DNA of 64,000 bases from Liolophura sinensis (Eukaryota > Mollusca > Polyplacophora > Chitonida > Chitonidae): NCBI RefSeq assembly GCF_032854445.1, contig NC_088300.1, positions 56,208,984 to 56,272,983 of the forward strand, read 5' to 3'. The notes beneath the pieces are model-generated. The model made no database searches, had not been told where the DNA came from, and worked only from the letters and a program-made list of their open reading frames with translations. Shown one piece after another: positions 1-64,000 of this stretch (its first letter is position 1; the number at the start of each line of letters is the position of its first letter). Position numbers and translations under genes: made by a program.

Positions 1-840
1 TAGCGTAGTAATTAATCTAATTTTACCTTGCGGATTACGTGGAAACATCATTATTGGAGGGAAATACATTACATAATTAGCACGACCTGCATTCCTTTAA
101 CCTGAAACCCGTTGCCAGGAAACACCACGATAGTTATTTATGGTTCAGCGTGGAAAAAGGAATGGACAGTCATTACTATGTAACTAGGAGTCGCACTCTA
201 TTTGTCAATTACAAATCATCTTTCTAAGAAAGTTCAACGAAACGGCGAAATTGAACTATCACAATTGGCAAGGGATTTATAATTCATAGATGTAATAGTC
301 ATAATTGTAGTGGAACACAAGGTAATCACGGGCAAACAGAAGTAGTAACAACACACAAAACCAATAATTGCATATGATACTTCATTTATTATGTATTGCA
401 AAATGGGCTGCACCATATGAGATGGGCTAAACTGACCTCGCCCTGCATAGATTGTCGCTGTAAACTGGGTAATACAATTCTATGGGTTGACACGGGGATG
501 AAATTGACCATTTTCAATATATATCACAGATGTAAAGATACATACATCGCAGGGCCAAGTACATATGAGTGGAAGTCACTAATAACGTATCGCTACCATG
601 CGCGTAGATGGACAGCAAACAGCAGATCAGTGAACACGTGATCTCCGATCAACACATCGTACGTAGTCTGTTCACTGTGAGCCATGTGTAGTCGGGTAAT
701 ATAGCAGCGCAAGGAAACATTACTTGAGCACTTTAGTTATAGATCACAAGGGTACATATCATATTACACTGGTACATGAACGAATTTCAGGTAGCCATTG
801 CCTCAGACAATAGAACGATATTCTGATCACATGCTCATGA
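1..840. other. Gene-free left flank
   Basis: I recognise no exon, RNA gene or known repeat here. The longest open frames (around 60 to 80 codons) have no family resemblance and no flanking splice signals. The last part, from about 840, begins to resemble decayed units of the neighbouring 49-bp array. Confidence 0.5.
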
Positions 841-1019
841 AAACCAGACAACAAAGGAGGCACTACTTAGGCTGGGCGTGTGCGAAAACTACATTGATCA
901 CTAAGAAAGGCAGCAGTGCCATAAAGCACTACATGTGTTGAGCAACCAGGCATGAGGACAAAACTGACAGCAAAGGAGACATTACAAGAGCTGAGCATGT
1001 ACGTCAACCATATACACTG

Positions 1020-4000
1020 TCAATGAAGGAATCACTACTTGTGTTCATCACAAACATGGGCCACACTGTCAATGCAGGATGCACTTCATGTGTTCATCAC
1101 AAGCATGGGCCATACTGTCAATGCAAAATACACTACATGTGCTCATTACAAACATAGGCCATACTGTCAATGCAGGATGCACTTCATGTGCTGATCAGAA
1201 ACATGGGGCGCACTGTCAATGCAGGATGCACTACATGTGCTCATCACAAACATGGGCCATGTTCTTGATACAGGATGCACTACATGTGTTCGTTACAAAC
1301 ATGGACCACACTGTCAAAGCAGGATGCACTACATGTGTTCATCACAAACATGGACCATGCTCTTGGTACAGGATGCACTACATGTGTTCATTACAAACAT
1401 GGGCCACACTGTCTAAGCAGGATGTCCTACAGGTGTTCATTACAAACATGGGACATACTGTCAGTGCAGGCTGCACTACATGTGCTGGTCGTAAACATGG
1501 GCCATAGAGTCAATACAGGATGCACTACATGTGTATATCACAAACATGGGCCACATTGTCAATGGAGGTTGCACTATATGTGCTGATCACAAACATGGGC
1601 CACACTGTCAATACAGGATGCACTACATCTGTTCATCAGAAACATGGGCCACATTGTCAATGCAGGATGGACTACATGTGCTGGCCACAAACATGAACCA
1701 TACTGTCAGTACAGGATGCACTACATGTGTATATCACAAACATAGGCCAGATTGTCAATGCAGGCTGCACTACATGTGCTGACCACAAACATGGGTCATA
1801 CTGTCAATGCAGGATGCACTACATGTGTTCATCGCAAACATCAGATACATTGTCAATGTGGGATGCACTATGTGTTCATCACAAACATGGGCCACACTGT
1901 CAACACAGAATGCACTACATGTGTTCATCACAAACATGGGCCATACTGCCAATGCAGGATGCACTATATGTGCTCATCACCAACACAGGACATACTGTCA
2001 GTGCAGGCTGCACTACATGTGCTGGTCACGAACATGGCCACATTGTCAATGCAGGCTGCACTATATGTGCTGATCACAAACATGGGCCACGCAGTCAATA
2101 CAGGATGCACTACATGTGTTGATCACAAACATGGGCCACATTGTCAACGCAGGATGCACTTCATGTCCTCATCACAAACATGGGCCATATTGTTAATGCA
2201 GGATGCACTACATGTGTTCATCACATACATGGGCCATAGTGTCAACGCAGAATGCACTTCATCTATTCATCATAAACATGGGCCACACTGTCAATGCAGG
2301 CTGCACTACATGTGCTGACCACAAACATGGGTCATACTGTCAATGCAGGATGCACTACATGTGTTCATTGCAAGCATCGGACACATTGTCAATGTGGGAT
2401 GCACTATGTGTTCATCACAAACATGGGCCACACTGTCAACACAGAATGCACTACATGTGTTCATCACAAACATGGGCCATACTGCCAATGCAGGATGCAC
2501 TATATGTGCTCATCACCAACATAGGACATACTGTCAGTGCAGGATGCACTACATGTGCTGTTCACGAACATGGCCACATTGTCAATGCAGGCTGCACTAT
2601 ATGTGCTGATCACAAACATGGGCCACGCAGTCAATACAGGATGCACTACATGTGTTGATCACAAACATGGGCCACATTGTCAACGCAGGATGCACTTCAT
2701 GTCCTCATCACAAACATGGGCCATATTGTTAATGCAGGATGCACTACATGTGTTCATCACATACATGGGCCATACTGTCAACGCAGAATGCACTTCATCT
2801 ATTCATCATAAACATGGGCCACATTGTCAATGCAGGATGCACTACATGTGTTCATCACAAATGTGGGCCACACTGCCAATGCAGGATGCACTACATGTGT
2901 TCATCACAAAAATGGGCCATACTGTCAAAGCAGGATGCACTACATGTGTTCATCACAAACATGGACCATGCTCTTAATACAGGATGCACTATATGTGTTC
3001 ACCACAAACATGGGCCACACTGTAAATGCAGGATGCACTTCATCTATTCATCATAAACATGGGCCACACTGTCAATGCAGGATGCACTACATGTGTTCAT
3101 CACAAACATGGGCCACACTGCCAATGCAGGATGCACTACATGTGTTCATCACAAAAATGGCCATACTATCAAAGCAGGATGCACTACATGTGTTCATCAC
3201 AAACATGGACCATGCTCTTGATACAGGATGCACTACATGTGTTCATTACAAACATGGGGCATACTGTCACTGCAGGATGCACTACATGTGCTGGTCACAA
3301 ACATGGGCCATAGAGTCAATACAGGATGCACTACATGTGTTCATCACAAACATGGGCCACATTGTCAATGCAGGCTGCACTATATGTGCTGATCACAAAC
3401 ATAGGCTATACTGTCAACAGATGATGTACTACAGGTGTTCATCACAAACATGGGCCACACTGTCAACACAGGATGCACTACATGTGTTCATCACAAACAT
3501 GGGCAACACTGCCAATGCAGGATGCACTACATGTGTTCATCACAAAAATGGGCCATACTGTCAAAGCAGGATGCACTACATGTGTTCATCACAAACATGG
3601 GACATACTGTCACTGCAGGATGCACTACATGTGCTGGTCACGAACATGGGCCATAGAGTGAATACAGGATGCACTACATGTGTTCATCACAAACATGGGC
3701 CACACTGTCAATGCAGGCTGCACTATATGTGCTGATCACAAACATAGGCTACACTGTCAACAGACGATGTACTACAGGTGTTCATCACAAACATGGGCCA
3801 TGCTGTTAGTACAGGATTCATTACATGTGTTCATCACAAACATGGGCCACACTGTCAACACAGAATGCACTACATGTGTTCATCACAAACATGAGCCCTG
3901 CTGTTAGTACAGGATGCACTACATGTGTTCATCACAAATATGGGCCACACTGTCAATGCAGAATGCACTACATGTGTTCATCACAAACATGGGCCACACT

Positions 4001-4175
4001 GTCAATGCAGGATGCACTATATGTGTTCATCACAAACATGGGCCACACTGTCAATGCAGGGTGCACTACATGTGTTCATCACAAACATGAGCTACACTGT
4101 CAATGCAGGAAGCACTTCATATGCTGATCACAAACACAGGCCACACTGTCAATGCCAAAAACATTACCTGTGCTG
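1020..4175. repeat. 49-bp minisatellite array with higher-order repeats
   Basis: About 64 head-to-tail units of 49 bp. A typical unit contains 'gggccacactgtcaatgcag', then 'gatgcactacatgtgttcat', then 'cacaaacat'. Units differ at a few positions and some are 1 to 3 bp short. Nested higher-order structure is visible: an 11-unit block of about 536 bp is repeated (1761 onward and 2297 onward), and a 7-unit block of 343 bp is repeated (3260 onward and 3603 onward). Both edges decay gradually (about 840-1020 and 4175-4310), as expected for an array homogenised in its centre. The plus-strand consensus has no stop codon in any frame and 49 is not a multiple of 3, so long cysteine- and histidine-rich open frames (up to 303 codons) arise as a by-product. 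I see no start context, splice site or homology making this a gene. Confidence 0.93.
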
Positions 4176-4309
4176 ATCACATGGGACAGTCACAAACTGC
4201 CAACTCTGGAAGTACTACATGAAAATGTTTTGAGCACCCATCAGGAGCAAGTTATCAACACTGGAGGAAAGCTGCTTATGCTGATCACTGCCCTCATTCT
4301 TCACACATG

Positions 4310-5570
4310 TTAACGCTACAGTAGTCAATCTGTTACATTTTGTATATTAATAACACTCTTCACAAATAGGACAGATCAAACGGATAAACAGCACCACACC
4401 AAACAAGAGGTACCACACACACAAAAGGGGGACAACTGAAACATTATGCACCACAACAAACAGGTGTCACAGTTGGGCTTAGCCACTGGCAAGTGCACAT
4501 GGAAGAGCCGGTAAAGGAAAGTGTGCTGTTAGTTAAGGCAAGTACATAGGACATACAAAAGTTTCCTCATGAGAAAGGCAAGCATCTTGTTGAGAGCATT
4601 TTACAAACATAATGGAACATCAGACCAAGCATATTTCACAGCATTGTCAGACACTGATATCTAGAAAAATCCAGCAAAAACTCAACATCAAATTTTAGAA
4701 ATGTATATGCTAAAGTGGCATACCTAAATGTAGCACTTCTATGATCAGATATCAACTCACATTCAGTCTAATGGCAAAATTCAATGGACGTATATGTCTT
4801 GTGTTCACTCTAGTAAAGCACTCATTCATATCAATAAAACACATCAGACTTACTCTCTGATAATCAAAAAAAAAAAAAAAAATTATGATAGAGAGAAGAT
4901 GCATATAGTTATACAGTTAAAGGAACTCTAGGACTACATGTAGATTCAACTTTTTTTTACCGCAATCTACACACAAGTGGTTTTAATTTCCCAGGTCTAC
5001 CATAATGACTTTGGCTTTCAAAATGTGTTAGCCAATCAGAAGCCTGCATTTCAAAGTATGTGAATAATAATGGGAAGAAAATGAGGCAACAATCTACAGA
5101 TCTATCTGGGAAGTATGTGTCAGAAAAATGGTCAATAACTAGTTAAAATTTAGCTTTTACCATATTAGAACAATCATACTCATGAAAATCTCCTTTCCTC
5201 ATACACTCACCCAGAACTACAGGTTTGTAGTATAGAAATGACCAGTAACAGTTCAATCTTAAAAAGGAACCGCGTTCATTTTTTTCCAAGAATCAACTCT
5301 TTCGAGTTGTTTCTCCTACTTAAACGTGTTTGTAGTCATGTAACAACTATTGCGCGGTCATCTCCAGCAAATAATAAGAAAACGTTACACCACAATTAGC
5401 ATCACTGAATGCTCTTTCATGCCAGCTGAGCCTCATTATTTGCATAGCTGAAAATAATACGCAGCATGGTTGATCTTTCTTACATGAAGTTTTAGTGCAA
5501 CAGCATTAGAGCTTTTAGCCAATGGGAGTCCAGTTGGTTGTACTCTGTATAGGTTACTACATGTACATGA
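4310..5570. other. Intergenic, no gene seen
   Basis: AT-rich sequence with a poly(A) run near 4867-4882. No exon, RNA gene or complete mobile element recognised. Confidence 0.4.
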
Positions 5571-5639
5571 GCATACACTGGGCGTGTAAAATTATGGACA
5601 ATGATTTGGTCTGTGATTAATCATATGGGATCCTTCATC

Positions 5640-5702
5640 ATCATATGACAGAAAAATTGTTAAGTACGACGTTAAACCCCAAGCACTCACTCACTCACTC
5701 AT
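5640..5702 (+). mobile_element. SINE tail (tacgacgttaaacccc family), 5' truncated
   Basis: The stretch reads 'aagtacgacgttaaacccca' followed by an (actc)n simple tail. This is the 3' end of a SINE type widespread in molluscs. No tRNA-like head is recognisable upstream, so the copy is 5' truncated. The element at 11045-11275 has the same kind of tail. Confidence 0.6.
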
Positions 5703-6067
5703 ACAGCAAAGTAAATCTGAATTCACTGAAGTTTACATATAATCTGAGAAAGTCTGATAGTAGATTATACAATTTCTGTCACAATGACATATACAGGTCT
5801 CGAGATATCCAAAATGTTCGTAATCAGAATGCCACACATAAGACCCACCAGTTCAACTCTGTTTGCTGTTCATATTTGTGCCTAAGAGAACTGATGATGT
5901 TCATACTAACAACATTTGGTGTGATTGAAATGAAGGTGAACAACTGTTAGAAAATAAATTTCACACTGATTAGAAACGAATATACCCTTCATACATAAAA
6001 TTCTTATGATCTGTTAGACAAAGCATTCTAATAACAAATGTTAAAAATCATCCAAAAGGAGAAGGTT

Positions 6068-6245
6068 GTATGGTTTTCCCGGATAGCTCATTGGGATATC
6101 AGAATGTTTCAGAGCCTTGTGTTCATGGGTTCGAATCTTGCTCTGCCATACACCAAACAAAGGCACACTCAAGTGGTCCAAATCATCACCTTTCTCCACT
6201 AAAACCGCTAACTCCCAAGTGTGGATTCTTGAAAAATAATCAACT
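6068..6245 (+). mobile_element. tRNA-like SINE head
   Basis: 'ggatagctcattgggatatc' resembles an RNA polymerase III A box, and about 35 bp downstream 'gggttcgaatctt' is a near-perfect B box. The tRNA-like part then runs into unrelated sequence. This suggests a tRNA-derived SINE rather than a functional tRNA; I cannot fold a full cloverleaf with a paired acceptor stem. Confidence 0.45.
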
Positions 6246-6259
6246 GTGTAGACAATAGC

Positions 6260-9200
6260 ATGATGTCACAGCCAACATTTAAGCATTGAGAAAAATGCAT
6301 TCTTTGTCTCCTAATATGAAAATACAAGACCTTACATTATTTTCATCTTTACCAGCACTGGTAGTAAAATAATCTTACAAAACTCTTGAAGGACTCACAC
6401 TACTCCTTTAACATTTTGACTCCCACTCATCTGGAGAAAGGAAATGAGGGAAATAAAAAAAATGGTTGTTAGAAACAAAAAAGGTTAAACACCATTTAAA
6501 ATCATGCTTTCTTATCAGGTAACTGGTGAGGGTCAGTGTTTCACTTGGCCCTCATCATATAGGTAAATTAGTCTGAAGTAAGGTATTAAATATCAATCAA
6601 ATAAGTAAGTAAATAAATACTTTCCAACGACAGGCTAAAACTTCTACACTGACCACTGATGTCAATGGCATTCTTTCACCTATCTCTGATGCAATACCTC
6701 CACTTACTCTGAAACCGAGCTCTAAACATTACATCAAATGAAGCTAAAAAGATAATTCCTGGTCTAACAAGACAGTATGTTGGATACTTACATAAACTTG
6801 GCATGGTATAATGGAAATCTGCTTTGCCTCACAAAAATTAACTCTTATTATTAAAAAGCAGGGTTACACTACACGCAATAAGAGGAGGAAAATTTCCTCT
6901 AAAAGGCAAACATACATGTGAGCAGTAAAAATCAATGTTGATCAAATGTCAACGCAGATCAGCTACAGCTGCAAATAGAAAGAAATCATCATCCCAATAA
7001 TTCTTAAAATAAACAACTTGTTCCACTTAAAGGAGATTACCTGATGAAGAAGTTATACAGAGATAAAAAAAAGTAAATGTAGATATGAAATATGTGGGCA
7101 AGAATTTGAAAATCTTCTTTCCAAAACAACCTGTTTTGTAGATGAAGTTGATAAGCAAAACACACATGATATTTGTATCATGATCAACAAACGCATACAT
7201 ATCAAAATATAAAAACGTGGAGATAAACCCATAGAAATAAATTAATCACCAACAACAATCTCATCTCAGCAGTTCATATTCTGGAACTGTGACTTGTAAT
7301 TATCAGCTGTCCTCATATACTTTTGCAGGTTTGGATTTTAAACTCAGCTGTTTATACTATATGCCTCCATTGGCCTCAAAACACCATGGGGCACACTGAT
7401 GGCCCAATCTTTGGGCAGCTACTGCATGGCCATCTTGGCCACATGCTTTGGCCATGACATGAGCTCATGATGCCCCACAACTCCATATCAGTCGAAATGT
7501 TGAACTGTATGTATTTTCCAACAGTCACACAGACTTGTTCAACAACTGTCCCAAAGAAGGAAGACTGGTGTATCTTGGGACATCCAGCTGTCACGACCTC
7601 CACAGACTGGACATGTGGACACATCCGCCTGTGTGTGACCACTACTGTGGCCATTGTTTACCCAGCAGTTGTCCACCAACTATCATGTTGGTGGTCTCTC
7701 TAAGAAGACTGGTGAGTCGGATTTCAGGTGACAACCATATTTCTGCCATAAATCTATGGCTTTATTCACAAGGATGTCCCCTGTGTCCTCAGATATCTAC
7801 AAGCATGAAAGAAAAAAAAAATTTAGTATAAACAAGACACACAGTGCTGTGGATAGTTTCTTTCAAAACATAGGAGAATACATAGCATCACAGCCAAATG
7901 ACCTGTTTCAGACATAAAAAACAGATCCCTATAAAATATTAAGATGGGCCATAAAAAACAATAAGCAATCATATTTTCAAGACAATTATGTTAAGGAAAA
8001 TAATTTTTACTCAATACGTCAAACCACTCTGTGGTGGAAGTTTCAAAAAGAACTGGTGAGATAATCTAGGCCATCATAATAACATATGTTTCTCCTACAG
8101 ACAAAATGGCATTTTTGAAGATGTGATACTGGTACTACATGTACTACAAGGTAATGTAAAAATAAGGCCTCTGAACTGCACGCACTATATCCATAAAAAG
8201 GGTCTTAATTTACCACTTTAATCATAAAAAGGCTGCAAATTTAGCATATGTACAAAATAAAAATGACATTCCAAGTGTCTTTACAAAACTAAAATCAATT
8301 AAGTGTCTTTAGTACAAAGGTATGTGTGTATGCTTGGGGTTTGACATGTCTCACCTTACCATGTGAAGAATTAAAAGAATGCAAACATTTCATGGGAGAG
8401 TGACCTCAAGGGAGTTAAAGGAGAAGAAAATTTAAATATCAATCAAATACATTTGAATAGAGTATGGATTTCCTCGCAGGTGCATGCCATAAAAAAAATT
8501 CTAATATGTAGCTCAAGTTGATAAATTATAAATAAAGTCAGCGCCAAAATCCGCTGTGGGCGTCACCATTTTGCCTAAGAACTAGTCTTGAAGTCTTCTG
8601 TGGTAGGAGGAGAATTGCTGTCGGAAACCACCGAAGTACAAATCGTAAATTTCCAGTGGAGCTCTTCTTCCCAGAAGGTAGTGAACAGTACAGTTTGTTT
8701 TCCACTTGACGATCGGGAAACCAGAATGTTGGACGTAGGTTTCGAGTTTACACGAACAAGCCGCCAGTTTTAATGACTCTCATTGGCTGAGAGGCAACAC
8801 ACCCCCAGCATAAATTACAGGGTGTTAAAAATGGAGGATGTGATGGACTCAGTGATTTATGCCAGCTTTAGCGTTTTCAGGTTTTGTATGGCGAGGAAAA
8901 ATCGCAAAATGATGCAGCAGGCACCAGCAGATAGAAAAAAAATGTGCTCTTTTGAGCCTGTAGTGTCATATATTTAACTTTGCTTCTCCTTTAATTTGGT
9001 ACAACTCACTGCTTGAACAACCACAGCCACTTACATTACACATTATTTTAGAGGCACTGTAAAATGACTGTGGTTGATGTCCCAGAAGTGTGTTGATTAC
9101 ATAGACCAGACATTGACAGAAATGCTGGTTACCATGAAGAATGTCAGAGCAGGGAGTTGTAAAACATGCAAAAAATAATTGCATCCCTTCTATTTCTTAC
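6260..9200. other. Region downstream of TBC1D7, probably holding its last exon and 3' UTR
   Basis: TBC1D7 exon 5 ends at 9201 with a good minus-strand GT donor, so at least one more exon should lie here. I could not identify it with confidence. A weak candidate lies near 7265-7325 on the minus strand: an AG, then about 17 codons, then a stop, but with a poor pyrimidine tract and little similarity. The 7380-7700 stretch is more GC-rich and contains short inverted 'ggcca/tggcc' motifs but no recognisable product. Confidence 0.35.
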
Positions 9201-12200
9201 CTTACGCAGATAGTTCACCATATCCTCTGTGCGTGTCATACTTAACAAAGGTCTATGGAAAGTCATAAAAATAGCTACAGCAACAAAAACAAGAATCATA
9301 CAGGAGCCTCCTAGCACCTTATCCCATATTCTGAAAAACAGAAACATATTCTAGGTAGATTTTAATCTTACAAATTAATGAGAGAAAACACAAGGATAAA
9401 CCTGCTCTGAACAACAAAGGTTCTGCTATGTAATCTAATCTTAGCAGCTGCACAATACTATATCTATTTTTGTCATTTTGCTCATGGAATTTTTTTTTCT
9501 TGTAAAAGGGAAAATGTTTGTGTCCAGTTGGGAGAACCTTTTCCTGTGTTATATAAATTAAAACAAGGTAAATGTATTTCACCAAACTTGGACATGCACA
9601 GTGCTAAAGTAAACTTTCACAGAGTTTAGCACATTCTAATTTAAAAGTGAAACCTTCCATCCTCTTTCCATTGTGCAAGAGAAAAAAGAAAGTTTTGTAA
9701 TTACTTTTCAAATGAAGTTTCTGGCAGAATTCCAGCAAAGCAGCAGTGGAACCAGGCGGAAACAGGTATTGAGCTGAACACCTTATATTTGTGTAAATGA
9801 TCATACAACTTGTGATGAGAGTCCTCCTTCTGCAAATATTGCTCAGTTTTCAAAGGCTGAAAAAGAAAAGGGTTTCCCCAATATGATTTAAACATAATCT
9901 AAAAACCTCAGATTTTTTTCACCAGGGAAAATATTTTCATTTATTTTAGGAAGAAAAAAAAAACAAATATATTATTGATCAAATACTTCTCACTTTTGTT
10001 TTTTACTCAAATACTATATTTGCCTGGTCATGTGAGCAAGAAGCTGGCACACAGGAAACAGCATCTACCTCTGTGTGAATCAGTGTTTAGTTTATTACTG
10101 TTAGACTGGCCTAGTGACAAACAGAAACCTGAACCATCAGCATGTTCGCGGAATACATTGAAGCGGTAGGCCTGCACACGGGAGTACATTTTGCACCAGT
10201 AAACGAGAGCAAAAAAAAAAATGACCTTTAAATCAAATGGCCATTTTTCCGTGGATTATTTGGTAAAATTTCAGCACTGTGGAAATGGATGCCGTGTTAC
10301 CCCCTTCAGATGTACCAGCCCTTTGTAACATTTGAGAAATGGGTTTTCCCTCTTCCTGATCACAAGAACCATGAAAAGATATTCAAACGGTTGAAACCTC
10401 GGTGAGCAAACAACAACAAAAATATGTTATTTAATTTTATTTCTTTGTTGTTTAACACCACACTCAAAAAATTTTGAAAGAGACCAGGGAAATATTTTAA
10501 GGAATAGATTACATTTAATATTGCCATAACAAATGAGATTTCACTTCATTGACGCATCACCATATTAATTTACATAATTCCTAAATACTGATTCACACTG
10601 ATTTAACCTGGAGTATGTCTTTCCAGGTGTCCTATAAATTTCTAATATCAATTTTCAGCCTCAGTTTGACTCAAGCTTTCTCTTTATATCCCTGGTAGAA
10701 ACAAAGCCCAGTACTGGCTTAGTTACCTAGTCCTTATTAAAGCAATTTTGGCCACCCTGAATTCAATTTCTGGTAAACACCAATGTGATCTACACAAAGT
10801 CATAAAGACTCACCAGTGTTAGTAATGAATCCTTAAATTTGTCAAAATGCCTGAAAAAGCGTGTAGTTATCCAGTAACTGGACACAGGATCGTCTTCAAT
10901 CTTGGAAACAGCCTCGGCCATGGCCATGAAGGCCTTGTTATTGTCCTTACTTAGCTGAAAAAAAAGACAAAAAACAGTTCACTATTTACACAGTTCAAAG
11001 AGCAAATTAACTTGGTACTAAGGACAATTATACATCTACATAAGGTCATAGCTTAAAAAAGGTACTTCTAGTGTCGCTTGGCCTTCAGCACTGAGAGGTT
11101 AGAGCAAGAAAACAGGACTGGTTGGCCCGATGTCACTCAGTATAATGTGACTGGGTTGGTGTCTTTGGCATGATACTTCAGTGGCTGCAGCACTTTTGCA
11201 GCATGGACAAGACGAAGCAGTATAAGTACACACCTAAGTACGACGTAAAACCACAAGCATACATACGTACATCTACATATGGACACACCAGCAATTTCTG
11301 TGCAATAATAGATGTGTATGGCTTGCTTGCTTCTTTATTTAATCACCTGAGTTTTAATGTTTCTTTAACATTTATTTGATTAACCTGGTATAATATTACA
11401 GTATGTCTAGTACACAAGCATATCGGTTGCATTCCAATATAATTTGCTAGGTTCAGGTTCACTGTTGCCTTACTGGGAATTGAACCCATGCAGAACACAT
11501 CAGACATGACGTCACACTCTATCAATTTAAAAGGACACAAAAGCAGGAAAGTACTAAGATTGTAAATCTTAAAGTCTAAGGAATGATGGACTTAGGATTG
11601 AATCTGGAATATTCCACAGATAAGACTGATAGAGGGAATTCAATTCAATGGAAGTCTTCATCACACTAAAAGCAATGAAGTATAAATGGTAAGTTTCATG
11701 TGAGAGCTGAGAACACAACATATCTCTCACGTTCAAGTCAATAAACAGATCTTGTTATCTCATGGAGCAGAAACAGAATACATGTACATGTGTTATTATA
11801 TGAGACTTCACTTTCTACCCACATTCAATATCCTCAGAAATAAAAGGTAATTAATACTGAAAATCAAACACATACTAACTAGACTTAAAAGACCCAGACT
11901 TTTTTGGTTTCACTAATTATGTAAAACAAATTGTTTACCATGATATCTTCTTGGAACTGAAGGGCTCCCTCCTCCACCAAATACATTTTTAGAAAAACTT
12001 CACTGAGAGGTGTGTGACTGTTGACTCGGCCCAAGACACGAACGGCATGGAGCAAATCCTCATACTGCTGTTTCCTCTGTTTCCACACAAACTCCTGTGA
12101 GCTTTGGTTGGACGGAAGTATACCTGTATAGACATTAATTTACAAATTCTTTATTTATCTGAATGTTGCTTAAAAGCATGCTCAATAATTTTTTCATTTA

Positions 12201-13864
12201 TACAATGGTGGTCAGTTTTAGAGGCAGAGGTGATCCTGGCTTAAAAAAACTGATGAAGATACCACATGTGACAGACATGCATATATATTCTTCAGCCAAT
12301 TTATCTGACATTCATGTAATGTAAATGTTAGTATAATAATAAATAACATGAAATCTTGAACTACATACCAAGAAGTGGAAATGTCCAGAACATAACGAAA
12401 TATGATTTGTTTCTAAAATTAGATCATCCAGTTCAGCTTGTCAATCAAACCAAATGTCAACCAGTTTATTTATTTATAAATCTGACTGGTGTTTCATACC
12501 ATGTTCAACAAATTTTTCAATGTTTGGATGACAGCCAGCTTACGAGTGAAGGAAACTTGAATAACTGGTCTATTTTATCTATTTGACTGATGTTTTATGC
12601 CATACTCAAGAATTTATGACTCAATGCAACGCCGGTCTGGTATGCGAGTGGCAGAAACCAGAATACCTGGAGAAATCCGCCGACCTTCACAGGGTACCTG
12701 AACAATCTCCTGACTTCAAACTGCAGACGAAGCAGTAAATCACCTCACTTCCACTTTGCTTGGAAGATACCAAGAGTTACAGATGAGCCTGAGAGAACTG
12801 GATTCAACACATCAGCCACAGCAGGACCAATGCTTTGCGCATATGGGCTAAAATGAGCCCTACCGTCAAACAAACCTCACCATTTATCATACAATCAAGA
12901 ATTTTTCACTAATATGAATGATGGTGATCAGGTTTAGCCATAGAAGAATCCAGTGCCTGGAGTACACCACTGACTTTGCGAGGTAGTTGACACACCTTGT
13001 GAGTTAAAGCTGCAGTAAAGCAGCAAGAGCTGTGATCATTGGTCAAAGGCTTGACAGTCACAGCAAGCACACATTAGGCACCAGCCCAACCACCAAGTGC
13101 TTCTCATACTGATACAACTTACTGTCTTTGCTGGCAGAGACAATTCAGTTACAAGTTAGATACTAAACTGTGTCATTTTCATTATATAGCCTACAATCCA
13201 TGTTGGGAATTTTGTGGACTTTGTGGACAAGTGTCTAAAGCACTTACCATGGTATACTTCAGCATAGGTTCTCACTCAACCTTGAATGTATAATTTGTGG
13301 GCTGTCCTGATTTCAAAGTAGGCTATAATGAGCAGCAGATGAAGTATGTGTAGTTGCAGTAAATTAATGTGAGCTAAAGACTGCATGTCTCTCACCAGTA
13401 TACCATAGTGTACATTCCGTTGCGTCATAGAAACGTGGGAAAGTTCGTCAGTAACATGCCAAAGGTTAATGGTTTACTCCAGTCACTCCATAAAACTGTT
13501 AAACGTTACAGTAACGCATATAGTGACAGCATTGTTAAACATAATAATTACTGGATGTTCAAAATAGCTTAGAGAAATGCAATGACACAGTCAGCTACAT
13601 GTATTATAATCTGCTCACGGTCATGACTACTTAGCAGTATGCCGGTAGCAGCCGGGTCATCGCTATCACTGACTTACCAAGTAGAAATTTCCACACCAAC
13701 ACACGGTACATAGAAGGCACTGGGAAGCGCCAACAAAACTGAAACAATTTTTCTATATTTAGCGGTTGTTCTTTTAACAAAATTTCAATCGATCGCTTTT
13801 CTTCAACTGTTCTAACGCCGAATTTCTCGTAATAATATGTCCTGAAGTTTCTTTCGTCTGCCAT
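9201..13864 (-). CDS. TBC1D7: TBC1 domain family member 7 (TSC complex subunit), last exon not found
   Basis: Five minus-strand coding exons: 13864-13678, 12123-11939, 10954-10814, 9856-9705 and 9330-9201 (795 nt, 265 codons, phases consistent, all GT-AG). The start [17 protein letters not shown] and the block [18 protein letters not shown] align with vertebrate TBC1D7. So do SSYWITTRF in exon 3, [16 protein letters not shown] in exon 4 and [20 protein letters not shown] in exon 5. TBC1D7 binds TSC1 and stabilises the TSC1-TSC2 complex, which inhibits RHEB and mTORC1 at the lysosome. The catalytic IxxDxxR and YxQ finger motifs of active TBC GAPs are absent, as in known TBC1D7. Human TBC1D7 is 293 aa, so roughly 25 C-terminal residues are missing; exon 5 ends in a donor (cgtaag|gtaaga), so they lie in an unrecognised exon below 9200. 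The start ATG has a good context and lies 200 bp from the divergent DUF547 gene. Confidence 0.93.
11045..11275 (+). mobile_element. SINE (tacgacgtaaaacc-tailed family) in TBC1D7 intron 2
   Basis: The body contains 'ataatgtgactgggttggtg' and the tail 'aagtacgacgtaaaaccaca' followed by 'agcatacatac' simple repeats. The 5' part ('gcactgagaggttagagcaa') resembles a degraded tRNA-like A-box region. It lies antisense to TBC1D7, between exons 2 and 3. Confidence 0.6.
12170..13140 (-). mobile_element. Cluster of decayed SINE fragments in TBC1D7 intron 1
   Basis: Three fragments on the minus strand share a body containing 'aaaccagaatacctggagaa' or relatives of it ('aatccagtgcctggagtaca'), at about 12190-12240, 12577-12790 and 12895-13060. 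The middle one starts with the inverted tail 'tgttttatgccatactcaag' typical of family 1 in this window. The fragments are too diverged to delimit exactly. Confidence 0.4.
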
Positions 13865-14064
13865 TCTCGAAAGGGATGTAGGCTAGCCGCAAGAACGCAC
13901 TTTCTTAGGAGAAAGGTCGATAAATATTTAGTAAAACTGATGTGTTGCCAGTACTATATTATGTATTGGTTTATTTCATACAAATTTAAAACATCTAACC
14001 CTTTTTTTTTTTTAGGAAAAATGCGGCGTAAAATCTGTGGCTCATATTATAGTTCGCTAACAAC
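13865..14064. promoter_or_regulatory. Candidate bidirectional promoter, TBC1D7 / DUF547 gene
   Basis: Exactly 200 bp separate the two divergent start codons (13864 minus, 14065 plus). Both 5' UTRs and both promoters must fit here unless undetected non-coding exons lie further out. I see no TATA box at a convincing distance. There is a T-run near 14003-14013. Confidence 0.55.
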
Positions 14065-17000
14065 ATGTCGAAGAAGGCGGAGAGCAGCCCGCCGAAGGCC
14101 CTAATTTTAAATGGGGGCGAGGACTTTGTGGGCAAATCCCGGCCGGCAGTCGAGCTTTCCAGGGCCTTGCAAAAGACTATGCTGAGGTATCACTATATTT
14201 TCGTTGATACAGGAACGATGTATGTAAGCTTTAAGAGTCACCCAGGGCTTAGGGTCCTCTAACTCTGACACTCAAATAGTAATGATTATTGACCCAGATT
14301 TTAGTACATCGTTCATGTAGCTGGAACAGCGGGTCAGAAGTTTGACCTGTTATATGACAAGTGCAGTGACCGCTGTCAGTACACACTGAAGCAGCACAGC
14401 CACAGAGTCGGTATCACTGTGAGCTGAGTGATATACGGTCAATGAACTGACCGAAGGGCCAAACTGTATAGGCCTAGCCGTGGAATTTCTTCCAGTATCA
14501 ATCGTGCAGCCTTGCCGGTCGTTCTTAGCGATCCGCCAGTTAGTGGCTGGCAAGTTAAACACACACCTGATGTGTGCATCATTACGTGAATATATCTAAA
14601 TATCATTATCAGACGTGCTGAATACATAGCTGTGTGTAATAATTCAGTGTATCATTTTAAATTTTTGTCAGCCGCATCAAATACCAATGAAAGTGAAAGG
14701 ATAGTACTGGTACTGTATGTTTGAATTTATTGAAGTTAATCAAAAATCTTATGTCAACATTTTTGATTTTTTTTTAAGCCAGTATGTTACCAAGATTAAG
14801 TTTAATCTGTTGAAACTTTTCTTGTATAAACTAAGTATTGGAAAAGTTAACATCACTACAGTATGTATTTTTTTCAACTGTGATTTTGTTATTTTTGACA
14901 TGAAGTTCAAAAGGTTGCTGTTTCCATCTGTTTGAGAAAAATTCTGAGTTTTGTTTTGACTGTATTAAACCATGTAGAGTACCAGCACCATGGGGTAGCA
15001 AGTAAGTTTATTTACAGCACTGTTGATGATATAAAGCAGGGCCACAATTGGAGCCATTTTAGTTCTGGAAAATGTTTGGGCTCTTTCATTCACTGACTGA
15101 AAAACTCTCAGAAAAGATCATCTTGAGTTGCATTTTATCAAATATCTATATGTACGGTTACAATGTCACCTTTAAGTCAAGGTTTGTGATCAGAACCTTC
15201 AATTTATTTTCTGTATGTCATTTGTCAAGTTTTACAACACTATTCCTATAACCTCTATTCTGCAGAATGTTTTGCCATTTTTATTTTGTCTGTTGGTGGA
15301 CAGATTGAAGGGAGAATGTATGGATGAGGATGGGAAGAAGATTCACTATGATCAGCTCACAGCCTTTCCAGTTTTCTCAGAGTACAAGAAATTGGCATTG
15401 GAACTACAGAAAACAAGCCTGGAGGGGATGTCCGAGGATGAGAGGAAGGTCTTCTTCATCAGTATCTCTTTAAACAGGATTTTGTAGTCTTTATGGCTAG
15501 GTTATGGCTTCATTTTTCCAACAGGTACATATCTGGGACGTGGGGTTTGGTGGTATGAAACAGATTCTGTGCTGGTTTTAATCTGAATGCTGTCATGAAA
15601 GTGAAATAATCTATAAAGTACAATGTAGAGCCAAAATTTTTCATCACCTAATTCACCCTAATTCCTCAACGGTTTCACTTATGAAAGAACAATTTTCAAT
15701 ACGAAAGACCTTTTCAGTATGACTGTCGAGAAAGAACTACGTTAGTTACATTGACCAAATTCGGTGTGATTGCCAAGTCCACTCCCCTCCCCCCAGTATT
15801 TGTGTACGAGGGAATATTTGATCCGGCAAGAAATGCAAAGTGTACATTGTAGTGCCTCGTCCCCAGTTTCAGTTCTTCTGCAATTACTGCACTATTGAAA
15901 TGAAAAACAAAAACTAGGCAAGAATCATAACTTCTTGAAACAGATTAATTGCCTACATGAATTAGTCTTAATTACTTATATACAGCTTTGTCTAGCTAAA
16001 ATACACAACAAATACACAGCTTTGGTATGCTGAGTATACCTTACATTTTAGAGCAAGATTCTCTTTGGTTTCACAAATAACACAAAGAAAGTGTTCTAAA
16101 CTCTTTATTTCCTCAAGGTCAGTTAAGACTGTTTAATGAAGGCTTTTAGAGGGAAATGGTGAAAAAATTCGCCAAATATGCTGACCTGTATCAGTTATAT
16201 TGAAGTCGGGGTCCAAGCTTTTAAACTACCAGCCCTATTGTTAGACATGGATTCACCACTTGTCTAATTTCTGGACTATTTCAATATTTTAATTTTTTTA
16301 TCAGTTTTATATGGCTTTTAGATCCCACTTTGTGGGGAACCAGTTAACTTTGAATAGATGACTAGTCCATATGGCAATTTAGCGTTGCTGAGCTAGGTGG
16401 CCCCTGGACCCTTGCCTGATATCTTGGGACACATTGACACATTGGTGTGCTGTAAGTCACTTCACACTTTAAATGGATTTTCTTGTGTACTTTATGGATA
16501 GATAAGTTAGGACCACATGTCATTCAACTTTAATAGGTACAATACATGTAGAACTATATATAAGATAGTACTAAGTACATTCCACTACAAGGGAAAACAT
16601 ATTTTTGAAACCATGTGAAAACCCTCCTCCCCCCCACCAAAAAAAAAGTCAGTTTTTGCCCAGGTTAATCATGTACATGCAAGTAAGTTAATGACATATA
16701 CAGAAAGTCAGATAAATACACATAAATGAATTACACTGGGCAGATTTTTTTTTTGTAATTGCCTTCTATTTTGGTTTGGTCTTAAAGCAATGAATTAAAA
16801 ATCGCAAATTATAATGTCTGGTAACAGATTTTTCATCTGGTATTAAGAAGAGGGAATTTCGAGTAACACTTCATTCCTTGAAATTAATGGAGCAGAGTGC
16901 CGTTATTTCTGCATGCTCAACAACACAGATTTGTTACTCAGTGACATGGTCCACTGTTGTTTGTTCAGGTGTGAGAACCGAGAACGCTTTGCGATTTATC

Positions 17001-19954
17001 AGTTTAAATTGTTCAGCTGATACCTGCTGTGTGTCATATTTAATGACCACCAATTCATGTCGTGTAGTAGTGTGCCAATTGCTCCAGTCCTTAAATGTAA
17101 TGTAGTGATGTACATGTAACAATAGTTTGACGTCATAGGTGAGTTTTAAGAGCATAGCTGGGGTTTTAGTTAGCCTTGTATAGCAGTTTTTGATTTAATA
17201 TTAATTCCTTAACCCTGTGTATATGTATACAATGCACTGACTATTCATGGCCTGGCTGATATGACAGAGAAGGGAGGGGAAATCCCATCCTCAGTGTTGG
17301 ATATCCAGCAGTTCTGGATGAGGGTGTCGTACAAGATAGCGGGTATGGTGTACTCCCTGGATGACATAGAGCATGGAATTCTCAGAGGTAAGCTACGGTT
17401 TTATTTGTACACATTTGTGTACAGAACCAAGCAGGGTGAAGGTTCTTTATGGCATACCAGTACATGTAGTCCATAACCGGTGCACCTTTGTTGTGAAGAT
17501 CTAGAATTTCTATGCCATTCCATTATTGGTTTGCTTGCATGTACGTGTGCCTTTTGTGAAAGTGGACATTGCAGTGATCAGCGGATATAGGAATTAGCCA
17601 AGTTTAACCTTCGACAGTTTATCAATTCCCAACACTATTTCACACTACACTATAGGCAAATCATTGGCAAGCTGATAATAGCACACCACCAGAATGCCTT
17701 AGAACTCTTTTTCTGTTCTGTATTCTAATTGTTTTAATTTTTCTTCAATCAAAACCATGTTTGACATATCTGATCCATTGTGCTCAGTCAGCTGAGGTTA
17801 ATGCCATTTTAAGCATACATGTTGTATTATGTCAACGTTATAAACATAAGTGTATTGGCAAAATGGTGGTGGAGTTATACACCTTTACGATGTCCCATTG
17901 TTTGGTGCAGCTAACGCTGAAGGGTATTATTTCAAGATGAGACCTCACGTTTTGTTTAGTCTCCTTAAATTATTCTATTCATGTATGTCTTTGTTCCAAT
18001 ATCTATTTTTGTGAAAGAGAGTGTGAGCTACAAAATTTAGAGCATAGCGTCTATTGTTCAATTGATTTCAGCCAATCGCCCTCACCCTTCATCAACAACA
18101 CCTCCATTTGGTAAAGACGATCCCAGATTGAAGTTTTCTTTAAGTAAACTTGATCCCAGAGTCCATTTTGCTCTAGTCTGTGGTGCCAAGGTGAGATAAC
18201 TCTTACACCATCTCTTAATAGACTTAGAGCTCTGTACCTGTTGAAGATTCTGTTCGTATATTGGCATTCTTCAAATAGCACCAGAGTAAACTTATTAAAT
18301 CTTTTGTACCTTTGCTTATGCAGTGGCACTGAGTTTTCCTTTAATCTATAGCCTGTGGCAGTGTCATTGAAATAAAATTTCAAACATTCAATTATGCTTT
18401 AACAATCCCCCCAAAAGTGAGTTTTTCATTGTTTTCTGAAACCATCACCACATTATGAATTGTTTTATATTTGGTTAATACTTAATTGCCAAATTCATTT
18501 AGCTGTTAATGTTATCAGCCCTGTGTAAATGTATCCACCTTTAATGTAAAATGTATCTTTCTTGCAAAATCTTAATCTCCAAGTATTGTTTGTAATCTCC
18601 AGGAGTCAATTGTTCAAAAGTGTATTAAGAGTTAAGCCAGGCTTATATCTTAAGACGTACATGGGAAGGTCTGTCAGCAACCTGCAGATGGTCGTGGGTT
18701 TCCCCCGGGCTCTGCCTGGTTTCCTCCCACCATAATACAGGCTACTGTCGTATAAGTGAAATATTCTTGAGTACGGCGTAAAACACCAATCAAATAAATC
18801 AAATAAATATATCTTAATACCTTCCTTATTCTAATACAAAACAAAGTGGAATTAAGTCTGGACTAAATACCAGGCTTTACTGCTAATACGCTTTTGAAAA
18901 AATGTGCACAAGATAGTAGAAAGGATTTAAAGAACTGCTTGCTTTCTTATTCTGGGTAGTTCACCATTTTTCCACTCTCTTGGTTTCAGTCTTGCCCAGC
19001 TATAAATGTGTATTCAGCCAGTAACCTGGATGCTGCACTCACCGCAGCCACCAAGAACTTCTGTAGGCAGGAGGTGATGATGATCCTGGAAACAGAGGAA
19101 ATCTGGCTGTCCAAGATCTTCCAGTGGTACAGCAGTGACTTTGGCTTTACCGATATAGATGTCATCAGGTATGCAGACATTTAATTTATAAGTGAACCAG
19201 GTAACGAAGTGGGTGGAGATAGGTGTCCTGTAACTCAGTTTGTTTTGTGTTTAATGTGGCAAGCCAGATACAGTGTATAAATTGCATGCATGTTACATGG
19301 TTAGATTTGAAGGTGAAGTGCATGACTGGTATATTAGTCTAAATGACCTAAAGATTCAACAACAAAAGAGCTCTTTTGGAGGCAAATAATTGTCATGAGA
19401 TATTACTTCCGGTGCTACAATTTACTTTTTATCAGTAGGATATCATCCTACCTTTCTAACACCTCTCAAAAAACACCTTTCTAAATCAATAGAACTCCTA
19501 GAATGTGAAAAAAATGAACAACTTAGTCATGAACGAAATTTTAGGTCATTAGGGTACTGTATGTTTGGGGCAGGAAGGGGTCAGTCATCAGCCAACTCCC
19601 ACTACATTGTCTCATCTGCTGGCTGGGATTGTTGCTGGGTTAACAGTCATATGTGTCACTAGTCTTTGCTTTTGTTTTATGCTCTGACTGTATATTTCTA
19701 TGTGTTCAGTAATGTAAATGTGCTCAATTATTATTATTATTATTATTCTTGTAGGTGAGATTATTAGGTGAGGTTTAGACAGGATGTACATAGCCATGAT
19801 ATATTGTCATTTTTGCCCTTATTTGAGGTGGACGATCCCGTACCTAGATGAAGATCAGCAGGAGAAGGGAGAGTTGCTATTGTACAAGTTAGAGTCATTG
19901 GGGAAGGTAGACATCAAGTACAACCCCTATGACTGGAGCCTGAACAAAAGCTGA
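14065..19954 (+). CDS. DUF547 domain protein (289 aa, complete)
   Basis: Six plus-strand exons: 14065-14186, 15304-15461, 17223-17387, 18072-18190, 18990-19168 and 19828-19954 (870 nt including TGA, phases consistent). Recognisable DUF547 blocks are MLRLKGECMDEDGKKIHYDQ (exon 1/2 junction), MSEDERKVFFINVYNALTIH (exon 2/3 junction), IQQFWMRVSYKIAGMVYSLD, LDPRVHFALVCGAKSCPAIN (exon 4/5) and DIDVIRWTIPYLDE. No signal peptide or membrane segment is seen. The biochemical function of DUF547 is not established, so none is assigned. The start ATG opens the conserved N-terminal block (FVGKSRPAVELSRALQ). Four introns are GT-AG; intron 2 (15462-17222) is not, see its own entry. The gene is divergent from TBC1D7. 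A possible AATAAA lies far downstream at 22417, but the 3' end is undetermined. Confidence 0.9.
15462..17222 (+). other. Probable U12-type intron with GT-AT termini (DUF547 intron 2)
   Basis: The donor is atca|gtatctcttt, close to the U12 donor consensus (GTATCCTTT). Seventeen bases before the deduced acceptor is 'ttccttaac' (17205-17213), a perfect match to the U12 branch-point consensus. The exon must resume at 17223 to restore the conserved FFI-N-VYNAL motif in phase 1, and the two preceding intron bases are AT, not AG or AC. No AG lies between the branch point and the exon, and an in-frame TAA at 17209 blocks any upstream start. Confidence 0.65.
18655..18811 (+). mobile_element. SINE family 1, 5' truncated, in DUF547 intron 4
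   Basis: Carries the family core 'cagcaacctgcagatggtcg' and the tail 'gtgaaatattcttgagtacg' plus 'caccaatcaaataaat'. The tRNA-like head is missing. Confidence 0.8.
19729..19750. repeat. (ATT)n microsatellite
   Basis: A short run of about six 'att' units within DUF547 intron 5. Confidence 0.8.
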
Positions 19955-22900
19955 TTGACGCATATCCTATCTGACCGGCCTGGGCTCTCCTCTATATGCA
20001 AGTCTGCAGATCTTGCCACAAGCACCCTCTGGCATTTACGCACTTCCATAAGTATTTAACTTAATATGCATTTACATTCACCTTTATTTTAAAGCATGTG
20101 TATGAACTGAACATCCTGTCAGTGAATATATATTCGGAGGTTGTTAAGAGTTAGCTCCCTGATAATGTTGTGTTTCTTTGACATTGGCGGTAAAACTATT
20201 GGGTTGCTCAATTAAATGGAGGGGTAATGTCGAAGTCTATCAAATAACAAGCCATGTCACGTAGGTGGCGGTAAATTTTAACATAAAAACTGTTATTTAA
20301 ACCTTAGCGCCATCTGGTAGCTGGAAGGGCAGACAGGCAATGTGATGGTTATTTGATAGGCTCTGAGTGTGAGTCGTGTTTTCAGATGTTTTCTACCTCC
20401 TATTTTAAAGAACTCTAACAGCTTACCCAGCCTCTGCATTGTTGACATGGTTTCATGTGCAAGCGTTGGTGTTCACAGTAGTTTTCTGTACTTCATGCCA
20501 TTGTGGCTGTAGTATACCAGCTGCTTGTTACGTACTGTGTCAGTAGCCTATATTTTTCAGATACTATAAGTAATGTAGGCTTTAAAGGCTGCTGCATATC
20601 TTTATGATTCTGTTACAGTGAAAGTACCTACTGCCATTAAGTCCTAACATCTATTGACAACCTGCCTTTCAGATTCCCCATGCTGATTTGTCACATGCTT
20701 AACTGTGCAGGAGACAACTCTAGCAGCTTCTTTATATCGTCTTATCATGTGATAAGCATAGGTTCAGTGAATGGTGAGTTTTACAGAACTCATGATGGTA
20801 GTCAGTCAAAATATTTTCAAAAGTTAGAATTAGAGTGCTTTTGCTGCATTCTGGGTTTTCACCTCTTTATATTTAACGAAGATCGTTAGCCTGATTCAGT
20901 GATTTGAGTCCGGGTGAAGTATGGCTTGCTGCAGATGTCGCTAGATATAAATACAACTGTTAACCCAGTGTCTCCAATCCTCCTATTTTCGTACTGGTTC
21001 TTCATACTATCTGCTCAATAACCTGTCCATATTTGGTTGGGTCCAGTTGTTGCAGTTTTGAAACAAATTGTATTAAATGTTTATCATTTGGTTGTGTTAC
21101 AAAAGTACCATCTTTCTTCTGATGTGATTGTTTTCAAAATCTATCAGTCACAGTTTTAGTAGTATTTAAATGTTTTTTTAGTCTGTTGTGCAATATTTGG
21201 TTTTATAGCACAAAATTATATTGAAGTACAAAACTTTGTACTTCTTTGGTATGTAGCCATAACTCTTACTTTTAGAGCAATAGCACATCTGTGAAAGTTC
21301 ATAAATCAGGATTAAATATTGCTACATACACCTCTTCCATACTTAAGGTTTTCCTATGTCTAGGTGGACAAAATAATAAAAAAACCCCAAAACATATGGT
21401 TTACACACTACAAATTTATCTTTGTGCTACAAGCTCATAAAGGCTTTAGACACTGGTCATTATTGTGGAATTAGGATCATTTCAGTTAACCGAGAGACTG
21501 GGTGATATGAGATGCAGTCCTTTTTGGTCTCGATTTGTGATTAAGAGTTATAACATGCTATGTTACTCCAACTTCAATACCAAGTGACACTTTGAATGAC
21601 CATGTTTGCCTTTGGTGCTGTCTCAATATTTGTTATATACATATGTATACTTGAGTGTTCTATCTTTTATACAAGTTTTTGTTGATGGGAATCTTGATGG
21701 TAATGCATGTATATTCTTGAAATGTTCAGGTTTTTCAGTATTTATGGTGTTCATGTAGTTTATAAATTCTTATTGTGATCACTATTCCTTTGGATCTTTT
21801 TATGAAAGGAACATTTCCATTTTATAATTCTGGAACAGTTTGTATAAATGTCCTGTCTTTCAGTGGATATTGTGTATATGAAGGTCATATTTCAGAAAAG
21901 CGTTAGGCAACACATATGCATTGAACTGGCATATCGAATTGATTGTGGATTACTTTGACTTTAAAATTCATGAAGAAGAATGAAGAGGAAAAGTTTCCAT
22001 CTATTGTTTTGAGTTTTTATGAAACAGATGCTTTGTAAACCTCTGGTTCCAGGCTTCATGCTAGTTGGTCATGAGTTGCGCCCACCATAATGCTGGATGT
22101 CTTGGTATAAGTGAAATATTGTTGAGTACGCAATAAAAGTCCATCAAATAAATAAATAGTTTCTTTTCAAGGCATTGTTTTTGCTATTGTACATTTTATG
22201 TTCTTTTTATATTATCAGATTAGTGTCGTCAAAGTCCAAGTGTTAAGATATTCTGTGTAGAAGACATAGAATCAGTTGCATATACTGTAAAGTGTAAGCC
22301 ATATAAAGATGATTCATTATGCATTGCGATCACTAATAGTTAAAGCAAATTATATAAAACTACCTCTTGTTGTGAGCAGATTATTTATTTATTTATGTTT
22401 GAAAGAAACTTCATGAAATAAAATTAATGTAGATTTTCTATCAGACAGATGTGATATTTGCGTTTCGATGCGTTTCAGTTGTCAGTCATACCCATGGGCG
22501 TGGTTCCTTAGGTCTTCTTAAAATTTTCACATTATACTTGAAAGATGGTGCATAAATGTTAATTAAGATTTTAAATTAATTGTTCTTTTAATGTTAAGAC
22601 TATAAAGGCTCAACTGTTGGAATAGCTCAACTTATTTTTGATTGTTAGGCTTCAAAATCTGAAAGTCTGTTGTTCTTGCTCAGCTTATTTAAGTTCCTGT
22701 CTTTTTTTTTTTTGTTTTGCTGATTCATAGAAAACCCATTAGTGAGAGATTTGTGTGTAAAACTGTTACACTGGTACTGGTTAAGGAATGCATGAAAAGT
22801 GCAATGGCCATTGAATCCTACAGAAAACCGTAAAAGGTGGCTATTATTAATTAACGTCCTGTATCCAACAATTTTTAAAACAAAAGCCAACAAAAATCAG

Positions 22901-24390
22901 ATGATTAAGATTTCTCCGCCAATGAAGGATGGGGCTAGTTTCACAAAGCACTTCTAGAAATATGGGCATGTATTACAATTTATCATAGTGATGAGCACCT
23001 GAAGCTATGAAAGCTTAGCTACAGTCTGCTACTCAGACAGAACCAAAAAAAAAAAAAAAATCCAAAATTGCCAAATTTGATTGTTTGAAATGTTATACTT
23101 GTGAAAGTGACAATCTGCAAGGTCATGCATTCTCTCTTCAACCTGCCTCTAGGCTTACATGTGAAATACTTCAATCAAGTACAAATTATATAGCGTTTCA
23201 AAATTTGCCAAAAGCCGATATTGTTTATAGTAGTTAATTATGTTCATGCATTTACACGGTATATTGTGCGCTGATGTGAAAATTTGTGAGGCCTCTTATA
23301 TAGTATAGTTAAGGAATTTTTGTTTATCAAAACTGTTCAGTATGTACAACAGTTCCCATATTACTGGATGTTAACAGTGCCATACATGGTTTTACCATAG
23401 CCGAGAAGTAACTGGAGGTCAACCAGAAAGACTCTCAAGTTATTATGCATTGACTGCAGAGAGCCATTGGGATGGTTATAGTTTGTTAAATTTTATCATT
23501 TATACAAATCTGTGTGTGCAACTGTGATGTTCAATAACAGCACCATTCTTTTATGAGCTACATTTTTCACTCTGGCAACTGTTTGCTTTGGAGAGTCATT
23601 TCCATACTAGATGTACTTTAAGAAATCAAATAAAAAATTCAAGGACACAACATTGAATGTGGCTTTTGTGTAGTATCTTCAAGAAATTCTCGGTGGAGAA
23701 GTGCAAGATCTGAGGCCAGTTTCAGAAAGATGTCGTACATGTACAATAATCGCATATATAGGACAATGGTACGGTAATAGTTGCATACAAAATGTCGTAC
23801 AGAGCTTTTTGAACCAGGGCCCAGGTGTATCTGAATGACTGTGGTAAAGTGCCATATCTAAACCAGTTGTTCAAAAGTGTGTAAATAGTTAATGTAGATG
23901 TGTTTGTTGGTCTAAAACAAAACTGAGACTAAACACTTTCATTGCTGTACCAATTTTCAATATTCAATTGCTGTGTTCTATAAACCCATGTGGAAGGCAA
24001 ACCCAGCATTTCTGTACCAAAAGAATTCGGGAACCAACCAGTCCATTCACAGTCTAATATAGAGTCATAGGTTGCAATATCATGTCAGTTGTTACAGAAT
24101 AGCTGGTGTCACTGGTTGCTTGCTTGCAAATGCTGCTTTTGTCCATGTCAGAATCCAAATGCAAACATTTATAGTGCTGACTCACTGGATTGTGAAGGTG
24201 AAGACACTGGGCATGGTACAGAAACCAGGCCAACCAACTAGTACTACATCTATCCCTTATACAAATTATCTAAGCCAGAAATAGACAGTTTTTTGAAACC
24301 ATTGACACATAGCCTCTTCAGGGACTTCTGTCAGTGAAAATCATTAACTCTTACCTTGGGTAACTTGTAAGTGCTTATAACTTGTAAGTG
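19955..24390. other. Long stretch downstream of the DUF547 gene, no further gene seen
   Basis: The first part is presumably 3' UTR of the DUF547 gene; an AATAAA at 22417-22422 is one possible end. Apart from a SINE at 22040-22164 and a poly(A) run near 23044-23060, I see no exon or RNA gene. Confidence 0.4.
22040..22164 (+). mobile_element. SINE family 1 fragment
   Basis: Contains 'cccaccataatgctggatgt', then 'gtataagtgaaatattgttg' and an (aaat)n tail. The upstream core is diverged and the head is missing. Confidence 0.7.
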
Positions 24391-24419
24391 TAATTTCCTT
24401 TTAATTTCAGAACATATGG

Positions 24420-24525
24420 GCCCATCAAGGCCTGGGCACTCTCGAGTTCCTCTACCATGAAACTGATCAGTCATAAAAGTGAAATATTCTTGAGCAAGAC
24501 ATTAACCCCTAATCAAAACAATTGT
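24420..24525 (+). mobile_element. Decayed SINE family 1 tail
   Basis: The fragment 'aaaagtgaaatattcttgag' followed by 'cattaacccctaatcaaaac' matches the family tail with many substitutions. Confidence 0.45.
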
Positions 24526-25006
24526 CTTGCACACAGCGATCATAACCCAAGTTGGCTAAAACTACCATGGAAGCATGTTTTTAACGTTTCCACGGTAGTT
24601 ACTATCAACTTAGTAGCCTACGATTGCTTTGTGCAAACAGCCCCAGGGTTACGCACTATTGCACCCAAAAGGCTGACTTGCTTTTATTATTGTAGGTAGA
24701 CAAGTGCACAGACAATTTATTGGACCCGTATCATTTCACCGTTGTCACTCCGAACTTTATAATTTTGGCTCACTGGAACATCAAACTCCACCCCCTCACA
24801 TTATACAAACACATATACTGGGGTCAACCAGTACTTTGCCTATTAAACTTATGCTGTACACCAAGCAAGATGCCAAGATTACTGATTTTAAAGTTTTACA
24901 GACACCAGCAAACTGACACTGCTGACATAGCCATCTTGTGGGTTCTCCTTGGCTTTGACCCATGAGATGTCCAGTTTTATACTTGCCTTGGTGCTGGCTT
25001 TATATC

Positions 25007-25096
25007 GGATAACTGTAAAAGTGTGATAGTTTTGTTAAGGCTTTGCTGAAATATTTTCGAGTATGGCAGATCACACTAATCAAATAAATAAATTCA
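25007..25096 (+). mobile_element. Decayed SINE family 1 tail
   Basis: The stretch 'tgaaatattttcgagtatgg', then 'cactaatcaaataaataaat', is the 3' end of the family. The rest is unrecognisable. Confidence 0.55.
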
Positions 25097-25099
25097 GTG

Positions 25100-27840
25100 A
25101 TTCTGAGAAGTCTACTTGACATGCTTGAATGCAAAGGAATCAATGAAAACAGGAGAGTCAACTAGCACTGAAGAGCAATGAATAAATATGTATTTATCTA
25201 TAGATGTACATGTACAGTTCATAAGGAAATGCTAACCACAAACATTTCGCGTCCAATACATATCACAAATATAGTGCTGGAGAACCAGCCATTCCAACAC
25301 TGATACTGTACTACACTGCAATAACATTAGAGCCTGGAGCTTACAGCTTGTCTCTGTCTGGGACATGCGCAGTGTACACCATCAGAAGCAGACAACATTA
25401 TTCGTGTACAACTAGCTGGTGCAGATCTCCCATCTGAGAGATGGGAAGAGCGAGTATACCACAGACCTTTACTAATGTACACCAAGTGCTTCTCTCTCAA
25501 AAAGAGAAGCGTTGAATACTGGGAGTATCATCCTTGGACCTCCCACAGGCATTGTGATAAGAACAGGCAGAGGAGTGGTAATAAAATTTACAGTTGCTGG
25601 AATGAAAGTTAACATTATGGAAACTCTGTGTCAATGGGATGTACAGAAGCTGTGGTCATGTTGTTACTCTAGGTTATGCTCAAACAGTAGACTATGGTGA
25701 GTGATCCAAATTCCAAACAGAACACAGGAGACGAACGCTGTGGCAAGAAGGTAAATTCTTCTCCTGTTTAACACATTGCCGTGATGTCGGAACAAAATTA
25801 CTTGGTTTTATTAATTAGTGTAAAAAAAATCCATCAACATAACAATTTTGTCCACTGTTCAAAAGTTGTCGCTACAACATGCAAAACTGTCAACACATTA
25901 GATTTGATCTTCCTTAGCACAAACACTTACCCAGGTCCATAATCTTTCCCAATACTTTCATCCAGACATAAGCACTCGTACACCATGTGATCACAACAAA
26001 TTATCCCATTCCACATGTTCACAGAAATTTCAATGAAATATACAGATTTGTCTACATGGATGAACTTAGCTTCTTTATAATTCTTGTCAGTAAAAACAAT
26101 ATTTTAGAATCATATTTACTGCTGACCCAATTCCACTTGCACTTTGGTCATAGACATATTTCCAGTTTCCACATTCTAAAGAGGAATTTTTTCAACACCC
26201 TGTCTTCTAAACCATTCAATAGCCTGCAGTTTCACCAGTTTCCTTACAGCAGAAATTATCCCAGAATGTGATAATAGTTTCTTAATCAGCAAGATTAGGA
26301 CATGCAGCATTGTTAGTATTTAACAAGAAATTTCATGTCGAAGGATCTTTGAGTTTTTCCCTCAAAATCTATGCACTTTCAATCAGTGAACATAGTTACA
26401 GGACCATAGTAATTGTTATCAGGGACTCTATCAGTCTATCAACATCACTGGGTATCAATCTTTTTAAAATTTGTGAAAATAATTGATTTGTCTGTGCCAT
26501 TTCAAGTTGCTATTGCAGGACCTCCCAGTACAATCAGTTCTAATCAAGGATTTCTTGAGTGCAGTTACTGTGTCTAACTGCAGTCATGACAAACCATATG
26601 TTTCTCTCACAAGATAAACTTATCAGGCAAAACCACTATTTATCAAAGGAGAAATTTCAGGTTACTCTTACTCAATGGCACTGTCACCTTATTTTCTTAC
26701 GTGAACTCACTTAAGTAAATGCTGAACTTAAAGTGTTATATACACTGGAGATACAAAGGAAAATTTGAGCACAAATGAGAGTGTAGATGAATTACTTAAT
26801 GAAGAAAGAATACATGCTAGTAATGACAAATAATACACTAATAATTTTGCTGTTGATGTAATGACATCAAAGTGAACTTCTTTATGGACATTCCACTCTC
26901 TACTGACGTACATGTACCGATATTCAGAAACCTATATTTCACTTTCCTATACCTGTGGATCAGACAATCCTTTGATGATGCAACAACCTTATGTTCTTCT
27001 ATTCAGAAGGACAATAGTCTAACTCATGACTATTACATTGTTTATATAAGGTTAATAGATTCTTAATGGAGTACATTTGCTTCTTAATTAATAGCACAGA
27101 GACAAACTTTGGCTGATGATACAACATACTTACATACATACCCAGTGCATGTTTGTGCTTTTTTTTTTTTTTGGTTTTTGTTTTGTTTTTTTTTTTGTTT
27201 TTTTTTTGGTAATAGACTTGTACTTGTGATTTTGTAATCCCTCTCATGAAAACACCTAAAGCTTGCGTAGAGTTGACAGAAACCTGAAGAAACTGCTATA
27301 AAATAGCTTTTGGCACCCAAAAAATTTTTGTTATCTCGATGTTGCCAAGAACAGATACAATAGAACCTACATCACTACCTTGATTTTTGTTTCTGTTACT
27401 TAGAATTAAACTTTCCTTAATAGTACGGTGAAGATACTAGTGACAAAAATCGTCTGGACAACTATCTCACAGGTATGCCCACATTCACAATTTCTGTCCC
27501 TGGCCTTGGGGCAAGTAATGAAATACTGTAATGACAGGAAAGTTTGGTTTAAACCCACTACATAGTGCTGCAAGGGAAGAGAAACCCTGCAGACTAAGGC
27601 TTTGGAATAATAAATAACCATACTCTGGGACAGCTCATTTAGCAACATCAAGGCAGACTTACTAACTTATTGGATTTCCCGTCTCGTATAAAATTGTAGT
27701 CAAATTACTAAGACAGGATGTGAGACATACCATCTCAACTGAATACGAAACAAAGTTCCCAAGCAAAATTCGAGATAGTTTACCAAGACCAAATGTTTGA
27801 TGTGCTGCCTGGACACCAATATCAGACGAAGTTCCCAGTT
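25100..27840. other. Gene-free stretch
   Basis: Open frames here are short and without recognisable motifs. A T-rich run at 27161-27209 (poly-T broken by single Gs) may be a transposon tail on the minus strand. The 25300-25720 part is slightly less AT-rich, but I see no splice-bounded exon. Confidence 0.4.
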
Positions 27841-27859
27841 AGAATTCCAGAGAAATGTC

Positions 27860-28420
27860 AAATGACTTAGGTGACATCTCAGACAAACCACCCAGATGAC
27901 ATGACAAATGACTTGTCCAAAAAAAACCCACAGATGACCTGTGACACAAACCACCCAGAAGGCATGTCATACAAACTACTTCGATGGCATGTTGCACAAA
28001 CCACCTTGATGGCATGTCAGACAAACCACCTAGTCTGCATGTCAGACAAACCACCCAGACCACATTTCAGACAAACCAACCAGTCGAAGTGTCACACAAG
28101 CCACCCAGACGGCATGGCAGACAAATGGCCCAGATGGCATGTCACACAAATCACCCGGGCCGGGTGTCACACAAACCACTTGAATAACACGTCACACAAA
28201 CCACTCATATGACATGTCACACAAACCACCCAAAGGGCATGTCAGACTAACCACCCACATGACATGTCAGACAAACCACCCACATGACATGTCAGACAAA
28301 CCAGCCAGATGATGTGTGAGACAAACCACCCAAACGGCATGTCAGAGAAACCAGCCAGATGACATGCCAAACAAACACCCGGACAGCATGTCAGACAAAC
28401 CACCCACATAGGATGTCCTA
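27860..28420. repeat. 25-bp minisatellite
   Basis: About 22 tandem units of roughly 25 bp, typified by 'acatgtcagacaaaccaccc' plus 'acatg'. Most units differ from each other; two to three adjacent units near 28236-28300 are almost identical, suggesting recent expansion there. Open frames through the array on either strand are by-products. Confidence 0.9.
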
Positions 28421-28429
28421 GGATGTAAC

Positions 28430-29480
28430 TACAGGCATGAGGACTTCATGGAAACGATCGTTCCGTTTCCCACAAAAAAAGGCTTGGCTACTCACTCAGT
28501 ATTGCTTAGCAACCACTGAACAGAGTTAATAGTCCGGAGGCTTGAGTTATGAGCCTTCAAATTGTGACTAAGGTGTTGCTTGGCGCTTGTACTTTGTTGC
28601 CATGAGTGGTCTCGTGAATGCTGGGCCTTTTTTCAATCTCTCTATGTATAGCGAGCCTGCAATGCTATCTGCCACGATAGACAGGAAGTAGCACAGCCGA
28701 TAAATTACAAGTAGGACAGAAAGCCAGTCAAGGTCCTTGACCAAGGAAGTTGTGATTCATGTGAAATTTGAATTCTGAGATTCGTCTGATTGTAAGGCTG
28801 TTGTGGAAGTTGTATTTAACGTATGATGCATTGTACGCTTCTGGTAGGGGAGAAAACTCAAACTGGCAAAGTTGTAGTACTCAGTTCTCTCCCTTCTTTT
28901 TCCTTAGTTTGCAGTCAAATACCTCAATCATTCAGTGACAGTTCATTAATTTTTAACAAAAACAAGAGTGATTATGGTAATTTTTACTACAAAAAGTAAA
29001 TGAAAATTAGATCTGCAAGAAATGCCAAACACCAAAATGTATTTGATGAAATGCCATTAACACAAAAATTATTACAGGTAAATCAGTTCATACAGCAGAA
29101 ATTGTTGGGAACCAAAAAAACGTTTCCCACTGTTTCCCAGTTCAAACGTACATGGAACCAAAGAAATCCCAGCAATTCCGAAATCCTCATGCCTGCACAT
29201 CCCAAGCAGGTGTCTAGACAGACTTTATGAAAGCTGTTGTGAGTGAGGTGTGTGTAATCTTCAACCTCAACTGTGACATTCTAAACTGTTCAAGGTGACA
29301 ATTATCTAGAGTAGACGATGACAAGTGGTACCCATACAATCAACATAGAGTCATATATACAGATCAAGCTACTTGTAAACAACATTAAATGCTATGATGA
29401 AAGTGATTCTGTTATCCAGTGTTGATTTGCCCTGAAAGGGTTCTCATCTCAGGATGAAAGTGACCTTCTGTGTCTGCTTC
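28430..29480. other. Flank downstream of SHOC2, probably its 3' UTR in part
   Basis: Lies just beyond the SHOC2 stop codon on the minus strand. No poly(A) signal stands out and no other gene is seen. A 76-codon plus-strand frame at 29000-29230 has no recognisable family. Confidence 0.4.
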
Positions 29481-32400
29481 TTACATCTGACAGTATGGAC
29501 CTTGAAGTTTTAAATACTGAAAATGAAAGACAGGAAAAAAAAATGTATTAACTTTCACCATAAAATATCTAATACTACCTTTCGATAGGCTGAAATTATT
29601 TTGAGGGCATATAATGCCTTACACAACTAACACAATTTCTTGCTAAAAGAAACAGTCCCACCAATTTTCAATATCTTAGCTTCAAAGATATCAATGAAAG
29701 AGTAATAAAGCCTAAAAAATATTTGAAAATTTTAACTGCATATTGAAGCCATGAAATTAAATTAGTGAAAAAAAAATTATTTTGAAAAACAATTTTTTTT
29801 TACAATTTTCTCTTCATTACCATTAATTCAAAAGTTACATGAATTTGAAAGTGTTTTTGAGAGCAACATTCTTTAAGCTTTATTGATCAATATTTTGGGC
29901 TACACAAGGCAAAATGTGGAATTTTGCTTAAGATGTATTGTAGTATCCTTAAACAAGTGGAGATAACTTACGTCTTCCCACAGAAAAATCTATATGTAAA
30001 CAGATTTTTGCTCCCAGATTTCCACAGTTTCATCAAAGTCTAAACAACAGTTTTGATGTATCTATTTTTGAGCCTATGAAACCAATCAACTTGTGGGGTG
30101 AAACTCTGCAATCAATCTGCCTTTATCTAAGTACACAGATTATTAGCACATCTCTACTTACAGATTACAGGTCCAGATTTTTGACGATAACAAAGACATG
30201 GTTGCACAGTGTGACATTCTTACTTGTATCACAAGAGAAGGTCCTCTGGCCACAATTTCTGTTGGGATCTGACTCAGCGGGCAATTCTCTATACTCATTA
30301 TCTGTAGGTTACTGCACAAGGCCAACTCGTACGGCAAGCTGTGCAACTCCGGGTTATCATTTATATACAAAGACTCCAAATTCTCCAAAGTACCTGGAAA
30401 ATATATCAAAACTGTTAACGTGTGATCAGAGAAAATTGAAACAACTTGATGGTTTAAGTCATACATTTTATTTTGTATACAAGATGTATATCACCTAACA
30501 TACTGATTAGGCCTCCAGAGAGCAGATATAGATGAATGAACATCCTGACCTGAACGAGGCAGCAAGAGACATACATGTGGGGTAGGGGGCTTGCCTGTAA
30601 GAAACTAAAGATGACTGTAAAAACAAACCAGTCAGATACCATACAAACTTACCAATGGCACACAGGACTGGAGGACAATTAGTAAAGCTTGACATTTATT
30701 TGTTTATTCAATTGGTGTTTATGCCATACTCAAGAATATCTCACTTATACAATGGCGGCCAGCATTATAGTGGGAGGAAACCGTGCAGAGCTCGGGTAAA
30801 GCATGATAGGAAACCATCATGAGCTGGACTTGAACTCACAGCAACCACATTGGCGAAAGGCTCTTGGTTCATTGCACTGCCCTGGCATGCTAACCACATC
30901 CACCACGGAGGCCCCTAGTTGGATATTTACGGGTAATTCTCCATCACCATTTAAAAACAGTGTATCAGAATAACTGAATATGGCTACAACTTGCCTATTT
31001 CCACTGGCAGAGAAGTCAAGTTGTTCTCTCCAGCCCCTAAATATTGCAGATTTGTCAAGCACCTGGAATGTAAAACAAAACCATGTTGAAAAAGTTGAGT
31101 ATTAAGACTTCACGAACCTCAGCTATTATTTACCAACAAATACACTTAAAAGTCCAAAAGGGTTTAGATTTAAATCTAACTTTTCATTTGATAATTACAA
31201 ATGTATCCATATTCACTACTATTGATGGTTTCAGTTAAATCTATCCATACAAGAATTACTAATATTTCATGCACTTCTTCAAAATTAAATTAAAGCTCAC
31301 CCGATCTGCCTGGGTAGACTAGTCAGCTGGTTTGACTGCACAACCAGTTTTGTCAAGTCTCTCAGACTTCCTGAAACACAAAAGCATAATTCTAAAGGAT
31401 ATAGTGGAAGTCTCAGAAAACAATGACTTCGTATCATAAATGATCTCAAAACTAATGTCTCTTTCGAACCTATTTTTCTCCAGACTCACCTATTTCTGCT
31501 GGTAAAGATTCCAATTTATTTTCCTCCAAATCTAGCACTCTCAGTTTCTTCAGGTTGCCTATACTGGCTGGTAATCTCTGCAAAGAAAACAGGTCACTCA
31601 TGCCGTTACCACCTATCGCAAAACCAGCAAACTCAGAGAGACTTGTAGCACAACTGATGGGAAATAATACTAAACTCAAGACTATTAGCTTCAAATTACA
31701 TGTATATATATTACATTGTTACCGTTTGGATCCATTTTATATCCACTTCAAGAAAAAGAATAAAAAGAATAACATCAGGAAAACAGTTTTGCTTTTCACA
31801 TAGTTAGTATATGTACATCTAGTAAACAACATACATACACTACTTTCTGAAAACTAAGAGACAACTGTAATTTTTTCCTGTCCACATAACTAATATCTGC
31901 CTCAAAAATTAGAAGAATTACAGTACAAGTATTCATCATTTCTCTTAATCAATTTGTGAAACATCATATGAAACTTCCACCACTGAGAATGACATTATAC
32001 AAAACATAATAATACATACCTTTAACAGATTATTACTAAGAATTAACACCTCAAGCTTCTGTAAGTTTTGAATATCATCTTGAATTTTGGCCAACTGGTT
32101 TGTACCCAAGTTCAGCTCCACCATGTTTGTCCATGTGCCAATGTCTATCAAAAAAATTATATTAACACAATATGAAAGCATTTTCAACCAATTACAAAAC
32201 ATATCCACTAAATAATAAAACAAACTGAACAAACTCGTACATCCATGAAATTATTTGCACATAGTCGAGACGTCTTCACAGTATAAGAATAAACATGATC
32301 AGACAACATACCCAATGGCAGAGATGTCAGCTGGTTATCCTTCATGTTCAACTTGGTCAAGCAATTGGCCCGGGAAAAAATCCCAAAGGGTATCTTATTG

Positions 32401-35400
32401 ATCTGATTGTGCTCCATATTTATTGACTGTAAAGAATAATCAAGGATTCATATTTAATAAGTGTGAAACGAAATCATCAACAACAATTACAGCCTTTTAT
32501 GTAGAATAACAGAAATGACATGAAGGACAGTTTGCACAGCTTTAACCACGTAACAGACAAATTAACCACTATAATATATATGCTATGTCCTTTCCTGAAC
32601 ATGTTTTGAGATTTGTCTACAAAGTTTCATATAATTTATTTAAAACGTATAGATATCATTATTAGGGTGACAGAATTCAGTTTTGAATTAAATACATGTA
32701 CTAAAAGGGCAGTATCACATACCATGGTGACTACAACCATACCAACAATTCCAGAACATATAAAACTTACATATACTGAGCAGAACTGTGATGGCCCTCC
32801 TGTTGGGTAAGACTGGCAATTGTTCCGTGATAATGTAATACTGGTCAGGTTAGTCAGGCTTGACAACAGACCCTCCTGTAATAACAAATATGGAGAGATA
32901 ATGTAATACTGGTCAGGTTAGGCAGACTTGAGAACAGACCCTGCTGTAATAACAAATATGGAGAGATAATGTAATACTGGTCATGTTAGGCAGATATAAC
33001 AGACCCTTCCGAGATAACAAACAATATAATGTAATACAGTTTAGGTTAGTCAGATCTGACAACAGACCCTAGTGTAATAACAAATACGGAGAGATAATGT
33101 AATACTGGTCAGGTTAGGCAGACATAACAGACCCTTCCTAGATAACAAACAATATAATGTTATACAGTTTCGGTTAGTCAGACCTGACAACAGATCTTCC
33201 TGAAATAACAAATACATCTCATCAATAAGTATGGCATTATGCAACATAGACAATGCTACATTTTGACAACATATACATGTCAGTGAATCTATTTAGGCAT
33301 TAATATAAAAACAAATAGATCATTTCCTTGAAACCAAGAGTAATGGGATAATAAACGCTTACCGGCAACTGAGATATGTTATTTCCTTCCACGCTGAACT
33401 CATCCAGATTAACACAATTTGCCAGTGATTTAGGTAGCCCTGATAAACGGTTATACCTGTAACATACAAAACAGTGGATGCATTCTGTTTGCAGACTGCT
33501 TTGCTAGGCAATACAATATTCAGATAATCTGGTGTGATTTGAAAGCCAAGGCAACTTGAAAACTACAAGTGACAGGTACATGCGGCTTCATCTTCTGTAT
33601 CAACATGTCTGATAAACACAATGTTAACATTTTTGTTATTCCGTCATCCTAAGGGGAAATTGCACACTCTGGGTCATTTTAGTATTGACAGTTTGTATAC
33701 AAATGAACAAATATGAGCAGCACATACCTCAGGCCCAATCTGGTCAGGGATCGTAGATGGCCTATTGATTCTGGGATGTCTAGCAACTCATTGTGCTGCA
33801 GGTCCAACGAACTTAACTGTACACAATTACCAATTTCTGCAAAAATATACACACATGCAATTATTGCCAGATTTTCCTTACCATGTAAACAATGTCTTGA
33901 TTTATTTATTTATCTGACTGGTGTTCTATGCCATACTCTTATATATCAACAGTCAGCATTATGGTGGGAGGAAACTAGCCAGAGTCCGGGGGAAACTCAC
34001 GATCATCCACATGTTGATGGCAGACCTTCCCAACTACGACCGGAAAGGAAGCCAGCATTAGCTGGACTTGAACTCACAGAGATGAGTTGACAGTAGTGAG
34101 ATGCTACTAGATCACAATGATCAGCAACAATGAGATAACATCATACACCAATGTCAATAATAGTAATGTTGAAAAAATCATATACCAGATACCAGAAAAT
34201 CTTGTGCAGTATGAATCATGACGTAATACAGGTGATGTTGAAGTCGTCATGACGCTTTGGGATGGCAGGTCTCATGAACTTACTTGGAAATATGTATGTT
34301 TATTGCGAAATGTTTTCATTCAATTCTTCATATAATGATTAAATTCTTCAAAATTTTGTGCTCGAGGATACTAAACACACACAAACAGCAAAGGTCTTAC
34401 CTAGAGGAAGGTGTTCCAGATGATTATGAGAAACATCAAAGGTTACAAGATTCACGAGCTTGCCAACACCACGAGGCAAATCTTTGATTTTGTTTTCTCT
34501 CAAACTTAACATAGTTAAACTCTGTAAATGAAACACAGAACAAGATGTACATTATCTGATTCACTTTTTTCCTTTTTTATTAATATAGCAAATCAGGATA
34601 TTAAAAAACCCAGCTACATGTAACATCTTACTTTAACCATGATGTTTTCCCTGCCTTACAGGTCATCAAGAACCATAACACTGATTAGTTGCTGATCATA
34701 TCTCCTTCTGCCACCCTATAGCAGGCAAATAAAAAGGTCAAAAAATCTTCTCTCTCTCTTTTTTTTTTTTTGGGAGGGGGGGGGGGACTAACTAATCTAT
34801 TATTGCTTAACATCATAGTCAAGAAACCTTCAATTATATTAGTCGGTTTTATCCAGAGGTAAACAAGTTGCTGACAGCCTAGGTAAAGTACGTGTCGTCT
34901 TATTGCTATGATTGTCAAGTCCCAAAGAACAGTTATAATAGGGGAAATTGTGTGCCTTAAGGTTAGCAGTCATGCACCTTATCCATTGAGCTACATCCCA
35001 CTCAGAGCTGTTAAAAATATTTTTTTTTAACATTGCAATTCAACTCACCAAAAAAGTAGTAACACGAAAATAATGTTGTTCATGTCAAGATTTTAGGTCA
35101 TGTACATATTTTCACTGAATGCACATGATAAAGTTTATGTGCATAAGTTACACATATTTGTTTAATAACTGTCAGTTTAAATATTTGTTAATAACCTTAT
35201 AAAACTGAACATTCTTAGAACTAGTACTTACAGTCAAATTACAAATATCTTCATCTACGTGTTTGATCCTATTGAACCTTAGGAAAAGAGTTTGCAGGGA
35301 TCTCAACTTGTACACAACATCTGGTATCTGCAAAACATCAAAAATATTAAGATACATTTATCACCTTCAAAGATTCCTTCACACCTTTCAAAACACAGAT

Positions 35401-38400
35401 ATACAATAACCGATACAAAGACAAATATTTAACATGCACGCACATTATAAACATTAATGGGCACAAACAAATGGACTACATATTTTTGTAGAAATATTTT
35501 CAATGGCCACTATATCACAAAACTTTGGAAGTCATACTTCTTGTTATTTTTTTTGTAGAACACTTTGTCTAAGTTGTATTGCTTTCATGTCATTTAGGAG
35601 GAAAGCTACCAAAATTGATCTATAAGGTTTTGTGAAAGAGGGCACTGAACTGAAGTTTGAATAATTGATGAATGCGGTGTGGTAATGAATACTGTCCAAT
35701 CCAATATGCAATATCCATATAGCCAGAGAGAAAGCAAGCATCTGCTGGATTTGAAATAACAGTGATGAATGATAGAGGCTATAAACTAAGATCTACAAAA
35801 GACCTACTCTCTTTCACCGAAAGTTAAGCTTTTTTTTGGAAGTTTTGCTTACAGCATACAAAGGAACTCTCAAACTCAAAAAGATAATGGTTTTAAGGGA
35901 ATTGAAGGAAGTTATGTCAAAAACTGAAAACATGCTTTTTATCTTTTAATAACCCCTCCCTTTTGTCAAGACATCAGCCTAACCCCTCCCAAATCCATAG
36001 TGTATATATGTCCTTACCTGTCAATAACACAAATTGATGGCTGCAAAGCTTGTGACAGTTTTCTTCAGGCATACATGTATGAAACATGAAGTTGGTTAGG
36101 TAGGACTTACCTCGTTGAGTTTGTTATGCCTTAAATCCAGAACCCTTAGTTTCACTAGACTTTCCAGAGAGTCTGGTAGTGTGGTGAGGGAGTTCTCGCT
36201 CAATGCCAGAGTCTGTAAGCTGGTCAGGTGACCTATCTCCGCAGGTAAAGACACCAGCCGGTTGCCATACAGGTAGAACTCCGCAAGCTGGGTCAACTGT
36301 GACAGAAACAAGTTTACACATGTTAATTTACTAGATGCACATGTAGTTTATCTTTCTTATCAGCTCATTTCTGTCTGACAGAATCCTGTAGATTTGGGAC
36401 AGTAAATGTGGTCTGTTTATGAAAAAAATCTGAACGAGACCCTACATTCCTGTTCACAATCAGCAACATTCCCAGCACTGTGCTCTGACACTTTTGCACT
36501 CTCTCCAATTTCTTAGTTTCTTATTTGTCCCTACGTTAATTTATCCTAAATTCAAGAAAAAAAAAATTAAATGCAAACAAAGGCCTAATTACCAAGAAAC
36601 GAGAATAAATAATACTTAAACTACGACAACTATAGCATTTAACCTATGTATTTCTAAAATCACTTGTCCAAAATGACTTTTTCATGTCAAATTTTTGAAC
36701 GAACGAACTTCATACCACGGAACTTTGACTTGATTGCGTTTTTTTTATGCCGCACTCAAGATTATTTCGCTCATATGATGGAGGCCAGCATTATGGTGTG
36801 AGGAAGCCAAGCAGAAACCCACAAGTCCATGACCATCCTCAGGTTGTTGACACACCTCTCGCTTACGACTACTAAAATGATGACAACACAAATGTGTGAC
36901 AGCCCTATTACAGTCATATCTCAGTTGATTGGGCCAAGAACACATCACCAATTTCAACTGAACAGCTCAGGTTGACTGCTTCCTGTACTCTGATGTGTGT
37001 ATGTGTGTGTGAACTGAATCCTTTTCAGTTTTTGCCCACTGGCAATAAACCACTCACAGTAGCTACTCTTGTCATAAAAAGCACTGGAATCTGATTACGC
37101 ATATCTCTCTTTTATCAGAAGTGTAACTACCACTGCCTGCATGCTTGTCTTTACATTAAGAAACTTACCTCTTTGACTGAACTAGGCAGAACAGTTATCT
37201 GTAAATAAATATGCATACATGTATGAACTCTTATTAAATCAAACACAAGAACTTTTAATTTTCATTCGGCAAACTAGACTTTCAATGTAACAGTTATACC
37301 AGGCACAGTATATCTCAGTATGTACTTTACTTAATCACCTCTTTTTAATCACAATGTTAGATCTGTTGTGTTCATCAGACATCTCCGTATTAAAAAGCCA
37401 GACAAGAGTAGGCAAGTGTGCACTACCAGGAAATGAGATAAACTGTGAGATAAACAATGCTCTGTATCTTTGGTGATGCTGTGTATTGTAATAATCTGAT
37501 CACTGACAATACATCCAAAATATGTTAAGCTCCTTTGTGATTTAAAAAATGTATTGCAGTGAATCGATTTCTCCAAAATTACAGTTGTAATTTTAAATGG
37601 CCAAAAATTTATGCCCTTGGAAATGTTTTTCTAAAGTTCTAACACTGTTTCTCACCTGTGATTTACTGAGATCCAGCCTTTGAGCACCCTCTTCCTTACA
37701 CTTGTTGAACTCTTTGGCAACATCCTGTGAAAATTAAACATATAACCTGAGTACAGTCCATCCACTCAGAAAGATCTGGTTATAAGGATTGTGAACTGAT
37801 CTGCTGAAACCTATCTTCGTACATAAAATTTCTATTGGTATTGGGACCAGCCTTCCAGCTGCTCTTATACTAGCAATATCTATTGGAAATTTCCCTTTAG
37901 CTGATTTGGTTGAGTGCTGGATTATGGACATGGAGATTCAAGCTTAAATCATGATGTGACCCATAGCAGAAATCTTTCATTCCTCACACCTGTAAACACT
38001 GCCAAATACTATCATACATGATACAGATTAAACAGAATTCTGGGACACAATGCCTCATATATGTCTAAGAAACATACTGATACCGATGAACCAGTTGATA
38101 TACCCATCTCGCCTACCCTTTGGGTATAATTATATCTAGGGCTAAAAATTCTACTCACCAAGTCTGCCTTCACAGTTTTCTTTGTGCCAGGTCCTACAGG
38201 TTTTGGCTTGTTCTGGCCTGGAGGTGTTACTGTGACCTGTTTTGGTTTGGGAGGGTCCACCGTCATGGAGGCTAGGCTACCCTTCTTTTCCTGCAAAGAG
38301 TGGAAGTACTTGATTACAACATAGTGTGTTAACTTCACCATAAAACTTGTATCCCTCCCCCTTTAGGACAAACTTTAGGTAACTTTAAGTATTTCTTTTA

Positions 38401-41400
38401 TTACAAGAGGTAAACTGTAGAGTACAGAGTACATATACGTAAAAACCATGCATATTCTCACAGGGGTAACAATTTCTTGTTACATGTACCTTCATTCAAG
38501 ACATGTTACATTCATGTATCTATAAATCCATACTGCGAGTAAAATAAGAAAATAATCCCAGGAAAGTATACATGCAAAAAATACTTCTGTACAATACATA
38601 CATGTGTGTATTTGTGCTAAGTGGAACCTTTTAATAAGAACCCTTAATTACTAAAAAGTACATCATAACATGTAACTTGGACAGACACATGCATTTAAAT
38701 GCATTCATCATTTTAAAAATGCATTTAATACTATACGATGGTCAAAACTAGCAAATATTCCCAAGCTGCTCACAGAGCATCTGGTGTAGCCTAGTCATGC
38801 ACAAAAAAGGCTGATATATTCAGAACTGCTCAAATAAGTACTTAATGTAGTGTACCCTAATAAACCTTAAAATGGAAAACGACAAGGATTAAATCATAAA
38901 TTAAAAGCTAATCCATTGAGAAATATTACACTACATACATAATGAACAGCTACATTATTACAATTTAACCTTTGAGTGCATGTGTTAAACATAGACTTTC
39001 AACACCTTAAATTTCTCCAATTGGAAGTAATTTTAATATTTTTCAGAGGAAAAGGAAATTAGTTATTAGGTCTTTATAATGACTGTAACTTGCTACCACT
39101 TCTCCTACAACATACAAATCAGTGATAAACTCCACATTGAGGCAATTTAACGTAAAACAGCCATACCAGTTGTCATGGTAACTAGAATCACAAGACAAAA
39201 ATAATGGCAGCTACCCACAAAAAAGAGACGAATGCTTCATAAAACAAGCAGTATAAAATAAGACCTGTTCCATTTTTACTTTGTACTTTATATGATCTTC
39301 AAATACTGTACATGTATATTACAAGCACACAGCTAATAAACAGCACCTCTCCGGCCGTAAGCGGGAAGGTCTGCCAGCAACCTGCGGTTGGTTGTGGGTT
39401 TCCCCCGGGCTCTGTCCGATTTCCTCGCACCATAATGCTGGCCACCATCATAGAAGTGAAATATTCTTGAGTACAGCGTAAAACACCAATCAAATAAATA
39501 AATAAATAAACAACAACTCCCTGACAACCTGAGGTCGATTCATAATTCATGTATATTATCACTGCATCAGCTTAACATCTTCAATCTTTCCCACAGGACA
39601 CCAACTGCATTTCTCCTCAAATTTCAAACACTTCTATCATCAAAATAGTGATATTTAATTTGATAAAACCTTGATGCAGACAATTACTGAAAAGTGATCT
39701 AATTTTGACAAATTTTAGGAAATTAATTCAGAGGGCTGTTCTTATTATGTAACCCAGATTTAGTGACAGAGTTGTTTTTAATATATAATGTGCTTAAGCT
39801 TTGCAAACTACCAGTACTCTGCTGGCCATCGAGTGTTCTTAGCTGAAGTCAGTACACCCTTTTGTTTTCAAATGGCATGCATTTCATGCTTCCACAAATG
39901 TTCATGATGTCCCTCATGTTCAACAATGGAGCCTGTTAAATATTTATTTATTTGATTGGTGTTTTACGCCATACTCAAGAATATTTCACTTATACAACAG
40001 TGGCCAGCATTATGGTGGGAGGAAACTGGGCACAACCCGGGGGAAACCCATGACCATCCACAGGTTGCTGCCTACCTTCCCACTTACCACCGGAGAGGAA
40101 GCCAGCATGAGCTGAACTTGAACTCACAGCGACTGCACTGTTAAACATTTATACAATCATAAAATAACAGACTGAGATATCCAACTTATAGTTGATTAAA
40201 CCCATGTTCAGGAAGCACATGAACTTCAAGATAATCTGAACACATTTCCAGCATGAAATGTTGACTTTCAAGGTATCTCCTTGAATCAGACTGGACCCAA
40301 TGTCAACATACATGTATATATATAGGCTAGTGCTGTCTAACTGCAATGCCATGCTGAAGAAATCACACCAGACAAGACACCCCAAATAGTATCGGAATTA
40401 CTGACATTCAAGTCAAGTCTGACATGATTTGGGCATGAACTGCAGATCTACTGTTTACGAGGCAGCTGCTGTCCCTGATGTGAGATATACAATTAGTGAA
40501 TCTGTATTAAATAAGTATACACTTCAAGATCGAAAGTGTACCAATACAAACAATTTATCAGATATTTCCTGAACATGCATGTATGAAGGAAATTACACCT
40601 AAGTATATGGTCTCAACTGGTGAAAGCAGCCGTAAGAGTATACGTTTATAACCAACACAGACACGAGGAACTATTAACACACTATTGTCTGTGAAACTGA
40701 AACGTGAGTATGAGGTTGTTCAATAACATGACAAGAATAAAAGGTATGTGAACTTTTCTAGCAGGCACATACACATGTACATGTACACAGTATGTACATT
40801 GTACTTTACACTTCTCTTAGCGTTCTGCTAACTACATGGACATGGACTTTAACGACTTCGCTAAATTCACGATCAGGCTTATCCTAAACAAAAAAGTAAG
40901 GTAGATACCCATTTAAACATGAAGATTGTCAACCAATGTATACGAATGTTTTCGCTTAGGTATCTTTTGACACCATAGAATGTTGCACAATGACACACCA
41001 CATAGTGGATGAGTGGATTGTAAAAGGTCTTCAATGAACTTAAAGACTGCACAAATCTCCACTGCTTATTGTTACCGAGATCCCACAAAAGTGTGAAAGC
41101 TGGGAAATCCACAAATTCTTTGACACCACATGTCTCCTAGCAACTAAAAGGCAAGCATCTTAACCACTCCAAGGCTTATTCCATGATATATGCGTACTGA
41201 TCAGGTCTTCCACAAGCTTGTTTAAAGTCCAGATGGTCTAATACCCAAGCATGTGAACAACCTGTGCTGAAAGTTGTGCTGGTGATCTACATTTATAAAT
41301 GTACTACAGAGGACACTATGTTTATCACTACTGACACTCAGCATGCTAAACAAAACGACCTCCTTTTACATGTAAACAGACACATTCCCCTAAACATTTG

Positions 41401-41820
41401 TTATCGTATGGAACCATAAATTTATAGTAATAGTACATATCTTGATAAGCACACACACTAGCTTTTAAAAATAACATGAAACTGATAACTCTGTGTTCCA
41501 TGTCTCACTTCAGCTGCTCAAAACCTTACTGTCTGCAACAGGATCTGAATACTTACATGCATTTTGACATGTTCTCTACTGTTCTCTCTGTTTGTCAGGG
41601 AAGTGCCTTCTAAACTTGACGACAGTTCATCAATGTTTGTCTCCTGTCCAGCAGGGCTGGCATTAGAACTTGTCCCCGAGCCTTCCGTCTCAGGAGATCC
41701 TGACCCAGGGGGTATCATGTGAGGTCCTCCAACTGGCATGTTACCTGTCTCGCCTATGTAGTCCGCCAAACGTTTTGCTGCAGCAGAATTATCTCGTGGT
41801 TTGTTTCCCCTCCTAGACAT
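29481..41820 (-). CDS. SHOC2: Leucine-rich repeat protein SHOC-2 (625 aa, complete, 17 exons)
   Basis: Scaffold that joins MRAS and the PP1 catalytic subunit to dephosphorylate the inhibitory site of RAF kinases. Minus-strand exons: 41820-41557, 38290-38159, 37724-37656, 37198-37169, 36296-36111, 35327-35232, 34521-34401, 33836-33728, 33456-33363, 32875-32771, 32426-32312, 32144-32020, 31577-31490, 31370-31301, 31062-30995, 30393-30224 and 29516-29481 (1878 nt including TAA). Landmarks are [101 protein letters not shown] and the C-terminal [11 protein letters not shown]. About 20 LRRs follow a disordered, Ser/Pro-rich N-terminus of about 130 residues, longer than the human one (582 aa total) and poorly conserved. 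The second residue is Ser, as in human SHOC2. All introns are GT-AG except intron 15 (GC-AG). Confidence 0.97.
30394..30994 (-). other. GC-AG intron (SHOC2 intron 15)
   Basis: Exon 15 ends in gtggaaatag and the intron starts GCAAGT. The acceptor ttttccag|gt restores the reading [10 protein letters not shown] in phase 1. No GT donor near 30995 keeps the frame. GCAAGT is the usual extended donor of GC-AG introns. The intron hosts a SINE (30694-30917). Confidence 0.85.
30694..30917 (-). mobile_element. SINE family 1, near full length, in SHOC2 intron 15
   Basis: On the minus strand it begins 'ggggcctccgtggtggatgt', continues with an A-box-like 'ggttagcatgcc' and a B-box-like 'gagttcaagtccagctcatg', and ends in the family tail with an (aaat)n-like run. 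The core is shortened relative to other copies. It lies in the same orientation as SHOC2. Confidence 0.85.
32831..33212 (-). repeat. Tandem copies of the 5' part of SHOC2 exon 10 and its acceptor
   Basis: Six head-to-tail units begin at about 32831, 32899, 32967, 33027, 33095 and 33155, alternating 68 and 60 bp. The unit at 32831 contains the true acceptor and the first 45 bp of exon 10; the other five lie in intron 9. Units keep the plus-strand motif 'taatgtaata', then 'cagacc' or similar, then 'ataacaaa'. On the minus strand they read as variants of [15 protein letters not shown] preceded by an acceptor-like tract. AG is retained at 32944, 33129 and 33200 (each also keeps a pyrimidine tract) and displaced or lost in the other two. 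Only the first unit has the rest of exon 10 and a donor. Confidence 0.85.
33900..34085 (-). mobile_element. SINE family 1 in SHOC2 intron 7
   Basis: Inverted relative to the window. It starts with the tail 'tatttatctgactggtgttc', contains the inverted core 'cagcattatggtgggaggaa' and ends in 'gctggacttgaactcacaga', the inverted B-box region. The 5' end of the head is missing. Confidence 0.8.
34930..35005 (-). pseudogene. tRNA-like fragment in SHOC2 intron 6
   Basis: The minus strand reads 'gggatgtagctcaatggata' then 'aggtgcatgactgctaacc', resembling the 5' half and anticodon arm of a serine-type tRNA (GCT at the anticodon position). No B box follows at the right distance. This is most likely a SINE head or decayed tRNA copy rather than a working tRNA. 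Confidence 0.4.
36733..36870 (-). mobile_element. SINE family 1 in SHOC2 intron 4
   Basis: Inverted tail 'tatgccgcactcaagattat', then 'ggccagcattatggtgtgag' and 'tgaccatcctcaggttgttg'. The head is missing. Confidence 0.75.
39351..39511 (+). mobile_element. SINE family 1 in SHOC2 intron 1
   Basis: Core 'tctgccagcaacctgcggtt', 'caccataatgctggccacca' and tail 'gtgaaatattcttgagtaca' with (aaat)n. The tRNA-like head is absent. It lies antisense to SHOC2. Confidence 0.85.
39941..40140 (-). mobile_element. SINE family 1 in SHOC2 intron 1
   Basis: A well-preserved inverted copy: 'tattgattggtgttttacgc'-like tail, core 'cagcattatggtgggaggaa', 'ccggagaggaagccagcatg' and the inverted B-box region. Lying opposite to the copy at 39351-39511, about 430 bp away, it could form an RNA hairpin in the SHOC2 pre-mRNA. 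Confidence 0.85.
41095..41185 (-). mobile_element. tRNA-like SINE head in SHOC2 intron 1
   Basis: The minus strand contains 'ccttggagtggttaagatgc' then 'ttgccttttagttgctagga', an A-box and anticodon-arm look-alike. No convincing B box follows, so it is a decayed tRNA-derived fragment. Confidence 0.35.
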
Positions 41821-43064
41821 TATCTTCCAACTGTCAACCTAGATTGTGCTTGACACAATGCACAGCTTTGGCATGGAGACTAACACAGAGTCAACCTGGT
41901 GACCAGGCTCACCTATCAGAGGAGTCTGTCTTAACTGGGAGTCCCCTGTGTGATTTCAACGACAATATGAGTCGTTTCAGATATAAGAGTGAAAGTTGGT
42001 TGTTTGTGTTGGATGTGATTCACCGTCCCTTCTGGACCGCTCTGAGTCAGGACAGTCTGTGATGGGCTGAGCTGGGTAACACCTCACTTATAACCATTCA
42101 AACATCACAAGTGCATCTCAACCATACCTCGATATAGTCAGGTCAAACCTGTAGAAATGGTTAGGTGATATTGCTGCTAAACATCCTACTCTATTTTCAA
42201 AATGACCATTCTCGGAAGTATTTGATAATCTGTAATAATTGATGTAGTCTTATCCAATATTGCCGGCCTACACGAGCTCACATTCTCTGTAAGATGACAG
42301 CTATATTTAGATAGGTGTGAGGGTTCCACGGTGCGATTTTCCTCGTCAAAATGCTCCGCCCAAACTCACGGACACGTCAGTCTGGATATTTTTCAGCTTG
42401 TTTACTTTTAATTAACAGAAGTAAAATCAATTTATCAACACTTAAATGCGATGTTAGCTCTGGAGATCAGCGTAGTACAACATCCCACGTTTAGCACGGC
42501 TGTCAGCGCAAAACGAGGCGCTGACATAGTTCCTGTCTTGAAATGATTTCACTTCAGTCGAGCAATCATCCCTCTGAAAATGACAAAATTGAAACGTTTT
42601 GCATTCTAGTATTCAGCGAGTATGTGGTGAGACGCGAGTAAGGAGGCTTTGTGGTGATGACAAAACCATGCACCGTCGCAAGATGCGCATAATGTCGCAA
42701 AAATTAATTCTTTAAATGGACACCAAAATCTCTTACCGAATACAATAGAAACAGGGGCTGCACCAAAGCTGCGCAGACAGTTTGCGCACTGGCGCTGCCC
42801 TGGGAAGTGACGTCTTTGGCGTAAATTGATTCGTCCAATGTCGCTCATGGTCCGACTCGTACATTTTCAGAAATACATTATACCATTGCAACAAATGTAC
42901 GAGCCCTGCAGAGGAAACTTGTGATGACGCCACACGAAATACATTACATAGCACTCAATCATAAGATTTCCAAAAATAGCGGTTATTCACGTAAAATAAA
43001 AACTATACACATGCATGGAGTTTAGAAGTAAGGAGATATCTATACGCTTATAACTGGCAATAAT

Positions 43065-43450
43065 ACACGCAGGAACCAAAACAGCATTTTTAATGTCTGT
43101 CAATTTTCAAGCTCATTCAACTAGAAGGAGGTTAAGCCATCAGTAATGTTGGAATAGGCCCATATATGTATGCTGGTCCGCTCAAAGGTGATAGGTCTAC
43201 ACATTTTTAAAGTTACAAAAATTCTTAGCCATCAAAGGTAATTTTAATACGTGCGGGACAGTAATACATGTAGGAATCAAAAATGCATTTTAAAACATTC
43301 TGAGTTTTAAACCTCATTAATTCATATTCAATAGCAGTGTTCGTGGAATAGAACCATACCGGCCTATAGTGCAAGTCCAAGATTAATCCAAGACTCCCAT
43401 CCGCCTACACATATTCAATGTTACAAAATTCTTAACCATCAAAGGTAAAC
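43065..43450. repeat. Two-copy diverged tandem duplication
   Basis: 'gttacaaaaattcttagcca' plus 'tcaaaggtaa' at about 43212 recurs at about 43420 as 'gttacaaaattcttaaccat' plus 'caaaggtaaa'. 'taatacacgcaggaaccaaa' (43071) recurs as 'taatacatgtaggaatcaaa' (43262). The offset is about 190-208 bp. Confidence 0.7.
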
Positions 43451-43604
43451 CTTGGCAAGGAAGACTTTAGCGTGATATGATCTCAATATGTATATGTGCA
43501 GTTTTTCATAATGTTTTGGTCACAGGTGTACTATATGCTCGGGGCCTCCGTGGATTGTGCATACCTATACTTGGGAATAAACTTTTACAGCTTGGGGCAT
43601 ATAA

Positions 43605-43690
43605 ATACAGTTACACGCGACAATTTTGGCATAATCGGTGTGGTATGTGTTTACGAGTTCGAACCCCGTCCCAGTTGCATCCATGGACTG
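43605..43690 (+). mobile_element. tRNA-like SINE head
   Basis: Contains a perfect B-box-like 'gagttcgaaccccgtcccag' preceded by 'ggcataatcggtgtggtatg', an A-box-like element. No cloverleaf acceptor stem is evident, so a tRNA-derived SINE is more likely than a tRNA gene. Confidence 0.4.
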
Positions 43691-43924
43691 CCTTAGACTT
43701 TTTTACGTCGGTTTTGTCATGCGTACACAGATGCCTGTACTTGGCAGGAGAAGGTGGTTCAGCGAAAACAAACCGTAGAGTATATACTACAAACTGACTG
43801 AGTAATACGTGTTGGCGTAAAATACCAATTATGCAAGTTTAAAGAAGAGAATATAAGTACCTTTATATTGATATTCATCATTTGTCAATACGATAAGATA
43901 TGCGATCTTAATTAATGTCTGTTT

Positions 43925-44022
43925 TTCCTCCCATCATAATGCTGGCCGGCGTCGTATAAATGAAATATATATGAATTAAGAGTGCGACATAAACCCCAAT
44001 CAAATAAATGAATAAAGAAAAT
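43925..44022 (+). mobile_element. SINE family 1 3' end
   Basis: 'ctcccatcataatgctggcc', then 'gtcgtataaatgaaatatat', then 'ccccaatcaaataaatgaat'. 5' truncated. A further decayed inverted tail may follow at about 44155-44250. Confidence 0.7.
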
Positions 44023-45395
44023 GGCCGTCTTCACAACTTTTTAAATTACTGAAATGCAGTGAGCTAATGATTTCTGCCTTAAGTTTACAGGCCGCGGATA
44101 ACGTTGTAACACTGGCCATACACTATTGATTGCTTGCATTATATTGATATGCATTGATTAACGCCGTACGGTATTCAAGAATATTCGTATTCAAGAGTGT
44201 TTGTTTTTGCTTTTATGTCGGCAGTGTTATATGTTTAGGTGTGGAGGAAACCGACACAAGCCATTGACTTTAGCTGTTGCTTATTTTCGGAGGGACACCA
44301 ATCACCTTAAGCTCTTTCCTTATGCTTGTTTATTTACTTGTATATTTATTTATAAATGGGGGAAACTGGCGACTCATGACAAGGATTTGGTGAAAATCGG
44401 GGTGAGTTGCCTAATATACTCTTATATACTCTGTGCTAGACTTGGCTCCATGGGTATTATGGCGGTAGCGTTTTATATTGATATGATCTTTACAATAAAG
44501 TAGGGGTGATATAGAAGCTGTCAAAAGAGCATACAGTTTACGGTAACACTTTCATGAGACCAACCTATTCTCTCTGGCTCTTTGATATAGGCTATATGTG
44601 CTGTATACAAGTAACCCATCAATTAACTTACAGTACCATCAACCACCTAGGGGAAAATTATATAGGCTCACTATGACATTCCAGATTTCCACTTTTTTCT
44701 ACTATACTGAAGACATAACAATGAATACAGAATCCTTCTGATTTTGAAAAAATTGTCTATACGTGAAAAGTTTTTTGAATATATATTTATTACAGGCTAC
44801 TGGGCGTATACAGAGATACTCACCACATAGACCAGCCATTTAAATTCATTTGTAACGTTTGGTCGTTTTAAGCTTTCTGCTTTTAAGTTTAAACACAAAT
44901 TTTCAGAGAATTTGGCATGAACTACTTTGGTCGTCATTTAGGCCTATACGATTCACTGTGTTTCAGAGATGAAACTTACATATAAACTTTACTTTTGTCA
45001 GGGTCTAACGTACAAAGTTGCACCATTCTGCTTCTTCTGTGACCATGCATGGGACAATGCTTGGAAACTGTATAGTTCGCATCATAAGTAATATTAATCG
45101 GTAAAATCTTATTTACCGGTACTTAATTATTGTGTGAATGATCAGATCTTTCAGTTACTTGTATATATGAATTTTACAGCTTAATTCTAGTTACTAAATA
45201 CAGCTTATTTATTCCCCCGAAACAGCTCTAATCAAAATGGCCTCTTATAACAAAACTTAAAAACATACTTTACAAAACATGGGCTTTGTTGAACAGTCAG
45301 TCTCGATCACTGACTACACTCTCCATTTCAGTTTAGCTGTGCTAATATGTGTCCGAGGAACATGCCCTGAATTAACTCCCTTGGAACCACTCAAT

Positions 45396-45433
45396 CGTTC
45401 TTTTCCTCCATCTTGAATCAACGGCAAGGCAAG
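45396..45433 (+). promoter_or_regulatory. Candidate RPL32 start site with 5' TOP tract and non-coding exon 1
   Basis: 'cttttcctccatcttg' starting at 45400 is a pyrimidine tract of the kind found at the 5' end of ribosomal-protein mRNAs. It leads into a short exon ending ggcaag|gtatta at 45433, and the coding exon is preceded by an acceptor at gtttcag|gatag (about 46560). The TOP tract marks mRNAs translated under mTORC1 control in animals. The assignment is inferred from sequence only. Confidence 0.5.
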
Positions 45434-46576
45434 GTATTAGATACAGCATGTGTGATCTGTCCCCATCCCCCAACAATGAGCTCTGATCAACTCAGGTTGT
45501 TGTGTGGTTGAATAAAGCAGAAAAGTGTTTTTCTTTGCTTGCTGTTATTTTACCATTTTGGTGAATGTACATCTTCCTCTTGGTCTTCAAGTTAATGTCG
45601 TGTAAACAAACGATGTGTCGTATATGGACAGGAGATCAAGAGTGGCCTAGGCCTGGTGTAAAACTTCATGACGTTTCCATTCTGTAGAACAATAACCGTA
45701 TTTCAGAAATTATCTTTTTACGCCTTGTATTGGTGATGTACACCGGCACTGCTAGTTTGTTAGATAAAGCTGACTGCACTGACAACAACAACAACAGCCA
45801 CCTTTCGTAGGTGTGTGCTGATGCTGAGGGATGTCGAGTTTTATGAGTAACAATAATTAGAGAAGGAAATCCTCTTTAATCCCGGGAAACGCTTCATCTG
45901 ACAGCCTTGCATCGCAGTACATGTGTATTGCTGTTCTCAATAATGATATTTACACTAATCAGTTTGACAGTCTGTGTGTGACCAGTGTACCTGTGGAGTA
46001 CATCCAAACTCTTTAGTATCAAGTGGCATAACTAACTTTTAACATAGTCTTTTTCAGATGTATATTAAATCTATAAATATAACAAGAAAAGAGAATGCTC
46101 TACAATATGCAGAAATAGGTGTAATGAGTGTAAAGCCACAAGAGTTTCAAGACCTCCAGTTTAATATGAAAGCAGATTAGCTGAGAAACCTGTCAGTACA
46201 CTGCTTCTGAGTTTAAATTCTCATGAATATTATCACAATGTAATTTTGACGATTTTGTCAACAGCTCAATGCCCTGTCGTGTGCCGCCTTCACTCGACCC
46301 CCTAGTTTGGGAACAAATTATATTATGTCAAGGCAGCAAAATCTAGTCACAACAGGTAAACATGTGTTGAAGTGAAGATCTGATATGGAATTGTCAATCA
46401 TGTAAATGCAGGGATTGATACAGGGTCTTGTGTCTGTCAGCTTGGGCTCTTATAAAAACTCAGATGGTCACCTAGTAAGGAAACACTGAAATGTCCAACA
46501 CTGAAATGTGAGGTGAAATGTTTATTTCACTCTTCCACTGGCTATATTGTGCTATGTTTCAGGATAGATATTCACC

Positions 46577-49500
46577 ATGGCTATCCGACCCCTTGTCAAG
46601 CACAACATTGTCAAGAAGAGAACTAAGAAGTTCATCCGTCATCAGTCAGATCGTTACAAGAAACTGAAGGTAAAGGACAGTTTTAAACTAAGTCTAAGAT
46701 TACTCTGATCGTAGGGTTGGCAAAAATTCTGTGCAGCCATAGAGGTCTCCAAAGCAATCTCAGACAGATCCATATTTAACCGTCCACATTAACAGTTATC
46801 TGCCCTTGTGACATCTGTTAATGCTGGCAGTACAGTGTGTCATTTTGAGCATTACTGGAGAATTTTGGGGCTGCACAGCCAGGTAATATTCAGTTCAAGA
46901 GGTTTTTGTGGTAATTCACAGGTAAAGAACAAGTGTAAATTTTAAGTCCTGTAAGCAAAAAATTCTGGGGTATGTTTAACACTGTCCAGTAAAATGAGTT
47001 AGTATGTGGTATAAAATGTGGAAACTATACCTCATGTAAAGAAATTTCTCTGTTTTCCCATCTTCTTCACACATTTCGTTTGACAGGCACTTTGACTGTG
47101 CTCTGCAGTGCAAACAAAAAAAATGTATGACAACTCAGACGTTAAATAACTGTATAATACAGTCAGTGAACATTAATAGCAATTGAAATCGACTACGACT
47201 TTCTGTCAAGGTTGGAAGACTTTGAATTTAAGTATTGAAACGGACTGTAAAGATTTAAAGATTCCATTGCACAAAAAAAACACAAAGGGAGACAATTCCT
47301 TGAAGGAGTCAGTCTTGCCTTGAAAACAACGGTTTTCCTCAGTTTTTCGTCTCTACAATGCTCTTCATGGTGAATACGGGTAGATATTTGGCTTTGTTCG
47401 TTAGTATTTATCAACCTCAGCCAGATATCTACCTGTATACCCCCGGAAATTTGTCATATAGCTAATAATAAACAGAAATTGTGTGTTTCAGGCTGTGTTT
47501 TTTTTTTTTGAAAACTCTGGTAATAGACGTGTTGAGAAAATGAGATTGATGTACCTTGACTGCATGCCTTTTTGTTTCAGACCAACTGGCGTAAACCAAA
47601 GGGAATTGACAACAGAGTGCGACGTCGCTTCAAGGGCCAGTATTTGATGCCAAACATTGGTTATGGCTCTGCTAAGAAGACCAGACACATCTGCCCCGAT
47701 GGATTCAAAAAATTTGTTGTCCACAATGTTAAGGTATGATAATGCTAATTTGATGTCCTAGGTCTATAAAGAATCTTATCTACTATTCTCTAAATATATA
47801 TTAATTGAAAACGGGGAAATAGCCTTGTCCAGGGTGTTTCTCTATGGTGTACACTGCAAGTGAGTTAATTATGGTGAATTATAAAAGTTTATGGGTTAGA
47901 ATTTATGTTAAAGGATGAGTGTCCAGATTGGTTATTTAGAATTAGCTAGCCATTTATATATTGCTAAGTTGAGTGCAAACAAATGTTGAAAAAAGTACAG
48001 TAATCTGAGCACTATGGCATGAAAATCACTAGATAATGAGGCTGGGTTTATGTATTTTTTGGGCCAAAATTCTGTAGTTTCCACTGGATGACGTCGTACA
48101 AGTCCTACCTTTACGGGCTGTCAGAGATTCGCGGTTTAGTTCAGTGTTTAAAAGCCACACAAGGAAGCATAAGGATTTACGGTTTACTGTTCTGCTTACG
48201 GTTGTGAAAACAGATTGTCAAGGTTAGTTTTTTCAAGTTTCCAGACGATTTGGCCCTCATGAAAGCGTGGATTCACAGCACAAGACGGAAGGGTTTTATA
48301 CCAACCAAACACAGCCAGATCTTTGCCTGGCTGGCAGGGGTTGGGATAAGAAACCCTGCCGCACAGCTAAATTTTAACACCTGGGAGGAAAAATTAGGCT
48401 TTAAGTATTTGTATATAAACTCTGGTGATAGGGCTTTGTGGGTGTAAAACAAAGTGGGAGTTCACTCGTCATTGGTTTGATCAGTCTTCAGTATGAGAGT
48501 TGAAAGAAAAGTAGATACAACCACGTGATTGCTTCCAATGAATGTCGCTTTGATACACTCTATCTCGTCTCTCAGGAGTGAGCTTCTAACATATTGTGAA
48601 CTGTGTACAACAACGCAATGGCGGTTTCATGGTCACAGCAATACTGGCCGTTTCTGACCGGCTACAGAGGACAATTTAAACTGAAAACAATCCAAAACTA
48701 ATTATGTAGCTTGATTGTGTTAATCAAGAATTAATGACTGGTGTTGGAATAATGGTTGTTGATTAAAATTACTCATCAAAGGTGCGAAAACAAGGCATTT
48801 CTTTGAATACTGCTCAGGGCATGTACAAAATCAATCTTGAATAGTGATAATCCATCCCCCATTCAGATTACGAGGATTAGTGACAACGCAGGAAACAAAA
48901 GAGGATTAAAGCCAGCCTTCACAATACATGTTCAAAGTGCTGGAGTAATTTCGGCCATGATATAACTAGGAAAATTAAACAGTTGTAAGAATTGTTTTTT
49001 CAGTATTGCCTTGATTAAATGCAGGAAAATTAAATCCTGCAAACCTACGTTCAAAGTAAATCTACTTGGGGAATAGAATATTTATTGTGAAGCAGACAGA
49101 AGGAAAAAATAGTAAATATTAAATCTGACTTGCACACGAAATATAGACCTACAGTGTAACACAGGATAAAGCTATAGTTTACCAGTCCTTAATGCCATTG
49201 TGGTTGGAAATGGCTGGAGGAAGATCAAATTCAGCGTCTGAAAACTCGGAATGTGAAGTCTGACCAGAGATGTCAGTTTCCATCTTGAAAATGACATCGT
49301 TATGATACGAATTTGCAAGTTATATAGGCTATATGTTGGCCATGTATGACGTCACCCGCTGAGCTTTACTGGGCGACTGTTTGGAGATTGGCTTGGTTTG
49401 TAAGTCTATTGTTTTTGGTGAATTTTAAAGTCATAATGACGTTTCCCAGAGGCCCTCCTGGTAACATACTGTTAATCAGGGTATAATCTTTATAATTAGG

Positions 49501-50129
49501 ACAAGTAGCTAAACCTGGACACTAATCCTTTAAGGTGAACTTGTAAGTATTTTATGTATGGAGACGAAGCATTGTACTTGCATGTCTCCTGGAAGCAAAA
49601 TCTTCAGTTACCAAATCTTATTTTAACTGTTGCACTGTAAGGTAAAAGATGTGTTGATTTGAGAAAAACAGTAGGTGATTCTCTGCCTGGCATTCCAGCC
49701 ATAAGAGTAAACCACTGATCATTGGCGTACATTTATGTATAGTAACTGGTTGTAACATTAGACAATCTTTTAAGAATATGTGGCTCTTGTGTGCTTGATA
49801 ACAGCTGTGTTCAAATCTCTCCTGACTGTGCTGTATCTCGATTTAATTCAACACAATAAGTTCTTCACCAGAACAAATTCAGTACCTGGAGATTGTACAT
49901 TCTTATATCTGTCCCATGAAAATACAGTGAAGCTTTACATAAGTGCAACAGCGACGTCTCTGTTTTTCAGGAGCTGGAGGTGCTGATGATGCAGAACAGA
50001 ACGTTCTCTGCTGAGATTGCCCACTCTGTATCCAGCAGAAAGCGCAAAGACATTGTGGAGAGAGCCCAGCAATTGGCCATCAAAGTGACCAATCCACATG
50101 CTCGCCTCCGCTCACAAGAAGACGAGTAA
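46577..50129 (+). CDS. RPL32: 60S ribosomal protein L32 (eL32), complete
   Basis: Large-subunit ribosomal protein. Three coding exons: 46577-46669 (31 codons), 47581-47733 (51 codons) and 49971-50129 (52 codons plus TAA), giving 134 aa against 135 in human. It begins [20 protein letters not shown], continues [20 protein letters not shown] and [19 protein letters not shown], and ends [12 protein letters not shown]. All junctions are GT-AG and phase 0. The start codon has a good context (caccATGGC). A 5' non-coding exon with a TOP tract is likely at about 45400-45433. The AATAAA at 50163 lies 34 bp after the stop. Intron 1 contains a sequence related to two copies in RPL12 intron 1 (see findings). 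Confidence 0.98.
46691..46822 (+). repeat. Dispersed repeat X, copy A (RPL32 intron 1)
   Basis: About 130 bp, starting 'agtctaagattactctgatc', with 'gggttggcaaaaattctgtg' and ending in 'acagttatctgccctt'. It aligns along its whole length with 54078-54215 and, in inverse orientation, with 54374-54495, both in RPL12 intron 1. It does not resemble the SINE families. Its nature is unknown. Confidence 0.65.
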
Positions 50130-50162
50130 TCCAGTGTCTACAGATTATGGTGAAATAATGAT

Positions 50163-50168
50163 AATAAA
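50163..50168 (+). terminator. RPL32 poly(A) signal
   Basis: AATAAA 34 bp after the RPL32 stop codon, followed by an A-rich run. Confidence 0.75.
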
Positions 50169-51066
50169 AAAAAAACTTAAAAAAATCAGACAAATGTTAT
50201 TTTTGTTGAGTCTTTCTGATAATTACCCGGAAAACATGAATAATTCCTATGTGTGTTTTCATGAGGTAAACGTCAAGCAAACTTAAGATGTGAATGGTGA
50301 TTGTTCCTTGATTCCTCCACCATCCTTGACAGTTGCATAGTGGTGTATTGAGTGTCGTGTTTGGGTAATATACATGTATTAAGTAAGATGCCACACCAGT
50401 AAAGCCTTTTGTGTCGTTCTGACAGACTAATCCAAGCTGAAAGGAGAAGAAAACATAAAAATGATGCCAGAATCAGATGAAAGAGGGTGAAATCTTATTT
50501 ACTAATTTGGTCTTTAATATTCTTTACAATTTTTACTTCAGGAGAAAAGGCTATGTGAAAATATTTTTATATAGTGGGTTTGTGGGACCACAATTTGGTA
50601 GATATCGCCTTTGCATAATTATCTTCTAAGTATTAAGGATGTGATGCATGCCTAATAAATTCTTATTTGAATGTAAATTTGTTTATATTCAAACATATAT
50701 TGATATTGGATTTAATCCGAATTATGATAATATTTATGAATATATTAAAAATATAAGTATGATCAAAATTCAGGTTAAACACATTTGTTAGCTTAAAATA
50801 TCAAATTCTCGAGCAAATATATTTATTAAACGTGTTACATCTTCTCTAATAACATTGCACAAAGGCAATATATAACAGGAGGTGGTTCCACATGCCCAAC
50901 ATACAAAAAATATTTTCAAGTGTCTTTTTTTTTTTTTCTTTTAACAAAAAATACAAATAATATTGAAGACCACATTTACAATTAACTTCTCGCACTCTTT
51001 CATCTAAGGGTTATGTGATTTTAATTGTTTTCTCCACCTTTAGTGTTGTTCACGACAACATCTGGT

Positions 51067-51180
51067 CAAGTGTCTTCAATTCTAAGAACAGGTTTACGCA
51101 TGAGTGCAGCTTATGCACATAGGGTTAAGTGTCTTCAATTCTAAAAACATGTTTAGGCATGAGTGCAGCTTACGCACGTA
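51067..51180. repeat. Two-copy tandem repeat, about 59 bp
   Basis: 'agtgtcttcaattctaagaa' and 'catgagtgcagcttatgcac' (51069 on) recur as 'agtgtcttcaattctaaaaa' and 'catgagtgcagcttacgcac' (51128 on). Confidence 0.85.
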
Positions 51181-52402
51181 TATAGTGTAGCACAGGTTGT
51201 TTAGTACGTATAAAAGTCAAAAATATAAATTTTAAAACTGGTTTGGTCTGCGGATATGTATGTCGGCTACAGTGGACACTGGGAGATATGAGCTATCCTG
51301 ACGGCCAACGCTTACACGCGTGGAAATCCTCGTAGAGACTTGACTTCATTTGATGTTACGTCTATACACTCGTCTAACATGGTTGCCGAGTTTTAAAAAA
51401 AATGATTTTTTTTATGAGCTGTACTGTTTAAATGTTCTTATTTGTGGATTTTGCTTTATACAGGCATTAACCGTGACTGAATACGATGACATTTTTCTAT
51501 ACACAACGTACTTAAAACACCAAACGCACAACTGATGTAATGTAAGAAAGATCGAGATGGAAACAGATGTGAAAAGGATCATGCCGAAACATGCATGCTC
51601 CTGTTAACATCACCGGATTTATTTTGTCTCCAGTGTAACATGAAGGAAAGGAGAGTTAAGACTGAGTTAATACTTGATCACTTTGGTTGAAGGACGGCTT
51701 TAAGAATTAATGTACCGGTATCTTATATAATCGAATCCAAATAACATCAGGAGGATTGTCATCCAGATACTTGGCGATCTGCGACTGTTTCCCATGGACT
51801 TTTTTTCAGACAGTTTTCTTCATTGCGGCGTAATATACATAATAAGCCTATATATGCATAAAAAATAGAGCTGTGGTGTGCATGCACTGGAATTCAATCA
51901 TGGTTCCGATTATGTAAGTGGCATAATGCTTTACTGAGGCAGCGTATTGGATTCGTCCTTTAGCATGGAACCACTGGACTTTGACTAGTGAAATTTAGTT
52001 TATACAACTAAAACGGAAGGAATCTCTATATTCTTCAGTATAGACCATATTTGCCTGGGGTAGGCCTAGTATTGGCGCGGCATTATGTTTCCAGTTGCTT
52101 TGACACTGCGCATTCCATGCCCTCGTCGGGAATTCCAGATTTAAACTTGATTTATTGATTTTACCAAGCACATCAGAAACAAAGCGCTGTGGTCGTTTAG
52201 GTCTATTTGTACTACTCTTCCCGAATGATTCGGGGTAGGTTATTTGTTGTCTATTCCTTTCAAGTAAACAAAAATGAAATAAATAAAATTAAGTTCATAT
52301 TGGACCATACATGATGTTTCATTTTCACCAGTAAATAAACTTCACGGTTTTGACATTTTAGAAGGCGAACAGCCCCTAATATGAGCCAGTGTGGAAGAAA
52401 TT

Positions 52403-52562
52403 TGATGGGTGTTTTACGTGGTATTATTTCACTAATACGACGGGGGCCAGCATTATGGTGGGTGGACCAGACGTTCCAACGTATGGCCGGAGAGGAAGCC
52501 AGCATGAGCTGGACTTGAACTCACGGCGACCGCATTGGTGAGAGGCTCGTGGGTCATTACGA
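52403..52562 (-). mobile_element. SINE family 1, internally shortened
   Basis: Inverted tail 'gatgggtgttttacgtggta', then 'cagcattatggtgggtggac', then 'ccggagaggaagccagcatg', then the inverted B-box and head region to 'ggctcgtgggtcattac'. Much of the core between the second and third segments is missing. Confidence 0.8.
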
Positions 52563-53460
52563 TCATCAGCCCACTCTTTAGTCACGTGACTTGAGTAGTA
52601 ACGGAGAAAACAAACCGAATTTTACCCAGGCGAGATTGGCCTTGAATAAGATTTTAGCATGAATGATAAATAATAAAGCTTTTTCCTGGAAAGGTAATCA
52701 GAAAGTGCCTAACTGTAAATATTACAATTTCACTGTCCTGTAGAACTTTAAAGTTTACAAGTCGGCTAAAATCAGCGTTTCGTCCATTTAGCTCAATGTC
52801 CTTTATCACCTTGTCCGTGCTGCAGGACCCCCGATGCTCAAACCTATGGATACATGCACACTTAACAGAAGTTATATAAATTGTACAACACTGGTACGAT
52901 ACAGGATAGGTTGTTCTGATGCATTTTAAACTCGCCCAAAGCACGAAGCAAATCAAAAGTGTGTGGAGGTGGAGTGGGGATACGCACTATCCCAACCTAC
53001 GAGTCGAGGGTCAAGGGTCGAGGGGCCGCATAAGAGAATTCCTAAATTCAGCATTATGATAAAAACCTATTCTAACGTTTTCTGACGAAAACATGCAGGC
53101 ATGGCTTCACAGAACATTAGCTCGGTACCGGCACGTATTATCGCCATGCTGAAATATATGACATAAAATAGGGCAAATACTGCACTGAGTTTTGCTAGTG
53201 ATTGGCGGATAAGATTCCTTTTGTGGGGAATATACTCCTTCTGAATGCATGCTGAGTTACACTGTGTTAATCTGTTTGAACAAATTAAAAGAAATGTATT
53301 ATACCCAGCACAAATTTACTGAAATTTCAGATTGTGCAAATTATCTCCCTTGCCTGTTCATAAAAACGGAGGCGGAAGCAGGTGTCGTTCTCTTTTCAAG
53401 CATACATACAGCAGGGTGGTGCAACTTTTTGGTCGTGTCCGCAATCGGGCTCATCCAACA

Positions 53461-53507
53461 CCTTCCCTGAAATTTTGAAACTTTAGTTTCTGTAAATAAA
53501 CAGAAAA
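53461..53507 (+). promoter_or_regulatory. Candidate RPL12 5' UTR with TOP-like start
   Basis: 'ccttccctg' at 53461 is a short pyrimidine tract 47 bp before the ATG, suitable as a 5' TOP start. Other pyrimidine tracts nearby (for example at 53389) are alternatives. Confidence 0.4.
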
Positions 53508-56500
53508 ATGCCTCCCAAATTCGATCCAACAGCAGTTCACGTCGGTGAGTGAGGGTTGGGCTATATTTTTATACCACGATGTGGAACCAACTGTCAAGAG
53601 TTTTTGTTGTTACCACGTGTTCTTCCGATTTTTCTCGGCACTCTGTCATGCCGTTTTAAAGAATGGAAAGGAAGATGTAATTTTGAATGATTCCAGGTTA
53701 ACTTTCCTGGTTTCTTTAGTCCTGGTATTTTCTGATATCGATAGTTTGCAACAACATCGTGTTATTAGTGCGCAGCCGCATGATCATTCCATGTTGATGA
53801 TGAAAGCAGACAAGGACATTTGTTAAGTTGAGACTGTTGACAGGCAAGGTGGGATTAGCACGCCAACGCGGTGCAGTGACCCAAGAGCCTCTCACCATTG
53901 CCGCTGTGCGATCATGTGCTGCTCATGCTGTCTTCCAGCAACCTGCTGATGGTTGTGAGTTTCCCCTGGACTCTGCTGGGTTGCCTCCCACTTTAATGAT
54001 GGCCACCGTCATATTAGTAAAATATTCTTGAATACAGCATACAGCACCAGTCAAATAAATTTAAGGAAACTTATTTTAGTCAGAGATTATTCTGATGTTA
54101 GAGTTGGCAAAATGTTGTTTGGCCATGGATGGGCCCAAAACTAATGTCAGAGCGCGCTCCATTTAAAAACCTGATGCAGTTACCTGCCCTTTTCAAATAT
54201 GTCGAGGCTGTCCGTAAAACCTGTTTGCTTGGACCATCAGCAAGAAATCACTTGATTCATTCGGCTTAAAATATGACAGATTGACATTGTGCTTACGAAA
54301 AGATAAGGAAAATAAGTGCCTGCAAACATGAGGCCGTGGAGATAAGTTTTGTTTCAAATGCTGTGACACACTGCCAATGGCAACAGCATCAGGTTTTTAA
54401 ATGGAGCACTCTCCGGTGTTGGTTTGGGGCATTCATGGCAAAACAAAATCATCAGAGCAATCTTGGATTAACTTACACTAGCCTAGCGAAATGCATATCC
54501 ACAGATTTTCAAGCCAGTTAATTAAATTAAAAAGATGAGGTATAAAAGACTAATCATAGTTTTGAGAATGTATATGTGCAGAATGGGTTTTATGGTAGGC
54601 ACACACAAAAGCATGCGTCACCTGACTCCGGGTCAAAACTGGCTTTGGACGGAATTTTGTGACCTGAAGCAGCCAACAAGGCTTGGGTGTCCGTTTGCGG
54701 TCTGGCATTTCTTGAATATGGCTTGCCTTTCACCAGTATAGTGTGCGTAATTGTACAAATGTGGTAAAGTTCATGAGTAAATTATCAAAAGTCTGGTTTA
54801 CCCCACCTATAAAACAACTGCATGTAGTTGAAATTTCACGAGTACAGTGTTAAGCAACGAACAAACAAGTAGATCTTTGGTTTTGATAGTTATTTTCTCT
54901 GTGTTCATTACTTCAAAATGCCTGTCTATTTTCATTAGCCAGTATAGTAAACAAAACTTTTTGTAAGAGATTGTTCACAATAATGAAAATAGATATATTA
55001 AAGCGCTGTGGAAACAGTTCCTTAGTCAACAGGGTTCAATTTAAGGACATTCTTTCGTAAAAATCTATGATTGAAACAAAGTTAATTAAATTTTGGTTGT
55101 GTTGACAGTGTATCTGCGTGTTGTGGGAGGAGAAGTGGGAGCCACGTCATCATTGGCTCCTAAAATTGGACCTCTTGGATTGGTGAGTACTGGATGCATG
55201 TGATCATAAATAGTCCTTTACTGGTACTAGAGTGGGGACTAAACGTTTTGCACCTTGTCAATTTATAACAAATTGGGTTCCCAGAGTTTTTCAATATGGT
55301 TCATCACATGGACTGGACGCATGGAACATAGTTACACATGAAAATTCGAGTTTCAGGCTATTACGTAGCAATTTTAACAGAGCTAAGACTTTGTCATGGT
55401 TTGGATTGGCCAGTATTCCGTGACAGGTTTTGTATTGAATTAAAACTTGGCTAGACCATGACAAGTTTCAGATCAATTCCAACAGTTACAGCAAAATTAT
55501 GGCCATTTTGTACAGTTTTCTGGACTGTCAGTTGGTTATTCTGAATTAAATTGGTGCATGGACATAACTGAGACAAGTATAGTTCAAAATAATTTTTTCA
55601 AAAAATGTAACCAGATTTGGTTCTTTTTGTTTTAGTTTTAAGGTTTGGGACGTGCGTCTTTTTTTCAACACAACTTATAGTGATTTTTGTTCACTTTGAC
55701 GTAGCTGTTATTCTGAACTGGTAGGGTACATGCAAATCTTCCTCAGTAGTTGTTTTGATAATTAAACCATTCATACTTACTGCTGGTGTAATCATCTGGG
55801 AGTAATGTGAAATCATAGTACATTGCCCGTATAATGGATGATAGTTTTATTAACCATAGAATGATGAGTATTTTCTGACCTGTGATTTGCGCACAGACTG
55901 TTAGAAATGAGAACAGTTCTTGTACCTCCACATTTATTTGTTCACATTCCTATTAATTTCTTCTTGTTATATATAAATCTGTTGGCATCAGATGTGCAAC
56001 TTTTTTGCTAACAGAAGGATTCTCTTTCAAGTGCTGTATTATTTTAAACCATTTTAAATTACAGTCTCCAAAGAAAATTGGTGATGACATTGCCAAGGCT
56101 ACCAGTGACTGGAAGGGTTTGAGAATAACGGTGAAGCTCACGATTCAGAACCGTCAGGCTACAGTGAGTGTGGTGCCTAGTGCCTCCTCTCTCATTATCA
56201 AGGCTCTTAAGGAGCCACAGAGGGACAGAAAGAAGGTCAAACATGGTGAGATAATGCAGTCCTTAAACTGTGCAGGTCATAAATGCTGCCAAAGAAGAAA
56301 TCATTTCCTGTGTGATTTTTATTTTTTATGCCTAGCTATGTAAATTCCTTTCTGATTGGAAATATGAAAAAAAAATATTAATTGATAATTTTCAGAGAGA
56401 TTTGGGAATAAATTACCTTGTGATGTGAAATGATGCAAACTGCTAATCCATTCTCTTAGTTTTGATGGTCCCACCCCTGGGTAGCACCTCTCGGTGTGAT

Positions 56501-58895
56501 GGGACAGGTATGGCTCAGACCTGCTGGTCAGGTTCTCTGGTCAGCTGGGGATGGGCTGTGCTGATCTCTACCCCAGGGGCTGGGACAGTCAGGGAGACTG
56601 GCCTACTTGTCTCTTGAACCAATGACGAGGGCAGATTTTCTGATCACCAGATTAAAAGTCCACTCAGATTTCTAACTGTATGTATAAATGTGGAATTAAG
56701 CAAAGCAAAGTTTGAATACAGCGTAGCCTCTCTATAAGACGTCTTGATTTAGTGCTCTATCAGACGTAACGGGACCCAAATCTTTCCCCCCTATAATCTG
56801 TGATGTACTTTCATGTGACGACAGCTAAAACTGCAAATGAATAAAGATTTTTCACTAAGAAATACAGGTAAATAATGCGACATCATTTGCTTCGTTTCCT
56901 ACTGTTGGTGTGTGACCCATGTGTTATCTAATATTTTATGCTTATGCTTTTGAATATTACCTTAGTATGAGCAAAGTAGAACGGATATTTCTGTGAATAA
57001 TGGAAGAGATTGTGACCAGTTACATTTTCTTTGTGAGCAAGTTTGATTCCAAATGCACGTGATGTTGTTGCAGTATTACTTCTGCGTGTGTGTGGCTTCA
57101 GGGAGTGAGAGTTGGCTTACCAACTTGCTGACATGAGAGTTGAGATGAACTCACTCAAACCTTTGAGAATGGCTTCTTAATGTTTTTTCCTCTTTTCTTC
57201 ATTTAATACATTGAGTTAACATGATATACATTAAAATGGTGAACATTTTTTTTTGGTTTTTTTTTTTTGTTCAGTATCTATAATGCGGTCCCATGATCGG
57301 TTTGACAGTCGTTTGTAGTCCGCCATTTTGAATCTGAGGCATCCATCAGTTCCAGGAGTTACTTCTGATACGAGCAGACATGGATGAATTGGATACCAAA
57401 TGCGTTGTAGCTATTTTTTTTTTTTTTAAAGTAGATTGGATGAAATGGTTAACACGCATCAAGCTCTGTAGATGAGCTCAGGCCTGTGATCATGCAATAT
57501 GTGCCTAGCTTCGTGGGATATGACTCGTAGGACCAGGTTTAAATGCTTTAATCCATGGGTAACAAAAAATCTAACTAACAGAAAACTAACAATAAGAAAG
57601 CATTTGGCAAATATAAGATTGCATTAATAAAACTTTGTTCAATTTCAGAATCATGACCTGTAAGATGGACTCTAGCCCTATATAATGTAGCCATATATAC
57701 TGGATCCCAAGGTCATTTCATTATAGCGCGAGGTAGCCTATAATGCACTCAGGAACCTGTCCCCAAAGTGGCGCGCAATAGTGAGGCTACACTGTATAGC
57801 CATTTCAAAATGGACGAGACAAACTATTCTCATCTAGAAATGCTTCTTTTTGTCCTGAATACTTAAATTTGGTAATTTTGTTTTTACAGTTAAGCATAGT
57901 GGCAACATCTCCTTCAATGATGTACTGGGTATTGCCAGAACCATGAGAGAGAGGAGTATGGCAAAAACCCTGGCTGGAACAGTGAAAGAGGTCTTAGGTA
58001 GGTTGTGTACAATTGATATACCAAGAGCTAGATTATGGACCTTAGATATTATAAGAAACCTGTTGAATAATGCATGTTTATGATGTTGCACTCATTTCCA
58101 ATCGGAAACACACTAATTCAGACATTTTTCCCTAGGATAATTTTGACACATTCATAATCATTAATTATACAGAAATGAACTAAATTTTAGGTGTATTACT
58201 TTGCTGGATTTGATCCAGATGTGGGTATGTGTTTTACAGTGTTTTTTATCTTGTACATAGGTACAGCTCAGTCTGTTGGTTGTACTGTTGATGGAAGTGC
58301 ACCACATGACGTCATTGATAACATCAACAGCGGGGATTGTGAAGTCCCAGACGTAAGGAATTGTTTCTCCCTCTTATTGAAATATGTAACACATGTAATA
58401 TTAGGCATCGAATGCGGAGGCTTTTGATATTTGATTTATTACATCATTTCTCCTTTATGAAATTTTTATTATTGAAGAAGTAAATTATCAAACACAACAG
58501 GTGTTTTCTGTATCAAGCACGTGATCTCTGGATCAAATGGCTTGTTGCGACTGTCAGGCCGTTGATCAATGACAATGGTTGAATCCAGCTCTCATTGTTT
58601 CGTTTCTCAAGGATTTGGCACAGACTGGTTTACACTGAGTGAGCAAGGCATTAAAACTAATGTATCACAACTGATTAAGCAGTGTTTTCTGTTTCAAATA
58701 CATCAAGCAGTGTTGCCTTGAAATCAAAGATTGACATTTGTGTGCTTTAATTTACTTTCCATGGATTGGATATGTTCAGATTGGTTAAATGAGTGATCTC
58801 CTTATTCATGTCTTTTCTCATTTAGAATTGTGAAATTTTAGGTGTTGGTAAGCGTTCAGTAACAAAATTTGTGTTTTTGTTTATTGCAGGAGTAA
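53508..58895 (+). CDS. RPL12: 60S ribosomal protein L12 (uL11), complete
   Basis: Large-subunit stalk-base protein that contacts the rRNA GTPase centre. Six exons: 53508-53544, 55109-55182, 56065-56245, 57890-57997, 58261-58352 and 58890-58895 (498 nt including TAA), giving 165 aa, the same length as human RPL12. It begins [20 protein letters not shown] and includes [50 protein letters not shown] and [14 protein letters not shown] at the C-terminus. All junctions are GT-AG and phases are consistent (1, 0, 1, 1, 0). The final exon contributes only one codon plus the stop (GAG TAA), an extreme layout but forced by the upstream donor gac|gtaagg and the acceptor ttgcag|gag. The AATAAA at 58923 follows closely. 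Confidence 0.98.
53845..54064 (+). mobile_element. SINE family 1 in RPL12 intron 1
   Basis: Starts in the tRNA-like head ('gggattagcacgccaacgcg', 'cccaagagcctctcaccatt'), has the core 'cagcaacctgctgatggttg' and 'ctcccactttaatgatggcc', and ends 'gtcaaataaattt'. The B-box region is disturbed. It directly abuts copy B of repeat X. Confidence 0.8.
54078..54215 (+). repeat. Dispersed repeat X, copy B (RPL12 intron 1)
   Basis: Begins 'agtcagagattattctgatg', contains 'gagttggcaaaatgttgttt' and 'ctccatttaaaaacctgatg', and ends near 'acctgcccttttc'. It aligns with copy A in RPL32 intron 1 at roughly two thirds identity by eye. Confidence 0.65.
54374..54495 (-). repeat. Dispersed repeat X, copy C, inverted (RPL12 intron 1)
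   Basis: On the minus strand it carries 'agattgctctgatgattttg', 'ttgccatgaatgccccaaac' and 'ctccatttaaaaacctgatg', matching copy B but with an internal gap. With copy B it forms an inverted pair about 160 bp apart. Confidence 0.65.
56465..56592 (+). ncRNA. GC-rich structured segment in RPL12 intron 3, possible snoRNA
   Basis: A GC-rich island in an AT-rich intron. Hairpin 1: GTCCCA (56468) pairs with TGGGAC (56500), with an inner CACC-TCTC-GGTG stem. Hairpin 2: CAGC-TGGGG (56542) pairs with CCCCA (56571) and GCTG (56579). An ACA triplet at 56585 lies two bases after hairpin 2. This is a two-hairpin plus ACA layout like an H/ACA snoRNA, and vertebrate RPL12 hosts one (SNORA65). However, I find no good H box (ANANNA) between the hairpins and no confirmed sequence homology. 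Confidence 0.25.
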
Positions 58896-58922
58896 AGACA
58901 AAGAAGCACTGCACAGATCCGA

Positions 58923-58928
58923 AATAAA
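58923..58928 (+). terminator. RPL12 poly(A) signal
   Basis: AATAAA 27 bp after the RPL12 stop codon in the last, very short coding exon. Confidence 0.8.
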
Positions 58929-59354
58929 CTGTGAAAGTGTATGTGCAATCTTGTGTTTTTATTTAATAGTCCTAGCTACTGGATAGTTGAAGTTTGAAAC
59001 CAAGAGTAGTATTAAAGGGGCACAGAATTGATTGACTGGTGTGAGATAGGCATCCAAACTAAGCTGAATTTTTTGGTACTTTACATTTATTCTGGTTTGA
59101 CTTCGGAATTCTTGTGCCAGTCATTGTTGATTTTCTATACTTGTAACCATAGAAAGTCGCTATTGATACGAGTTTTCACCAGGTAGTTCTGATTAATTGT
59201 ACATTAAAATTTGTGCCCAAAAAGTCAAGGGTAAAGTTTCCATTGGCAGAAGTGCGCTTTTTGCGTGCAAAACAAAAGAACTAAACCTACCAGGAGAAGA
59301 TAAGTCTCTGCTGAAAAGAACACAAATTTTCTACCATTTCCAGTTAGATCAAAG

Positions 59355-59456
59355 GGGCCTCCGTGGCCGAGGGGGTTATCACGCCAGCAAGGTGCAATGA
59401 CCAAGGAGCTTTCTACTCTGTATTATTGAGTATGGCGTAAAACACCAATCAAATTT
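59355..59456 (+). mobile_element. SINE family 1 with internal deletion
   Basis: A clean head ('ggggcctccgtggccgaggg', 'cacgccagcaaggtgcaatg') joins directly to the tail 'ttgagtatggcgtaaaacac' plus 'caatcaaat'. The whole core is missing, leaving about 100 of roughly 270 bp. Confidence 0.85.
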
Positions 59457-62215
59457 GGATCAAAGCCAAACACTGTTTCGAGCGTATATGCATGGAATTT
59501 TGTGTGAAACTCTGTGGCCTTGTTTGCCTCTTGCCAACACTCCGTATGTTGAAGTCTTTGAAGAATAGGAAAGGCCTATCAGCAACCAATAAGGGGATAT
59601 TGTGCATGTAATGCGAAATCTCGCTTCTCAACATGAACTTAATTCAAAATGAACAAGTCTACCTGATAACCTGCATATCTTGCTCTACAGCATGACTTCG
59701 CCTTACATGACTTGACAGTAAGCCTTTGTTGTACACTTAAAAAAAAAAAAAAAAAATCACACAAGCTCTACAGAAATATTCAGACTCCCTGAAAGATACG
59801 CAAATCCAATGATAACATCGCTGACAGCGACTCAAGAAGAAGCATTTTCCAATGCTACAACATTGGGTGGTCAATTTTCGTCGCCCACCCTGTCTGTTGC
59901 TAAGGAGATCACGTCTTTAGCTTCCAGGCCGTCTTAAAGAATATGCCTATGTTTGAGTCTTAGTGGACAAATAACAGACAATGTACATGATGAATAAAAA
60001 CGATTTGTATGGGATATAGCAGCCATATACAGTGGAACAGTCTTTGTATATAAAAAATGTTCAGTTGACGAACGCACTGAAGAAGACACGTTTCGCTTTG
60101 AGCACCAAGATTAAAAGTAGATAGCAAAATGCACAGAACTGTCCTTAGATGAGAAATAATTTTCACAATAAAAATGTAAACGTGTACACCAGGTGAAACT
60201 TCATGTGATGAAAAGAAAAAAAAAACCTTAAACATTTTGGAGTTGCGTACAAGGTTTAAAAAGCTAGATATAAAGAGATAGTTTCTATTAGATACACATG
60301 TGCTTATCACTCCCAATTTTATGACATGAACATTAAAAATCATTAACCTATATCCAAAAGCATATAAAAAAAAATAACAAAAATATGCATAAACCAGAAA
60401 AACGATTAGTTTTTAGGGGAACAATGTGTGATACATGTCTGATTAATGACTGAGGTAGCCAGCTACCCATATTTCACTACAGCTTGATTGGTACCAAACT
60501 GAAGCAACCACAAAATTTATCAGATGGCAGTAATGGTAGAAGTTTCTTTTATATATATCCATTGGTAAATCATACTAGTGTGAATACTGCTGACTGAAAT
60601 GAATCAAATGAACATCAATCTGTTAACAAAATCACATGACTTCTAACCATCTGACATAGTAAGGTCGAACTGCTGCTGTCAGCATTTGCACCAGATGCCT
60701 GTTTGCATATATTACATGCACCGACAGTTTTGCGCCACACTGGGCCAACGAGGGCACATTTTACGATAGGTTTAAAATCAGATCAATTGAGCTTCTTAGG
60801 AAATTCACTTCTGACATTCACCACACAAACATTTGTAACCTTTACACTTTACTATCACATTCACGCTTGTCATCTTCAAAAAATTACTAGTCCTTTCAAT
60901 CCAATGCAATTATCATTATAATTAACATAAAAAAACATCTTTCCCACACCTGGGGCTTGTCTGGAAATCAGGCAATATATTTCCTACATGTATGTTCACA
61001 AGCATTACGGCACAGTTCTAAATAATGTTGTGCTACAGAATCAAATTAACTTAGATCAAAGCCAAACACTGCCTTCAAGCGTGTATGTATGGAATTTTGT
61101 GTTATCAGATGGCAGTACTGATACAAGATTCTTGAATGTATATCGATTGGTAAATCATACTGGTGTGAATTTTGTTGACTGAAGTGGATCAAAAGAACAT
61201 CAATCCATGTTAATGAAATCACATGACTTCTAACCATTTGAATTCGCACCGGATGCCTGTGTGCATACATTACATGCACAGACAGTCTTGGCCACATTTG
61301 GCCAATGAGGACACGTTTTACGATATGTTTAAAATCAGATCAATTGAGCTACTTATTAAATTCACTTCTGACATTCACCATGCACACACATCTGTAACCT
61401 TTAAACTCAACTATCACATTCACGCATCTTCAAAAAAATTACTAGTCCTTTCAATCCCATGCCATTATCATTATAATTAATATAAAAACATCTTTCCCAC
61501 ATACCGGGCTTGTCTGGAAATCAGGCAATATATTTCCTACATGTATGTTCACAAGCATTACGGCACAGTTCTAAATAATGTGCTACACGCTAATACTTTT
61601 CCGCCCCTCCACATTTCACAGGTCTGGTGCCTTGTGTAACTTCCATTAATTAGCCTGTCATGGTAAATCCCAGCTCCAGATAGAGAATGCTCATCACATG
61701 CTCGCAGCAAGTGAAACCTGTAATAAAGCCACTGTTGCTTTACTTGCTTCACAACTGGTCATCTCTCTCGTCGCCGCCACCACCTGTTTCCTCATGTGAG
61801 AGACTGCGGTACAACAATACTGTGATAACCATGCCTAAAATCTACAACATAAAACAAAACATTATCTCACCAACAATTAGCCAGTGCCTGAAAGCTATGC
61901 AAGAGTTCTTATACTGTTATGCTGTGAAACCAATTAGTCTCCATTTGTATATGATGCTCTCTAGTTCAAAGTTATCTGATGCTCTATATATATATTATTT
62001 CTTACACATTCCTATGAGTACTGGGACCGATTCCACAAAGACATTTCTGACTTGCCAGTAAGTCAAAATTTGAAATACAATCTTAAAGCTTATTTTTCGG
62101 TTTTATAAAGTAAAATTTTGTCCACCTCACCAGTGTTATCTTTAGCCTAATGTATCCAAATTTCAATTTTCAGTACCAAAAAAAACGAGCATTTTGGAAA
62201 GATGTTAAATTTTGA
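59457..62215. other. Downstream part of the tetraspanin locus, last exon or 3' UTR expected
   Basis: The tetraspanin exon ending at 62861 has a good donor, so its terminal exon should lie here. One possible acceptor at about 61722 (minus strand, ttattacag) would add VSLAASM and a stop, leaving no cytoplasmic tail, so I do not assign it. The stretch also holds a poly(A) run (59739-59757) and the duplication at 60520-61590. Confidence 0.35.
60520..61590. repeat. Two-copy tandem duplication, about 555-585 bp per unit
   Basis: Unit 1 starts at 'cagatggcag' (60522) and unit 2 at 'cagatggcag' (61107). Long near-identical stretches include 'gtttaaaatcagatcaattg', 'attactagtcctttcaatcc', 'cttgtctggaaatcaggcaa' and 'cattacggcacagttctaaa', the last at 61002 and 61556. 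The sequence 'gatcaaagccaaacactg' before unit 2 (61054) also occurs at 59459, so an older third fragment exists. Confidence 0.9.
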
Positions 62216-62217
62216 AT

Positions 62218-62492
62218 CGGGGCCTCTATGGCTCAGTTGGTTAGCACACTAGGGCAGTGTTATAACCCACGAACCTGTCACCAATGCGGTCACAGTGAGT
62301 TTAAGCCCTGCTCATGCTGGCTTCTTCTCCCGGCCGGCAGTACGTGGGAAGGTGTTTCAGCAACCTGCGGATGGTCATGGGGGGTTCCTCGAGTTCTGTT
62401 CGGTTTCCTCCCACCATAATGCTGGCTGCCATCGTATAAGTGAAATATTCTGGAGAATTTTTGTAAAACACCAATGAAATAAATAAATAAAT
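62218..62492 (+). mobile_element. SINE family 1, full length
   Basis: The most complete copy in the window. It has the head 'ggggcctctatggctcagtt' with an A box ('tggctcagttggttagcac'), B-box region 'gtgagtttaagccctgctca', core 'cagcaacctgcggatggtca' and 'cccaccataatgctggctgc', tail 'gtgaaatattctggagaatt' and a terminal (aaat)n. It defines the element: a tRNA-derived head of about 75 bp, a core of about 110 bp and a tail of about 80 bp. Confidence 0.9.
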
Positions 62493-62860
62493 TTTTAGTC
62501 AGAAATGACTGAGCAATCAAATAGTATTTGCACATGGAGTTATAATATGTGACAGACTGATTCACCAGTCACTAGTGGTCAAAATAAAAGTGCCAAGCCA
62601 AAAACTAACTGTCGTCCAGCTGTCTATTATGAGAACTTGAGAATGTGGACATAATTCAAAACAAAGGGTGCAAGCTGGCTGGTATAAGCATCCCCTCTCC
62701 ATACCAACCGATCTTGTCAACGATCTGATCACGGCATGTGCTTGTCGCCAACAGTTGAACCGTGGGCTTGTGCTTGCCAATGCATACAAGACTTTTTTGA
62801 TCAAGGATAGGACAAATCCGTGAACAGTATGTAGTGTTCTATAAAACGTGCAGGACTCAC

Positions 62861-64000
62861 AAGGGCTAAGGCGAATGCAAAACCCATTCCAAGTATGATT
62901 CCAGCCTGACTCATCACCAATTCGTAGCCTGTGGAAAAGCAACCCTAAACAAAGCACAGAAAACAGTTTAGCTAGATTTCAAATTGCAAAATCCTCTGTA
63001 GAAGAATGTAGGCCTAACGATACTGATACTCTCAGAACATTGAAATTAAATGTACAAAACTGATGGTTTGTATTGAAACTGAACTAATGAAACTGATGAT
63101 TTACACTGAAATTAAACTTGTGAAACTGATGATTCACATTTAAATTAACCTCATGAAACTAATGATTCACGTTTAAATAAACCTTGTGAAATTCATAAGT
63201 TACAGTGAAATTAGCTACAGTGTACAAAACTGCACGACTGTTTACAACGAAATCAAATACATGAAACTGATAATTTACACTGAAATCAAAAAACTGAAAC
63301 TGCATAGAATTAGTAAGTAAAACCAGCTGTATCAGGTTTAAAGGATTAACTGATAGATGCATCTGCTTCTATTTGTCCACCTTGCTATTGAAGGAGTCGT
63401 TGTCTCCAAAGCTGGGGTCCCCTTTAGGAGGAATTGGTAGTAAGGGTTGTTGACAAGCCTCAAGGTTCTTGTACCGGTCAGACTGGTCAACTGTGATTCG
63501 CTTACAACACGTCTCTGGAACAAATTTCTGGTTTTCTGGACTTTCTAGAAACAAATCCAAAATATATGAGATTACATCCAACTGAATACAACTACTAAGT
63601 GCTAACTCAGGAAAAGAATTTTATTTTCTCCTCATTACTCTATGTGGTAAAAACAATTTCTCACTGCTGTATATCTGCATCTAATAATTACATGCACTTA
63701 TTTACGACTGGTGTTTCACATGATTCTCAAGATTTCTTCACTGTAACAGAAGTTAGGTTTACTGTGGAAGATACCAAAGTACATGAAGTAAACCATCGAC
63801 CCTTGCCAGCTTCCAGACAAACTTAAATATTGTTCTTTATTCTGATCATAAATATTACTATAAATCACACCAATTTTCAGACTTATACCATAAATACACA
63901 ATGTTAGACTTACGTTGTAATTGAGTTTCTTGGAACCAGTTTGATGTTCTGTACACCCTGTAATCCCAGTCCATACTGTCATCAACAGCACAACATTCAA
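62861..64000 (-). CDS. Tetraspanin, C-terminal half (partial at right edge)
   Basis: Three minus-strand exons with matching phases: 64000-63914 (continues or starts beyond the edge), 63544-63381 and 62944-62861. The first encodes ECCAVDDSMDWDYR and TSNWFQETQLQ, the second VPETCCKR and LEACQQ, the third KGCFSTGYELVMSQAGIILG and FAFALAL. Together these are the tetraspanin large extracellular loop (CC-motif, P-x-x-CC, single Cys, GC; six cysteines) followed by transmembrane helix 4. The usual CCG is CCA here. The middle exon's donor (gcaag|gtggac) is weak, but its use gives the canonical KGC junction. Transmembrane helices 1-3 lie beyond 64000; the end of helix 4 and the cytoplasmic tail are in an unidentified exon below 62860. 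I cannot name the family member; the SNWFQET segment resembles the NTDWFKET region of TSPAN3-type loops. Confidence 0.85.
63040..63310. repeat. Minisatellite of about 33-36 bp in a tetraspanin intron
   Basis: About eight imperfect units around 'tgaaactgatgattcacatt' plus 'taaattaacct', between the tetraspanin exons at 62944 and 63381. Confidence 0.8.

Follow-up and report, generated by a model that had tools for sequence, protein, structure and literature searches.

Of the minor introns conserved in animals, about 3.8% have non-canonical ends, most of them one base away from a canonical pair, and molluscs belong to the animals with relatively many minor introns (PMC10639083). Summarising earlier mutational and database work, Parada (2014) stated that a G at the 5′ end of a U12-type intron can splice to a 3′ G or T, with G being preferred (PMC4176328). 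In the human CENATAC study, GT-AT is listed among the G-type minor introns (PMC8280824). Mixed AT-AG and GT-AC termini are disfavoured, and the optimum distance between branch site and 3′ splice site is 11-13 nt (PMC3584512). For a GT donor, GT-AT is a permitted variant that is uncommon but already documented. An earlier note on the locus described below had called minor introns with ends other than AT-AC or GT-AG rare, which is right as to their frequency; GT-AT itself had been reported before.

Here we describe a candidate of this kind from the chiton Liolophura sinensis. The window, a stretch of 64,000 nt from 56208984 to 56272983 of contig C6, contains on its plus strand a DUF547 gene whose six exons give a predicted protein of 289 amino acids with neither stop nor frameshift (Table 1). 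The Pfam domain DUF547 (PF04784) covers residues 81-212 of this protein with 130.4 bits, against a gathering cut-off of 27. Introns 1, 3, 4 and 5 have GT-AG ends, and intron 2 is probably a real GT-AT minor intron. The earlier note had proposed a U12-type GT-AT intron at this place, and it is still the best-supported reading. A sequence search found no solved structure for DUF547, and a search of the literature on DUF547 introns or on L. japonica minor introns returned nothing relevant.

Table 1. Coordinates of the predicted DUF547 gene and of the signals of its second intron, as positions in the window.
Feature	Position	Strand	Remarks
Exon 1	14065-14186	+	starts with ATG, ends in phase 2, followed by a GT-AG intron
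Exon 2	15304-15461	+	ends ..FFI plus the first base of the Asn codon
Intron 2	15462-17222	+	1,761 nt, GT-AT ends, phase 1, proposed U12-type
Intron 2, 5′ splice site GTATCTCTTT	15462-15471	+	like the consensus GTATCCTTT but with a T added at +6
Intron 2, exact U12-type branch site TTCCTTAAC	17205-17213	+	branch A is 17211 or 17212
Intron 2, 3′ terminal AT	17221-17222	+	from sequence and protein conservation
Exon 3	17223-17387	+	AT (completes Asn), then GTATACAAT, giving N/VYN
Exon 4	18072-18190	+	GT-AG introns on either side
Exon 5	18990-19168	+	gene model
Exon 6	19828-19954	+	stop codon TGA

Two further elements were seen around this gene. TBC1D7 lies head to head with it on the minus strand, from 13864 to about 9200, and is identified by exons 1 and 2, which match structures of human TBC1D7 (3qwl, E=1.3e-36). 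Just 200 bp separate the start codons of the two genes, which suggests a bidirectional promoter common to both. Within intron 4, at about 18670-18815, lies what we take to be a SINE-like element; it ends in CAAATAAAT repeats and contains a phrase frequent in mollusc SINEs, and similar pieces appear to lie at the locus of a DUF547 paralogue.

On re-reading of the coordinates, intron 2 ends in CCCTGTGTAT and is followed by ATGTATAC, which places AT at 17221-17222. The branch site that the earlier note had called an exact consensus matches at nine of nine positions and complements GUAAGGAA in the U12 snRNAs of the genome. Its second A, at 17212, lies 11 nt from the first exon base at 17223, a spacing correctly placed in the U12 range. 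It had also been claimed that no AG lies between branch site and exon and that an in-frame TAA excludes earlier starts. Both observations hold: the first AG past the branch site is at 17266-17267, and the TAA at 17210-17212 bars any in-frame exon start farther upstream. The motif TTCCTTRAC is expected 1.26 times on both strands of the 64 kb and was found four times, a number reached by 6 of 100 shuffles. For an exact site that puts its branch A 9-15 nt upstream of a given exon (a 7-nt placement window), the chance is about 7e-5. Three other exact matches to TTCCTTAAC occur in the window, at 7990-7998, 22780-22788 and 23308-23316 (minus strand), and none of them was linked to a U12-type intron.

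The donor had been read as a second signal of the minor class, but it is not a clean one. Compared to GTATCCTTT, it differs at +6 and +7, which amounts to one inserted T; against RTATCCTTT, the bases GTATC match and are followed by TCTTT, i.e. two mismatches or one inserted T. U11 and U6atac pair best with this donor in a register displaced by 2 nt. Pairing was calculated as duplex energies with the genome's own U11 and U6atac snRNAs. With U6atac the intron 2 donor reaches -6.8 kcal/mol (consensus: -6.5), the donors of the other four introns only -0.7 to -2.7; with U11 it reaches -3.7 compared to -5.3 kcal/mol for the consensus. Such pairing is not rare on its own, since 83 of the 7,973 GT-starting 10-mers in the window equal the donor on both snRNAs. 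No better U12 donor (RTATCC) was found within intron 2.

The position of the junction can be evaluated from the conservation of the protein family. We enumerated all combinations of a last exon base at 15420-15500 with a first exon base at 17180-17300, obtaining 3,267 in-frame junctions, 1,958 of them stop-free, and 1,172 distinct proteins, which were ranked by an HMM for which bacterial homologues were the sole input. The GT-AT junction 15462-17222 came first with 152.4 bits; the next value was 147.7, shared by products that include the AT-AT junction 15464-17224. Pfam DUF547 gives the same order, with 130.4 bits for GT-AT, 123.3 for AT-AT, 108.2 for AT-AC and 97.6 for GT-AG. The last three (AT-AT 15464-17224, AT-AC 15464-17230 and GT-AG 15462-17267) are absent from the earlier note, and it is family conservation that ranked them down.

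The junction 15461/17223 falls within the family motif N-x-Y-N and splits its Asn codon A/AT. All 78 alignable bacterial homologues have N at this place, and 76 of the 78 have Y at the place of the Tyr two residues further on. Only A/AT keeps the Asn at the junction, because exon 2 ends ATC A/G and GTA is preceded by TAT. The homologues were retrieved with a two-sequence alignment as query. The search pattern built on the N-x-Y motif occurs in none of the 80; a different pattern had brought them in, so the counts for N and Y are not circular. With the whole protein as query no bacterial relatives were found, nor were viral relatives of the protein. The paralogue on contig C7 reads FFINIYNALVIH uninterrupted in one exon and lacks a counterpart of intron 2. 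At that locus (L003 1-1466, near 24709160), a 44-bp unit is repeated within one of the introns in at least 33 copies of 97% identity. A search of intron 2 for a microexon giving N-x-Y before the AC at 17230 (AG plus GT/AT/GC flanks) found none, apart from one trivial 2-nt candidate, AG/AC/AT, at 16243. The predicted exon boundary at 15461/17223 is fixed by conservation, in agreement with the earlier argument from phase 1 and protein similarity for an exon start at 17223.

The genome encodes the RNAs that such an intron would need: U6atac, U12, U11 and U4atac genes score above their gathering thresholds, and there are matches to the U11-48K zinc finger. The U12 snRNA is multicopy (L009, L010, L012 and L013 on contig C1; L011 on C12), with three strong copies, two clustered on C1 and one on C12. 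Two weaker members of the C1 cluster, which score 52-54 bits, may be pseudogenes. U6atac and U11 are present in two copies each.

Among the alternatives, the most serious on RNA grounds is an A-type minor intron that runs from 15464 to 17224 and has AT at either end, because the usual register of donor pairing points to a cut before A15464 and thus favours an AT donor. Canonical-register pairing with the genome's U11 and U6atac fits ATCTCTTT at 15464 (U6atac -7.5 kcal/mol), the 13 nt from branch A to exon likewise fall inside the optimum, and among the non-canonical termini of animal minor introns AT-AT ranks second in frequency (PMC10639083). The conservation of the Asn argues against it: the product would read FFISVYNALTIH, with Ser replacing a residue that is N in all 78 homologues and in the paralogue, at a cost of 7.1 bits on the Pfam model. 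Moreover, the donor would have C at +3 where the consensus has A, and the completion of an Asn codon by A/AT would be a coincidence. We regard this reading as unlikely. Junctions with canonical dinucleotides that keep the frame also exist, namely AT-AC 15464-17230 (FFIS-NALTIH) and a U2-type GT-AG 15462-17267, which loses 15 residues. They strip the N-x-Y motif or more, with losses of 22 and 33 bits on the Pfam model, and the bases they skip still encode the family consensus. In addition, 18-19 nt separate the AC from the branch A, which is past the optimum, and CA/GTATCT is a poor U2 donor; the first AG past the branch site (17267) keeps the frame and deletes the core motif. As the main route of splicing these junctions are very improbable, and their products may be minor or non-productive isoforms. 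GT-AC 15462-17230 was ruled out, as it shifts the frame into a TGA within ten codons.

A different kind of explanation is an assembly error or a minor allele at 17221-17222, or a base lost in the gtgtatatgtata tract, with the usual sequence ending in AG. The published Liolophura japonica assembly rests on only 14x HiFi coverage at 1.24% heterozygosity (PMC11068029), the tract is a TG/TA-rich near-repeat, and a single substitution would lead to GT-AG. The earlier note had implied T-to-C as the route to a canonical end; this change would give GT-AC, which is disfavoured (PMC3584512), and it is T-to-G that gives the canonical GT-AG. No second copy or haplotig of the junction was found in the assembly (609,464,459 bases, 632 contigs): both exon regions are single-copy, and the assembly thus speaks neither for nor against a second allele. 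The remainder of the gene, however, is error-free in frame, and we consider an error or allele quite unlikely. Even less credence can be given to an early pseudogene, either broken or retaining intron 2. The two consensus departures in the splice signals of one intron would fit such decay, but the frame is kept through all six exons, introns 1, 3, 4 and 5 have canonical ends, and the predicted product of 289 aa reaches 130 bits to DUF547, making this reading hardly credible.

We therefore favour, with good but not full confidence, intron 2 as a G-type minor (U12-dependent) intron with T instead of G as its last base, in an intact DUF547 gene. Points against it are the donor, which is off consensus at +6/+7 and whose pairing in the canonical register favours an AT donor at 15464, and a possible allele or error at 17222. 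That the intron is spliced, that the minor spliceosome does so and where exactly it cuts we infer from the sequence elements, the conserved frame and the four snRNA genes present. In the proposed mechanism, the U12 snRNA would pair with TTCCTTAAC and fix the 3′ region as in other minor introns, while the pyrimidine run after GTATC would pair with U11 and then with U6atac. The 3′ cut would fall at 17222/17223, 11 nt past the branch A, because there is no AG or suitably placed AC and the terminal pair G...T is tolerated by U12 introns. Its likely origin would be a GT-AG U12-type intron in which the terminal G was lost and a base was added to the donor.

It is conceivable, though we hold it doubtful, that both ends depart from the rule, with an extra donor base, U11 and U6atac pairing 2 nt off, the cut still at GT, and AT at the 3′ end. 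If true, the minor spliceosome would allow some play in the distance from the U6atac-paired region to the cut. The general picture of minor splicing is unchanged by this intron. A mollusc GT-AT case with an invariant Asn at the boundary nevertheless offers a useful test of drift in the last base and in donor spacing. Mappers restricted to canonical dinucleotides would miss or misplace such an intron, yielding a wrong gene model.

With the standard GT-AG U12-type introns the chiton intron shares the branch site and the branch-to-exon distance, and it differs from them in its last base, T, and in the one extra T of its donor. The survey by Larue and Roy (2023) found AT-AA and AT-AT to be the commonest non-canonical termini and does not include GT-AT in its main text (PMC10639083), whereas the chiton case is GT-AT. 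Its closest counterparts are the human GT-AT minor introns (PMC4176328, PMC8280824), which have the same combination of a GT donor, a U12-type branch site and a terminal T for G. The human introns are backed by RNA-seq and mutational data, whereas the chiton intron is a prediction from sequence whose donor leaves the consensus at +6/+7.
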